Part shown: positions 1 through 64,000 of the stretch, piece by piece | Numbering within the stretch: position 1 is the first letter of the stretch | Layout: the number at the start of each line of letters is the position of its first letter | Assembly (NCBI RefSeq): GCF_021155765.1 | Contig: NC_060116.1 | Span: forward strand, 8,928,001 to 8,992,000 | Origin: Diprion similis | Lineage: Eukaryota; Arthropoda; Insecta; Hymenoptera; Diprionidae | Direction of reading: 5' to 3' | DNA length: 64,000 nt | Made by a program: the position numbers and the translations under genes | Notes under the pieces: model-generated | What the model saw: the letters and a program-made list of their open reading frames with translations, nothing else | Told to the model about the DNA's origin: nothing | Database searches by the model: none

Positions 1-3000
1 CTAAAGAATTAATTGCAGCACTTTTCAAAGTCGTCGAAATTTTCGCCAAAAATGCAAAGGGGTTAGCCTTGGATTTTTCTTAGCCGAATAATCTTTTGTC
101 TGGGAATCGATCCGTATGACGCTTTTTAGACTAATTCGACGCCCAGGGACTCAGAAAACACATGAAAAATAGCCTAGGACCAGCAGCGGAGAAATGACGA
201 TGAAAATCTGCAGTTTTCCGGCTGTAACTTTGCAGGTGTTGCTCGCAGCGTATCGGGACTGCGATTAATCGATTCCTCTCGCTAAATCACGTCGGAATAG
301 TACCCTAAAGAATTAATTGCAGCACTTTTCAAAGTCGTCGAAATTTTCGCCAAAAATGCAAAGGGGTTAGCCTTGGATTTTTTTTGGCCGAAAAATCTTT
401 TGTCTGGGAATCGATCCGTATGACGCTTTTTAGACTAATTCGACGCCCAGGAACTCAGAAAACACATGAAAAATAGCCTAGGACCAGCAGCGGAGAAATG
501 ACGATGAAAATCTGCAGTTTTTCGGCTGTAACTTTGCAGGTGTTGCTCGCAGCGTATCAGGACTGCGATTAATCGATTCCTCTCGCAAAATCACGTCGGA
601 ATAGTACCCTAAAGAATTAATTGCAGCACTTTTCAAAGTCGTCGAAATTTTCGCCAAAAATGCAAAGGGGTTAGCCTTGGATTTTTTTTGGCCGAAAAAT
701 CTTTTGTCTGGGAATCGATCCGTATGACGCTTTTTAGACTAATTCGACGCCCAGGAACTCAGAAAACACATGAAAAATAGCCTAGGACCAGCAGCGGAAA
801 AATGACGATGAAAATCTGCAGTTTTTCGGCTGTAACTTTGCAGGTGTTGCTCGCAGCGTATCGGGACTGCGATTAATCGATTCCTCTCGCAAAATCACGT
901 CGGAATAGTACTCTAAAGAATTAATTGCAGCACTTTTCAAAGTCGTCGAAATTTTCGCCAAAAATGCAAAGGGGTTAGCCTTGGATTTTTTTTGGCCGAA
1001 AAATCTTTTGTCTGGGAATCGATCCGTATGACGCTTTTTAGACTAATTCGACGCCCAGGAACTCAGAAAACACATGAAAAATAGCCTAGGACCAGCAGCG
1101 GAGAAATGACGATGAAAATCTGCAGTTTTTCGGCTGTAACTTTGCAGGTGTTGCTCGCAGCGTATCGGGACTGCGATTAATCGATTCCTCTCGCAAAATC
1201 ACGTCGGAGTAGTACCCTAAAGAATTAATTGCAGCACTTTTCAAAGTCGTCGAAATTTTCGCCAAAAATGCAAAGGGGTTAGCCTTGGATTTTTTTTGGC
1301 CGAAAAATCTTTTGTCTGGGAATCGATCCGTATGACGCTTTTTAGACTAATTTGACGCCCAGGAACTCAGAAAACACATGAAAAATAGCCTAGGACCAGC
1401 AGCGGAGAAATGACGATGAAAATCTGCAGTTTTTCGGCTGTAACTTTGCAGGTGTTGCTCGCAGCGTATCGGGACTGCGATATATCGATTCCTCTCGCAA
1501 AATCACGTCGGAATAGTACCCTAAAGAATCAGTTGCAGCACTTTTCAAAGTCGTCGAAATTTTCGCCAAAAATGCAAAGGGGTTAGCCTTGGATTTTTTT
1601 TGGCCGAAAAATCTTTTGTCTGGGAATCGATCCGTATGACGCTTTTTAGACTAATTCGACGCCCAGGAACTCAGAAAACACATGAAACATAGCCTAGGAC
1701 CAGCAGCGGAGAAATGACGATGAAAATCTGCAGTTTTTCGGCTGTAACTTTGCAGGTGTTGCTCGCAGCGTATCGGGACTGCGATTAATCGATTCCTCTC
1801 GCAAAATCACGTCGGAATAGTACCCTAAAGAATTAATTGCAGCACTTTTCAAAGTCGTCGAAATTTTCGCCAAAAATGCAAAGGGGTTAGCCTTGGATTT
1901 TTTTTGGCCGAAAAATCTTTTGTCTGGGAATCGATCCGTATGACGCTTTTTAGACTAATTCGACGCCCAGGAACTCAGAAAACACATGAAAAATAGCCTA
2001 GGACCAGCAGCGGAGAAATGACGATGAAAATCTGCAGTTTTTCGGCTGTAACTTTGCAGGTGTTGCTCGCAGCGTATCGGGACTGCGATTAATCGATTCC
2101 TCTCGCAAAATCACGTCGGAATAGTACCCTAAAGAATTAATTGCAGCACTTTTCAAAGTCGTCGAAATTTTCGCCAAAAATGCAAAGGGGTTAGCCTTGG
2201 ATTTTTTTTGGCCGAAAAATCTTTTGTCTGGGAATCGATCCGTATGACGCTTTTTAGACTAATTCGACGCCCAGGAACTCAGAAAACACATGAAAAATAG
2301 CCTAGGACCAGCAGCGGAGAAATGACCATAAAAATCTGCAGTTTTTCGGCTGTAACTTTGCAGGTGTTGCTCGCAGCGTATCGGGACTGCGATTAATCGA
2401 TTCCTCTCGCAAAATCACGTCGGAATAGTACCCTAAAGAATTAATTGCAGCACTTTTCAAAGTCGTCGAAATTTTCGCCAAAAATGCAAAGGGGTTAGCC
2501 TTGGATTTTTTTTGGCCGAAAAATCTTTTGTCTGGGAATCGATCCGTATGACGCTTTTTAGACTAATTCGACGCCCAGGAACTCAGAAAACACATGAAAA
2601 ATAGCCTAGGACCAGCAGCGGAGAAATGACGATGAAAATCTGCAGTTTTTCGGCTGTAACTTTGCAGGTGTTGCTCGCAGCGTATCGGGACTGCGATTAA
2701 TCGATTCCTCTCGCAAAATCACGTCGGAATAGTACCCTAAAGAATCAGTTGCAGCACTTTTCAAAGTCGTCGAAATTTTCGCCAAAAATGCAAAGGGGTT
2801 AGCCTTGGATTTTTTTTGGCCGAAAAATCTTTTGTCTGGGAATCGATCCGTATGACGCTTTTTAGACTAATTCGACGCCCAGGAACTCAGAAAACACATG
2901 AAAAATAGCCTAGGACCAGCAGCGGAGAAATGACGATGAAAATCTGCAGTTTTTCGGCTGTAACTTTGCAGGTGTTGCTCGCAGCGTATCGGGACTGCGA

Positions 3001-6000
3001 TTAATCGATTCCTCTCGCAAAATCACGTCGGAATAGTACCCTAAAGAATTAATTGCAGCACTTTTCAAAGTCGTCGAAATTTTCGCCAAAAATGCAAAGG
3101 GGTTAGCCTTGGATTTTTTTTGGCCGAAAAATCTCTTGTCTGGGAATCGATCCGTATGACGCTTTTTAGACTAATTCGACGCCCAGGAACTCAGAAAACA
3201 CATGAAAAATAGCCTAGGACCAGCAGCGGAGAAATGACCATAAAAATCTGCAGTTTTTCGGCTGTAACTTTGCAGGTGTTGCTCGCAGCGTATCGGGACT
3301 GCGATTAATCGATTCCTCTCGCAAAATCACGTCGGAATAGTACCCTAAAGAATTAATTGCAGCACTTTTCAAAGTCGTCGAAATTTTCGCCAAAAATGCA
3401 AAGGGGTTAGCCTTGGATTTTTTTTGGCCGAAAAATCTTTTGTCTGGGAATCGATCCGTATGACGCTTTTTAGACTAATTCGACGCCCAGGAACTCAGAA
3501 AACACATGAAAAATAGCCTAGGACCAGCAGCGGAGAAATGACGATGAAAATCTGCAGTTTTTCGGCTGTAACTTTGCAGGTGTTGCTCGCAGCGTATCGG
3601 GACTGCGATTAATCGATTCCTCTCGCAAAATCACGTCGGAATAGTACCCTAAAGAATTAATTGCAGCACTTTTCAAAGTCGTCGAAATTTTCGCCAAAAA
3701 TGCAAAGGGGTTAGCCTTGGATTTTTTTTGGCCGAAAAATCTTTTGTATGGGAATCGATCCGTATGACGCTTTTTAGACTAATTCGACGCCCAGGAACTC
3801 AGAAAACACATGAAAAATAGCCTAGGACCAGCAGCGGAGAAATGACGATGAAAATCTGCAGTTTTTCGGCTGTAACTTTGCAGGTGTTGCTCGCAGCGTA
3901 TCGGGACTGCGATTAATCGATTCCTCTCGCAAAATCACGTCGGAATAGTACCCTAAAGAATTAATTGCAGCACTTTTCAAAGTCGTCGAAATTTTCGCCA
4001 AAAATGCAAAGGGGTTAGCCTTGGATTTTTTTTGGCCGAAAAATCTTTTGTCTGGGAATCGATCCGTATGACGCTTTTTAGACTAATTCGACGCCCAGGA
4101 ACTCAGAAAACACATGAAAAATAGCCTAGGACCAGCAGCGGAGAAATGACCATAAAAATCTGCAGTTTTTCGGCTGTAACTTTGCAGGTGTTGCTCGCAG
4201 CGTATCGGGACTGCGATTAATCGATTCCTCTCGCAAAATCACGTCGGAATAGTACCCTAAAGAATTAATTGCAGCACTTTTCAAAGTCGTCGAAATTTTC
4301 GCCAAAAATGCAAAGGGGTTAGCCTTGGATTTTTTTTGGCCGAAAAATCTTTTGTCTGGGAATCGATCCGTATGACGCTTTTTAGACTAATTCGACGCCC
4401 AGGAACTCAGAAAACACATGAAAAATAGCCTAGGACCAGCAGCGGAGAAATGACGATGAAAATCTGCAGTTTTTCGGCTGTAACTTTGCAGGTGTTGCTC
4501 GCAGCGTATCGGGACTGCGATTAATCGATTCCTCTCGCAAAATCACGTCGGAATAGTACCCTAAAGAATTAATTGCAGCACTTTTCAAAGTCGTCGAAAT
4601 TTTCGCCAAAAATGCAAAGGGGTTAGCCTTGGATTTTTTTTGGCCGAAAAATCTTTTGTCTGGGAATCGATCCGTATGACGCTTTTTAGACTAATTCGAC
4701 GCCCAGGAACTCAGAAAACACATGAAAAATAGCCTAGGACCAGCAGCGGAAAAATGACGATGAAAATCTGCAGTTTTTCGGCTGTAACTTTGCAGGTGTT
4801 GCTCGCAGCGTATCGGGACTGCGATTAATCGATTCCTCTCGCAAAATCACGTCGGAATAGTACCCTAAAGAATTAATTGCAGCACTTTTCAAAGTCGTCG
4901 AAATTTTCGCCAAAAATGCAAAGGGGTTAGCCTTGGATTTTTTTTGGCCGAAAAATCTTTTGTCTGGGAATCGATCCGTATGACGCTTTTTAGGCTAATT
5001 CGACGCCCAGGAACTCAGAAAACACATGAAAAATAGCCTAGGACCAGCAGCGGAGAAATGACGATGAAAATCTGCAGTTTTTCGGCTGTAACTTTGCAGG
5101 TGTTGCTCGCAGCGTATCGGGACTGCGATTAATCGATTCCTCTCGCAAAATCACGTCGGAATAGTACCCTAAAGAATTAATTGCAGCACTTTTCAAAGTC
5201 GTCGAAATTTTCGCCAAAAATGCAAAGGGGTTAGCCTTGGATTTTTTTTGGCCGAAAAATCTTTTGTCTGGGAATCGATCCGTATGACGCTTTTTAGACT
5301 AATTCGACGCCAAGGAACTCAGAAAACACATGAAAAATAGCCTAGGACCAGCAGCGGAGAAATGACGATAAAAATCTGCAGTTTTTCGGCTGTAACTTTG
5401 CAGGTGTTGCTCGCAGCGTATCGGGACTGCGATTAATCGATTCCTCTCGCAAAATCACGTCGGAATAGTACCCTAAAGATCTAATTGCAGCACTTTTCAA
5501 AGTCGTCAAAATTTTCGCCAAAAATGCAAAGGGGTTAGCCTTGGATTTTTTTTGGCCGAAAAATCTTTTGTCTGGGAATCGATCCGTATGACGCTTTTTA
5601 GACTAATTCGACGCCCAGGAACTCAGAAAACACATGAAAAATAGCCTAGGATCAGCAGCGGAGAAATGACGATGAAAATCTGCAGTTTTTCGGCTGTAAC
5701 TTTGCAGGTGTTGCTCGCAGCGTATCGGGACTGCGATTTATCGATTCCTCTCGCAAAATCACGTCGGAATAGTACCCTAAAGAATTAATTGCAGCACTTT
5801 TCAAAGTCGTCGAAATTTTCGCCAAAAATGCAAAGGGGTTAGCCTTGGATTTTTTTTGGCCGAAAAATCTTTTGTCTGGGAATCGATCCGTATGACGCTT
5901 TTTAGACTAATTCGACGCCCAGGAACTCAGAAAACACATGAAAAATAGCCTAGGACCAGCAGCGGAGAAATGACGATGAAAATCTGCAGTTTTTCGGCTG

Positions 6001-9000
6001 TAACTTTGCAGGTGTTGCTCGCAGCGTATCGGGACTGCGATTAATCGATTCCTCTCGCAAAATCACGTCGGAATAGTACCCTAAAGAATTAATTGCAGCA
6101 CTTTTCAAAGTCGTCGAAATTTTCGCCAAAAATGCAAAGGGGTTAGCCTTGGATTTTTTTTGGCCGAAAAATCTTTTGTCTGGGAATCGATCCGTATGAC
6201 GCTTTTTAGACTAATTCGACGCCCAGGAACTCAGAAAACACATGAAAAATAGCCTAGGACCAGCAGCGGAGAAATGACGATGAAAATCTGCAGTTTTTCG
6301 GCTGTAACTTTGCAGGTGTTGCTCGCAGCGTATCGGGACTGCGATTAATCGATTCCTCTCGCAAAATCACGTCGGAATAGTACCCTAAAGAATTAATTGC
6401 AGCACTTTTCAAAGTCGTCGAAATTTTCGCCAAAAATGCAAAGGGGTTAGCCTTGGATTTTTTTTGGCCGAAAAATCTTTTGTCTGGGAATCGATCCGTA
6501 TGACGCTTTTTAGACTAATTCGACGCCCAGGAACTCAGAAAACACATGAAAAATAGCCTAGGACCAGCAGCGGAGAAATGACGATGAAAATCTGCAGTTT
6601 TTCGGCTGTAACTTTGCAGGTGTTGCTCGCAGCGTATCGGGACTGCGATTAATCGATTCCTCTCGCAAAATCACGTCGGAATAGTACCCTAAAGAATTAA
6701 TTGCAGCACTTTTCAAAGTCGTCGAAATTTTCGCCAAAAATGCAAAGGGGTTAGCCTTGGATTTTTTTTGGCCGAAAAATCTTTTGTCTGGGAATCGATC
6801 CGTATGACGCTTTTTAGACTAATTCGACGCCCAGGAACTCAGAAAACACATGAAAAATAGCCTAGGACCAGCAGCGGAGAAATGACGATGAAAATCTGCA
6901 GTTTTTCGGCTGTAACTTTGCAGGTGTTGCTCGCAGCGTATCGGGACTGCGATTAATCGATTCCTCTCGCAAAATCACGTCGGAATAGTACCCTAAAGAA
7001 TTAATTGCAGCACTTTTCAAAGTCGTCGAAATTTTCGCCAAAAATGCAAAGGGGTTAGCCTTGGATTTTTTTTGGCCGAAAAATCTTTTGTCTGGGAATC
7101 GATCCGTATGACGCTTTTTAGACTAATTCGACGCCCAGGAACTCAGAAAACACATGAAAAATAGCCTAGGACCAGCAGCGGAGAAATGACGATGAAAATC
7201 TGCAGTTTTTCGGCTGTAACTTTGCAGGTGTTGCTCGCAGCGTATCGGGACTGCGATTAATCGATTCCTCTCGCAAAATCACGTCGGAATAGTACCCTAA
7301 AGAATTAATTGCAGCACTTTTCAAAGTCGTCGAAATTTTCGCCAAAAATGCAAAGGGGTTAGCCTTGGATTTTTTTTGGCCGAAAAATCTTTCGTCTGGG
7401 AATCGATCCGTATGACGCTTTTCAGACTAAATCGACGCCCAGGAACTCAGAAAACACATGAAAAATAGCCTAGGACCAGCAGCGGAGAAATGACGATGAA
7501 AATCTGCAGTTTTTCGGCTGTAACTTTGCAGGTGTTGCTCGCAGCGCATCGGGACTGCGATTAATCGATTCCTCTCGCAAAATCACGTCGGAATAGTACC
7601 CTAAAGAATTAATTGCAGCACTTTTCAAAGTCGTCGAAATTTTCGCCAAAAATGCAAAGGGGTTAGCCTTGGATTTTTTTTGGCCGAAAAATCTTTTGTC
7701 TGGGAATCGATCCGTATGACGCTTTTTAGACTAATTCGACGCCCAGGAACTCAGAAAACACATGAAAAATAGCCTAGGACCAGCAGCGGAGAAATGACGA
7801 TGAAAATCTGCAGTTTTTCGGCTGTAACTTTGCAGGTGTTGCTCGCAGCGTATCGGGACTGCGATTAATCGATTCCTCTCGCAAAATCACGTCGGAATAG
7901 TACCCTAAAGAATTAATTGCAGCACTTTTCAAAGTCGTCGAAATTTTCGCCAAAAATGCAAAGGGGTTAGCCTTGGATTTTTTTTGGCCGAAAAATCTTC
8001 TGTCTGGGAATCGATCCGTATGACGCTTTTTAGACTAATTCGACGCCCAGGAACTCAGAAAACACATGAAAAATAGCCTAGGACCAGCAGCGGATAAATG
8101 ACGATGAAAATCTGCAGTTTTTTGGCTGTAACTTTGCAGGTGTTGCTCGCAGCGTATCGGGACTGCGATTAATCGATTCCTCTCGCAAAATCACGTCGGA
8201 ATAGTACCCTAAAGAATTAATTGCAGCACTTTTCAAAGTCATCGAAATTTTCGCCAAAAATGCAAAGGGGTTAGCCTTGGATTTTTTTTGGCCGAAAAAT
8301 CTTTTGTCTGGGAATCGATCCGTATGACGCTTTTTAGACTAATTCGACGCCCAGGAACTCAGAAAACACATGAAAAATAGCCCAGGACCAGCAGCGGAGA
8401 AATGACGATGAAAATCTGCAGTTTTTCGGCTGTAACTTTGCAGGTGTTGCCCGCAGCGTATCGGGACTGCGATTAATCGATTCCTCTCGCAAAATCACGT
8501 CGGAATAGTACCCTAAAGAATTAATTGCAGCACTTTTCAAAGTCGTCGAAATTTTCGCCAAAAATGCAAAGGGGTTAGCCTTGGATTTTTTTTGGCCGAA
8601 AAATCTTTTGTCTGGGAATCGATCCGTATGACGCTTTTTAGACTAATTCGACGCCCAGGAACTCAGAAAACACATGAAAAATAGCCTAGGACCAGCAGCG
8701 GAGAAATGACGATGAAAATCTGCAGTTTTTCGGCTGTAACTTTGCAGGTGTTGCTCGCAGCGTATCGGGACTGCGATTAATCGATTCCTCTCGCAAAATC
8801 ACGTCGGAATAGTACCCTAAAGAATTAATTGCAGCACTTTTCAAAGTCGTCGAAATTTTCGCCAAAAATGCAAAGGGGTTAGCCTTGGATTTTTTTTGGC
8901 CGAAAAATCTTTTGTCTGGGAATCGATCCGTATGACGCTTTTTAGACTAATTCGACGCCCAGGAACTCAGAAAACACATGAAAAATAGCCTAGGACCAGC

Positions 9001-10336
9001 AGCGGAGAAATGACGATAAAAATCTGCAGTTTTTCGGCTGTAACTTTGCAGGTGTTGCTCGCAGCGTATCGGGACTGCGATTAATCGATTCCTCTCGCAA
9101 AATCACGTCGGAATAGTACCCTAAAGAATTAATTGCAGCACTTTTCAAAGTCGTCGAAATTTTCGCCAAAAATGCAAAGGGGTTAGCCTTGGATTTTTTT
9201 TGGCCGAAAAATCTTTTGTCTGGGAATCGATCCGTATGACGCTTTTTAGACTAATTCGACGCCCAGGAACTCAGAAAACACATGAAAAATAGCCTAGGAC
9301 CAGCAGCGGAGAAATGACGATAAAAATCTGCAGTTTTTCGGCTGTAACTTTGCAGGTGTTGCTCGCAGCGTATCGGGACTGCGATTAATCGATTCCTCTC
9401 GCAAAATCACGTCGGAATAGTACCCTAAAGAATCAATTGCAGCACTTTTCAAAGTCGTCGAAATTTTCGCCAAAAATGCAAAGGGGTTAGCCTTGGATTT
9501 TTTTTGGCCGAAAAATCTTTCGTCTGGGAATCGATCCGTATGACGCTTTTCAGACTAAATCGATGCCCAGGAACTCAGAAAACACATGAAAAATAGCCTA
9601 GGACCAGCAGCGGAGAAATGACGATGAAAATCTGCAGTTTTTCGGCTGTAACTTTGCAGGTGTTGCTCGCAGCGCATCGGGACTGCGATTAATCGATTCC
9701 TCTCGCAAAATCACGTCGGAATAGTACCCTAAAGAAATAATTGCAGCACTTTTCAAAGTCGTCGAAATTTTCGCCAAAAATGCAAAGGGGTTAGCCTTGG
9801 ATTTTTTTCGGCCGAAAAATCTTTTGTCTGGGAATCGATCCGTATGACGCTTTTTAGACTAATTCGACGCCCAGGAACTCAGAAAACACATGAAAAATAG
9901 CCTAGGACCAGCAGCGGAGAAATGACGATGAAAATCTGCAGTTTTTCGGCTGTAACTTTGCAGGTGTTGCTCGCAGCGTATCGGGACTGCGATTAATCGA
10001 TTCCTCTCGCAAAATCACGTCGGAATAGTACCCTAAAGAATTAATTGCAGCACTTTTCAAAGTCGTCGAAATTTTCGCCAAAAATGCAAAGGGGTTAGCC
10101 TTGGATTTTTTTTGGCCGAAAAGTCTTTTGTCTGGGAATCGATCCGTATGACGCTTTTTAGACTAATTCGACGCCCAGGAACTCAGAAAACACATGAAAA
10201 ATAGCCTAGGACCAGCAGCGGAGAAATGACGATGAAAATCTGCAGTTTTCCGGCTGTAACTCTGCAGGTGTTGCTCGCAGCGTATCGGGACTGCGATTAA
10301 TTGATTCCTCTCGCAAAATCACGTCGGAATAGTACC
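1..10336. repeat. Satellite DNA: 34 head-to-tail copies of a 304-bp monomer
   Basis: The phase marker CTAAAGAATTAATTGCAGCA recurs at 1, 305, 609, 913 and on to 10033 and 10337, exactly every 304 bp (33 x 304 = 10032), with no net insertion or deletion. Units differ from one another by only a few scattered substitutions. The monomer contains CTGCAG, CCTAGG and ATCGAT palindromes and a T-rich tract. Because 304 is not a multiple of 3, frame shifts between units, so long ORFs here are not conserved. The array continues beyond the left edge. Such homogeneous arrays are usually centromeric, pericentromeric or subtelomeric in insects; which one applies here cannot be told from the sequence. Confidence 0.98.
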
Positions 10337-10999
10337 CTAAAGAATTAATTGCAGCACTTTTCAAAGTCGTCGAAATTTTCGCCAAAAATCCAAAGTGGTT
10401 AGCCTTACTTTTTTTGCGATTTTTAGAGCTAAAAATTTCTCGTCTCCGAATTGATTTGTATGACCGTTTCTTGGCTAATTGGAACCCAAGGAACTCAAAA
10501 AACACATCAAAAAAAGCGTAGGAGCAACAGCAGAGAAATGACGATGAAAATCCGCAGTTTTTTGGCTGTAACTTTCGAGCCGTTGCTTGCAGCGTATTGG
10601 GACTGCGCTCAATCGATTTCTCTTGCAAAATTACGTCGGAATAGTGCCCTAAAGAATTAATTGCAGCACTTTTCAAAGTCGTCGAAATTTTCGCCAAAAA
10701 TCCAAAGGGGTTAGCCTTACTTTTCCTGCGATTTTGGAACCTAAAAATTTCTCGACTCTGAATTGATTTGTATGACCGTTTCTTGGCTAATTGGAACCCC
10801 AGGAACTCAAAAAACACATCAAAAAAAGCGTAGGAGCAACAGCAGAGAAATGACGATGAAAATCCGCAGTTTTTCGGCTGTAACTTTTGAGCCGTTGCTC
10901 GCAGCGTATTGGGACTGCGCTTAATCGATTTCTCTTGCAAAATTACGTCGGAATAGTCGCTCAAAGAATTTATTGCAGGACTTCTCAGAATCGTCGAGG
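10337..10999. repeat. Diverged edge monomers (about 312 bp) of the satellite
   Basis: Two further units start at 10337 and 10649. Each is about 312 bp, about 8 bp longer than the main monomer. They resemble one another more than the main family: both have TTGATTTGTATGACCG and GGAGCAACAGCAGAG where the main family has different bases. The first roughly 50 bases of each unit and the stretch around GAAATGACGATGAAAATC match the main family. After about 10960 a third unit begins, is degraded, and is lost by about 11000. This is the usual picture at a satellite edge, where homogenisation fails. Confidence 0.93.
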
Positions 11000-12766
11000 G
11001 CTCCCGTTTAAACGACTCCTGCCGATAAATATGCTTCTGGATCGCTACCGCGTCTTTTCAAGGCCCTAGGCCCATGCAGGTCCGCCGAGTGTTGATCATC
11101 ATATTTTTCCTAGGGTTTGCAGCCTCCAAATATCTTGGTTAAAGGTCTAGGTCAAATATGCGAGTATCTACCATCGCTGGGATTCCCAAAGTTTCCTCTG
11201 AATACGCACGTAAGACGGGGAAGTATGAAAATCGATTATAAAGCCTCTGTGGCCTGATTCTGTCTCATCTTTCACTCGTGAAAACAAGACTTTACGCTCA
11301 ATGGTTCATCCTGATTGGCTCAGATGGCTTTTCCGAATGGAAAACATACTAGAATCAGGAGCCCAGCACAATAAGAGGGAATTAAAAATAGGTATCGAAT
11401 TATACTATACGATTGACGTAGCTTTTATAAGGCGCCTTGCGATTGGCTGATTTCCATTCTGATTTCTCATTTCGTCCCATTGTTTTAGGGGGTTTATCTT
11501 CGTGAATATGCGCCCGCTACCGTGTTGCACTCATGCGCATGCGTATGTAGACAGTCGAATGTCAATCGTATTTTTCCGCGAAAAGTACGGCAAACGTTAT
11601 CTGCGCGCGGGAACTGGTAAACCGGACACGCAGAATGCGGTACATTATCTTCACTCTTGTCAGTTCAACGTCAGCTTTCAGAGAGTGCGTATTGGAGCTT
11701 TTCACAGGTATGCACCTACTGTGGGTCACAAACCGCAATGACCCCTTCATAACGTTGTTATATTCTATTACCTGAATTTTGTGATAACTAATACGACTTA
11801 CATTACGATTCATTATTTCACCAATTATCAGGAATATTTTACAAATTACTTTATATAGCTGCAAGTCATTTGAAAATTGAATAATCTTATTAGGTGTGAA
11901 AAAAATGCTGAATTCTAGCACTCTGTATTAGGTGTGAATATGAGTATGACTTCTAAGAATCTCTGATTGAATATTACCAAAGATTTTTAAGTTCTATCTT
12001 AAGGATGTATATGTTTTGTTTATAATTCACTTGAATACGAAATATTCAAAAAGGAAAAGCCAATCCAATTTCACCTTCGCTTACTGCAGGGCGGCAAATT
12101 CGCCGTTCGATTATTTCAGTGGCGCGCAAGTCCGTGCGTGCCTTAGAGCATATACCCGAAGTCTTCACAAACGGCTAATTTCACATTCGTTCCAAGCATG
12201 TCGCGACATGTCAGACGCGTCTTTCGAATAATACACAAGAGAAGTTTCGAGAACGACAACGATAGGTTGCCGTGATTTTTCATTGATTGAAATTTCGTTT
12301 CAAACCACTAAATTGCAGGAAATTATTCATATAAGGAGCGTAAACATGGCTAAACCTTTCTAAAGACTTACGTCAGATAACTTGAGAAAATTCAAGTGGT
12401 TATGTTAAAGGTTATGTAGTGAATATTTTGTACTTCGGGGCTGAAATTTGTATGGTGATGTTTTAACCACCTGTGGATTAGGATGGCGTTCATAAGTCCG
12501 AGCAGCGTATTCCAGGGGTGTGGAAACGAATTTGACAATTCAAGCCTGGATCGCGAAAAATCTTGGATGATACTTAGGGATTCGTTCAAAATACGCTTTT
12601 GCATCTCTACTAACAAAATGGATTTATTATTTTTCGTGCCAGAAGTCGAGTTGACAGCAAAGTTTGCTTGAGCACTAAAGTAACCGGAATATCTTCCAGA
12701 AAAGCGGATCTGTGATATTCACTACCTTTGTCGATCCATACAACCTGTGTCAAACTTCTCAGCAAC
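11000..12766. other. Intergenic DNA between the satellite and the kinase gene
   Basis: I see no convincing gene. Short ORFs at 11502-11741 (+), 11562-11921 (-), 12016-12231 (+) and 12392-12616 (-) have no recognisable motif or splice context. A possible acceptor (CTTCTCAG) lies just before the kinase ATG, so an untranslated leader exon, or an unrecognised upstream coding exon, could sit here. Confidence 0.6.
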
Positions 12767-14623
12767 ATGACTACAGATTCTGAGTCAGAGTATTTATCCA
12801 AGTTTGAGCATATCTGCAATCTTGGACGTGGTGGGCAGGGAACCGTTGTCGAAGCTAAAAATAAAAAGGACAGTAAACATTATGCTGTCAAACGGATTAC
12901 TATATCAAAAAGGTGTTGCATAATTATGTATACATATTTTTAAATAATAAAATATTACATGTATTACTAAAGAAATACATATTGAACTCTAATTTTTAGT
13001 GAACATTCACCCGAACAAGCTTTGCGTGAAGTACAGGCTTTGGCAACTTTTCAACACCCTAACATTGTAAAATACTACGATGCCTGGATAGAATATTCAC
13101 TAGATGAATTGCAAGAAACACATGATGAGTTCTTGGATGAAGAAACATCATATTCAAGCACAGTTTCGAACACAAGTCAAAAACGAATTCAAAGATGTCA
13201 GAAAAATAATTCATATTCAAGCATAGTTTGGAATATAATTGGAAAACTGATGCAAACAAGTCAGGAAAATAATTTATATTCAAGCACAGTTTGGAACATG
13301 ATTGGAAAACTGATTAAAACAAGTCTGAAAAATAATTTATATTCAAGCACAGTTTGGAATATAATTGGAAAACTATTCAGAAAAACAATTCAGAATAATG
13401 ATTCATATTCAATAGATTCTATCAGTCAATCAAGAACTGACAACATGCAAATGAAAATCTTTCTATACATACAAATGGAGCTATGTCAAAGACACAGTCT
13501 CAAAGAATGGTTGGTACACACAGCAAAAACAAGAGATACCCAGCATAGTCTGAAGATCTTTTACCAAATCGTTAACGCCGTTCAATACATTCACAATCAA
13601 GATCTGATCCATCGTGACTTGAAGGTAACTTACATTCTAAGACATTGAATAGGTATATTAGTTTGATAGTTTTCATGTTATGGCATGGCATTTGAAGCAT
13701 GTAAACTAAGACTTACCATCGTCAGCAACTTACTCCTATCTAAGTACACTCATTATAAACCATTACGTTTGTAGAACGCCGAGTAACTAAAACTTGTATC
13801 CTTTCAGCCGGCTAACATTTTTTTTGCACCTGATGATAAGATCAAAGTTGGTGACTTTGGACTCATCTCAGCAATACAGGCAGATTGCAACGAATATGAT
13901 ACTACCAGTAGCATATCAGAAGTGAAAAAAATTAAAGCAAAATTGAATACTGCCGGTGTAGGCACCGCGTTATACATGGCTCCAGAACAGAAAGAAAACA
14001 GTCAAAGTTATAACAACAAAGTGGATGTTTATTCACTAGGTATCATTTTCTTCGAACTCTTAGAACCTATGACAACTGACATGGAAAGAAGTCGTAAGAT
14101 CGGATCTTTGAAGAATTTAACTTTTCCACCAGATTTTGAGCAGCGATATCCAGATGAGGTATGTAGTATCTACTTTAATTATTTCATGTGTAACTTTAGT
14201 TTGGTGTGCAGGCCACCCACTACTTTGTCATTGATTTAATCTTGACTAAATTTTTAATCACTCATTTGGCTGTTATAGTTACACCTAATACCGTTTTTTA
14301 TCACATGCTAGTGCAAATTGCTGAAGATCATGCTGCATGAAAATCCAAAGAGACGTCCAACGGCGTCAGGCATCAAAAGACGACCACCATTATGTAATCT
14401 ACGATATGGTACGGACTTCGAAGAAAGTACGCAGATTTCATCGTCTCCCAGGCAAACATTGGAAGACCGAAACAAAAATAGTTTATGTCCACCTTCTGCA
14501 TTATCCACTGATCCGTCTGACGATCACACGGAGTCAGGGATCACATTCTTCTTCGTTTTGTTTTCCTCATTATTATTATTAATAATCTGCATTAATTTTG
14601 GAAAGAAACGTACTGATTTATGA
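12767..14623 (+). CDS. eIF2-alpha kinase-like (PERK-type) protein kinase with C-terminal membrane anchor
   Basis: Exons 12767-12912, 13000-13624, 13808-14158 and 14312-14623 join in phase to give 477 aa. The kinase domain is complete: glycine loop GRGGQG (21-25 region), VAIK-type lysine in YAVK (K42), helix-C glutamate (E59), HRDLK (D255), PANIFF (N260), DFG (D273) and MAPE (314-317). Spacing and wording (IQMELC, VGDFGL, PNIV) fit eIF2-alpha kinases, nearest to PERK, which shuts down translation by phosphorylating eIF2-alpha. A large insert between strands beta4 and beta5 holds four 21-residue repeats. Residues 451-470 form one hydrophobic segment followed by GKKRTDL, so the protein looks tail-anchored with the kinase in the cytosol. 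There is no N-terminal luminal, heme or RNA-binding domain. The start is the first ATG after an in-frame stop at 12713; a missed upstream exon is possible. An HRI- or PKR-like origin is less likely. Confidence 0.88.
13151..13405 (+). repeat. Four tandem 63-bp repeats coding a 21-aa unit in the kinase insert
   Basis: TATTCAAGCAcAGTTT recurs at 13151, 13214, 13277 and 13340 with an exact 63-bp period, so the frame is kept. Each unit begins YSS, followed in copies 2-4 by a hydrophobic stretch (VWN-IIGKL type) and a basic, asparagine-rich tail ending NN. Copy 1 is the most diverged and copy 4 is one residue longer. The units lie at about residues 100-184, between the beta4 and beta5 strands. Confidence 0.9.
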
Positions 14624-14745
14624 ATTTTGTCATAATTTTGTTCAATACAGAGTTGAATTCAGACTATGATAATAGAATGAAACTATAAGTTGTCAGAGCT
14701 ATATCTTTACGCAAGTTTTGCATTTTTTTAATCGATCATTTTATA

Positions 14746-14751
14746 AATAAA
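14746..14751 (+). terminator. Poly(A) signal AATAAA of the kinase gene
   Basis: AATAAA lies 123 bases past the kinase stop codon, before the end of the convergent gene at 14867. This gives a short 3' UTR. Confidence 0.6.
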
Positions 14752-14866
14752 GCTACAAAATTAGGAATTATCCCTTTCTAATTTATGCAATAAATTATAT
14801 CCAGTAATAAGAATGGAACTTTGCATACATTCCTGATATTCCTTTTGGACTATTTTTCAAATGAAA

Positions 14867-15579
14867 TTAATAATTTTTTTGTAAAGATAATTTCGCATCT
14901 TCATATTCCTCCCTAATTTGGTATAAGTCGGTATTGTTATTCGTTAATTTCGATTCCCAAACATTCAATGTTATTATGTTGTTGAGGATCAATGATTTTT
15001 CATGCTCTCCCACCAATCTACATAAGTTATTTCTCTGTGCACTTATTACGTAAAACATAGAAACTGGGTGGTCGTAGTTAAATATATTTTATTAATATCA
15101 TGAGTATTATATCATTATAGTGTTTGTGTAATTGTTATGATTGAGTACATGAGATTAACAATAATGTCAGGTCTTCATAATCTGCATTGTTCCTTACAAG
15201 CATCATATTTTTGCTTGTCTTGCATACATTTATCAAGAACTATATTCCACACGCTTGCAAGGAACGGTAACGTAATGTGCTTAAGTAGTAAATTGTGCAT
15301 CCTGATTCGTCAAAAAATCATTCATAGTTTCGAATATTTCCAGACACACACAACGGTTTTGAGAGGCCAATTCCAGTCTATGTTCGGCACAACATTCTGG
15401 AAGAACGAAAAAAAACGGTTGAACGATAAAAATGTGAGAACAAATAACGCGTGCATGAATTTGGATAAAATCCAAAGTATCTTACTTCTCAGTTCGATTA
15501 TCTCTTGTATTATTTCTTTCAGCTTGAAAATATCCGCCTCTATATCTTCCAGTAACTCTTTTTCGATAGTTTGCGACAT
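14867..15579 (-). pseudogene. Small coiled-coil gene with a one-base frame conflict, possibly BLOC-1 subunit 5 (Muted)-like
   Basis: Three - strand exons are bounded by good sites: 15486-15579 (donor GTAAGA), 15198-15396 (acceptor TTCTTCCAG, donor GTAAGG) and 14867-15063 (acceptor CCCAG). Exon 1 reads an acidic, leucine-rich helix starting MSQTIEKELLEDIEAD; the last exon reads a charged helix ending SLQKNY. The phases of exons 1 and 3 are compatible only if exon 2 lost one base: its first part is open in one frame to 15281 and its second part is open in the next frame from about 15309. Without the extra base the product would be about 160 aa. Size, helix layout and a C-terminal tryptophan/acid pattern recall BLOC1S5, but the match is weak. 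It is either a real frameshift (pseudogene), an assembly error, or a mis-joined model. Confidence 0.4.
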
Positions 15580-15893
15580 GAATGTGCTGATTATTGCCTC
15601 ACTATTCGATGTTGTAAGTTATATTGCTTCGCAAGATGGCGTTTCCGAACAAACGTGAAGGTTGCAACGAGATCGCGATCGGCATCTATTGCCGCCAACA
15701 GTCTGAAATTGCATCAGATAATTCAGTACATTTTACTAAAATGAGCAAATACTACGACACCGGCGCGATTAGCGATAGATTTTCGTAAAAATTTAATTGA
15801 TCTTAAAAGACACGAGCAACGGTAATAAAGGAAATAATAGGCACAGACCATATGTAATAATTGCACGAAAGTGCATCCGCTACCGACGTGACA

Positions 15894-15899
15894 TTTATT
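15894..15899 (-). terminator. Poly(A) signal AATAAA (- strand) of mRpL43
   Basis: TTTATT on + is AATAAA on -, 77 bases past the mRpL43 stop codon. Confidence 0.5.
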
Positions 15900-15975
15900 G
15901 ATTTCGTTTAAATTTGTTCACCTACAATACTTATGATACCTAAAGTTAATGTTGTACAGTTTATATATTAAAGCA

Positions 15976-16940
15976 CTATCCCGTTTCGTTTGCTCTTTCT
16001 CTTTCAGCTTCTTTCTGAGCCTTGAATATCTCCAGTAACTTTTCTGTGGCTGTTTGTGGCTCGGTCTTCATCTTGAATAACTTGGGCTAGAAAAAGCATT
16101 GGTAATCAGTGTTAACAAAGTTTATGGGACACTCAACTTGATCATGCAGTATTTTCACTTAAATACGATTAACACAGAAAACCGAAAATACAAATATCTG
16201 TATACATACGTCAGGGAATTCGGCCAAATTCTGAGCAGGGTCTCTAAATGTCCAAGGTGTCCAAGGTCCCTGAATGGAAGGATTATCCGTGTGCCACATT
16301 TTCCTAAGTCTTATAGCTGAAGTATCGCGCACTTGCGATCGCAGTAACTCCAACCATTTGTTAACTTCCTCCCGTGTATAATTCCTGCAGAATAGCAACT
16401 GCTTTTCTCCATTTACTGTAAATCAGTTGAATTTGTAAACTGGGAAGATTAATTTGATCGTTGAGTGAGTTGGTTAAAAATCACAGCGATAATTATTACT
16501 GTCCCTCACTCCAATAAATCGTTAATGAGATTGACTCGGTAGTTTGTTCTCATTCAATTCATTGAAAAAAAAGAGCACAAAGCGCGCCTACTTCGCTTAC
16601 AACATTTGCCAGGACTTACGATATTCAGCACTCAGAGCAGGCGTCCTATGCCTCCGAGGTTTTACGTATACGACGATTCCCGGATTCTCCTTGGCGAAAT
16701 TTACAAGATCGTGTTCGAGGAAATCCCTACGAAGAGAAATACGTAGATTAAGAAAAACATTGTAGGTTAGGAATATCCACGACTATCATAAACAGATACT
16801 TACCTCACTCCACGGCTCGATCCATTGTTTTTGCAGAATTTTATTGTCACACGTTGTAGTTGGCACACGTAACGTCCAATACCATTGTTCAATGCTGCAC
16901 GGGGAAACCCCGTTTTCATAAATAAATGCGAATTAGACAT
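15976..16940 (-). CDS. mRpL43: Large ribosomal subunit protein mL43, mitochondrial
   Basis: Exons on -: 16804-16940, 16620-16726, 16210-16415 and 15976-16086 join in phase to give 186 aa, close to the family size. The protein is a structural part of the mitochondrial 39S large subunit. Family marks seen are [13 protein letters not shown] near residue 20, [11 protein letters not shown] in exon 2, AEYLNGE across the exon 2/3 join, and the hallmark [11 protein letters not shown] in exon 3; exon 4 is a charged helical tail. The acceptor at 16415 (TTTACAG) is the one that restores AEYLNG; a later CAG at 16385 would break the frame. The ATG at 16940 is favoured because it starts the conserved N-terminus; an in-frame ATG at 16982 would add 14 residues. 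Confidence 0.95.
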
Positions 16941-16982
16941 GTTGGACCGGTATTTTCGTCTGCACCCTGCAGCAATGTGCAA

Positions 16983-18625
16983 CAGAACACTGTCAGAGAG
17001 AACTAAGAAGCCTGAGAAAGCCCAGGCTTATGTTTTTCATGCCTGACCTACTAGCGCGCCAGGTGATACAAATTGCCTTTTGAAACTAATTTCAGATGGT
17101 AAGCACATGTCGGTAACTGATCTGTATTTGCGTCACGAAAGCAGTGGGTAATGCAGAGCGTATTTATTGCAGTCAATTGCGATGACAGTAGATTATTATC
17201 AGAGCAGTAATGAAAATATAATTTATACTAGTAATCGCTCAAAAATGGATTGTTATATCTTTGCTTCCTATTATCAGAGATTTTTGATTATCCGAACTAG
17301 GATGGGTCCACATTAGCTTGAATTTAATCAGACTACTTTACAATGGTTAAACACGTGTTTTCCTTGTCACCGAATTGCCGTCGCCCCTGGTATCAGGCGT
17401 ATTGTGGCCGTTGACTTGTATGCTTAGTCTTCATGTCCTCGGTCAACGTCGTGTCGACGTGAAACAGATGACAGCCAATGAGGAAGCAGTCTTGCGTTCG
17501 TTCTTGTTGCACAGGTAGAATAAGAGATTTGACATGATTTGCTATCATTTGTTATTCGTTGTGCTGTTTCGCTGGGTTTTACCCCATGACTCGTTTAGGA
17601 TATTGCTAACAGAGAGGGGCCTGTAAGAAAGAAGTCATGTTCGCATTTTTCAATGCACAATTGAGATATATGTCGTGTAATTCATTATTTCCTTAAAATA
17701 AATAGGTAGAGATTGGATACCAACTTAAGTTTACCACAGAAAATTAGTACTAAAAACATATTTCGTGTCAAAGGATGTTGCATTTCGGAAATGCGAAAAA
17801 AGCGAGCCCGTAGCTATCGGGGTTCCATATGAATACTATATGCCTATCCTCAAGCACCAGCTCTTGTAATACACATTAAGAATTTATATTATTTGTACTT
17901 TCGTTAGATCTACAAATAAGAAACTACATCCATTCCACTTGAATATCTTAAAAATTTCAATTTATTGAATACATCTTCTGAAACCTGATGTTAAACGTTC
18001 ATTTGTACATGTAAATCATTATAAAAATCCCAGCAACGGCTAAAAAGAGTGTAAATTGATTCGTATAGCTTGAATACTATAACAATAATTCTACCGCAAC
18101 CCTTTGAGCCATTACAGTAATTACCGTATCGACGATAAGCAGCGAATTATTCGTCGTTGGCATATATCTATTCAAGTGAAATTACTTTGCTACTCGCTCA
18201 CGTAAAAGAGTCAACTTGTGCGTATCTGTGGATCATCGAAGTCCTTGTCTTGTGCTAGCGGTCAAGTGTTATCGAACCACAAGGGTTCAATAACGTTGCA
18301 TTTGACGGGGGGCTGTGGTGGAGGCGAGGATGACGAAAGAGAGTTGGGGAGAAACTCGCCAGGCCAAAGGTGCAACGCATCAATGAATAGCAGCCCCATG
18401 AGCGCTCCATGCACTAAAGGTGCCATTACACATAATAATCGGCTTCGAGTGCGAGACTTCTGTGGCCATATGAACACTAGTCGCGAACCTCCTACGATGG
18501 ACCAATTCAAGATCTGAGAATTATAGATGCACATACTTGACAGATTATAGAGTTAACTTTCGCCAAGGCGAAATTTCAATAGCTAGTCACAATAGTTACA
18601 TTAGAATTCAACGTATTTCGCTGAA
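16983..18625. other. Intergenic DNA with no convincing gene
   Basis: AT-rich, with only short ORFs. A GC-richer patch at 18218-18534 is open on both strands (99 aa on +, 90 aa on -), and on - it is preceded by a plausible acceptor (ATTCTCAG near 18513). It could be a further exon of the candidate at 18626-18941, but no frame is clearly favoured. Confidence 0.45.
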
Positions 18626-18941
18626 TTAAGCGGTGTAATTAAAACCTGTATTTCGACGGCTACTCGAAGAAGACATGTGATGGGGGTTAACACCAGGGGG
18701 AGCTGCAAAAAGCCCGTTTTGTTCCGAAGGTTTTCGTTTACGATAACTAAAAGACCTTCTACCTCCAGCCTTATGGCATGGCCTGTCTTCTAATTTACTG
18801 TATGCATCGATGCCTGGAATACCCGTTTGAGCACTTTCAATGCTTTCCTGTGGCGTGGTACTTGCTGCAGTAATTAATGATATCTTGTCTTCGTCGCCAC
18901 CCCCATCCCTAGGTGTCACCATCACCGGATTATTTGATTTC
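18626..18941 (-). CDS. Candidate 3' exon of an unrecognised - strand gene
   Basis: An open - strand stretch of about 105 codons follows a plausible acceptor (GAAACAG at 18942-18948) and ends at a TAA at 18626. The product is polar and basic, with KISLITAAS, RSFSYRKRKPSEQ and a serine run before RRNTGFNYTA. The codons look more varied than in random AT-rich DNA. I could not find a matching upstream exon in phase, and no family is recognised. It could be a real terminal exon, part of a pseudogene, or chance. Confidence 0.25.
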
Positions 18942-18948
18942 CTGTTTC

Positions 18949-19673
18949 AACAGGAGTTCCATTAGCAAAAGATACACTGCATAATTTTCACGAATATAAA
19001 AGAACTTCATATCTCACTCGCAATTAATTTGGCAAGTAAAATCATTCTTCGTTCCTTTCCGCTCCAGATTTTAGATCTTTTTTAAATTTATTTTGTGGGT
19101 TAAATTCCTATAACATTTTTCCTGAATTGTCCATGAACATATATAGACATTACCGAAAATGTGTGCATTTGGTAATGCGATTATTTTTCACGCGGGACGT
19201 AAAAGTGAAATGTTGAACTATTTTGGGCAACATTTGAAATGACAAGTGATGATTGGTTAACAGCTGACACGGCGCCTTCTTGTTTCATCGAAAATCTATA
19301 AGCGCGGTTGGCTATGAAATTTTTAACATTTCGCGGTCAAAATGTCAACCAAAACCATGCACGATATACAAATTCAACGTAGGAGATAATAATTAAAGAA
19401 ACAACGAATCCATGAAATTCTATTAGATAAAGAAAACTACTTTCCAAAAACTAATCATGGCAACGTTACACTGCCGTTGTGAGTTACTAACATTAGGGGT
19501 TGGGTAATACTGACATGAGGAAATGGTTGTTCTACATAACATGAAAGATTCTGTAATGTGACTTTTAACGTTTATGAAAGTTAAACATTCATAACCCATT
19601 TCAACGTAGACTTAAACTCTGGCGAAAGCTTGGCCCTGTAATCTATTGAACGTACATTTATCCTACTTGAAAT
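18949..19673. other. AT-rich intergenic DNA before the coiled-coil/Pro-Cys gene
   Basis: No ORF or motif is supported. An acceptor-like ACTTTTCAG at 19693-19701 lies just inside the next gene's first exon, so an untranslated or short coding leader exon of that gene may lie here. Confidence 0.5.
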
Positions 19674-21819
19674 ATGGTAACATTTGAAACGTACTTTTCA
19701 GCGGGGTGTAAATCTGATGTGAGAGTAAACAGGGAACCACCAGCAAGACATTTCGAAAATGCAGTATCAAAGTTTGAAGAACGTCGTGGTAACATGGTGC
19801 AACGTCAGCAGTTTCTCAAAAATAAAATCACCACCATGGAGAGATCAATTCCTGCTCTGATGGCCTATAACATGTGGGTATCAGGACAAAAATGCGCTGA
19901 TGCACCACTGTGCAAGGTTAAGGAAATTATGGCCAAATTCTCGCCAATACCTGACCCTACAGACAAGCTGCTGGAAAATTTGAAGAATACAGTGACTGCG
20001 CTAAATGAGGAAACTGAGAAACTGCACGTACGTATAAACTTTTTTTTTCATTGTCCGCACTCTATTAGTAAGTACAAACATTGTTCTCACTTTCATCTTA
20101 CCACAGCTGCTCTCTAATCATTGTTTTGTCTAGTTTCTAGTGGGTCATGTTTTTATGTCAGCCTTTCAGGCAATGTCTATTGTATCTATAACCGACACGT
20201 GCATATTTTCTGTTAGGTGAGCGGTAAGAGTTCTGATTTTTAGACTTTTTTCGCAGGGTAAAATAATTGACACCGAAATAGAGTTGGAAGAGAGCGGAAT
20301 GCAACTGGATTCTTTGGAATCAGCGAACAACGATCTGACTAAACGAATAGCAGACCTGGAGCATGAAGTAGAAAAAACTACTGTGCCAAGTCTTCATTCC
20401 ATTCACTCGGACGATCTTGTTTGCCTTTCGAAACTTCGAAAGCTTGGATCCGAAGAGGTGAATTTGAAATGTTGTATCCGTGAACTGGAGGAGAAGGAGG
20501 TCAAGTTCCGACAGCAAATAGAACAGCTACTGACTTCGAGAGAATTCCAGAAGGATTCTGGTGGTAAAAAAATGGTTAAACGGATACAGGAGCTTGAATC
20601 GACGGAGAGAAAAATGAATTGTGCGTTACAGACACACAAGCATAACATGCACCAACTTAAAAAGAAGCTCATGCAAAAAGAAAAGGCTATAGTAAGTATA
20701 TATTCAATACTCGAAGTACTATTGGGTAATTCTTATTGGTCACTTACGATTTCAGATTGAAATGGAAATGTGCCTTGGAATGGACGGGGAATCAAGAGCC
20801 TCGAAAAAGAACTCTATTGCCAAAAAAGACTGCAAGCAAAGTTCAAATCAGAATGGTTCCTGGCTACCAAAGTGGATGGTTCCTAGCTGTTCAAAGGCTT
20901 CTGACTCCACAAGCTCTCCCAGAAAGGGATCGGAGTCATCGTCTTGTACAGCAACATTCACAACTGACGCTGAAGTAAGCCAAGACGGGAATTTATTAAG
21001 ATCTTGAACCTAAACAGTAACTACATGTTCGAAATGTCCCTCATACAGGGAAAGCTAAAGCGGTGCATCTGCTCTACTCCTGCTCCAGTCCCATGTTATG
21101 AAAAGCCTCCTTGTAGACCAAACACTTCAAAACCAAGACCATGTTGTATGCTCCCAGCAAGTGGACCTCCGCCTTGCCCACCTCCACCTTGTCTCTTGCC
21201 GTGCAAGCCATCTCCATGTTCACCTGCACCCCGTAAACCGTCACCCTGTCCTCTCCCATCATGTTGTAAACCACCGTCCTGTCCACCACCACCATCATGC
21301 GAACCGGTTAGGTGTGTACCACCTCCATCGTGTGCACCACCACCGTGCAAGCCTCCAATCTGTCTACCTGCGGCAGTCCGTTGCCAGAATAAACCACTTT
21401 GCAAGCCACCAGAGTGCCTTGAATCCCCAACGTGTTTTAGACCGGATCCTGCTTGTCCGTATGCATATTGTGGTCAGACTTCTTGTCCACCATCAACTTG
21501 TCCACCGGCACCTTGTGACTCTGGGTCTCTCTGCCACACGTGCCAATCGCCTACTCCTTGTAAGGAGTGTCTGCCGCTGCCGGAACCAGGTGGTTGTCGA
21601 TGTTCATGCAAGGGAAAATGCTCCCGCGGAGAATCCAGTGTTCCCTGTAATTGCAGTGTAACCCCAAAGTGCAGCGCTGATAGGGGCTATCAACCCGAAG
21701 GATTGCCGAAACCTCCTTGTGGAGGAGAAACCGGCTGTTGGCTAGAAGAAGATAGTGACGAAGAATTTTGCGACTGTTGCGATTGCGGTTGCAACGACAG
21801 TGACGATTCTACTCCATGA
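19674..21819 (+). CDS. Coiled-coil protein with a proline/cysteine-rich C-terminal domain
   Basis: Exons 19674-20027, 20257-20691, 20756-20974 and 21049-21819 are all joined by phase-0 introns and give 592 aa. Residues about 20-263 are charged, heptad-like helices (for example KFEERRGNMVQRQQF, LTKRIADLEHEVEK). Residues about 264-336 are serine- and lysine-rich. The last exon (337-592) is dense in CPPP, CKPP and PPSC motifs, then CxC pairs, and ends in an acidic stretch EEDSDEEFCDCCDCGC. The Pro-Cys domain recalls cross-linked sperm-tail (outer dense fibre, Mst-type) or cuticle-like proteins, so a structural role, perhaps in sperm, is plausible inference only. The first exon may really start at 19702 after an acceptor, with the true start upstream. 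No family assigned. Confidence 0.75.
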
Positions 21820-22008
21820 TTGTAATTTTCATTCCATATAACTTCCTCACGATTGTTTAGCACTCCAGAGAAAAATACTAATGAAATGTGACGATGCCGT
21901 TTTATTCAGTCTGTAGTTAAAATGCGATACACATCTATTTTTTTCCATTATATACCATGATTATTACTTGTTATGCTTAGTTGTTACACTAAGGGTATTT
22001 AGGTCTGA

Positions 22009-22014
22009 ATAAAT
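22009..22014 (+). terminator. Poly(A) signal AATAAA of the Pro-Cys gene
   Basis: AATAAA lies 190 bases past the stop codon at 21819 and about 90 bases before the convergent AKR1 stop. Confidence 0.55.
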
Positions 22015-22104
22015 AGGCTTAGTATAGTTACTAGTTGTATTCCGGCTGCCAACCCCTTAGTGTTATTGTTGAAACTCAAGCACCGGTTACTTCGATCCCC
22101 AATA

Positions 22105-24373
22105 TTAATTCTTGAACGGGTAGTATGGGCTCTCGACACACCTAGAAATGTTAATTACTACATTTTACAATCTTGAAAATTAAGTGATAATCATCGACGA
22201 TGAAAAGATGTCGTACGCTTATGAATATAATCACATGACTCGAGTAAATATAATTATATATTTGCGATATAAAAGTGTTTTGAATGAGTTTTATGAGGTG
22301 GCACTAAAATGCTGTTCAAATTGATAATTAACTGGTTCCATGAAAAAATATACATCAATTTAAAGCGAGTGATCTATGGGTTTTGCTCTTTATCTATTAA
22401 AGAAACAGACTCATTAATTACACTCTGATGATAATTATCGAAAACAGTGCACTTGATGGTTCAGCGTAAATTGTGTTTACATGACCTTTTGTTTTGAATG
22501 AAAAATGAGAAATGGGTCCCTCACATCCGTAAAAGCATGCGGGTAATGTGATTCATAGTATCAATGGACGACGTGAAAAATGAAATTACGTACTCTCGCA
22601 ATGCACAAATTCTTCCACCGCAATCGAAGGAATTGATTAGCTCAATGTCTTCTTTGGAGAGTTCAAAATTAAAGATGTTAAAATTCTCTTGGATGCGAGA
22701 TTTGTTCACTGACTTTGGGATGACAATATGCCCACGTTGTACCTATGGCACAGTAGTAATTCATTAATCATAGAAATTTCCTCAAGTCAGATTAACATTT
22801 GCGTAACGTAAAATTGAAAATCTTCATGGCAACTCGTCATAGTTCTGATATTTAATTAATTCGAAAGTCACATATTTTCGTTCTTTCTGACAATGCAGAA
22901 TTATGCAGTGTCATTGACCTATGGCCCTACTCGATGTAAGTTTTCTTTAATAAAATAATCCAAATTTATCAATTACGTCACCTGATAACGGAGCACAACT
23001 TGAGCGGGACTCTTGTTATACTTCTTAGCAATACTCGTAATCTTTGGATCATCTAGAAGCTTTGGATCCTCAGGTTTTCCCCATGGTCTGTCCGGGCATC
23101 CTAGCGGGCAATATGCAGTTATGGTAATGTCCTTTGATTTGCAATACTCGGACAGTTTTATCTGGGTCAAATACGGATGACATTCGACTTGATTCGTAAC
23201 AGGCTTGATCTTTCCCTCCTTTAACACACGTTCCAATTGTTCTTCGTTAAAATTGCTGACACCAATGTTCTTCGCTAATCCCTTTTCATACACCTTTTCC
23301 ATGGCTTTCCAAGTATCAACGTAGTCGTAATCACTGAATAGTATTTCGCCATTGACGCCGGTGGGATGAAGTTCCTTACCCTCTGAAAAAAATGTGCGTT
23401 TTTTCTTGCATGAACAATTTCAGGGTAGCTCGTAGTACATACGATGGCGAAATTGTTTTTGGATAGGTACTTGAAAATCAAGTTACAACCTTTGTAAGGT
23501 ATCGGCCAATGTATCAAGTACAGATCGACGTAATCAACACCCAAATTCTTCAAAGTAGTCCTTATTGCAGGTTCAACCTCCTCTGGCCTATGGAAAGTGT
23601 TCCAAAGTTTGCTCGTAAGGAATATGTCCTGTCGTTTGATGACTCCTTCTTTAATTTTAGCTTGAACGGCTTTGCCGACTTCCATTTCGTTCTGGTAGAT
23701 AAAAGCGCCATCGATGTGGCGGTAGCCGATATCGATTGCATCCTTTACGGCTTGAGTGACTTCGCCAGGTTTGGACTGTTTTTAGAATAATATATATATA
23801 ATGTCATTATGGGTTATTGTTATGTTGATTGGCTTTCTTTTAACTCAGCGTGGAAAACTCGATTTCTCATGCCTGTTGTTACTGTCCGGATTGTCCGATT
23901 CACGCATTTTAATGGGCAGTGTGGTACACTGAGAATAGTGAATTTGTAAAATGTTATTAAAGTTTCTCGTTACTCTAGTTTCTCATAGGTTATGAATTCT
24001 GCACACTGAGTTGAAAATTATACGATACGTGTATTATATATCCTAATGTATTACTTCAAACCGACTATCAAGTAGAAACGTGAGATTAAACCTCATAAAA
24101 AACCGTTGAAAGGTTTAACTTGTTCGGTTCAAAATTTATTGTTTTCACAAACTCAATGTGATTTCATGTTCACAATACAAAAATAAAATCTAGCATAGGT
24201 TCTCGAAACAAGAAATTGGATCAATAGAAATTGATTAATTATACTTCATCGTTCACCGATAAGACGTGATAGTTATGATTTTATAAAACTTCTCAACTTA
24301 CTTTCCATGTTCCTAGTCCAAGAACGGGAATTTCCATTTGATTGTAAAATTTTTTCACTGGTACTTTATTCAT
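22105..24373 (-). CDS. Aldo-keto reductase 1 of the cluster (class A)
   Basis: Exons on -: 24302-24373, 23490-23775, 22982-23382, 22594-22742 and 22105-22141 give 314 aa, the usual AKR length. This is an NADPH-dependent cytosolic reductase of aldehydes, ketones, steroids or sugars (AKR1/AKR2 group). It starts with the [10 protein letters not shown] strand. The catalytic tetrad is intact: D46 (HID), Y51 (FIYQNE), K80 (TSKLW), H113 (LIHWP). IPKSVNKSR carries the lysine, serine and arginine that bind the NADPH 2'-phosphate. [15 protein letters not shown] and the final SPYYPFKN are family marks. Exon 2 uses a weak donor, GTTGTA. The usual serines in SPLGS are cysteine (CPLGC), which may change substrate choice. 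A TATA-like TATAAATAG on - lies near 24535-24543, about 165 bases upstream. Confidence 0.93.
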
Positions 24374-25415
24374 GACGAATAATATGTGAAAATAATCACC
24401 GATTCGATTTAATTGACGCTGACTCTTGAGCGCGACGTATCACTGATATTACTGTATTAATTGGAGGTGTGATTAGATTGCATGTGGGAGCTCCGGATAC
24501 TGATTCAATAATGGTTCAAAAATGCGTTTGTACTCTATTTATAAGAGACCTAAACTATGCGAGAAGAGGTACTAAATTACTACGACCCACTCAAGATATG
24601 AACCTATGCGTAGGAATGATGGTTCGAAGTTACGTTATCTTTATAGTCCTTAGTTATTTGCTTTGGCGTATCAAGTTTGGAGTGCTGTCATGATCCACGT
24701 TGCCTGGAAGCTCTGCGACCCTAAGGTGGCATCACCTATTTAGGCCTCCTGAGGTTTATTCCGTTTGAACTTTTCTGGTAGCTCAAAGTGTCTTCTGTCT
24801 TAGCACAATGGTCGGAGTCGTATTGAATCGATACGATTGCGCATCTCAAAGTAGTTCTTGTTGCCAGAGGATAAACGAGTACTGATTATTTTATACATAG
24901 ATTATGTTGAAGGTAATATGAATAACAATCAAAGAAAAAGATCCCCAATTTAATTAACCTTCGAGAACCGGTAAAAATTTGAGATCAGACAGAAAAGGAA
25001 CTATGTCAATGTAAAGTAGATCTGACCGAAGGAAAGTTGTTGTAGTAGTAAGTATGATAGCTATCATATTGCAAAAGCTATTCATGGAAGACAATAGTGA
25101 AGATAAGAGGTTGATAAGTTAAAGCACCTCTGCACACTCTTGAAAAGAAATGTTCATTTGAATTCGTTTTCTTATGCAATGTGCGAACATCATACCACGT
25201 TCGAACGATTTGATCTGAAATTGACGTTGGGTATTTGGTAACGCGAGCTCAGATAAAAATCCTGCACAAACGGAGAAGAATTTCATTATAGAAATCACGA
25301 GATACAATCAGTAATACAGTACATCATAACAAATATCTTTTGCTTGTTGTTTTGAGGTGCATCCGACTTGTGTCACTGTTGGAAGTTGTTGAATCGTTCA
25401 GTCCAGTAGATGATG
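24374..25415. other. Intergenic DNA between AKR1 and AKR2
   Basis: It holds the likely AKR1 promoter (TATAAATAG on - near 24540) and otherwise AT-rich DNA. Short ORFs at 24469-24693 (+) and 25119-25307 (-) show no motifs. Confidence 0.5.
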
Positions 25416-27186
25416 TTAATCCCTGAAGGGAAAGTAGGGACTGTCGACGGCGCTGAAAAATAAATTAATCACAAGTTCAGAATCATTGATATTATTAATT
25501 ATGAATAAGGTGATTTTCAAACCGGTCGTAGAGCGGCGAATAATACGAATTGTAGATCCTAGACTTACTCGGACATTGGGCAAAATCTTTTATTGCAATC
25601 ACAGGAATTGATGAGTTCAACGTCTTCTTTGGAGAGTTCGAAATCAAAGATATCGAAATTTTCTTTCAAACGAGATTTGGACACTGATTTAGGGATGACG
25701 ACATGTCCACGATCGATCTGAAAACACCATAAATACATCAGAACAGAGCTTTCGTGTGGCATAAGACTGCATCAGAATCAGTAGTTAAGTCATGCAAGGA
25801 TTTACGACCACCCCGAGATTTGATATTGGTAATAGTTATATCCATATTACTAATAAAACTATTGTGCAATATCGTGCGATGATTTTTATTACGATAATAA
25901 AGTGTTCGTAATCAGGAAAATATATTACTTGATAACGAAGCAGAACTTGCGCGGGAGATTTTTTATACTTCTTGGAAAGACTTGTGATCCTGTTATCTTC
26001 TAGAAGTGTCGGTTCCCCTTTTTTCACTACTGTAGTATCTGGACGTCCTAATGGGCGAAACGCTGTTATAACAATACCCTTGGATTTGCAGTATTCCGAA
26101 AGCTTGAACTGGCCTAAGTAAGGCTGGCATTCGATTTGGTTGGTAACCGGCTTAATTTTTCCCGCTTTCAACACTCGTTCCAGTTGCTCCTCGTTGAAAT
26201 TGCTAACACCAATATTTTTCACCAATCCCTTTTCGTAAACCTCCTCCATGGCTTTCCATGTATCAACGTAATCGTAGTCAGTATATATAAGTTTCCCATT
26301 GGCATCCTTCGGCTGGAAATCGCTGCCCTCTAAAAAAAAATCAGGCGTTAATTCGATCAAACTTGATAATCTATCAGTACAATCAAGAATTCTACATTAT
26401 GATACCAATTTTAAATAACCTTTGTAAGACATTGGCCAGTGTATTAAGTAAAGGTCGATATACTCAACGCCCAAATCGTCGAGTGTCCGTCTCAGCGAAG
26501 GTTCAACAGCACCTGGCCGATGGAAAGTGTTCCAGAGTTTGCCGGTGATGAAGATATCTTCTCGTTTGATAACGCCTTCTTGAATCTTAGCTCGTACAGC
26601 CTCGCCAATTTCTTTTTCATTCTCGTACAAATGGGCGCCATCGATATGCCGGTAGCCAATATCAATCGCATCCTTAACAGCTTGCGTTACTTCATTCGGT
26701 TTTGACTATTATCAAACCAAAATAATATAATAAAAACCGCATGCAGAAACTCATAACTTATTATTTACGAGAGGAATGTACCATGAATTTCGAAAACGAG
26801 TTGCCGGTAATATTTCTACTTCACATGCTGAGTAGATCACTACCATTAAAATGGATGAAAACAAAATTTGCAAAATCAGACTGTAACATGCAAATCTTCC
26901 ATGATCATTATATAATTTTTATCCAAAAAACAGCAAAGTATTCGATACGCGATAACTTAACGATCACCCTTGACACCTAATTCAGCATGCTCACTGTCTT
27001 TGTATATATGGGCCTGCTTGGTCCGCCCTTTCATGCCCTCGAATGAAGTGAAATTATTTGGGAAATAAGGTGAAGCGGAGTTGTTGGTAGACTTGAGAAA
27101 AATGATAAGATCACCCTCCAAGTGCCAAGTCCAATCGCCGGGATTTCTGTTCCATTGTAGAACTTCATTGTCGGTACCTTGACCAT
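25416..27186 (-). CDS. Aldo-keto reductase 2 of the cluster (class A)
   Basis: Exons on -: 27115-27186, 26420-26705, 25929-26329, 25569-25717 and 25416-25452 give 314 aa. Exon lengths (72/286/401/149/37) are identical to AKR1, so the two are direct tandem duplicates. Tetrad D46, Y51, K80, H113 is kept, as is IPKSVSKSR for NADPH. The loop that normally reads [11 protein letters not shown] is remodelled to [12 protein letters not shown]: the tyrosine that stacks on nicotinamide in characterised AKRs is phenylalanine here, and the DRPW segment is lost. The lysine motif is TGKLW rather than TSKLW. Exon 2 uses a weak donor, GTTATT. Probably active but with altered specificity. The start is the ATG at 27186, which gives the same 24-residue first exon as AKR1 and AKR4; an upstream in-frame extension to 27258 lacks family support. 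Confidence 0.92.
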
Positions 27187-28963
27187 TCTGATCTTGGGTA
27201 GAGCGAACCGCGTGAGTTGACCTTTATGTAACGAACCACGGCTGAATAATAAAGCCACTGTTTATCACGTGTTAACTCGGCAATGTCTCTCTACTTCCTC
27301 TTCGCCTTAGCAAGTAGAGAAAAGTAGCTTAAGTACGACCGATACTACTACTTTTGCCCGCTGGCCATTACAGCCAGTTCCATCTTGCGTAATGTCGAGT
27401 TATTAATTTCAAGGTACATCGTATAACGCTATCAGAAGGTTTCTCAATGTGACTCCTGTGTTCGATTGGCCTTTCGAATGGCTTGATTGGTGGGACGTCA
27501 TTAATCATCTCACATGTCCAACTGCATTGTCTACGTGCTTCTGCTTGGCGCTCGATGTTTCTGAGTCTGCGCGTCTCATCCATGTAAAAGTGACCGAAAT
27601 GAACGTCGCGGTTCGGGCATTGAACTATCTTCTTTACATAATCTACGTCTTACGCCGCGAGCAGCTTGGTGGGATAAAAAGCGCTTTGTTCAAACCACAA
27701 GTCACTTACTGTCGTTTTCATTTCTCGAAATTATCTTTAGGATCCGTCAAACTGTAGGTTAAGTAGTATTCACGTGTCTGTTTTCCAGTTTCAAATTTAC
27801 GAGCACTGATATCAAAGCTATTGGAATTAATGTCACTGGGTCAAAGATCAAATGTGCTGACATAAAATATTGCTTTCAATTCTGCGTTTAAAAGTTTTAA
27901 CATCCGGGTTAGTTCCGTGCTTGCTCTGCGATGAAACAAGCTGAGAGGATGATTAAAACCTTTTTTTTATCATTAGCTGATTAGGTTTAGGTGCCTGACT
28001 CGGACCTTTGTACGATACTTACAAGTACGACGTGTCGCAATCCGTAAAAGTCGTAAAATTTGGTGGTTCTCGTGACAGACTCCCTATTATTGAAAAATTC
28101 TCCATACGTTTCAACTTAGATTTAGTATTCTTGCGCAGTCGAAGAGACTGTTTTTTCCCATTTTCTTTTGAGCAGCCCTGTCCTCGAGGACGATTTTATT
28201 TGTAAATTTTCAAGTAAAACTCAACTGCCTTGCTGATTTTGTAATCTAAGGTCTTATAAACATTTACGGCAATACACTAGAGATAAAACTGCATCGACAA
28301 AGTGCAGTTCCTAGTTGAGATACCTTATCAGTAATTATAGGTGTAATCTTTCGAAAGTTTTCACATTGAAACATAACAGAGATAAAAGGTGATAACTTTA
28401 TGTACCAGGATATAATTGTTGCACAAGATGGTATAAAACAATTATTTATAATTCTATGAAACGTTCTTCATTATTTATAAATTTACTTTCCGATCAAAAT
28501 GTTTTGCATAAACTGTTTCTTCTGCTTTACGTTTATGAGAATCCAACAGAAACCGCAAGGACTAGGAAAATGATTCAAGGAAATCGTTTCACAGGTCCTC
28601 AAAATAGAGGTTTAAAAATACGAATAAATTATTACGGGATTAAAAGGATATGTGGAAAATAATTTATATGATAAAATACGATCGAAAACAATGTAATTCA
28701 CCGTTTACCATATGTACCCATATTAATGAAGAAATTCAGCGCAACTTGTCAATATTCAGCAATCGCAGATAGTCAGTCATATTTTCTTGAAAATGGAAGT
28801 AAGATCGTGTGAAATATATCGAAACTGCATCAGGCTTCAATTTCATTCACAATAATAGTTTTCAATTCAGCTACTAGTGTAAAATTTGTATTAATCTACT
28901 GGATACTTTTATGCACAAGGTGAAATTTATTCATTGTCGGATCTTCAAGATACGTTGCCTTCT
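27187..28963. other. Intergenic DNA between AKR2 and the deaminase-like gene
   Basis: No gene supported. An imperfect hairpin (ATAATTGTT and AACAATTAT, 16-base loop) lies at about 28412-28445. ORFs at 27449-27757 (+) and 28008-28205 (+) show no motifs. Confidence 0.5.
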
Positions 28964-30157
28964 TCATTTGGACAATGCAGAGGCTTCTTCCGCTAGTTTG
29001 CTATGAGTATACTCGATAGCCTGAAAGAAAAGACGAGGTATCATTTTCGGAACGTCGAGTAAGATTTTTTCATCTTTTTTGCAAATAATACCTTGTAATA
29101 GTTGACTGTTTTGACCCGAAGTTCGACTGTCGAATCTTTGTCGCAAATTAGCAGAGTGCGAGGATGCTGCTGGAAAGCCGAAATTTCCCACATGCTGTTG
29201 ATACCTTCTTCGACAGCTTTCTGTAGCGCAACTGCTTTCGCAGTGCCGTTGAAAATGAAGAGTAGTTCACCTATTTCCATCATGTTGTCGATTCCAACCG
29301 TGAGCACCTGCCTTGGAACTTTTCTCGTGTCGTTGTCAAAGTGGACACAAATTTCTTTCACGCTCATTTCACCCAACGTCTTCACTCTGGTACGAGAGAG
29401 GAGAGATGATCCAGGAACGTTCCAGGCAACATGTCCGTCGAGGCCAACTCCTGGAGTAAAATAGAAGTATATTCGCGATTTACTCGATGATGTTTTCTTC
29501 TTCCAATTTTTTTTTTTTTATACAATAATAATCGGTGATTTTATGACGAAGCGTTTTTTAGTGCGAATCAAAAATAAAATGTGAGCAGGGCAGAGTATTA
29601 TATACGTCGACAATGAATGCAGAATATCTACACCTGTCATGTGAAGATCTATGCCTCCAGCTTCCTTGATCTTCTTCTCGTATTCTTCGCATTCGGCTAC
29701 CAAATCCGATGCCGTGCCATTCAGCGTGAACACATTTTTAGGGTCGATATCCACATGGTCGGTGAAATTATTATGCGTGTAACTATAATAGGATACTGGA
29801 TTATCACTTGCTATACCCACGTATTCCATTAGGTTGAATGTCTTGACATATCTGAAGGATACTTTTCCTGCCTTGTAATATTCGATTAATTTCTTGTACA
29901 CGCCAGCGGGTGAGCTATCTGAAAAGTAACTATTTTTGTGGTAAATATGTCGAATAATAATTGCGCAAAGTAGGACTTAAGGATCTAGCCAAAAATATAT
30001 GATTGTAATAAATGTTCAAAAAATTTAATGTACCTGAGCCCATTGCCAAAACGAAATATTTATTCGCGTTAGGATTGAAATCATGAATTCTTTTCAGAAT
30101 ATACTTAGCCGTCCATTCTGTTACATCAGCCATCGTATCGTGGATTATTAAACGCAT
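28964..30157 (-). CDS. Glucosamine-6-phosphate deaminase paralogue, predicted inactive
   Basis: Exons on -: 30034-30157, 29634-29918, 29092-29450 and 28964-29020 join in phase to give 274 aa, normal for GNPDA. The family turns glucosamine-6-phosphate into fructose-6-phosphate and ammonia. Marks kept: MRLIIHDT start, YKKLIEYYKAG, YVKTFN, PGSSLLSRTRVKTL, SAFQQHPRT. Numbered as in E. coli NagB, D141 and H143 remain, but D72 (NMDEY) is methionine (NLMEY), E148 (FNEP) is valine (WNVP), and the phosphate loop GLPTGGTP is AMGSDSSP. Losing D72 and E148 should abolish deamination. Splice sites and frame are intact and the fold residues look conserved, so this reads as a pseudoenzyme rather than a decaying pseudogene. 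It lies inside the AKR cluster in the same orientation. Confidence 0.93.
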
Positions 30158-32388
30158 GTTGGTTTCTATCTCAAAGTTTCTGGGGAAAGAGAACGAACGA
30201 AATATTATTATATTTCATGATCATCATATGATCCAACATTCTTTATTCATATATTATTGATAAAAGTGATCTTTTTCTGAATTATAATTAAGATATTTGA
30301 GTTTTCATTACTTCAATTAAAAGAGCATTCGCATATTGCGGTTTTTTTTGCGTTTTCTCGAACGATTGATACTGGACAATGAAAACTGTATGTCAAATAG
30401 TTTTTGTCATCATTTCACGAAAATGTTATTAATATTAAAAACTATGAATATTCTGAAGGTATAGAAAAAATGCGTTATTATCATAACATTACCAAAACTA
30501 GTTTAAAGTCTTTTCTAAACATAGCTAAAATATTTTTACAATATTCTTGTAATGAAATGTTTCAATTAAGATTCAAGATTTTAACACTTACCAGTGAAAG
30601 AATTCGCTTGTGCGAAAAATACGTGATCTTGAATTTAGTTGCCCTGCACAATCATTTCTGTTTACAATATTTCATTCAATTTGATTAAAAGTTAAGTAAT
30701 AAGAAGTCGGTGACATTTAAGTGTACTTATGAATACGTTAAAGAAAACAATTCGAATTATTCCGTTGAAAGTAACGATTCTATAATAAAGTACGATAAAT
30801 GCTGTCGAATCTAAAAATCAGTTTGATCACGGGTTAGTTATGCCGAATCAATTCAATCTAAAGGTAATTTAAACTCTCGAAGATATGTATTTAACTTCTT
30901 GTTTTTCCTCCATACAAAGTGATCATTTCGAGAAACCCACTGGAATAATTTTTGAGCAATGAATCGAAAAATCCATTGACTTCACTCTTGACTTCACGTA
31001 TTACAATCTCAATTTTCAATTACATAACCAATTCAAAACATCTTAATGAAATTGGCATCGCAGCTACGAAAATCCAAGTCCTCAATAAATCTACATACGC
31101 GAAATAAACAATGAAATCTGAATCCCTAATTTCACACTCTATGTGAGATCTTACAACTTCTAACATTTATATTTCTAACAATGCTTACCGCAGTAGAGCT
31201 TAGTATTAACTGTACTAATGAGATGGTGAGAAGCTATTAACTCACAATCAGAATATATAAAATGAAATTAACCATTTCACAGTCACATTGTAGCTGTTTT
31301 GCGAAGCTAAGCACGATAAGCATGCAGTATCAATTCCCGCTTAAAATGTCAGATAATTGAATCCGGGTCTCATTTAAGATCTTATATACCCACTTTTGAA
31401 TCCAGTTTTCATACAACCCCGATAGAATCGTATCTTCTTTTATCTGGTCTATATCTGGACCTATTCGCAACTTATTGTTAGCCATACTATTAGTATCCGA
31501 ACTCCAGATCAGTGTACAGTTTTTGGATGAAACCCGGATTCATCTATCCTACAGTTTAAGCAGAGATACAGTGTTACGGTATGTAAAATAATTGATTTAA
31601 GAGACTGTATTTTACCCAAAATACTAACAACTTCTGACATAGATACCAGCAGCTGGACCATTCATTGATTACAGAAATGAATTTTGTAATTTCAAAAATG
31701 TCAGCCTCCACAGTAGAATGCTTGTCTATGAATGTCCTATTCTGAATTAAGTTAAAGTTCTTTCGTAAAATCGTAAATAAATGGGTCTCTCTTATAGAAT
31801 ATTATCCTCCCATTATGATTTATTATTTCACGCCATCGCCCATCATTCTAAAGGGCCATGAGACCCTTTAGGTCAGCTTTCGGGTCAGCCCAATTCCATT
31901 TGGATTTCGCCATTAGACGAACATTACTCACAACAGGCGAGTGCAGCTTCCTCTGAATATCTTGTGAATTAAAGTGAGTCACTTGTTCATCGTAGACAAG
32001 AACTATAGTCTTGCTGGTATGGTTTGTAGACATACGCACAGGCCGTACTGTCCGGATTATCATCAGTACAGCAATTAAATGTAGATAACAGTTTCCAATG
32101 AATATGTCGACTAACTCGAGTGATCTAATTCACATAAAGTCACATGAACTACCGCAGTCGTACCTCATAAATCATTTAACGCTGCAACTTTTACGACCCA
32201 TAACACTTCTGGTCCTAATTCTTGACTCATTTATACCGAAGGTAGTGGAGAAGAGAATTGGTTTTTACAGACCAAAGTCAATTAAAGCCACAAAGGGTTT
32301 ACCGTAGGTTCGTTTAATAAACACTGGGTGCAGTCTTCTAAATCACACTCAATAATACAAACAATATAAATAGAATAGATACATGGAT
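30158..32388. other. AT-rich gene-free interval between the deaminase-like gene and AKR3
   Basis: About 2.2 kb with no supported gene. A 71-codon - strand ORF at 31848-32063 is the only polar, codon-varied stretch, but it has no motif or splice partner. Upstream DNA of the deaminase-like gene (30158-30400) shows no clear TATA or Inr. Confidence 0.5.
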
Positions 32389-34503
32389 TTAGTACGGAAT
32401 CCCGAATGGCCAGTGTTTATGGGTTTGCGCACTGTAACAGAAAATTTTAGAATATATAAATTTGAATTACCAAAAATTGTCATGGTGGTAAAATTTCAAT
32501 TTGTAAATTGCGCTAAATAATCTCGGATGATTCAAACGGGATGGGAATCGTTGCGATTCTACAATACTTCCGACAATAGTTTATAGTTTATGAATAGTTT
32601 CTTCGCATGTTCTAGTACTGATACATAAATGCTGACCTTTTCATTGGAACACATCTGCCGTTGCAGTCCAAGCTGCTAATGGACTCGATCTCCTGAGGTG
32701 TCAACTCGAAATCGAAGACTTGAAAGTTCTCCTCAATTCGAGATTTGGTAACGGACTTGGGAATGACTACGTGGCCGCGATCGATCTGCAAAAAGTTTGT
32801 TTGTTCGTTATATCTATGACGAAGGTAACATGAATTTGATTTTGAAATACGGTGAGAATCTAATCTATACTTTTTCAATAACATAGATACCGTCCAGCTT
32901 ATCGTAAATCAGCCAAAAAGGTGTTGATTAAAAATAAAAATTGAACAAGCAACGATTACGGGGATATCTCGAGTAGAAGAAAAAGCTAAATTTACCTGGT
33001 AGCGGATGAGAACTTGGGCCGACGTCTTATTATACTTTTTCCCGATCTCTTTGATCTTGGGATCGTCCAGCAGTTGGGGATCATCCGGTTTGGCCCAGGG
33101 TCTGTCCGGAGAACCGAGAGGACTGTAACCCGTCACTACGATGTCCTTGCTTTTGCACAATTCTGATAGTTTTGACTGGGCCAGATACGGATGGCATTCG
33201 ATCTAAAAATCGGTGTTGATTTGTTGAAAAACTATACGGATTTACGTTAGGATCAACAGTTATCGCAAATTTTTCGCGGTCTATTGCATTCGGACATTGA
33301 GTACAGACAATAACACATTCCGTGGAGAAAATACTCACCTGATTCGTCACTGGTAGGATTTCAGCGTTTTTTACCACTCTCTCGAGTTGTTCAGAGTTGA
33401 AGTTGCTCACTCCGATGCTCTTGGCGAGGCCTTTCTTGTTCACGTTCTCCATCGCCTTCCAGGTGTCAAGGTAGTCGACATCGCTGTACTTCACGGAGCC
33501 ATCGGCATTAGACGGGAAGAGATTCGTGGGGTCTTCTTTGTAGGCAAAAGGCCAATGCATCAAGTAGAGATCGAGGTAATCAAGGCCAAGGTCATTGAGA
33601 GTGGTTTTCAGGGCTGGCTCGACGAGGACTGGCTTATGGAAGGTGTTCCAAAGTTTGCTGGTTATGAAGAGGTCCTCGCGTTTCACAACTCCTTCGGCGA
33701 ATTTGGCTGCCAGCGCCGCACCGACTTCCTTCTCGTTTCCGTATACGTGAGCGCAATCGATGTGCCTATAGCCGATGTCGATCGCGTCCTTCACCGCCTG
33801 AGTAACTTGGCCGGGTTTTGACTGAAATTTTTCAACAAAGCCCAATGGATCGAAAATGACTTTTTCGTCAAAGGATTTGGTTTTGTAAGGTATTTTTTGC
33901 CTATAAAACAATCATTTTCGAAACCCTACTAGATACTACGATGTTTCTTACATTTTTCTTCTACCTTCAATTAAAAAAATTCCTATCGCTCAATTTCAAG
34001 TGAAGTTACAAATCTTCAAAGTTACGCGATGCGAATTCGCAGCTGTGTATAAACCGATAAACGACACCAGGTGCTTGTTTAATTCAAGTGCTAATTGTAA
34101 GCAAACTTTCATTTCTCACGGAAATAAACAGCATAGTTGCTGGCCAAAGACCAAATATTAATCATTCATATCCATATCACACTGTTGAACACGTCATGGA
34201 TATTATCTCAAGGTCACTATTTCACAAAAATTCTTTTCACTTGACGTTCGATTTTGGAAACATTAAACTTTCTTCGAATGATCAAACAATCTGAGGAAAT
34301 TCAATTCTGTTTTAGATTGCCGGATCCTCATCTTTTTCAATTTTGCAGATTGACCGAACACATAAAACTGCCAATATTCAATCATTCTATCGAAACACCC
34401 ACGATCAAGACGACTCATTATTATTATTCACCTTCCACGTTCCCAATCCAAAGACAGGAATTTCTCTCCCATTGTTCAACTTCAATTTCGGCACTCTGGA
34501 CAT
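32389..34503 (-). CDS. Aldo-keto reductase 3 of the cluster (class B, AKR2E-like)
   Basis: Exons on -: 34432-34503, 33339-33821, 32996-33202, 32637-32785 and 32389-32431 give 317 aa. Tetrad D46, Y51, K80, H113 is present. The nucleotide loop is canonical, [15 protein letters not shown], and IPKSVTKSR binds NADPH. The C-terminus [11 protein letters not shown] is the type seen in insect AKR2E-group enzymes (for example the silkworm 3-dehydroecdysone reductase AKR2E4), so a role in steroid or carbonyl reduction is plausible but unproven. It lacks the intron that splits class A after the HWP strand and instead has one after VTNQ. Exon 4 ends at an unusual donor, GTCAGC. A conserved TATA and start region lies upstream (34572-34612). 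Confidence 0.94.
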
Positions 34504-34571
34504 GTTGACTTGCCTAATCCGTAGCAAAATTTTTAGTCAGATAGCCCGTATCACTCTCAACCAGAGTACAA

Positions 34572-34612
34572 CACTCAACTGTGGCTGATCCAGGTGTTGC
34601 AAGGCCTTTTAT
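34572..34612 (-). promoter_or_regulatory. Core promoter of AKR3, shared with AKR5
   Basis: Read on -, ATAAAAGGC (34604-34612) is a TATA box, followed about 17 bases later by TCAGCCACAGTTGAGTG, a likely start region. The same two blocks at nearly the same spacing lie upstream of AKR5, while DNA around them differs. The predicted 5' UTR is about 70-75 bases. Confidence 0.6.
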
Positions 34613-36225
34613 CTGTGTTCACACCATCGAGCGACCTGCCTGCTATAGGTGTTTGTACCTATCTATGCTCCGTAACACATCGCAGTAGCCTGCGTATCTG
34701 CAAATTCGATACTGACGCACCGAAGTAATGTTGTAACAGTTGTAATTGTTGTATTAAAACCTCAGTTTATCATAACACGATGACTTGTTGCTGGCGCAAA
34801 AACAAGAATATGCAATGATCATTCTAATATTACAAGAAATTCAGAGGATGTAGAACAGTTGGTGTATATAATTTCATATGAAAAGGACGTTTAAATTGTT
34901 CAATTTTTCTTGCACCCAGTTGTGCTTTAATCAATTAATTAATTGTGCCTGCAGCAATCGACATTGATAAGTATCCCAAATATGTATATAATGATAAGGT
35001 ACTATTTGTTCCGAGATACGATAAAAATTACGCAATACGGAGATTCGTGCTATACCAGAAATTTAGCAATTTTTTTATTTTTTTATTTCACAAGTGTGAG
35101 CGTTCAGGTATGAGACAATCATTAGTTGATTAGTATATTAAATTTGTTGATTCATCGGAACAAAATATCCAGTCATATACGTATGAGTCAATTTTAAGGA
35201 ATACCCTAGTCGTGAGAACACGGTTTTATGTTTTATAACGTGTGTTTCTTTGCTTTGTGCTTGCCCGTGCCAATTATCGATTAGGACGCGAATATGAAGT
35301 GTCAAGGAGAACCAACTCTACATAACAATTTCGTCTCTCCTGAATTATCGATCGTTCGTGGAAATAATGATGACCCTTTACTTTTTTATTAAGTATATAA
35401 TAATTTTGATTTGATGGCAGTCTAAGATTAGGATTATCCACGACGTTTTCCATGAATCCATGTTGTTTCTGGCGAACTAAAGTGTCCAATTATTCAATTG
35501 TTAAGAGTGTAATATTGTTACAAGTTTCTGATAGCACAATCACGTATTTGGGTCGAGTGAACTTATCGATCTACATAATTGTAAGGAGCGTATCATTCAG
35601 AGAAATAACGAAAACAATTATGAAAGTATCGTTCAGAATAATCGACTTCAATACAATCGATCAAGTCATGCACTTTCGCATTTCATTTTCATGTACACTT
35701 CAAACGCTTGTTTTGAAAAATGTCGTTTTCGAAATCTTGTACAATATAGGTAAAAATTGTTACCTATAGGAATTTCAAAATCATTTATTTTGAAACCATT
35801 TATTCGCTGTGCGTCTGAATGATGATTCTTATTTTTAGGTCATAATATCGAACAAACAAAATTTTTTTCACGCATGTACGCTCATGTATGAATGAAACAT
35901 CATCTGTGTTGATCTGAATCACTAAAAATTTTAGCTTATCTTAAGATTATTTTTATTGCCTTGTGACATTTATGTATCATATAAAGTGATTACAGAATTT
36001 AGTCTCATATTACAAAATCTGTACAAAAATATATTTCAAGACACCGATTTCGAACTTTCGTTTCAAACTGGCCGTTTAACTGGTTGTTTTCAATGCTGTG
36101 AGATGTCACAAGATTTCCATGAACACATTCATAAGTGTCAACATACATGCCCGTAAAATACCTAGTCGCCATGCATGAACTTGATATGAATTTCTGTAGT
36201 TCTCAGGCAGGATTTCAGCGGAAAA
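34613..36225. other. Intergenic DNA between AKR3 and AKR4
   Basis: No gene supported. AT-rich, with short chance ORFs such as 35452-35769 (+) and 35956-36156 (+) that lack motifs. Confidence 0.5.
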
Positions 36226-38977
36226 CTACTTCTCAAATGGGTAGTACGGACTGTCGATGCATCTGAAAATGTAATCAGTATAAAATTATTGTTGGAATTA
36301 GTTTTCCCTGTGCGCTGATACGTTTATTATGAAATCCTGTAAGCCTACCCAAAGGAATTACTATAACATTTTTTGGATACAAGCTTTGATGAAAAACTTT
36401 GATACAAAATATTAATGACCATTGTAATGAAATTCAAGAAATAAACTATGATCAAGGAACCTGAAGACGTGGTCCTATGGAAAAATTCTTTTCAGTTGAG
36501 TTTCAGGATTTTCTAATACAACGTATCAGCCCAAAGGGAATACTGATTACAAACATTTTATTTTTTATTTTAGAGGAGAGAAATCAGCGAGATTCAACAA
36601 AAATATAGCTTACTCAAGCAGTGGACTTAATCTGACGTTGCAGTCAAGGCTGTTGATGAGCTCTAAATCTTCTTTGGCGAGTTCAAAGTCAAATATATTG
36701 AAGTTTTCTTCAATTCGAGACTTAGTCACTGATTTGGGGATGGTGATGTGCCCCCGTTGAAACTGCGAAAAAATCACAAGACTTCAATTTGGGATCTTGA
36801 AGCAACGGGAAAACATTTCTGTCATCGAGACGGCACATACACGAGTGTAATAATTGAGCGAGTTTCTTCGTGTACATCACATGCACAGATTCTATGGGAC
36901 AACTCTAAATTGACAATGTTTGATAACCGAAACGGTGCGGATCCATTACTACCTGATAACGCAGCAGAACTTGAGCGGGAGTCTTGTTGTACTTTTTGGC
37001 AACAGTCTTGATTTTCGGATCTTCGCTGGGTTTCGGTTGGCCAGGTTTTCCTGGCCCTCCCAGTGGCCGATAAGCCGTTATAGCGATGCCCTTGGACTTG
37101 CAATATTCGGATAGCTTGAATTGGCACAAGTAGGGTTGGCATTCGACCTGGTTAGTGACGGGCTTGATTTTTCCCTCCTCTAGAATCCTCTCCAACTGCT
37201 CTTCGTTGAAGTTACTCACGCCGATGTTTTTCGTTAAACCCTTTTCGTAAACCTTCTCCATGGCTTTCCAAGTGTCGACGAAATCGTAGTCGGCAAATTG
37301 CATTTTACCTTCGGCATCAAGAGGATAGTTTCCACTTCCCTCTGGAAAAATATGTCTCCTCTTAATTACTCAGATGTCTAATGAAACAGATCGAATGAGT
37401 CAAAGCCGCGTAATTTTGAACTCTGAATTACCTTTGTAAGCTATCGGCCAATGCACCAAGTACATGTCGACATAGTCAACGCCTAAATTCGCCAAAGTCT
37501 TTCTCAGCATTGGCTCAACGGCTTCTGGTCGGTGAAAAGTATTCCAAAGCTTGTTGCTCAGGAAGATGTCCTCTCTTTTGATAACTCCTTCTGCAATTTT
37601 AGATCTCACCGCCTCGCCTACTTCCACCTCATTGTCGTACAGATAGGCGTTGTCGATGAATCGGTATCCGATATCGATTGCATGCTTCACTGCTTCGTAT
37701 GCTTTATTTGGTTCCGACTATTGACAGAATGAAGTAGTTAGTCTTCATACGTAAAGCTTGATAAAATTTTCGGAATTTATGTAACAAGTGACCTCGAATA
37801 ATATTATTATTATCTTGAATTTTAGTCGGAGAAATTTCGTTCTATTTGCAAAACGCTAAATCAAGCAATTAAATCATTCTTGCAGCTAACGTGGTGTCGT
37901 GGTAAAAATCTCAGCAACCATCATTCGGTTTTTATTGCATCAGCGTTGGAGTTTGACTTGTGACGCTGCAAGTGCAAACAAAGCCAAATGGTTTAATTCT
38001 GCATTGTAAATTTAAAAACCAAAAGTCTCGTATGCCCGCCACAATTACCGTTACTGCAATAATTTATTGATAGCAGTTTATTATACGGTGGTAAACAGCC
38101 CTGCCTTTTTCCTCGTATTGACGCCTTAACTATCAAACATGCATCGCAGGGATTCTCATTTCATCCTACTGAAAAGTAAAGCATTGGGAAATAACAAAAT
38201 TGAGGCTCCGCAATTTCAAAATTCATTTTTGCAGGAGTTACATAATTAAATTAAAAAATGGTAATTTAATATTTGGCACTTATTTAATTTTCTATAGCCA
38301 AAAAATGCGCGTAATGTATAGTGACTTTGAAGAAGAATTAGACGGCGAAATCGCATTGGGCTGTCGCTGAAAACTGCCAACAATTTTTATCAATATACAT
38401 GATAAAATATAATGACAAATTGGAAGCCAGTTTTTTCGACTGTTTGCCAAATTGCCTAAATGGCAGTCAGTCATACCTCAACTTATCGGCTGGACTTAAC
38501 TGATAAAAGTGCAATGAACCGTCCGATTAGAAGCTTAGGTTTGTCCGAATTACACGTCTGAATAAGTGTTAGATCATTTATATTGACAAAAAAAGGGAAT
38601 CACGATCGTTGGTTGTTTTTAATAAATATGGAACATTATTGGTTCTCACTGCATTAGTGAGAGTATATCATACTGTGTGCTAATCATGTCCAGAGGCAAC
38701 GCATGATGTGATAAGTTTGTTTAGTTCTCGATCACCAGACGAAATTTTAATGAGAAGAGATCGACATCGAATTAGTGATTATAATTCAATTTCAGACTAT
38801 AACAGGCTTTTGGGGTCGGTCATTGCCTGGATAAACGAATCCAGTTATACGAGTAGGATAGCAGAATGGATCGAAAAATTCAAAGAAATTTATGTTCAAG
38901 CTCACCCGCCAAGTTCCTAGTCCGGTGACCGGAATCTCTGATCCGTTGTAAAATTTCACTGTCGGTACTTTCGCCAT
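36226..38977 (-). CDS. Aldo-keto reductase 4 of the cluster (class A, shortened loop)
   Basis: Exons on -: 38906-38977, 37432-37717, 36953-37341, 36614-36762 and 36226-36262 give 310 aa. Exon plan matches AKR1 and AKR2 except that exon 3 is 12 bases shorter. Tetrad D46, Y51, K80, H113 is intact, and IPKSVTKSR is present. The missing four residues come from the substrate/cofactor loop, now RPLGGPGKPGQPKPSEDP, so the DRPW motif is gone. K80 lies in LSNKLW rather than TSKLW. The C-terminus SPYYPFEK is like AKR1. Intron 1 is about 1.2 kb. An active NADPH reductase with altered specificity is likely; loss of activity is possible. Confidence 0.92.
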
Positions 38978-40876
38978 TGAAATATTTTTCAGAATTTCAA
39001 CTTGCGATCTGAGTCTTGAACCGGCTAAGATGAACGGACTGGCACGTAAATGTTTCTCGTGTGTAGACGACGACGAATGCACTTGTGGCAACTAACTAGT
39101 AAAGGCGTCCGAACTATTCCCCTACCTCGGTGGGCCGGATAATGAAACTGAATTCAAACGACGCATATGTATATATCCGTGGAATGAAAGACCGTTTTTC
39201 TATCGCGCAGGCGCAGATAAAGAAATGCACACATATCATAAAACATTTTCGAGTAAAACTCTGTGGCCAGTTTTGTACACGTGTCACATCGACGAAATGT
39301 TCCTTTCTAGTCGTCGGAAAACGAGAAGATAACTTCCACATTTATGCCGTGTGATTTATGCCAGACTATAAGAAACCAGAAAGCAAGAATACCGGATATA
39401 GGACGGTGAATGTATGAATTTTGCTCCTTTTGACTTTTCCGTTGAGTTTCTGTTACATTTTTTGGGATTAAATAAATGTCCCGTTTTTTCTCAATTTTCA
39501 TTTCGACAGTTCCGGTAATGCAAATTTCCGATATTCATTATTTCTTGTGATCAACGGTATTTTCTACTGTCTATAGACTATACCTAAATGCTGATCGCCA
39601 CGTTGAACCGTCAAAGTTATACGAGTTAGGCAATTCGTTCATCTTCAAATTCAACGCATTTTGTTATGAAGTACTGAAATGTGATCATTTTTAAACAGGA
39701 TATAAAGTAGGTACAGTAAATTTTGGGAAAATTTGTACAGAATTATTTTTGTAACACTATAGTATTTTCATACCAGTAATACATTGTTTACAAAATACTG
39801 AAAATACGTCAATCTATAGCAAAGATGGTCAAGTCGTTTTATTTGCACCGCGAGAAATATTTGAGATAAAAAAACTGAAAAGGTGCAAAATTCTGTATAA
39901 TTTATTCCATGAATCAAAAATAACCATAAATATTTGAAATGCATACCATACATGAGCCATATAATGATGTGCTGGGTCTGTACATTCATTCACCAATCAA
40001 ATGAATTTTCATTGGCAATGAAGTTCAATGTTTGTTATCATTTGACGTAAAATAATTTGTGAATAGTCAAGTTGAGTAACACATCGTTTCTACGTTTCTC
40101 AAGCTGTTCAAACTGTTTGTTGGAAATTTACTAAAATTGTAATGGAAGTTGTATCCTCTTACTGAAGAGTAAATTTGCTTTTACAAATTGTAAGTTTAGT
40201 GCCGTAATTTCAATAAATTTAGGAATTATCTTAGCAATTACGGATAGCAAATTTAATGGTTGGAGGAAGAAACAGATGTAGAACGGGTGTATTAATTTAT
40301 GATAATAATTTTTTACGAGCACAAACAGCATTTTAGCAACTGATCAGCAGCTACCATCGATAACAACGCATTTAAGATCGACTAGAATACTAATCGTATG
40401 ATCCCTGAATCGTATTGAATCGTACTGAATCGTACGATAGTAGTCATAGCCATTAAAGAAGTCACATTTAAAAGTCACCCGTTTGTACGTTTTTCGCACT
40501 ATTGTATCATTTATTCCGGTCTCTAGCGATTAGCATAGCACTCTTGTCTCTTCACCTGAACGTCAATCATAGCGGATCATTTAGACGAAACTCCAGTTTC
40601 AATGTTTCTCAATACAATAATAATCTCATTTTTTTTTTTTTTAAGTATTTTGAAAGTATGCATGCAGCATATATTACTAATGCACTGAGGAAAAAATTAT
40701 TGCCTTCGTTGACGAAAATAAATTTCGATTAGTCAGGATTTATGGTAATTTTATTTAATAAACGGTGGATGTAGTCTTTGTAATTACACCCGGTAATACA
40801 AGGAACAAAAATATATTCGAAATAGATATGACGTAAAGACTAATTATGAATAAGGGTTAATCATTCCTGTCCTTAA
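38978..40876. other. Intergenic DNA between AKR4 and AKR5
   Basis: No gene supported. A ten-base direct repeat, TGAATCGTAY, occurs three times at 40406-40435. A poly(T) run lies near 40628. Short ORFs at 39130-39354 (+) and 39768-39989 (-) have no motifs. Confidence 0.5.
40406..40435. repeat. Three tandem copies of TGAATCGTAY
   Basis: TGAATCGTAT, TGAATCGTAC and TGAATCGTAC follow one another, and an imperfect further match precedes them. It is a small tandem duplication with no known role. Confidence 0.7.
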
Positions 40877-43434
40877 TTAGTACGGAATATGGAATGGCCA
40901 GTATTTATGGGTCTTCACGCTGTAACAAAAGAATTTCAAATATTAACTAATAGAATTTCTCTCGCTCACGATTTTATATATATGATCAACGTTTTTACTT
41001 GGATTAATTCGATCGTAAATATGGATTTTAAATTGAATCACACAATTTATTTGCGCTAAGGTTACGTGCCTTTAATTCGACAGCGTTTTCCAAATTTTCA
41101 TTGTACTTATCGATCAATTTATGTGGCCGGACATTAATTACGATATGTTACATACTTTCGAATCGTAAAGCGGAAACCTCTTCGACGGTAAATTTTTTAA
41201 ATTGTGACATGATCGATCATTGTGCGGATTCAATTTATGTTACATATTAAGATATTAGTCGCGTGGCAGAGTCGAAATTCAAGTATCAAAGTCGTATTAC
41301 GAGGTGATTAATTCGAGGGGAAACACGGCCAGGATTTTATAACACTTTTTAACATCTCAAGTCGTAAATCATGGGTGGCTTTACCGTTACATATTACCAG
41401 CACGAGTACTCACTTGTCTAATGGGCAAATTCTGCCGTTGCAGTCGAAACTGTTGATGTACTCGATGTCTTCAGGTGCCAGCTTGAAGTCAAAAACGTTA
41501 AAGTTTTCGGCGATGCGAGATTTCGTCACAGACTTTGGAATGACTACGTGTCCGCGATCTATCTGCAATTCGAAAAGAAGAAAAATCACAAATCTGTCAA
41601 ATTTGTTCCTTCGTAAAACTAGTAATCAACCGCTGGAATTCATAGATCAATTTTCTTTTCCCAGAAATAATTTTCGGAAATTGAGTCGATACCTGGTAGC
41701 GGATGACGACTTGGGCAGGCGTCTTCTTGTACTTAACGGCAAGCTCTTTGAGCTTGGCGTCTTCGAGAAGCTGAGGGTCGCCGGGTTTGGCCCAGGGTCT
41801 GTCCGGAGAGCCGAGAGGACTGTATCCCGTCAATACGATGTTCTTGCTTTTGCAGAATTCGGACAGTTTCAACTGGGGCAAGTACGGGTGGCATTCGACC
41901 TAAAATCGGCATTAATTCATTAAAGAGACCCAGATTTACGTCGGGGTCAACAGTTGAAGCGCACCTTTGGCGGGCACTTTCCTTCAGAAATGCTCACCTG
42001 ATTCGTGACCGGTAAGATTTCGGCGTTCTTCACAACTCTCTCGAGTTGTTCAGAGTTGAAGTTGCTCACTCCGATGCTCTTGGCGAGTCCCTTCTTGTTC
42101 ACGGCTTCCATCGCCTTCCAGGTGTCAAGGTAGTCGACATCGCTGTACGCTACGGTGCCGTCGGCATTTGAGGGGAAGAGGGTCTCCGCGTCTTCTTTGT
42201 AGGCAAACGGCCAGTGGATCAAGTAGAGGTCGATGTATTCAAGGCCAAGGTCACTGAGGGTGGTTTTCAGGGCTTGCTCGACGAGGTCCGGCCTGTGGAA
42301 GGTGTTCCAAAGTTTGCTGGTTATGAAGAGGTCCTCGCGTTTCACAACTCCTTCGGCGAATTTCGCCTTCAGCGCCGCACCGACTTCCTTCTCGTTTCCG
42401 TATACGTGAGCGCAATCGATGTGCCGATAGCCGATGTCGATCGCGTCCTTCACCGCCTGAGTAACTTCGCCAGGCTTTGACTGAAATTGATAGAAAAAAC
42501 ATTCAACGTTATCGGACGTGTAATTAATTAAACGATTGTTTAATGCGATGAGAAGAAACCTATATAAACCTATAAAAAAAGAAATTTCTTTCTAAGAAGT
42601 CCTAGATGTTGGTTAACATGCAGTTGTAAAATTGACGATTAAGGGTCTCAAGGAAGTTGTAGTAGTTCAAAGTAACGCGGAGCGATCAAACTTTAATTAC
42701 GAGTACAAGTTATGTTCAATGACATCGTTTTTACTATACGTGCAAAATTAATCAATGCCGCGCGAATTACGAACGATCTGATGGGATCGGTGCGGTCTCA
42801 TAGAAATCAGCCGGGCGTCGTTAACGAGTTTTTTTTCTTAATGGTGACCTCTCGCCCAGCTGCGGCAAAACGTCTAATCGCAAGTGCCACGACGTAAGAA
42901 CAATGATAAAATAATGCTCGCTGGTGTTAGAAAGTCGCGACATATTCCCGCTAGAGATTCCGACAATTACATAACGGCCGAAACGGCGGTTAACGTTCTT
43001 TATTTGAACGCAGGAGGGGAATGATCGATTTTGCGCGTGTCCGAAGCTCGCTTCGCAGTGTAAACCCAACGAATCATTTCAAGGTCGACGTAGCACCGCG
43101 CGAATGGTCGAAATGACCGAAAATGCGTTCTCAAAATAAAAACCAACGAAATGAGATGTTCGTGACGGTTATATAACGCTGCGCGTACATCACACCACGC
43201 TTACGCTTGAACCTCGAGACTTCGAATCGCTCTATTCATCTTCCGGCGGATCCGACTTCCTATCGCTGCAGACCACGTTTCGCAAATAGCGCCGGCTACT
43301 TGCCGCCATAAAAATACGATTGTCAGCGTTTTATGCATTAATCTAGAATCGTTCACCTTCCACGTGCCCAGACCAAAGACCGGGATTTCCTTTCCATTGT
43401 TGAACTTCACTTTCGGCACTATGGTAGGCGACAT
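40877..43434 (-). CDS. Aldo-keto reductase 5 of the cluster (class B, AKR2E-like)
   Basis: Exons on -: 43357-43434, 41998-42480, 41693-41899, 41414-41562 and 40877-40919 give 319 aa. The structure equals AKR3 except for two extra N-terminal codons. Tetrad D48, Y53, K82, H115 is intact; [15 protein letters not shown] and IPKSVTKSR are canonical, and the C-terminus is [11 protein letters not shown]. Exon 2 is nearly identical to AKR3 over long stretches, including silent positions, so this pair is a recent duplicate or has undergone gene conversion. Third positions are visibly GC-richer than in AKR1, 2 and 4. A TATA/start region shared with AKR3 lies upstream at 43497-43536. Confidence 0.95.
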
Positions 43435-43496
43435 GATGGATCGCTAATTTGTTGCGATAATTTTCAGCCTTTAGACCTGTGTCACTCGGAGCACAA

Positions 43497-43536
43497 TACT
43501 CGACTGTGGCTGACCCAGGCCTTCCGAGCCTTTTAT
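43497..43536 (-). promoter_or_regulatory. Core promoter of AKR5, shared with AKR3
   Basis: Read on -, AATAAAAGGC (43528-43537) is a TATA box, and TCAGCCACAGTCGAGT lies about 16 bases further on. The same arrangement precedes AKR3. The predicted 5' UTR is about 65 bases. Confidence 0.6.
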
Positions 43537-46500
43537 TCCGCTCCCCACCATCCGGCGAATCAAGTTAGGTGTCTTCCTCGTACCCACGCTCTATACGTCG
43601 TCGCAGTTTCCCACACAGCCACGGATTCGCCACCCACACATCCAGACATCACACCATCCCCTGTATTTCGAACGGCATTCAAATCCGGCCAACGGTTGTT
43701 CCCTTGTCGGCGAGATAATTTCACTCTGGGGTTCTGTTTCGGCGATGAAAGTGGCTGAAGTTTGAAAAAAAAACAAACATGAAATCATTATTATGGTGTA
43801 TTATGAATGTAATCTTCCATTGCCATCAAATAAAACAATATGTTACAACATAGAATTTTTAATTCAATCGTGTACAAAGTAAGAAATTATTCGGACGGCG
43901 ATATATATAATTATGTGATGCAGTATGAATTATGATGTAATCTAGATTACACAACGTATATAGCGATTTGTACAGAGCATGTTAAAAATTATTTTTCAAA
44001 GCGATGGCTAATAGGTCATGAAGGTTATCACTTGTCTCACGAATTATGCAATTTTTTTGTGGCTGAACATCGGGTGTTGATTTAGATTTAAAAAAGTAAT
44101 ATTCCGTAAGCAGTTGTTTAATCTGTTACGACGAGTATTTCTAATTTGACGATTCATTTAACTGGCATAGCTAGTGTAGGTTTTATTTCTTACATTTTAA
44201 ATATTATCGTTGAGAGTCCGAAAGATCGGAAGACACCTTCGAAGTGTGTGTCTGTTTTCTTTTTTCCATACTTTGACATGATCTATTTATCACATAGAAC
44301 GTGAAAGAAAGCTACAAGTATACATGGAGTTTGTTTTTCCTCAGCTATCGATCGGTCACAAAATAAATTATTACACACTAGTTATCCATGTACTTTTAAG
44401 GTCTGTAAAAGATAAGGCTTACAAGTTGAAATGGAAAAATAAAAAACACGTTCTCGTTATTATATACAATTGCTTTCAACATAACGGAATAAATAATTTT
44501 AATAACGTGAGAATTTCGTTTTCATGTATTGCAATCACACCGCAATTTTGTACCGCGAATTTATAATGCCTTGAATCGCGAAAAGGCAAAAAAGAAAGCG
44601 AAATGTTCCAGCTAAGTATCGCGGGCAGCGTACCGAGAAGTGTGTACACAATTCTTGTTTGACAACCAAAATAGAAAAACCAGCAGTTCCTTTGTCGAAA
44701 TACAATGTGCCTGAGTTTTTTTGCCGCGACATGTCGATTTGCAAGGGCTTTGTATATACAAGATCCTATAAATTCTTGACGATGCGGAGAATATCTCGGA
44801 AAAAGTAAACAGCGTTCATGAATTTGAGCAAGAGAAGCAAATACAGACTTGGTCCGGAAGGTTCAAAGTCCAAGTAATAGAATTTGTTTTTCACGATAAG
44901 AAGTTCGAACACTGTAAATTCGAGTATCTCTGCATAATAGATTTTTCAAAGCTATTTTTTTCCTTATTTATATTCGATAATGGAATCTAATTGATCACGG
45001 GTGAATAGTCTCTAAAATGATTGGATGATAACTTCTCTGAAAGAGCATCATGAAGCTTGGAATTAGTTTTAAATTGACCGTTATAATATTATCAGCCGTT
45101 CTTTCAGTTTCCAGGTACGTACTCCAGAGTAGTACGAGCTTTACATTTTTGGCGACCCAGTTAGCAGCAAACAACAATTCTGGATCAATAAAATAAAATA
45201 TATCTAATACGGAATTATACGTCAGTCATTACGGACGGCGTTGATATATCTTGAATACTTTTTTGTCCGTAGAGTAAAATCGATATTAGCTGACATGTGC
45301 GGAAATTGACGAGGTCTTGTCCCGGGATTGGAATCGCTGGCCCGGCTCTAACGGTCTTCGATAGCCGTTCGAAAATAATTTTTAACGCCGAGTCATGCTG
45401 TAATCGATTAGTAAAAATGCTTGCTAGCCTAGGAAAATAATTGAATACACACACGCATCTGCTTGATATACTCGTATGTACATTAGGATAAATAACAGAT
45501 TATGGTACAGCCGATGTATCGCAAATGACTTCCAGATGCAACTGTTTGCTTGATAAGTTTTAACGCTAGCCATTTAACAGGCTGATTTATATTGCAACGT
45601 GTATTAAAAGGTACTGATGAACACCATGTGCCAAATCTTATCACGCATCCGTTTATTGTTTACTCAACATGTCGTTACACGGGCTATGAATGGAACACGT
45701 GATCTTCATGACGCTCGTTTAATTTGCCTTGAAAAGGATCTATGTTTCCCATTTTTAAGAATGTAGAGTGACGTGGCTAAATTTCGATCAATCCGTTTCA
45801 TTCATTCATCATTTCATCCAATCAACCAAGAATGTCAACTTTCATGTCCGAATTACACCACATCACCCTATCTTATTCACGTGAATTGGCATTGGTGTCG
45901 CCAAAAGCCTGCCTGAAACGATTACAACTTCTAATTCTCCTGACTGCAATATCCTTATTTCTTTACGTGATAGGATGTGGTACCGCCGGTTTTCCGTTGG
46001 TCCCATTTCAATGCCGCGATTATACGTCTTAGATGATTGATCGTTGATTTCAATGCATGACAACTCAAGGGAATCACCGAAAAAGTATATTCCAGGGCTA
46101 CATTAGCCTGACCGAGTGAACGTTACTCACGCGAATGAAATCCTTGAGCTTACACGAGCGTTGATTCTAAAAAAAAAAACCCTAATTGCTTTGCGGCGTT
46201 AATTTCTTTCCTTGATTACAGCAACTTCGCATCGCCGCGTACAGTAACTGGTTACAGTATCGTGAGCAATATTAACCCAACATAACAGATAATTTTTGTT
46301 TGATGAATAACCGCAACTCATTCGATTCTATCGATTCTGTGTCTACTGTTTCGCTCAATTTTTTTGGCATGGAAATGGCACGCAAAAAAGTTTTTCATGT
46401 AATTGCCTGGCTGATCCTGTATTGAGATGAGCTTTTATTTTATTGGTAGTTTTCCTAGCGGCTCTTTCGATTCTTAAAATTAATAACACTTTTACGAAAA

Positions 46501-47016
46501 TTCGGTCGACCTAAGCATTTACGTACAAGAACCATGCTGACGATGAGCTGTGAAAGTAGGTTTTTTTTAAGCAAACCATTTTGTGTAATAGATTTGTAAT
46601 GACGAAAAATAACATGCTTATTGTAGGATGTAACTGTGATTTAACGCCTTCGTTGAATGCCAAAACGAGCTGTTATCTACTCTTTATATGAGCATGATTC
46701 TTAATATTAGAACTAATGTATAATTGTACTAATAACAGGATATATCCTACGCTATAAATCTAAGACAAGATATTTATACAAATGTATGCTTAATTTTGAT
46801 TAAGACGGGCGAAGGTTTTTGACTTAAGAGAAAAACAATCAAATATTTCTAATAAAACCGAACATTGGGAAGAACGATTACAAGTAAATTAAACAATACA
46901 TTCATGTTCCCAGCACACTTTTGATCGAACTTAAATCTACGGTCTAAACATTATGATAAGGACAATATTTTGCCATTGCATAACGTAATCAGTGCAACTG
47001 AGGTGATAAAAGCTTT
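43537..47016. other. Gene-poor interval of about 3.5 kb
   Basis: AT-rich with no supported gene. A 66-codon + ORF at 45832-46032 contains one hydrophobic stretch but no other support. No transposase, reverse transcriptase or RNA gene is recognised. Confidence 0.5.
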
Positions 47017-47863
47017 TCAGAATTCGGTGACTGAGTTTGATATGTTAACCAATTCAGAGGCTGAATCGACGCTTTTTATCGAAGAGTGCAACTCAGATCT
47101 GATTCTGTTCTTCATTCGCCCCTTGAATTTTGTTTTAAGCTCCGAGTGTTCTTTGTATTCAGTCTCACATTTTCAAAAGTCCTTGTAATTGATCCTGCGG
47201 GTAATGTTATCCTGTGACTTCGGTGTCTCGATTTGTTCCTGTAAATTTCGTAATTGAGAAACAAAAAAATAGTCAGTATCCGTATTGGATGATTGCGCTG
47301 ATAGAATATGGGGATTATTCTGAAAATCATATCAGCAGCCTGGAATTACGTAATCACTTTAAAAGTCAATCTAGTGTTAAGAGTGTTATGAGATTGTTGT
47401 ATAGTCGGAAATGAACTATTCTGCAACACCTCACCTCGTCCGAAATCGTTATAGTTTCATCCAGGTTGATAATTTCTTCCAGAAAGCTGACAGAAGAGGA
47501 TTTTCGGCGATTATATCTTTCAACGAATACCTCATCGAGCTTTAAACTCTCGTTGAGTGATGGTTCTGGATTGCACGGGGAACCGAAAAGAGTCTTTCGG
47601 ATTGTCGTGATGTTATTGCTTCCAGCTAGGTGCTTGAAATTGGTCGAATTATTGCTTGAACTAACGATCACCGAATTACTTTGCGGCATTTTTACTACCT
47701 TCACTGGAGTCATTGTAAATCGAATACAGTGTGCATTTGGCCAGTACTTCAATCCGGTGTTTCTTGTTGACCACACGAATCGTGGATCGTCAGTCGCGTT
47801 TTCGTAAATCGGGGAAATCTCGACCTGCAATGGCAGGGACATCAGCCTTTTACGTGCAGCCAT
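47017..47863 (-). CDS. Unrecognised two-exon (or longer) gene
   Basis: Exon 47435-47863 (ATG at 47863, donor GTGAGG) joins in phase 0 to 47017-47163 to give 191 aa. The reading stays open upstream to an acceptor (CACCAACAG) at 47942, so the true start may be in a missed exon. The protein begins MAARKRLMSLPLQ, has a basic middle with RKTLFGSP, a serine-rich SSSVSFLEEIINLDET stretch, and a charged helical tail ending NISNSVTEF. The second exon has coding-like composition, but its acceptor (AAAATGTGAG) has a weak pyrimidine tract. I do not recognise a family. SP-type sites such as LFGSP suggest possible phosphorylation, which is inference. Confidence 0.5.
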
Positions 47864-47989
47864 TTCACTATGGTTATAAATCACTGCACGATGGCAAGTA
47901 TGATCTTCCAATTTCTGCACTGTAGGGTCTTGTAGAACCTCCTGTTGGTGAAAATTACGAATACATTTTTGAAATACAGGTCTACGCAA

Positions 47990-49242
47990 AAAAAATTTAC
48001 GTTAACGTATGTGACTCAAATTTTCTTTCATCCTTAACATAGAAAAACGATAGAATAAACATTGGTGAAATATGCGTTACAGATACCGTAATTCATTGCT
48101 GTCATATTCATTGAACATGCATATTTTTACACATTTCCAAAGTAGATTGTAAATGATATTTTCTTCAGACACGTTTCATTTCAGGCAACACATATTGTCG
48201 TACGTGTCACATAGGTTTCTCACTTTATCTGACGTAAGTACATGTGTTTCTTCCTATAGGCGGTGATATCAATGGTTATCGATCGAGAGAAAATGCACAA
48301 CAATAAACCAGGAGTGAAGAAACATGGAATGGTTGTTAAACTATCCGACAAAAGGCATAACTCATGGTTGGTTTAGTGTTGGTGAAAAAATTGCACCATT
48401 TTTATTCGCGCACAGTGTCGGTACGTTAAACGTGACGAACAATGAATCACGAGAATGTACATAATGATGGTGATGGTGATGATGATGAAGATTACATTTC
48501 CTCGACAGGCAACAAAGTGATTGCCGCACGTGTCCTTGGTTATATAAACGAGCAAGAATCATGTTCACCACGCGTCCGTCTAACGGACGTTAAATATGCG
48601 TTTGTATGTAGGCGAGAACCATAAAACATGCTATTGAAAGAGATATTATTTTATTTGCTCTTATAATTTTTGCATACCTATGAATGTAGGGATTAAGAAT
48701 CTCTGACGAACGGAAATGTTCCATTTGACAATAACCGATGTCGTCCAGGATGTACACAAATCTGATTCACCTTCTTAAACGCTCTTTGGGGGATCCTCGT
48801 TTGCTAAAATCAAACGCAACCACATGTTTTGGAGTTCTAAGGCGGCTAGTTTGAACATTTTCTGTTCTCTAGCGTATATTTTAAAGCATGTTTAGTAATA
48901 TTACACCTGCGATAAAACGGGTTTCAATTTTCTTCTAAATTCATAGATACGCCATAGTTCTTTATTACAAAAATCGCACTACCTTGTACACACAAATAAA
49001 AAATAATCGTTATTAGACCAGTCGCTCCTTACAAAAGTTTAAAATGGATACGCTGATGGCACATAAATAATTAAGTACAAATTAATCCAAAGAGCAGTTA
49101 AAAGATATATTTTTTAAATTAAGAAGAAGGATAACTAAAACGCAGATAAATGTTTAATCGCAATGTAAAACTTAATGGTTATTGGTAAAGAAGAAGGTTC
49201 GTAATATACTTGGATGAGCAAATGCTAAATGCGGTTCCAAAA
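47990..49242. other. Intergenic DNA, with a GAT-rich microsatellite
   Basis: It contains an imperfect (GATGGT)/(GAT) run at about 48464-48490, read as a histidine run on the opposite strand by chance. A - strand AATAAA near 48962 could end the 49.2-50.4 kb gene. No further exon of the 47-kb gene could be proved. Confidence 0.5.
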
Positions 49243-50415
49243 TTATTCGAACGCGATCAGTTGCCGTATCTTCTTTTCGGTCTTTGAGGATTTCGCGTTA
49301 GTTATATCTTGTAGGGATATGCATTCCGATTCGTCAACCAATAAATGATAATCCCCAATTTCTACCGACATGGTGGACGCTCCTAAACATTCAGAGAGCG
49401 TCGAATTTTCACCCTGCATTTTGTCACGTCTCCCTCTGTAAGAACCAGAACCAGTCGGCCGTTTACGAACTTGTTTACGTTTGCCAGCACAGCTGAGTCC
49501 ATCAAAAATTAAACAGTTTTCTTTGGATGGGAATGAAGAATGATTGGCACAAATTAGGCTACATTTATGAACGAAGCCTGTTGACGTTTCGTTTCTAGAT
49601 CTGGTATTGGTAGATTTTTTGGCAGTTGCGTCATCCTCGCACTCGTCTTCAATGTTTGTCAGCGACTGATTGTGGCCCGAGCATTTCTCGACGCCATGGT
49701 TAGGGTCAAGAGCGTTTCTTTCGGCCTCTAATTTATCATTTGAGAGCTTATCACTGGTGCGGCTGTCGAGATTTTCGCCGCATGGTTTTATGCCGAAAGA
49801 CTGCGAATGATCCTTTCCTCCTAGCAGATATGAATCAAACGAGAATTGATCGTACGAATCTGGATTATTTTCACTGGATCTATCACCGAGCGAAGTCTTC
49901 TGAGAACAATCTAGATCCAAGATCGACCACTGCACCCGCGGTACCATCTCGATGGAACAGTTCATGAACCCAGAATCCTCAAAGTGAGAAGTAACGAGCT
50001 TCGGTGAGGAGTGAGTTGTTCTCTGTTTCAGCACAGAAGATTTCAATGTTTCCAATCCCTCGTGCCACGAAGAATTTTTTTCAGAAGAGGTTGATGGTTC
50101 ATCCGCATCTTTGAATAGCTCTCGATGTTGGATCGCGGAAGAAACGTAAATCAGCGAACTTTCTCCGTCAATTTGGCTATTTTCCGTACTGCGTTCTGCC
50201 TCTCCGATCTCAACCACCTCCTCGATATCGCTCTGAAATAGTCTCTCGATCGTTTTGATGATCGGTTCGAAGAGCCTTTTTCGTTGGTGGAAACATCGAG
50301 CATTCGAAGGACAGAAATCCGAACTTGGCGATCTGATTTTATCCCAACTTGGCGATCTGATTTCATTCCAACATGACGGTGTTATAGCCGTGGAGGGCGA
50401 GGTTAGGACAGGCAT
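49243..50415 (-). CDS. Unrecognised serine-rich, low-complexity protein of 390 aa
   Basis: A single long - strand exon starts at an ATG three bases inside an acceptor (TAATTGCAG then CATCATG; boundary 50419), so an untranslated leader exon lies upstream. Near the N-terminus a short motif is duplicated (NEIRSPSW and DKIRSPSSD). The rest is acidic and serine-rich, with a basic patch KRKQVRKRPTG near residue 310, likely a nuclear localisation signal, and a tail with KTEKKIRQLIAFE. No enzymatic motif is visible. The composition suggests a largely disordered nuclear or regulatory protein; this is inference. Length and strand-specific codon bias argue that it is real. Confidence 0.65.
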   Translation of the reverse strand: MPVLTSPSTAITPSCWNEIRSPSWDKIRSPSSDFCPSNARCFHQRKRLFEPIIKTIERLFQSDIEEVVEIGEAERSTENSQIDGESSLIYVSSAIQHRELFKDADEPSTSSEKNSSWHEGLETLKSSVLKQRTTHSSPKLVTSHFEDSGFMNCSIEMVPRVQWSILDLDCSQKTSLGDRSSENNPDSYDQFSFDSYLLGGKDHSQSFGIKPCGENLDSRTSDKLSNDKLEAERNALDPNHGVEKCSGHNQSLTNIEDECEDDATAKKSTNTRSRNETSTGFVHKCSLICANHSSFPSKENCLIFDGLSCAGKRKQVRKRPTGSGSYRGRRDKMQGENSTLSECLGASTMSVEIGDYHLLVDESECISLQDITNAKSSKTEKKIRQLIAFE

Positions 50416-50419
50416 GATG

Positions 50420-53062
50420 CTGCAATTACAGTTAGTTTGTGATAATTGATATTATTGTTTTGTTTACTGAAACGACAAACGGAGAACATAAAATTTGTCC
50501 TACGAATAACGGTTCTAAAGAGATTAGACGTTATCAAGTCTTAACGTAGTACCGCTCGATTGCGAAATAGTATTACACCCTACGTGTTGAATGATTACGA
50601 AATTTGGTTGATCTACACGTAATTTCTGTACGTTTAACATCTACAATTTCTGTCGAAACTTGAAATGTGATTCTACAGATAAGATGCCAAAAAGTCAAGG
50701 GGACTAGTCGCGAAGCCACAGGCGTGTTGATCGAAAGATTAGGGAAAATTCGATCGACATTAATGATTTGTTCAAACATATATCCGACTGACCTGCAACG
50801 ACGAATTGATATCGGCTAAAAATCGGTATAAAACAAAGTTTAAATCACGCTAACGGATGGTACTCACAGTTGAAAAATTTTATCCATAGCAAAGATGTGT
50901 AGAAAAACAATTTCAGTACTCCAGCTAAAAGTTACTCCCTTCAATAATCATCTGCGAACAGTGACACATGAGGCTTATAAACACTGTTTGGGATTTATTT
51001 GTCTGTAACGAGCTATGTTGGTTGCGTTCAAACTTGAACTTGAAACTGGGAACCGTAAGTGAGGTGGGAAATTCAAAAGTAAATAAACGCTGGACGAAGG
51101 TAATATGTGGAAGGAAACTGTGCAATTTTACAGACCAGCCTGTAGCATATTGGAGTATAGAAGATAAAGTTGTACATGTGAATTACAATTCGTATGGACT
51201 CTCGTAAAAATAATTGGCCTATTTTGCACGCACAGCATTGCTAATATAAGTGAACGAGCACGTTGCTGGGGCTCCGCATGGCGCTCGTAAAAATCCCTTA
51301 TACAGTCCAACGAACAAGCCGAAGAATCAAAGGGCCAGAGAACTCTGGAGAAAGAATCCACTGGTAACACAAGTAAAAGTAGAAGGGTTGGGAAAGAGAA
51401 ATATGGTGAAGGAGAAGAGAGATGGGGGGTAGGAAGGGAGGTATATGTATATAATAATAAGGTTGGAGCGTAGGGTGGCATGGTGACACTTTACCACCAC
51501 GCATTGCAAGGAGGCTGGGAGCAGCAATTGCGTTAGATTACCGCCAATGAACGATGATTCACAACCGGTTGGAAATTTTTCTACACAGTCATGCAAGTGC
51601 ATATATAGGTATATACGATGTCGACACATTGTAAAAATGACGCCGGCCACGTGGTAGGAGCTCAGCTTCTGTAGCCCTAAGCTCGAGCATTCGGAACTTT
51701 CCATTGGTTCGGTGACCTCAGGAGTGTCCGGTTAAGTGGTGCAGGCTAGTCTTTGGAACACTGCGGCATAATATGCTTCACAATGTGAAACAAGCCGCAC
51801 ACTTGTGCCACTGTTACCACGTGTATACGGCATGGCGTTGCTCGTCATGGTAATGAGGCTTGACGTTGGGATCCCAGAGAGGATGTCCTCTCCCAGAGGA
51901 TGTGAATGCAAGCTCTGCACCGTTGAACAATAACTACGACTTGATACGTTCGTGATGTTCGAAGGAAGTTCCGAGGGAGTCCGGCTGCGGCCTTTTCAAT
52001 TATTTCATCAAGCCTTTATTATACCTTATCCTCTGAAACGGCGACCGCGAAACGATGCCGAGTGGTATGACAGACCTTTCTTAAGGCTGCGATGATTCTT
52101 TTAGATTTTTATCACATCACAGTTGAAGGACGTCGTTGATTCTGTATACCCAGATCAGAAATAAGAATGTTATCAGTATCTCTGACATCACAGAGGTCCG
52201 GTTACGCAACACTCCACGATATGCGATTAACGTCATCCGCTGTTATCTTGGTTGATAAGGATTTAACGTTTTTTGCCAAGGGTCACATCACTTCGGTTTA
52301 TAATTAATATTATCTGTATTTAGACATTTTGTCAAGCCCGTATAAAGCAGAAACTTACATTATCCAATTCTGTAACATAAGTTGAGAGAAAAATATAATT
52401 TTTAGACAAAAAAAAACTCATTGTTTCGTATATTCGTGACAACACATGATGTTGTTCTTGCGTTTATATGAAATCAAATACCTATACTGAAACACGAAAG
52501 GGAATGTCTTTCATTCGCATCGATTATATGAAAAACAAATATTCAAAGAAACTATTAACAGGAATAGTCTAATTAACCACTGTCTGGCTAAAAACCAGAC
52601 CTGCTATATTCGTCATTGCATCCTATAAATGGCTTTATGTACAGGTGCACGTGCAGGTGTTTACATAGCTAATACATATCGAAAGCCTTGTTCTAATTGG
52701 AAACTGGTGCACCGACCTGTACCAGGCATTACCGTATCTTCGCATTAAGCGAATACACCTCAGCAAGGTTGAATTGAGAGAAATGTTGAGCAGTTGAAAA
52801 TCTGGAATTATTATTTCACTCTGATTGCGAGTGGTTTTCGAATAAAAAAAACAATAAATTATAATTAGAATGAAAAACTCAAAGAAACACACGAATATAG
52901 ATTATGTTGGGAAGATTTTGTCATTTATTTATGTAAAAATGCAGGCAAGATAATTAATCGCGGTCAACGCAAATAATAGAAATTTTTTTTACAAATCCCG
53001 TTACTCAATAGACTTTTACATATATTTTACAGAAATTCCGAATAGTGAACATAAAACTCAAA
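50420..53062. other. Intergenic DNA between the 390-aa gene and AKR6
   Basis: No gene supported. A purine-rich tract lies at about 51330-51450 (open on the complementary strand only because of its bias). A small perfect palindrome-like element, GAGAGGATGTCCTCTC, occurs near 51880. The leader exon of the 390-aa gene should lie in the first part. Confidence 0.5.
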
Positions 53063-55674
53063 CTAGAATGGATATTCCGGGTGATCACGGAACCTGAAAC
53101 AATAAAAATTCACATTTCTTTCAACCATTCTCCTGTACGAGCAGATCGATTAACGATAAGTCAGGATTATTAATTACTCTTCAGCTAGGGTAACTCGAAG
53201 GCCTCTGTCGAACTTGTCGATTGTCGCCACCTCCTCGGGGGTCAGCTTAAAGTCGAAGAGGTCGATATTTTCCTGGATGCGTTTTTTTGAGGTGGATTTT
53301 GGAATTGGAACGGTGCCGATGTCAATCTGCAAAAAATAGGCGAGATAAGAGAAGCGTAACTTGAATTCTGCGCACACTTGTCGCATACAATTTAAAAAAC
53401 CCCATATCCCATTGGAAACACCTGGGTATATTATACTATCGTACCAGATATCGAAGTACGATTTGAGCAGGACTTTTGCCATATTTCTTTCCTATCGCGA
53501 CGATTTCCGGTTCGTCAATTACCACGAGGGGGTCACCCGGCTTAAACCAAGACCTCCGAGGAGCGCCGAGGGGACTGTAGCTGACTATCACTATTCCTCG
53601 GGCTGCGCAGAAGTCGCGTAATTCCTTCTGGTTCAAGTTTGGATGGCACTCGACCTGGTTAACAACCGGCTTAATTTTCGCCACTTTCAGGATACGGTCT
53701 ATCTGCACCTTGTTGAAGTTGCTGAGTCCTATGCTCTTGGTGTAACCCAGACGATGACACTCCTCCATACCTTGCCATGTTTCCTCAAGCGGAATATCGA
53801 CGAACTTTCCGGAGAAAAGGTCGCCGCTTACTTCCTGTGAAAAGAAACAAACACTCTGTAGGAGCTCGAATAGTATAAGGCAAAAATAGTTCAATCTCTA
53901 ATTAAATGATTGATTATCAGTCCCGATTTATGAACGTGCGAATTGAAAATAAACGAAATTTTGGATACTAAATGAAGGGAAAACTGTTTTTTTTTTTTGT
54001 TTTCTTTCAATTCTCACTTCGACTGCAACTGGCCAGTGTATCAGGTACAGATCGATGTAGTCAAGTCCAAAGTTTTCCAATGATTTCTTGCACGTTTTGA
54101 TGACATCCTCTTTTTTGTGCTTGTCATTCCAGAGCTGCAATGTGAAAAAATAATTGCAAATTGTTAATATAGGTGTAGGGCACATTAATTTAATCGACAA
54201 TTTTGTACATAGCTACTGAAATGGAGTGGTTTGAACAAAGATATTTCTTTCCTTCATTACAGGGTCTTAATATATCTTCAAAAATATTTATCTCATTCAC
54301 GACGATTATGGTAATTATAATCAACACAAAAATGTGAAGTTCATTTTCACAAGCTACTTGTAAAATATGAGAATTTCATTCTTTCTTTCTGTATTTGAAG
54401 TACAATTTTTTTAAGAGAAAAGTTGCTCACTCCACTTTCTTACTTTTGTAACAATGTAGAGATCTTCTCTTTTGACTACGCCCTCGGCAATTTTTTCTCG
54501 AATTGCCTTGCCAATAACATCCTCATTGCCGTATTTCATTGCACAGTCAAAGTGTCGGTATCCAGCGTCGATCGCATCTTTAATAGCATCTTCCACAACA
54601 CTTGGGGCATCCTGTAATGTTATAATTTAAATTACGCATTTATTGTACGAACAACTACCGCTCAGTTTGAAGAAATTAATTATTTTCATTATACCCCACT
54701 GTACTTAAAAAAGGGTCAATAATCATCGAATCCAGATTCGATAATCATCACCACGAGAGGCCTCCAATCTGCATAATCAATTATGCCATTCTTTTTTATT
54801 GCGTACACAAGGCTAGCCTTGAAACTATATATTTCATCGTAGTAGATTGATAGAATATACAGGTTGGGTATTTCTAAACCTGGAAATAGTGTATAGATCT
54901 AGTTGCCTCACCCAGTATATAACATCGGTTAATGAGTAGAGAATAGTGCCGATGAATATTGAAACAGGATTTACATTTAAAATACACAGAAGAGTGGGCT
55001 ATTATACGTATGAAATTATCAAACAGTATATCCAGTTCATCGAGTTTTATTATGTAACCGATGTCATTGTTGTAAAGTCTACTTCAAATAAGAAGAAACT
55101 CATGGCTGGTCAAACGTTCGTCTCCTTCTATATGTACGCAACGAAATTCCTTCAGTTATGTAATAATCAGCTCCACTCCACACGTGCAACGGAGGAAGAT
55201 AATATTCGGCCACAAAAAATATCCCAATCTCTCCAAGTTACGCTATACCGCTATCAGATGAAAAATGAAAACAGATAGATTGGTTGGTAGACACGTTTTC
55301 ACTATCGTTCCAGAGTAGATCATCGAGTAAACAATGAGCCAAATTGTGGGATAAATTAAAATAAATAAAATAATAAAACAGTGTGAAATAGAAACCCAAC
55401 TGCACGAGTGAAGATCAGACCTGAAGTGGTGTGCGAAAAAGAAATGTTGTACGAAGGATGACTGACGAGAAATAAGTAAATATTGTGCGTGTAACATATG
55501 GCGTTAGAAGATCTTGAGAATAATAAGTAAAACATGAGAAATATAACGAAACTGCCATAAAGGTGTAAATAAGAAATGTATAGAGATATAACAACTTACG
55601 AGGGCTTGCCAGGTGCCAAGGCCAAGGACTGGGATCTTCTCGCCGTTGTTGAGTGTTACACCAGGAGCAGCCAT
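53063..55674 (-). CDS. Aldo-keto reductase 6 of the cluster (class C, most diverged)
   Basis: Exons on -: 55600-55674, 54444-54611, 54018-54134, 53445-53834, 53178-53326 and 53063-53093 give 309 aa. Tetrad D47, Y52, K81, H114 is intact. IPKSTSKKR replaces the usual IPKSVxKSR but keeps the lysine, serine and arginine. The loop reads YSPLGAPRRSWFKPGDP, and the C-terminus HPEYPF is of vertebrate AKR1 style. It has one more coding intron than the others (between the VTK and LWN segments), and only the penultimate 149-base exon matches the rest in length, so it is the oldest branch here. An ORF-only reading would stop at 53174, but splicing at GTAATT to 53093 gives a proper tail. NADPH-dependent reductase; substrate unknown. 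Confidence 0.92.
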
Positions 55675-55837
55675 GGCAAAAGATTTTCATCAACTGGCTA
55701 CAGCAGCTACAGCAACAGCAGGTTGGTTACAAGTTACCGCGCATGAAAAATTTCAGCTTGTGAACACAATATGTGTGCTAATATAACGACGACAGGCGCC
55801 TACCGCACGCCGGCGTGGGAGGGGGGAGGCAAATCTG

Positions 55838-55876
55838 CCGATATAAACGCTTATCGCTTATCCTGGGACTTATCTT
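55838..55876 (-). promoter_or_regulatory. TATA-like element and three GATA sites upstream of AKR6
   Basis: Read on -, AGATAA, GGATAA and CGATAA lie within 25 bases (55851-55875), followed by TTTATAT at 55841-55847, about 170 bases from the AKR6 ATG. Clustered GATA sites are common in insect gut and fat-body promoters. The link to AKR6 is inference from position and orientation. Confidence 0.4.
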
Positions 55877-56429
55877 CTAGTATTGTATGAGAGGGAGATG
55901 CCTATCGAAAGTAATTTATGATAGAGTTAAAGTGGGCATCTCGTAGATGCGTCTCAACTCGCACTATCACACGGTGACAGAAGAGTAGGGTCATGTTATT
56001 GAAAATTTGCTGTAAACGGAAACAATCCGAAAACGTCTGATAAATGACGTTACAAGTTTTTCGAACTCTTTCGATGTCCCTCTTTGTCACAGATTTTCAT
56101 ATATATTGCGATTCAGCCTCCACAACAAACTCATCCAGACTTCTCCGCCCTTTCCTACTTTATTGTTGTGATAGCTATAAATGATAGCAACATGAGAAGG
56201 GATTAATTATATCAGGTTGATGATTTCTAAAGCTCTTTGAAGCCGAAGTTTGTACTGTAAGGTGTCAAGAATATCATCTAAGTTCACGCTTTTGACTACA
56301 AGACGCTTACTTAATTAAAAAGAAGCTAAAATAGAAAAAGAAAATTGTCACGTGTGAAAGATAGATTTCGGTCGGTAAAAATGTTTCGTACAAACAGCGA
56401 CCGGTCAACACTACGAATCGCGCTCTGTA

Positions 56430-56530
56430 CCGTGATTGGTCGATGCCTTCAGTCCTGTGGACGTCACGTCCAATCAGCGATGGCGTTACATTGGCGAACC
56501 AGCGCGCAGCAGACACCTCTGACGTCACAC
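56430..56530 (+). promoter_or_regulatory. RMND5 promoter region with CRE and CCAAT boxes
   Basis: A perfect TGACGTCA (56520-56527) lies 34 bases before the RMND5 ATG. A second ACGTCACGT (about 56461) abuts CCAAT (56470-56474), and an inverted CCAAT (ATTGG) lies at 56434-56438. The patch is GC-richer than its surroundings, with no TATA, as in housekeeping promoters. Confidence 0.5.
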
Positions 56531-56560
56531 TGACGCAGCATCATCATGCGAAAAACAATA

Positions 56561-58747
56561 ATGGAGGCTTGTAATGCTGTCGAGCGCGAAGTTGCCAAAG
56601 TTTTGTTAAAATTCAGTGCGATAGACGACCACGGTGAAACTGTGCTGCGGGATTTGATAAACCACATCGAATCCATTAAAAAAGAGCTCGAAGACGGTGA
56701 GTTTCCTTCCTACTACAGGCTTACGTATCCTTACAACATACAAACAAAGGATTCTCCTTCAGACGTTACCCTGATTTATCACACATATTTAACCCGCCGA
56801 TAATGACAATCGGGCTTGTTGTTTTGCCACGAAAATTCACGTCGATTCATCAATGCAATTTAATCAAACCACATTATATTTCTCGTCCACGTCCTCGTTA
56901 CTGACTGCTATCTCACTCCCGACACTTTGTTTATTTCCACTTTTTCTTACCTTCAGTTCGTTGTCCTCGTTCATTGTCAGATTAACATCTTCAATCAATT
57001 CTGGTCAATCAGTGAAAAGTTTCGCAATCGAATTCAACGCCATTACAACGAGCAGCTATTAAAAAATTTTGCAATATAACCTCAATAGACGACGTTGTTG
57101 ATCTATGCACTCAATTTCTGTCACAAATTCACAATCATGAATTCACGTCATTTTTTTAATATCGTAGAAGGTGTAATCGAATCTAATTCGATCGAGTTGT
57201 TCAAATATTTTATGCGAAATTTGACAATTCTTTGTTGCCAGGTCCATCCGATCACGAATTGACACAATGTCAAATACAAGTGTTAAATCAAGCGATGACC
57301 AAGGTCCGGGATACAGTGCAGCGATTAGCGACAGACCATCGCGACCTTCACAGCACAGTTTCAAAAGTTGGCAAAGCCATTGACAGGAATTTCATCGCCG
57401 ACTTTGCTAGCACAAGTAGAGAAGATGTGTTCTCTGGACCTGAAAAAACACACCTACTCAATCAAGTTATTTGCCAGCATTTTTACAGGCAGGGGATGCT
57501 GGATATTGCCGATGAACTCGCATCGGTATGTTATATTTCATATTTATATTCGCCTTTTGAGGTATGGGTGAGAAATTTTTCACACGGCGTCTTTGTTCCA
57601 TTTACAGGAAGCTGGAATCAAGACTGAAGAAGGCAGAAAGGAACCTTTCACAGAGTTAAACCACATTTTGGATTGTCTGAAACAACGTAACTTGGAGCCG
57701 GCTTTAGACTGGGCGCGCAATCACCGCGAGGCGCTTCTTGCTCAGGTAAGATGAGTTCTAAATTCTTTCCAGGTACAAAACGAGAATCGAAATATCAGAA
57801 ACAAGGTAGATTGAAATGTGTGTTTGATTACAGAAGAAAAGAAGTGACAAAGTAAATTTCTTTCAGAACTCATCACTGGAATTCAAGCTGCATAGACTAC
57901 ATTTTATAAGATTAGTACAACAAGGCCCCACGAAACAGGCTGAGGCAATTCTTTATGCCCGAAAAAATCTCACACAGTTTGTTGCACGATACGAGAAAGA
58001 AGTTCAGTCTCTGATGGGGACTCTTATGTATCTACCCAATGGAATACAGTCTTCACCTTATAGTCATTTACTAAACCCAACGCTGTGGCTTGACATTCAT
58101 GATGTTTTTACTAAAGAAGCGTGTACACTACTAGGCCTCAGTGTTGACAGTCCACTCTCCGTTTGGTGAGTTCTAAAATTAATATTTACGAAACATAAGA
58201 ACAAATCGATATCAGACTAGTGGAATTTGCCACACTCAATCAGTTCTCAAAGGATCTTTTTGTGCAGCATAAACGCGGGATGTACAGCTTTACCTGCGCT
58301 CTTGAATATCAAACAAGTGATGCAGCAGCGACAAGTGACTGGTATCTGGAACGGAAAGGATGAGCTTCCTGTAAGTTAAAGTCTATGTATGCACTGTAAA
58401 GTCGAAATGTATATGAGATAAAATAAGGCAATTTCACCTGTTTCTCAACAGATCGAAATAGACTTGGGGAAGCAGAGCCGTTATCACTCCGTATTCGCAT
58501 GTCCAATCCTGCGACAGCAGAGCACCGAAAATAATCCACCGATGAAGTTGGTGTGCGGTCATGTAATTTCACGAGACGCCATCCTCAAATTGACTAGTGC
58601 TAACAAGTACGACATTTGGATAAAGTAGCGGTATAACATACTGATATCGATATTACTTTTTAAAGAAATCAATTTGTTTCCAGATTGAAATGTCCGTACT
58701 GCCCGGTCGAACAAAACCGAGACGACGCCAGGTTATTATACTTCTAG
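56561..58747 (+). CDS. RMND5: RMND5/Gid2 homologue, RING-type E3 ubiquitin ligase subunit of the CTLH complex
   Basis: Exons 56561-56696, 57242-57525, 57608-57745, 57867-58165, 58268-58370, 58452-58606 and 58684-58747 all join in phase to give 392 aa; human RMND5A has 391. With MAEA it forms the catalytic RING pair of the CTLH (GID) ligase. Visible marks: N-terminal [12 protein letters not shown] helix, [10 protein letters not shown], a LisH/CTLH stretch around [16 protein letters not shown] (about 125-210), CRA region ending SPLSVC, and the degenerate RING with C337, C355, H357, C375 and C378 (CPYCPVEQ). An in-frame ATG at 56546 would add five residues, but the family starts at 56561. The gene lies head to head with AKR6, about 0.9 kb apart. 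Confidence 0.98.
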
Positions 58748-61700
58748 ACTCTAGTTAGATGTGATATATCGTATTTGTAATGAATATACTTTATGTTGCT
58801 CTCCCTAGTAATTATACTAAATGTATAGGTTTACAAATACATCAGTTTTGTTCGTATGGTCTGGCTGTAAAGGCTAATCACAACATTTATGTACACGTAT
58901 TGTACACAGGCCTGTTAAAGACTTCGATCAATTTTCGTGGGATTTCTTTTACCAAACTCAGTTTATTTTGTTCTGTATTTCCTGTTTTCTTAATCTACGA
59001 TCAATTTCAAAACAGAAATTGTTCGCTTTGTTCAAAACTTTGCCAATTATCCGTGCCAAGCAGAATAGCTTTTCATCAATCCCATCTGTCTAGTACGAAG
59101 TTCAGTTGTTGCATCAGTACATATTCAACAAACTTGTTTCTGCACTCACGAAACAATGGAGGAAGATAAAAAAATTCAATGTTTGCCTGATTCGTTGGCG
59201 TATATTATTTTTATTATTATTGTGGTCAATTTTTCGTTCCTAATTGTGATACTCATTAGTTGAATATCAAGTCACGCACTACGACTGGATACTCTTGTTA
59301 TAATTGTTATCGGTTATTTTTTTTTATTTTGGTGATGTCCTCGAAACTGAATAACGTTATTTATTTTACTGTATTCCATTTTTACTGTTACACACACATC
59401 GTCATAGATAAGTTATTTTGGTAAAGGAATGTCCCTATGATGTTGAGCTACGTATTAGCTGTACACTTGTTTGTGTAAAATAGTTTTATATATATATATA
59501 TTAAAGAAAAAAGCAAAACAGAAAAATAACAAAGATGCGAATTAAATCTAGTTACGACATGATATATTTATAGATCGTTTCTAACAGCGCGTTAGTTAAG
59601 TTGTCACAATTGCGTCGTGTGATTCCTTAGCGTATCGATGATAGTTACATTCATATTATACTCAAATCGAATCTGAATTCACGTAAGACAAATCCATGAA
59701 ACACGATTTGCAGATAAACAACACTGGCAAGAAAATGTCAGCCAGAATGAAACGCGTGGTATTCTCGTAATTAAATTAAATCTATATATAATCTAATGAC
59801 GAGCCGTTATTGGTACCTAAATCTGTAAACTCTATACACTTAACCATCACTTTGTATTGCACTGGATATAGTTACACACATGCAGGGATTGAGATACATA
59901 AAATCGCCCGAAAACGATTTTATTCGCCTCTGTCAAAGTCCCGAAGATTGATTACATCAAATTAACACAGTGTGTGATGCGATTTTTAATCACAGATTTC
60001 TAAGATTATCCCTGTAATACTTGTATACAATATACATATTCCCATAATCGACGGTTAATTAACGTAATGTGAGAACATTTCTCTCACGAAAGTCCGTTTT
60101 TAAATAATCTGTAGTCGTATAAGGTTTATAAATTCTTATTAAAAACTCGCGTTTAATCACCTTAAACAGTTATTGAAGGGTGAGAAACAAGTTTTTACCA
60201 ATTCAAAAGGACGATTGTAGTTCAAAATTGCGGTGTTTAGCCGTCCTGGAAATCTTGGAGATGTAGGAAACCATTATGTAATCCAAGATTCCTTAAATTG
60301 ATAAGATAGTGTCCTGTAGACGTTTACTTTCGTTCTGCAAACTTTTCATAATTTGGTTTACTTGTTCACTTTGGAAGATTTGATTTAGTTACTTTGGAAG
60401 GTCTTCAACTTTCGTCCGGGACTATCACCGGATTTTGTGTTATTACACAAACTACCTGATAAAACCTCAATTTCCGATTTTTGATAATTCCCGGCAATGA
60501 TTATTATAACTATTCTAATTATTATCATAATAACGGAATGCAGATTATAACGAATTATTATCAATATTCCGTACAGTATAAAACGATCGGGAGACATAGG
60601 TTACCTAGTATATAGGAGGGATTATTTACGTTTTAGTCAATTACGCGGTGAATAACAACCATATAATGAAGTATTTATTTACTGGAACGCACTATATGTG
60701 AAATGATAAATTATAACATATGTACAGACCCATAGATTGAATCTGACAGATTCAAGACCACCGGTGTAGTCTGCCACTTGTTTAATATGGAAAATGCTGT
60801 CGATGTGTCCCCGAATTCGTCAGAATCAATCGTACCGTGTGTACATAACGTTTTTTTTTTTTTTTTTTTTTTTTAATTTTTCGTAAGTAACATTGATTAT
60901 ACTAGGTAGTCAGTCACTCGTTGATCGGTTAACGTCTCTGTACACATTTTTATTATAAACGTTTTATATTATAGCTGATATCTGCCGAAATTTTTCCTCG
61001 AATAAAATGTTACTTATGAAGATTGAAGTAATTTTTTATGCTCACTCCCCTAATAGAATAACATCTGCACTATGGGAATGTTAACAAAAGTACAACGTGG
61101 AATACCAAAAAAAAAAAAATCAGCTTGTTTAATTCATGTTTTGTTAAGAAAAGAATTCAATTGTTGATAGAGGTAGTGAAATTTGTTATTACAAAAATTT
61201 TTCGCATCGAAATTAGAGTTATTCAAGTGCACAAAATGTATTTTTCGAATAATATCATTGATAATTGTGTTGGCTGAAAATTCTGTGGGATTTAGCCGAA
61301 ATTTAATGGGTAAAACACATACAACTTATTGTTGTATATGTGAGAAGTATTTATCAATATGGTAACTCGAAACTTGGTATTACGCTTTCTTCGCGTTTGT
61401 AACAGGTCTGACGACGAATACACGAAACGTTATCTGTGTCGAAAATTTTCTGCCCGACTACGCGGTTTTATAAGGATATCTGAAGCTACTTTTGTAGTGA
61501 GAAAATTCGCCGCCTAGCGGTGGTTTAAGGTACTAGTATACTTATGTTCACAATGAATATATTCTGTATTATACTTGTTTCAAAGCATGTGGTGTTTCTT
61601 CTACCTCGTAGACAAATTAATGCAATCACCGACTCAATAAGTGTGAGCGAATACTTCACTCGATCGTGACAAGAAAGACTTTTCTTAATCGCTTGACCAA

Positions 61701-62121
61701 ATCACTTTGACGAACCAACTACATCGAAATTGTTGAATTGAAGCCATCGTATTTGGAACAAATAAGGGATACTAGACTGAAGTGAGTGGCCTTGAAGAAA
61801 TTTTTTTTGTTTTTTTTGATCAAACATTCCTTTTCCTCCGTATATTTTTATCGCAATCTTTCCGTTGCATTGCGAGGTGATATTTGTTCAATTAATAAAT
61901 CTGATTAGCTGGCTGCTTTCTTGTATTACTCGACAACCTGCAGTCGTTTACATTGACCAAACATCCGCCGGGTTTATATCATGTCTTCCTTAGCAACAAC
62001 TTGTAGATTTCATCTGTTCCATTCCAAGCCGTTCAACCGTGCAGTTCAGTTGTTTAACTTTTGACTAAATTTCGTGCGAGGTTAACGTTTCTCTTAACTT
62101 ACTGCAGACGATTCTGCAACC
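58748..62121. other. RMND5 3' flank and intergenic DNA
   Basis: AT-rich and without a supported gene. Possible RMND5 poly(A) signals are ATTAAA at 59500-59505 and AATAAA at 61001-61006; use of the latter would give a 3' UTR of about 2.3 kb. Simple repeats include (TA)n near 59487 and a run of about 24 T at 60851. The 129-codon + ORF at 58780 is UTR sequence with no motif. The last few hundred bases should hold the promoter of the next gene. Confidence 0.5.
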
Positions 62122-63792
62122 ATGAATAAGTGGTGAGATATTGAAAATTTCGTGCAATTAGCAGTTAAACAAACGCTCAACTAACATTGTAAATATATTT
62201 TTTTTTTTTGTAAATTCGTAGGAGAGAAACGAAATCTGCTACGACGAACAGCAGCAAACCCGTGTCTAAGATAGCAACTAAAGTTAATTGGTAGGTTCGA
62301 CTTTAATTATTACAGTAAGATAAGTAATTAGTTATAAGAAATTATATTTCGTTTGACACATGACAATTGTGAATTTTCGACAACCTCAGCGGAAGAAGTG
62401 GTAAAAACAGATCATCCTGGTCCGCCAATTCTGCACTGAATTTGATTCCACGCGATGATGCAGCTGAATTATCGGCAAAGAAGTCGATCCCTAAGGAAGA
62501 GAAGCCTAATGTAACGCTGGAATTAACTTCACGCAGAAAGTCGACGGATGATCAAAAATCTGCAGAACATAGCACTGGCCCTTTGAGGACGGCGAACAAA
62601 AATCCGTCGTCGATTGATCGAAGTTTGACAACACTATCCTCGGACATATCAAGCAAGAATGACAAACAGGCGTTCGACGAGACTTCGCATAAGCAAAGTG
62701 CTAAGTCTCATCAGAAGCAAAAGTTTTTCGACGAGTTGATTCAGCGCGAGGGAAGCGTCGAGACGCTTTTACAGACGAAAAAGCCGGCCAAAACAATTTA
62801 CGACGTCGACGTAATGACACCCGAAGATATTAGAAAATCTCTAGCTCGAATCGACGCCAACACGGCCAAGCCATTTTCTTTCCTTACCGATATTATCGAC
62901 GATCCACAAAATGAGAAGCGAAAACTGACAACGCAGGGTAATTGCGACCAGGAACTGAACCCGTCTGATATCGACGTAAGGTGTTAGGATTTTGCGATTT
63001 TTATATCACGAATGTCAGTATTTCAGTTTTCTGATTTACTGTGAAAAGTTCGAATTCAGTAACTCATGAGAATTTTTCACTGAGGAGAAATGGTAGTTGA
63101 AAAAAAAATTTGGTTCAAACGTTGGGGAAATGATTATCTTGAAATGTTCCAGCTTCAACTAGCGTCGCTAGTAAAACGCGTAGAGCTGAATCGTACACTG
63201 TTGGAAAAGACGAATCAGCGAATCAAAGACATAAACTTTATAACGGAAAGAAACAGGATGGTTTCATTGAGAGACATGAACTACGGTATGTCAAACAAAA
63301 ATGGAAGTAATAATTTTCTCAGAGAGAACCGATCGTGCATGATTCTTAAAATTGTCATCATTTGTTTACGCATTCGTTAGACGAGGACTCGTTTTTGCTA
63401 ATGAAAGAAGCTGGTGATATGAAAAGGCCTGTCTCACCCGCCGATTTATCGTCGGTGTCTCACCCAGCAATAGGTAATTTTACCACGAGTTTTCGGTGAA
63501 ACTTTCCACTCGACCAGTAAGTTTCACCAAAATCTCTCGGAATGATCGTACTTTCGAAACAATATGTAAATTAGATACGGTAATTGCATTTGCATGTTTG
63601 TATACACGTAAAACACATTTCTTTAAATTATTTGACGGTGTTCCAGACGAGCTTCAACAGACGATTAGCTCGACCATCAAGATGTTGGAGTACGTACATA
63701 AAATGTCCAACGAAGATTTGGCGTTAGAAGAAATTCCTTCGGAGTTGACAGATTATTTGAATGTCCCGATCATAACGGCCGGTGAAAACTAG
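62122..63792 (+). CDS. Unrecognised six-exon gene coding a charged, helical 345-aa protein
   Basis: Exons 62122-62132, 62222-62290, 62390-62975, 63153-63285, 63381-63473 and 63647-63792 join in phase to 345 aa with good GT-AG sites throughout. The first coding exon is only 11 bases (MNKW, the tryptophan codon split by the intron). The N-terminal half is basic and serine/threonine-rich; the middle has YDVDVMTPEDIRKSLARID; exon 4 is a coiled-coil-like helix (LASLVKRVELNRTLLEKTNQ); the C-terminus is acidic helices ending VPIITAGEN. No enzyme motif, signal peptide or membrane segment is seen. A scaffold, centrosomal or nuclear role would fit the composition, but I do not recognise the family. Confidence 0.75.
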
Positions 63793-63843
63793 CGAGTTAT
63801 AGAATTTTGTTCAAAATTTCACATACTGTACGTGGTACGTTTG

Positions 63844-63849
63844 AATAAA
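63844..63849 (+). terminator. Poly(A) signal AATAAA of the six-exon gene
   Basis: AATAAA lies 52 bases past the stop codon, giving a short 3' UTR. Confidence 0.6.
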
Positions 63850-63917
63850 TTTTTTCAATCACTGCAATCGCCTCGCGTGTGGTTTATATTGATTTATTTA
63901 CTTCAGCACATTTCTCA

Positions 63918-63995
63918 TACATTTATATAATATATACATACATAATATATACATATATATATATACATTATGTACGTACATATGTATATATGTGT
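63918..63995. repeat. TA/TACA microsatellite at the right edge
   Basis: Imperfect alternating TATA, TACATA and GTATATA units fill the last roughly 80 bases. Such DNA is slippage-prone and often variable in length. Confidence 0.8.
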
Positions 63996-64000
63996 AGTTA

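Follow-up and report, generated by a model that had tools for sequence, protein, structure and literature searches.

The Window Gene and Its Product

The window, i.e., the whole 64-kb stretch of Diprion similis DNA analysed here, carries on its plus strand a four-exon gene that runs from ATG to stop exactly over positions 12767–14623 and would encode a product of 477 amino acids (Table 1). A single frame stays open across the exons up to a TGA codon, and the three introns, of 87, 183, and 153 bp, have GT-AG borders. Frame breakage and intron loss, the marks of a pseudogene or a retrocopy, are both absent.

The product is a complete protein kinase according to Pfam (Pkinase, E = 7.6e-50), and its top three matches among solved structures are kinase chains of EIF2AK3 (PERK), with E values from 1.7e-72 to 3.7e-71, the structures of GCN2, HRI (EIF2AK1), and PKR ranking below them. 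The catalytic residues K42, E59, D255, and D273 are present, and the glycine loop and the threonine and G-T of the activation loop are intact. In the alignment, 45 of the 47 columns that are invariant in seven other eIF2α kinases are kept, the bridge arginine discussed below being one of the two that are lost. The α-G motif TTDMER, which in eIF2α kinases docks eIF2, is also retained. With a kinase domain nearest to those of PERK, GCN2, HRI, and PKR and with its catalytic residues in place, the predicted product is confirmed as an eIF2α-type kinase. The first-pass annotation of this DNA had placed such a domain close to the first methionine, which agrees with the similarity to PERK from residue 7 on and with the Pfam and structure matches.

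Table 1. Coordinates of the window gene, of its features, and of the other eIF2α kinase genes of the assembly (plain numbers are window positions; C4, C12, and C13 are contigs).
Feature	Position	Strand	Remarks
Possible non-coding first exon	11660..11707	+	predicted by inspection; initiator-like TCAGTT, donor CAG/GTATGC at 11708
Candidate acceptor TTCTCAG/CAACATG	12762/12763	+	could join donor 11708
Coding exon 1	12767..12912	+	MTTDSE, then α-0 helix, glycine loop, β-3 lysine K42; PERK match from residue 7
Reversed salt-bridge residues in exon 1	E8, 12788–12790; K12, 12800–12802	+	α-0 helix
Coding exon 2	13000..13624	+	α-C glutamate E59, kinase insert with the repeats, LYIQM, HRDLK
Tandem repeat, four units of 63 bp (21 codons)	13148..13399	+	most of the kinase insert
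Coding exon 3	13808..14158	+	DFG, activation loop with T-x-x-V-G-T, APE, α-G motif TTDMER
Coding exon 4	14312..14623	+	last part of the kinase domain, then a new linker, the hydrophobic tail, and the stop codon
Predicted tail anchor	14540..14596	+	from hydropathy; 19 residues, then FGKKRTDL; coding DNA about half T
AATAAA poly(A) signal	14746..14751	+	second one at 14789
Canonical PERK gene	C12:11,377.5–11,382 kb		same contig, 2.44 Mb from the window copy
PERK membrane segment	C12, around exon starting 11,379,797
PERK kinase exons (four)	C12:11,380,197–11,381,951		from the SRYL motif on
GCN2-type kinase	C13, 924–934 kb		closest to GCN2; HisRS-like part by eye only
HRI-type kinase	C4, 15,191–15,193 kb		closest to HRI

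Canonical PERK and the Ancestry of the Window Copy

The assembly to which the window belongs (269 Mb, 60 contigs) was searched with the window protein. Besides the window itself there was one clearly closer locus, C12:11,380,188–11,381,837, with 40–68% identity by piece, and the other matches listed were weaker matches to kinases. This locus belongs to the canonical PERK gene, which has luminal pieces, a membrane segment, and four kinase exons; the luminal pieces match EIF2AK3-named chains at E = 2.1e-47 (best stretch, residues 4–172 of 307) and match IRE1 weakly. The first-pass annotation had raised the question of a separate full-length PERK in this genome, and the C12 locus, with its luminal and membrane segments, answers it. 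Since an HRI-type and a GCN2-type kinase are found in addition to this PERK, the window gene is, by its predicted product, an extra PERK-type kinase and the fourth eIF2α kinase of the genome. PMC5025754 gives invertebrates two eIF2α kinases, a count that fails here.

All three kinase introns lie at identical positions and in identical phases in PERK and in the window copy (2, 0, 0; the intron preceding exon 2 is in phase 2 and the one following it in phase 0), and the two proteins are 57–58% identical over the core. In a tree of eight rows with moderate node supports, the window copy groups with the genome's PERK (81/80) and both group with human PERK (94/95). At the level of gene and protein comparison, the window gene is shown to be a DNA-level duplicate of the PERK kinase exons, and a retrocopy was rejected, as the introns common to both genes argue against it. 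Derivation from HRI or GCN2 was rejected, as both kinase types are found separately and the tree favours PERK. A viral origin was rejected as well: when viral contigs were scanned once with an alignment of three rows, two peptide patterns found matches in 80 stretches, and no relative was among these.

The branch of the window copy is long (0.91 vs. 0.14 for PERK), which reflects relaxed or changed constraint. Pairwise comparison of the two genes gives pN 0.253, pS 0.688, and dN/dS of about 0.17, with dS (1.87) near saturation and the ratio being an average shared with the slow PERK. When PERK codons were mutated uniformly at random up to the observed overall divergence, a mean of 10.2 stops arose and none of the 1000 runs was stop-free. 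These figures argue for long selection on the predicted protein, though they partly belong to PERK's own branch. The earlier suggestion of a retained PERK duplicate is thus supported by the tree placement, the shared introns, and the signs of constraint.

Comparison of the window with a 25-kb PERK region gave no convincing flank similarity beyond the satellite and the kinase exons. With the low-complexity filter off, two short T/A-rich matches to the opposite strand appeared, one of 35 bp at 14555–14589 (E = 7.8e-4), inside the T-rich coding DNA of the anchor, and one of 31 bp at 14863–14893 (E = 0.009); we attribute both to chance. When the stretches upstream and 3′ of the gene were aligned directly with those of PERK, 113 and 175 of 200 shuffles, respectively, scored as well. 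The satellite has a 304-bp unit, is present in 36 copies, 98% alike, at window positions 1–10997, fills the whole 10 kb preceding the window, and forms an array of more than 20 kb that ends 1.8 kb before the gene. Near PERK, this satellite sets in some 2.5 kb past the stop codon (C12:11,384.4 kb), where it is 80–91% alike to one unit. A satellite-driven duplication was considered and rejected: the satellite is found on at least eight contigs, so that its adjacency to both PERK genes proves little.

The Missing Sensor

The frame is closed by a stop codon upstream of the ATG at 12767. The luminal query was composed of seven pieces assigned to the luminal exons of PERK, one of which (15 amino acids) is of doubtful coding status. 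Its strongest hits, with E = 0.041 at 38.8 kb within the 64-kb window and E = 0.030 within the 10 kb preceding it, are not convincing, and genome-wide its four matches were all exons of the C12 PERK locus. The claim that the N-terminal sensor is absent stands in the window and the preceding 10 kb, and the luminal domain upstream of 12767 that would have contradicted it was looked for in the DNA and not found.

Upstream exons of at least 60 nt were sought, a restricted choice of donor patterns being allowed, and four in-frame candidates resulted. Donor 11708, instead of closing a non-coding exon, could add 68 or 51 residues (from an ATG at 11508 or 11559), and use of two weaker donors would lengthen the protein in frame by 23 or 27 residues. 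No hydrophobic segment is present in these four candidates (best mean 0.55), and together with the in-frame stop this leaves no membrane segment N-terminal to the kinase. None of the upstream options found would restore the PERK luminal domain.

The Hydrophobic Tail and the Kinase Insert

After the kinase domain, the window copy still matches the PERK motif GIKARPPLANL, and the sequence beyond is new. The hydrophobic C-terminal segment described in the first-pass annotation, followed there by GKKRTDL, is recovered at residues 450–468, with a Kyte-Doolittle mean of 2.75, and is followed by N469 and FGKKRTDL. The best hydropathy window starting before residue 430 reaches 1.07, and for the membrane region of PERK itself, once the parts on either side of its intron are joined, the value is 1.55. 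By hydropathy alone, the product has one C-terminal hydrophobic segment and no other, as in a tail-anchored protein. As a control, 200,000 random overlapping draws were made from window positions 11–64 kb, coding DNA included; 80 of the 34,610 stop-free 35-codon stretches (0.23%) held a 19-mer with a mean of at least 2.5.

Since the 3′ alignment is no better than shuffles, the tail is not traceable to the PERK 3′ UTR. Thymine-rich DNA readily yields membrane segments, according to PMC7005711, which makes an origin of the tail from non-coding DNA plausible and also means that the anchor may be incidental.

The four tandem repeats of the insert (63 bp × 4) were not mentioned in the earlier note, and no further copies of the unit were found in the genome at the sensitivity of the search. 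The insert has a net charge of +2 over 114 residues, vs. −15 over 154 in PERK, and a structure prediction for exon 2 alone gave no usable fold (mean pLDDT 39.6). In five of the six pairs of repeat units, the changes show no bias towards third codon positions, so there is no sign of strong protein-level constraint on the repeats. An amphipathic, membrane-binding insert was considered and rejected: shuffles of the same residues reached the same moment in 385 of 2000 cases and the same lipid-binding score in 496 of 2000, and a membrane-binding role is thus unsupported. On these grounds, we ascribe no function to the insert.

The Reversed Salt-Bridge Residues

The most telling feature of the window copy, in our opinion, is a charge-reversed dimer contact that the earlier note did not contain. 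According to PMC2291453, Arg262 of PKR bonds Asp266 of the opposite subunit (Asp269 being printed once in its discussion where Asp266 is meant), a single bridge mutation impairs human PKR whereas reciprocal reversal restores activity, and the bridge is said to matter too in yeast GCN2 and human PERK. The equivalent pair is R and D in the genome's PERK, human PERK, and PKR, and R and E in the GCN2 and HRI rows, the arginine being invariant and D or E conserved across the seven other kinases aligned. Where PERK has SRYLTDFE, the window copy has SEYLSKFE, and the alignment shows both bridge residues reversed in the predicted protein, R to E and D to K. From the present codons of PERK, each change takes two bases (CGG to GAG and GAC to AAG).

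Of the 79 charged positions of the PERK core, 50 keep their sign in the copy, 23 have lost their charge, and six carry the opposite one. The bridge pair accounts for two of these six, for which the chance is 0.0049 if reversals are random, a figure computed after the pair had been noticed. The other dimer contacts are kept, D289, Y293, and Y323 of PKR being aligned with D35, Y39, and Y74. Judged by charge, two copies could still form the bridge, each side taking the role of the other, and in a pair with PERK like charges would meet. The bridge residues are missing from 11 of the 31 PKR/PKZ sequences considered in PMC2291453, so that the bridge is not indispensable everywhere and its residues can drift in a kinase that probably still works.

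A Proposed Mechanism and Its Rivals

Taken as a whole, the earlier interpretation is partly supported: what stands is the PERK-type kinase, the duplicate, the absence of the sensor, the C-terminal segment, and the separate PERK. Control by membrane crowding or by the insert and an antiviral role, also raised there, are conjectural. We lean, with somewhat better than even confidence, to a sensor-less, membrane-tethered, PERK-derived eIF2α kinase that would homodimerise apart from PERK by means of the reversed bridge. The protein would insert tail-first into a membrane, most likely that of the ER and possibly the mitochondrial outer membrane, with its kinase domain facing the cytosol. Local concentration would then drive back-to-back homodimers held by the reversed bridge, which would phosphorylate eIF2α. 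In a mixed pair, E would face D and K would face R; with like charges facing each other, the copy would signal apart from PERK and would not poison it. The kinase would most likely be constitutively competent and governed by its amount or by local crowding, and, as no sensor was found, expression level or crowding is the simplest candidate for the trigger. The fuller statement is that of a novel type of eIF2α kinase, namely a tail-anchored PERK paralogue without sensor whose dimer interface has become orthogonal through a natural reciprocal reversal of charges, so that the animal would have two membrane stress kinases that do not interfere with each other. It is held more tentatively, as a possibility that falls short of an even chance.

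Several other readings of the same data have to be weighed. The copy may be a working PERK-derived kinase in which the charge reversal is coincidental drift, other contacts serve for dimerisation, and pairing with PERK still occurs. The PKR/PKZ sequences without the bridge (11 of 31; PMC2291453) fit such drift, as do the fast evolution of the copy (branch 0.91) and the other dimer contacts kept, but R is invariant and D/E conserved in the seven other kinases, both ends have flipped to the opposite charge at two base changes each, and the chance among charged core sites is the 0.0049 given above; we regard drift as unlikely, though the strongest of the rivals. That the gene is a degenerating or unexpressed duplicate whose frame stayed open by luck would agree with its long branch, its diverged insert and tail, and the satellite array of more than 20 kb that ends 1.8 kb before it. 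It is hard to reconcile with four intact exons and their GT-AG sites, 45 of 47 invariant columns, a dN/dS of about 0.17, no stop-free run in 1000 neutral simulations, and poly(A) signals in place, and it seems improbable to us.

Only slightly less probable is an N-terminal extension from an upstream exon, by which the start at 12767 would be internal. Four in-frame candidates exist for it, two with the good donor 11708 and two with weaker donors, yet none is hydrophobic (0.55 at best), the window and the preceding 10 kb hold no PERK luminal match, and a transcript start near 11660 would exclude the candidates. We give the smallest chance to the copy being a regulator of PERK and not a kinase in its own right; it would then sit at the membrane as a decoy and either titrate eIF2 or damp PERK by pairing with it. 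Truncated mimics of eIF2α kinases are known elsewhere, e.g., baculovirus PK2, and the lack of a found sensor and the kept TTDMER motif would suit a decoy; K42, E59, D255, and D273 are nevertheless all present, and the reversed charges should disfavour pairing with PERK.

Comparison with Known Systems

PERK (EIF2AK3/PEK) is the nearest relative in the tree and shares with the window copy the kinase domain, the three introns, the RPPLxNL motif after the kinase, and the α-G and activation-loop motifs. The two differ in that neither a luminal sensor nor a membrane segment ahead of the kinase turned up for the copy, that its insert consists largely of repeats, and that it has a hydrophobic segment after the kinase and a reversed bridge. 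HRI, GCN2, PKR, and PKZ each have sensor domains of their own. All four have the eIF2α kinase domain in common with the copy; HRI, GCN2, and PKR, which were aligned, are 39–41% identical to it, and in none of these three is the bridge reversed. In tail-anchored proteins, as in the window copy, there is one hydrophobic segment within the last 30 or so residues and a short basic tail. For the reversal itself, the PKR bridge mutants of PMC2291453 serve as a model. Other membrane-bound eIF2α kinases are trypanosomatid K2 (TcK2) and Plasmodium PK4. According to PMC4450062, TcK2 lies in endosomes and has the order signal peptide, membrane segment, and kinase, as PERK and unlike the window copy, and PK4 is called PERK-like in topology.

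In a title-level literature search among open-licence papers, none of the titles listed dealt with a tail-anchored eIF2α kinase or with a PERK that is tail-anchored, duplicated, or from Hymenoptera, and as far as that search goes both the layout and the predicted dimer interface appear new. Other natural reversals of the bridge may exist, and, as the genome comparison covered this one animal assembly, orthologues of the copy may already be in public annotation. The eIF2α kinases differ by their sensors, and a copy with no sensor, another topology, and a rewired contact would show how a duplicate escapes interference with its parent. If this is true, evolution would have carried out on its own the charge reversal that was made by mutation in PKR, the lineage would have a fourth arm of the integrated stress response, and the question of interference with the parent could be tested directly by one or two point changes per side.

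Neighbourhood of the Gene

Further along the window, six ORFs on the minus strand between 23275 and 53894 look by eye like exons of aldo-keto reductases in an apparent tandem family, and the two that were tested both match PF00248. Amid them, also on the minus strand, an ORF at 29518–29901 resembles by eye a glucosamine-6-phosphate isomerase. A cysteine- and proline-rich ORF at 21004–21819, with no Pfam match, adjoins coiled-coil-like ORFs at 19674–20760 and is reminiscent of insect sperm-tail proteins. A COX1 frame stays open under the invertebrate mitochondrial code, which is consistent with an invertebrate source. Elsewhere in the assembly, a COX1-like stretch with five TGA codons lies on a large contig (C7:8182164-8182700) and is possibly a nuclear copy of mitochondrial DNA.
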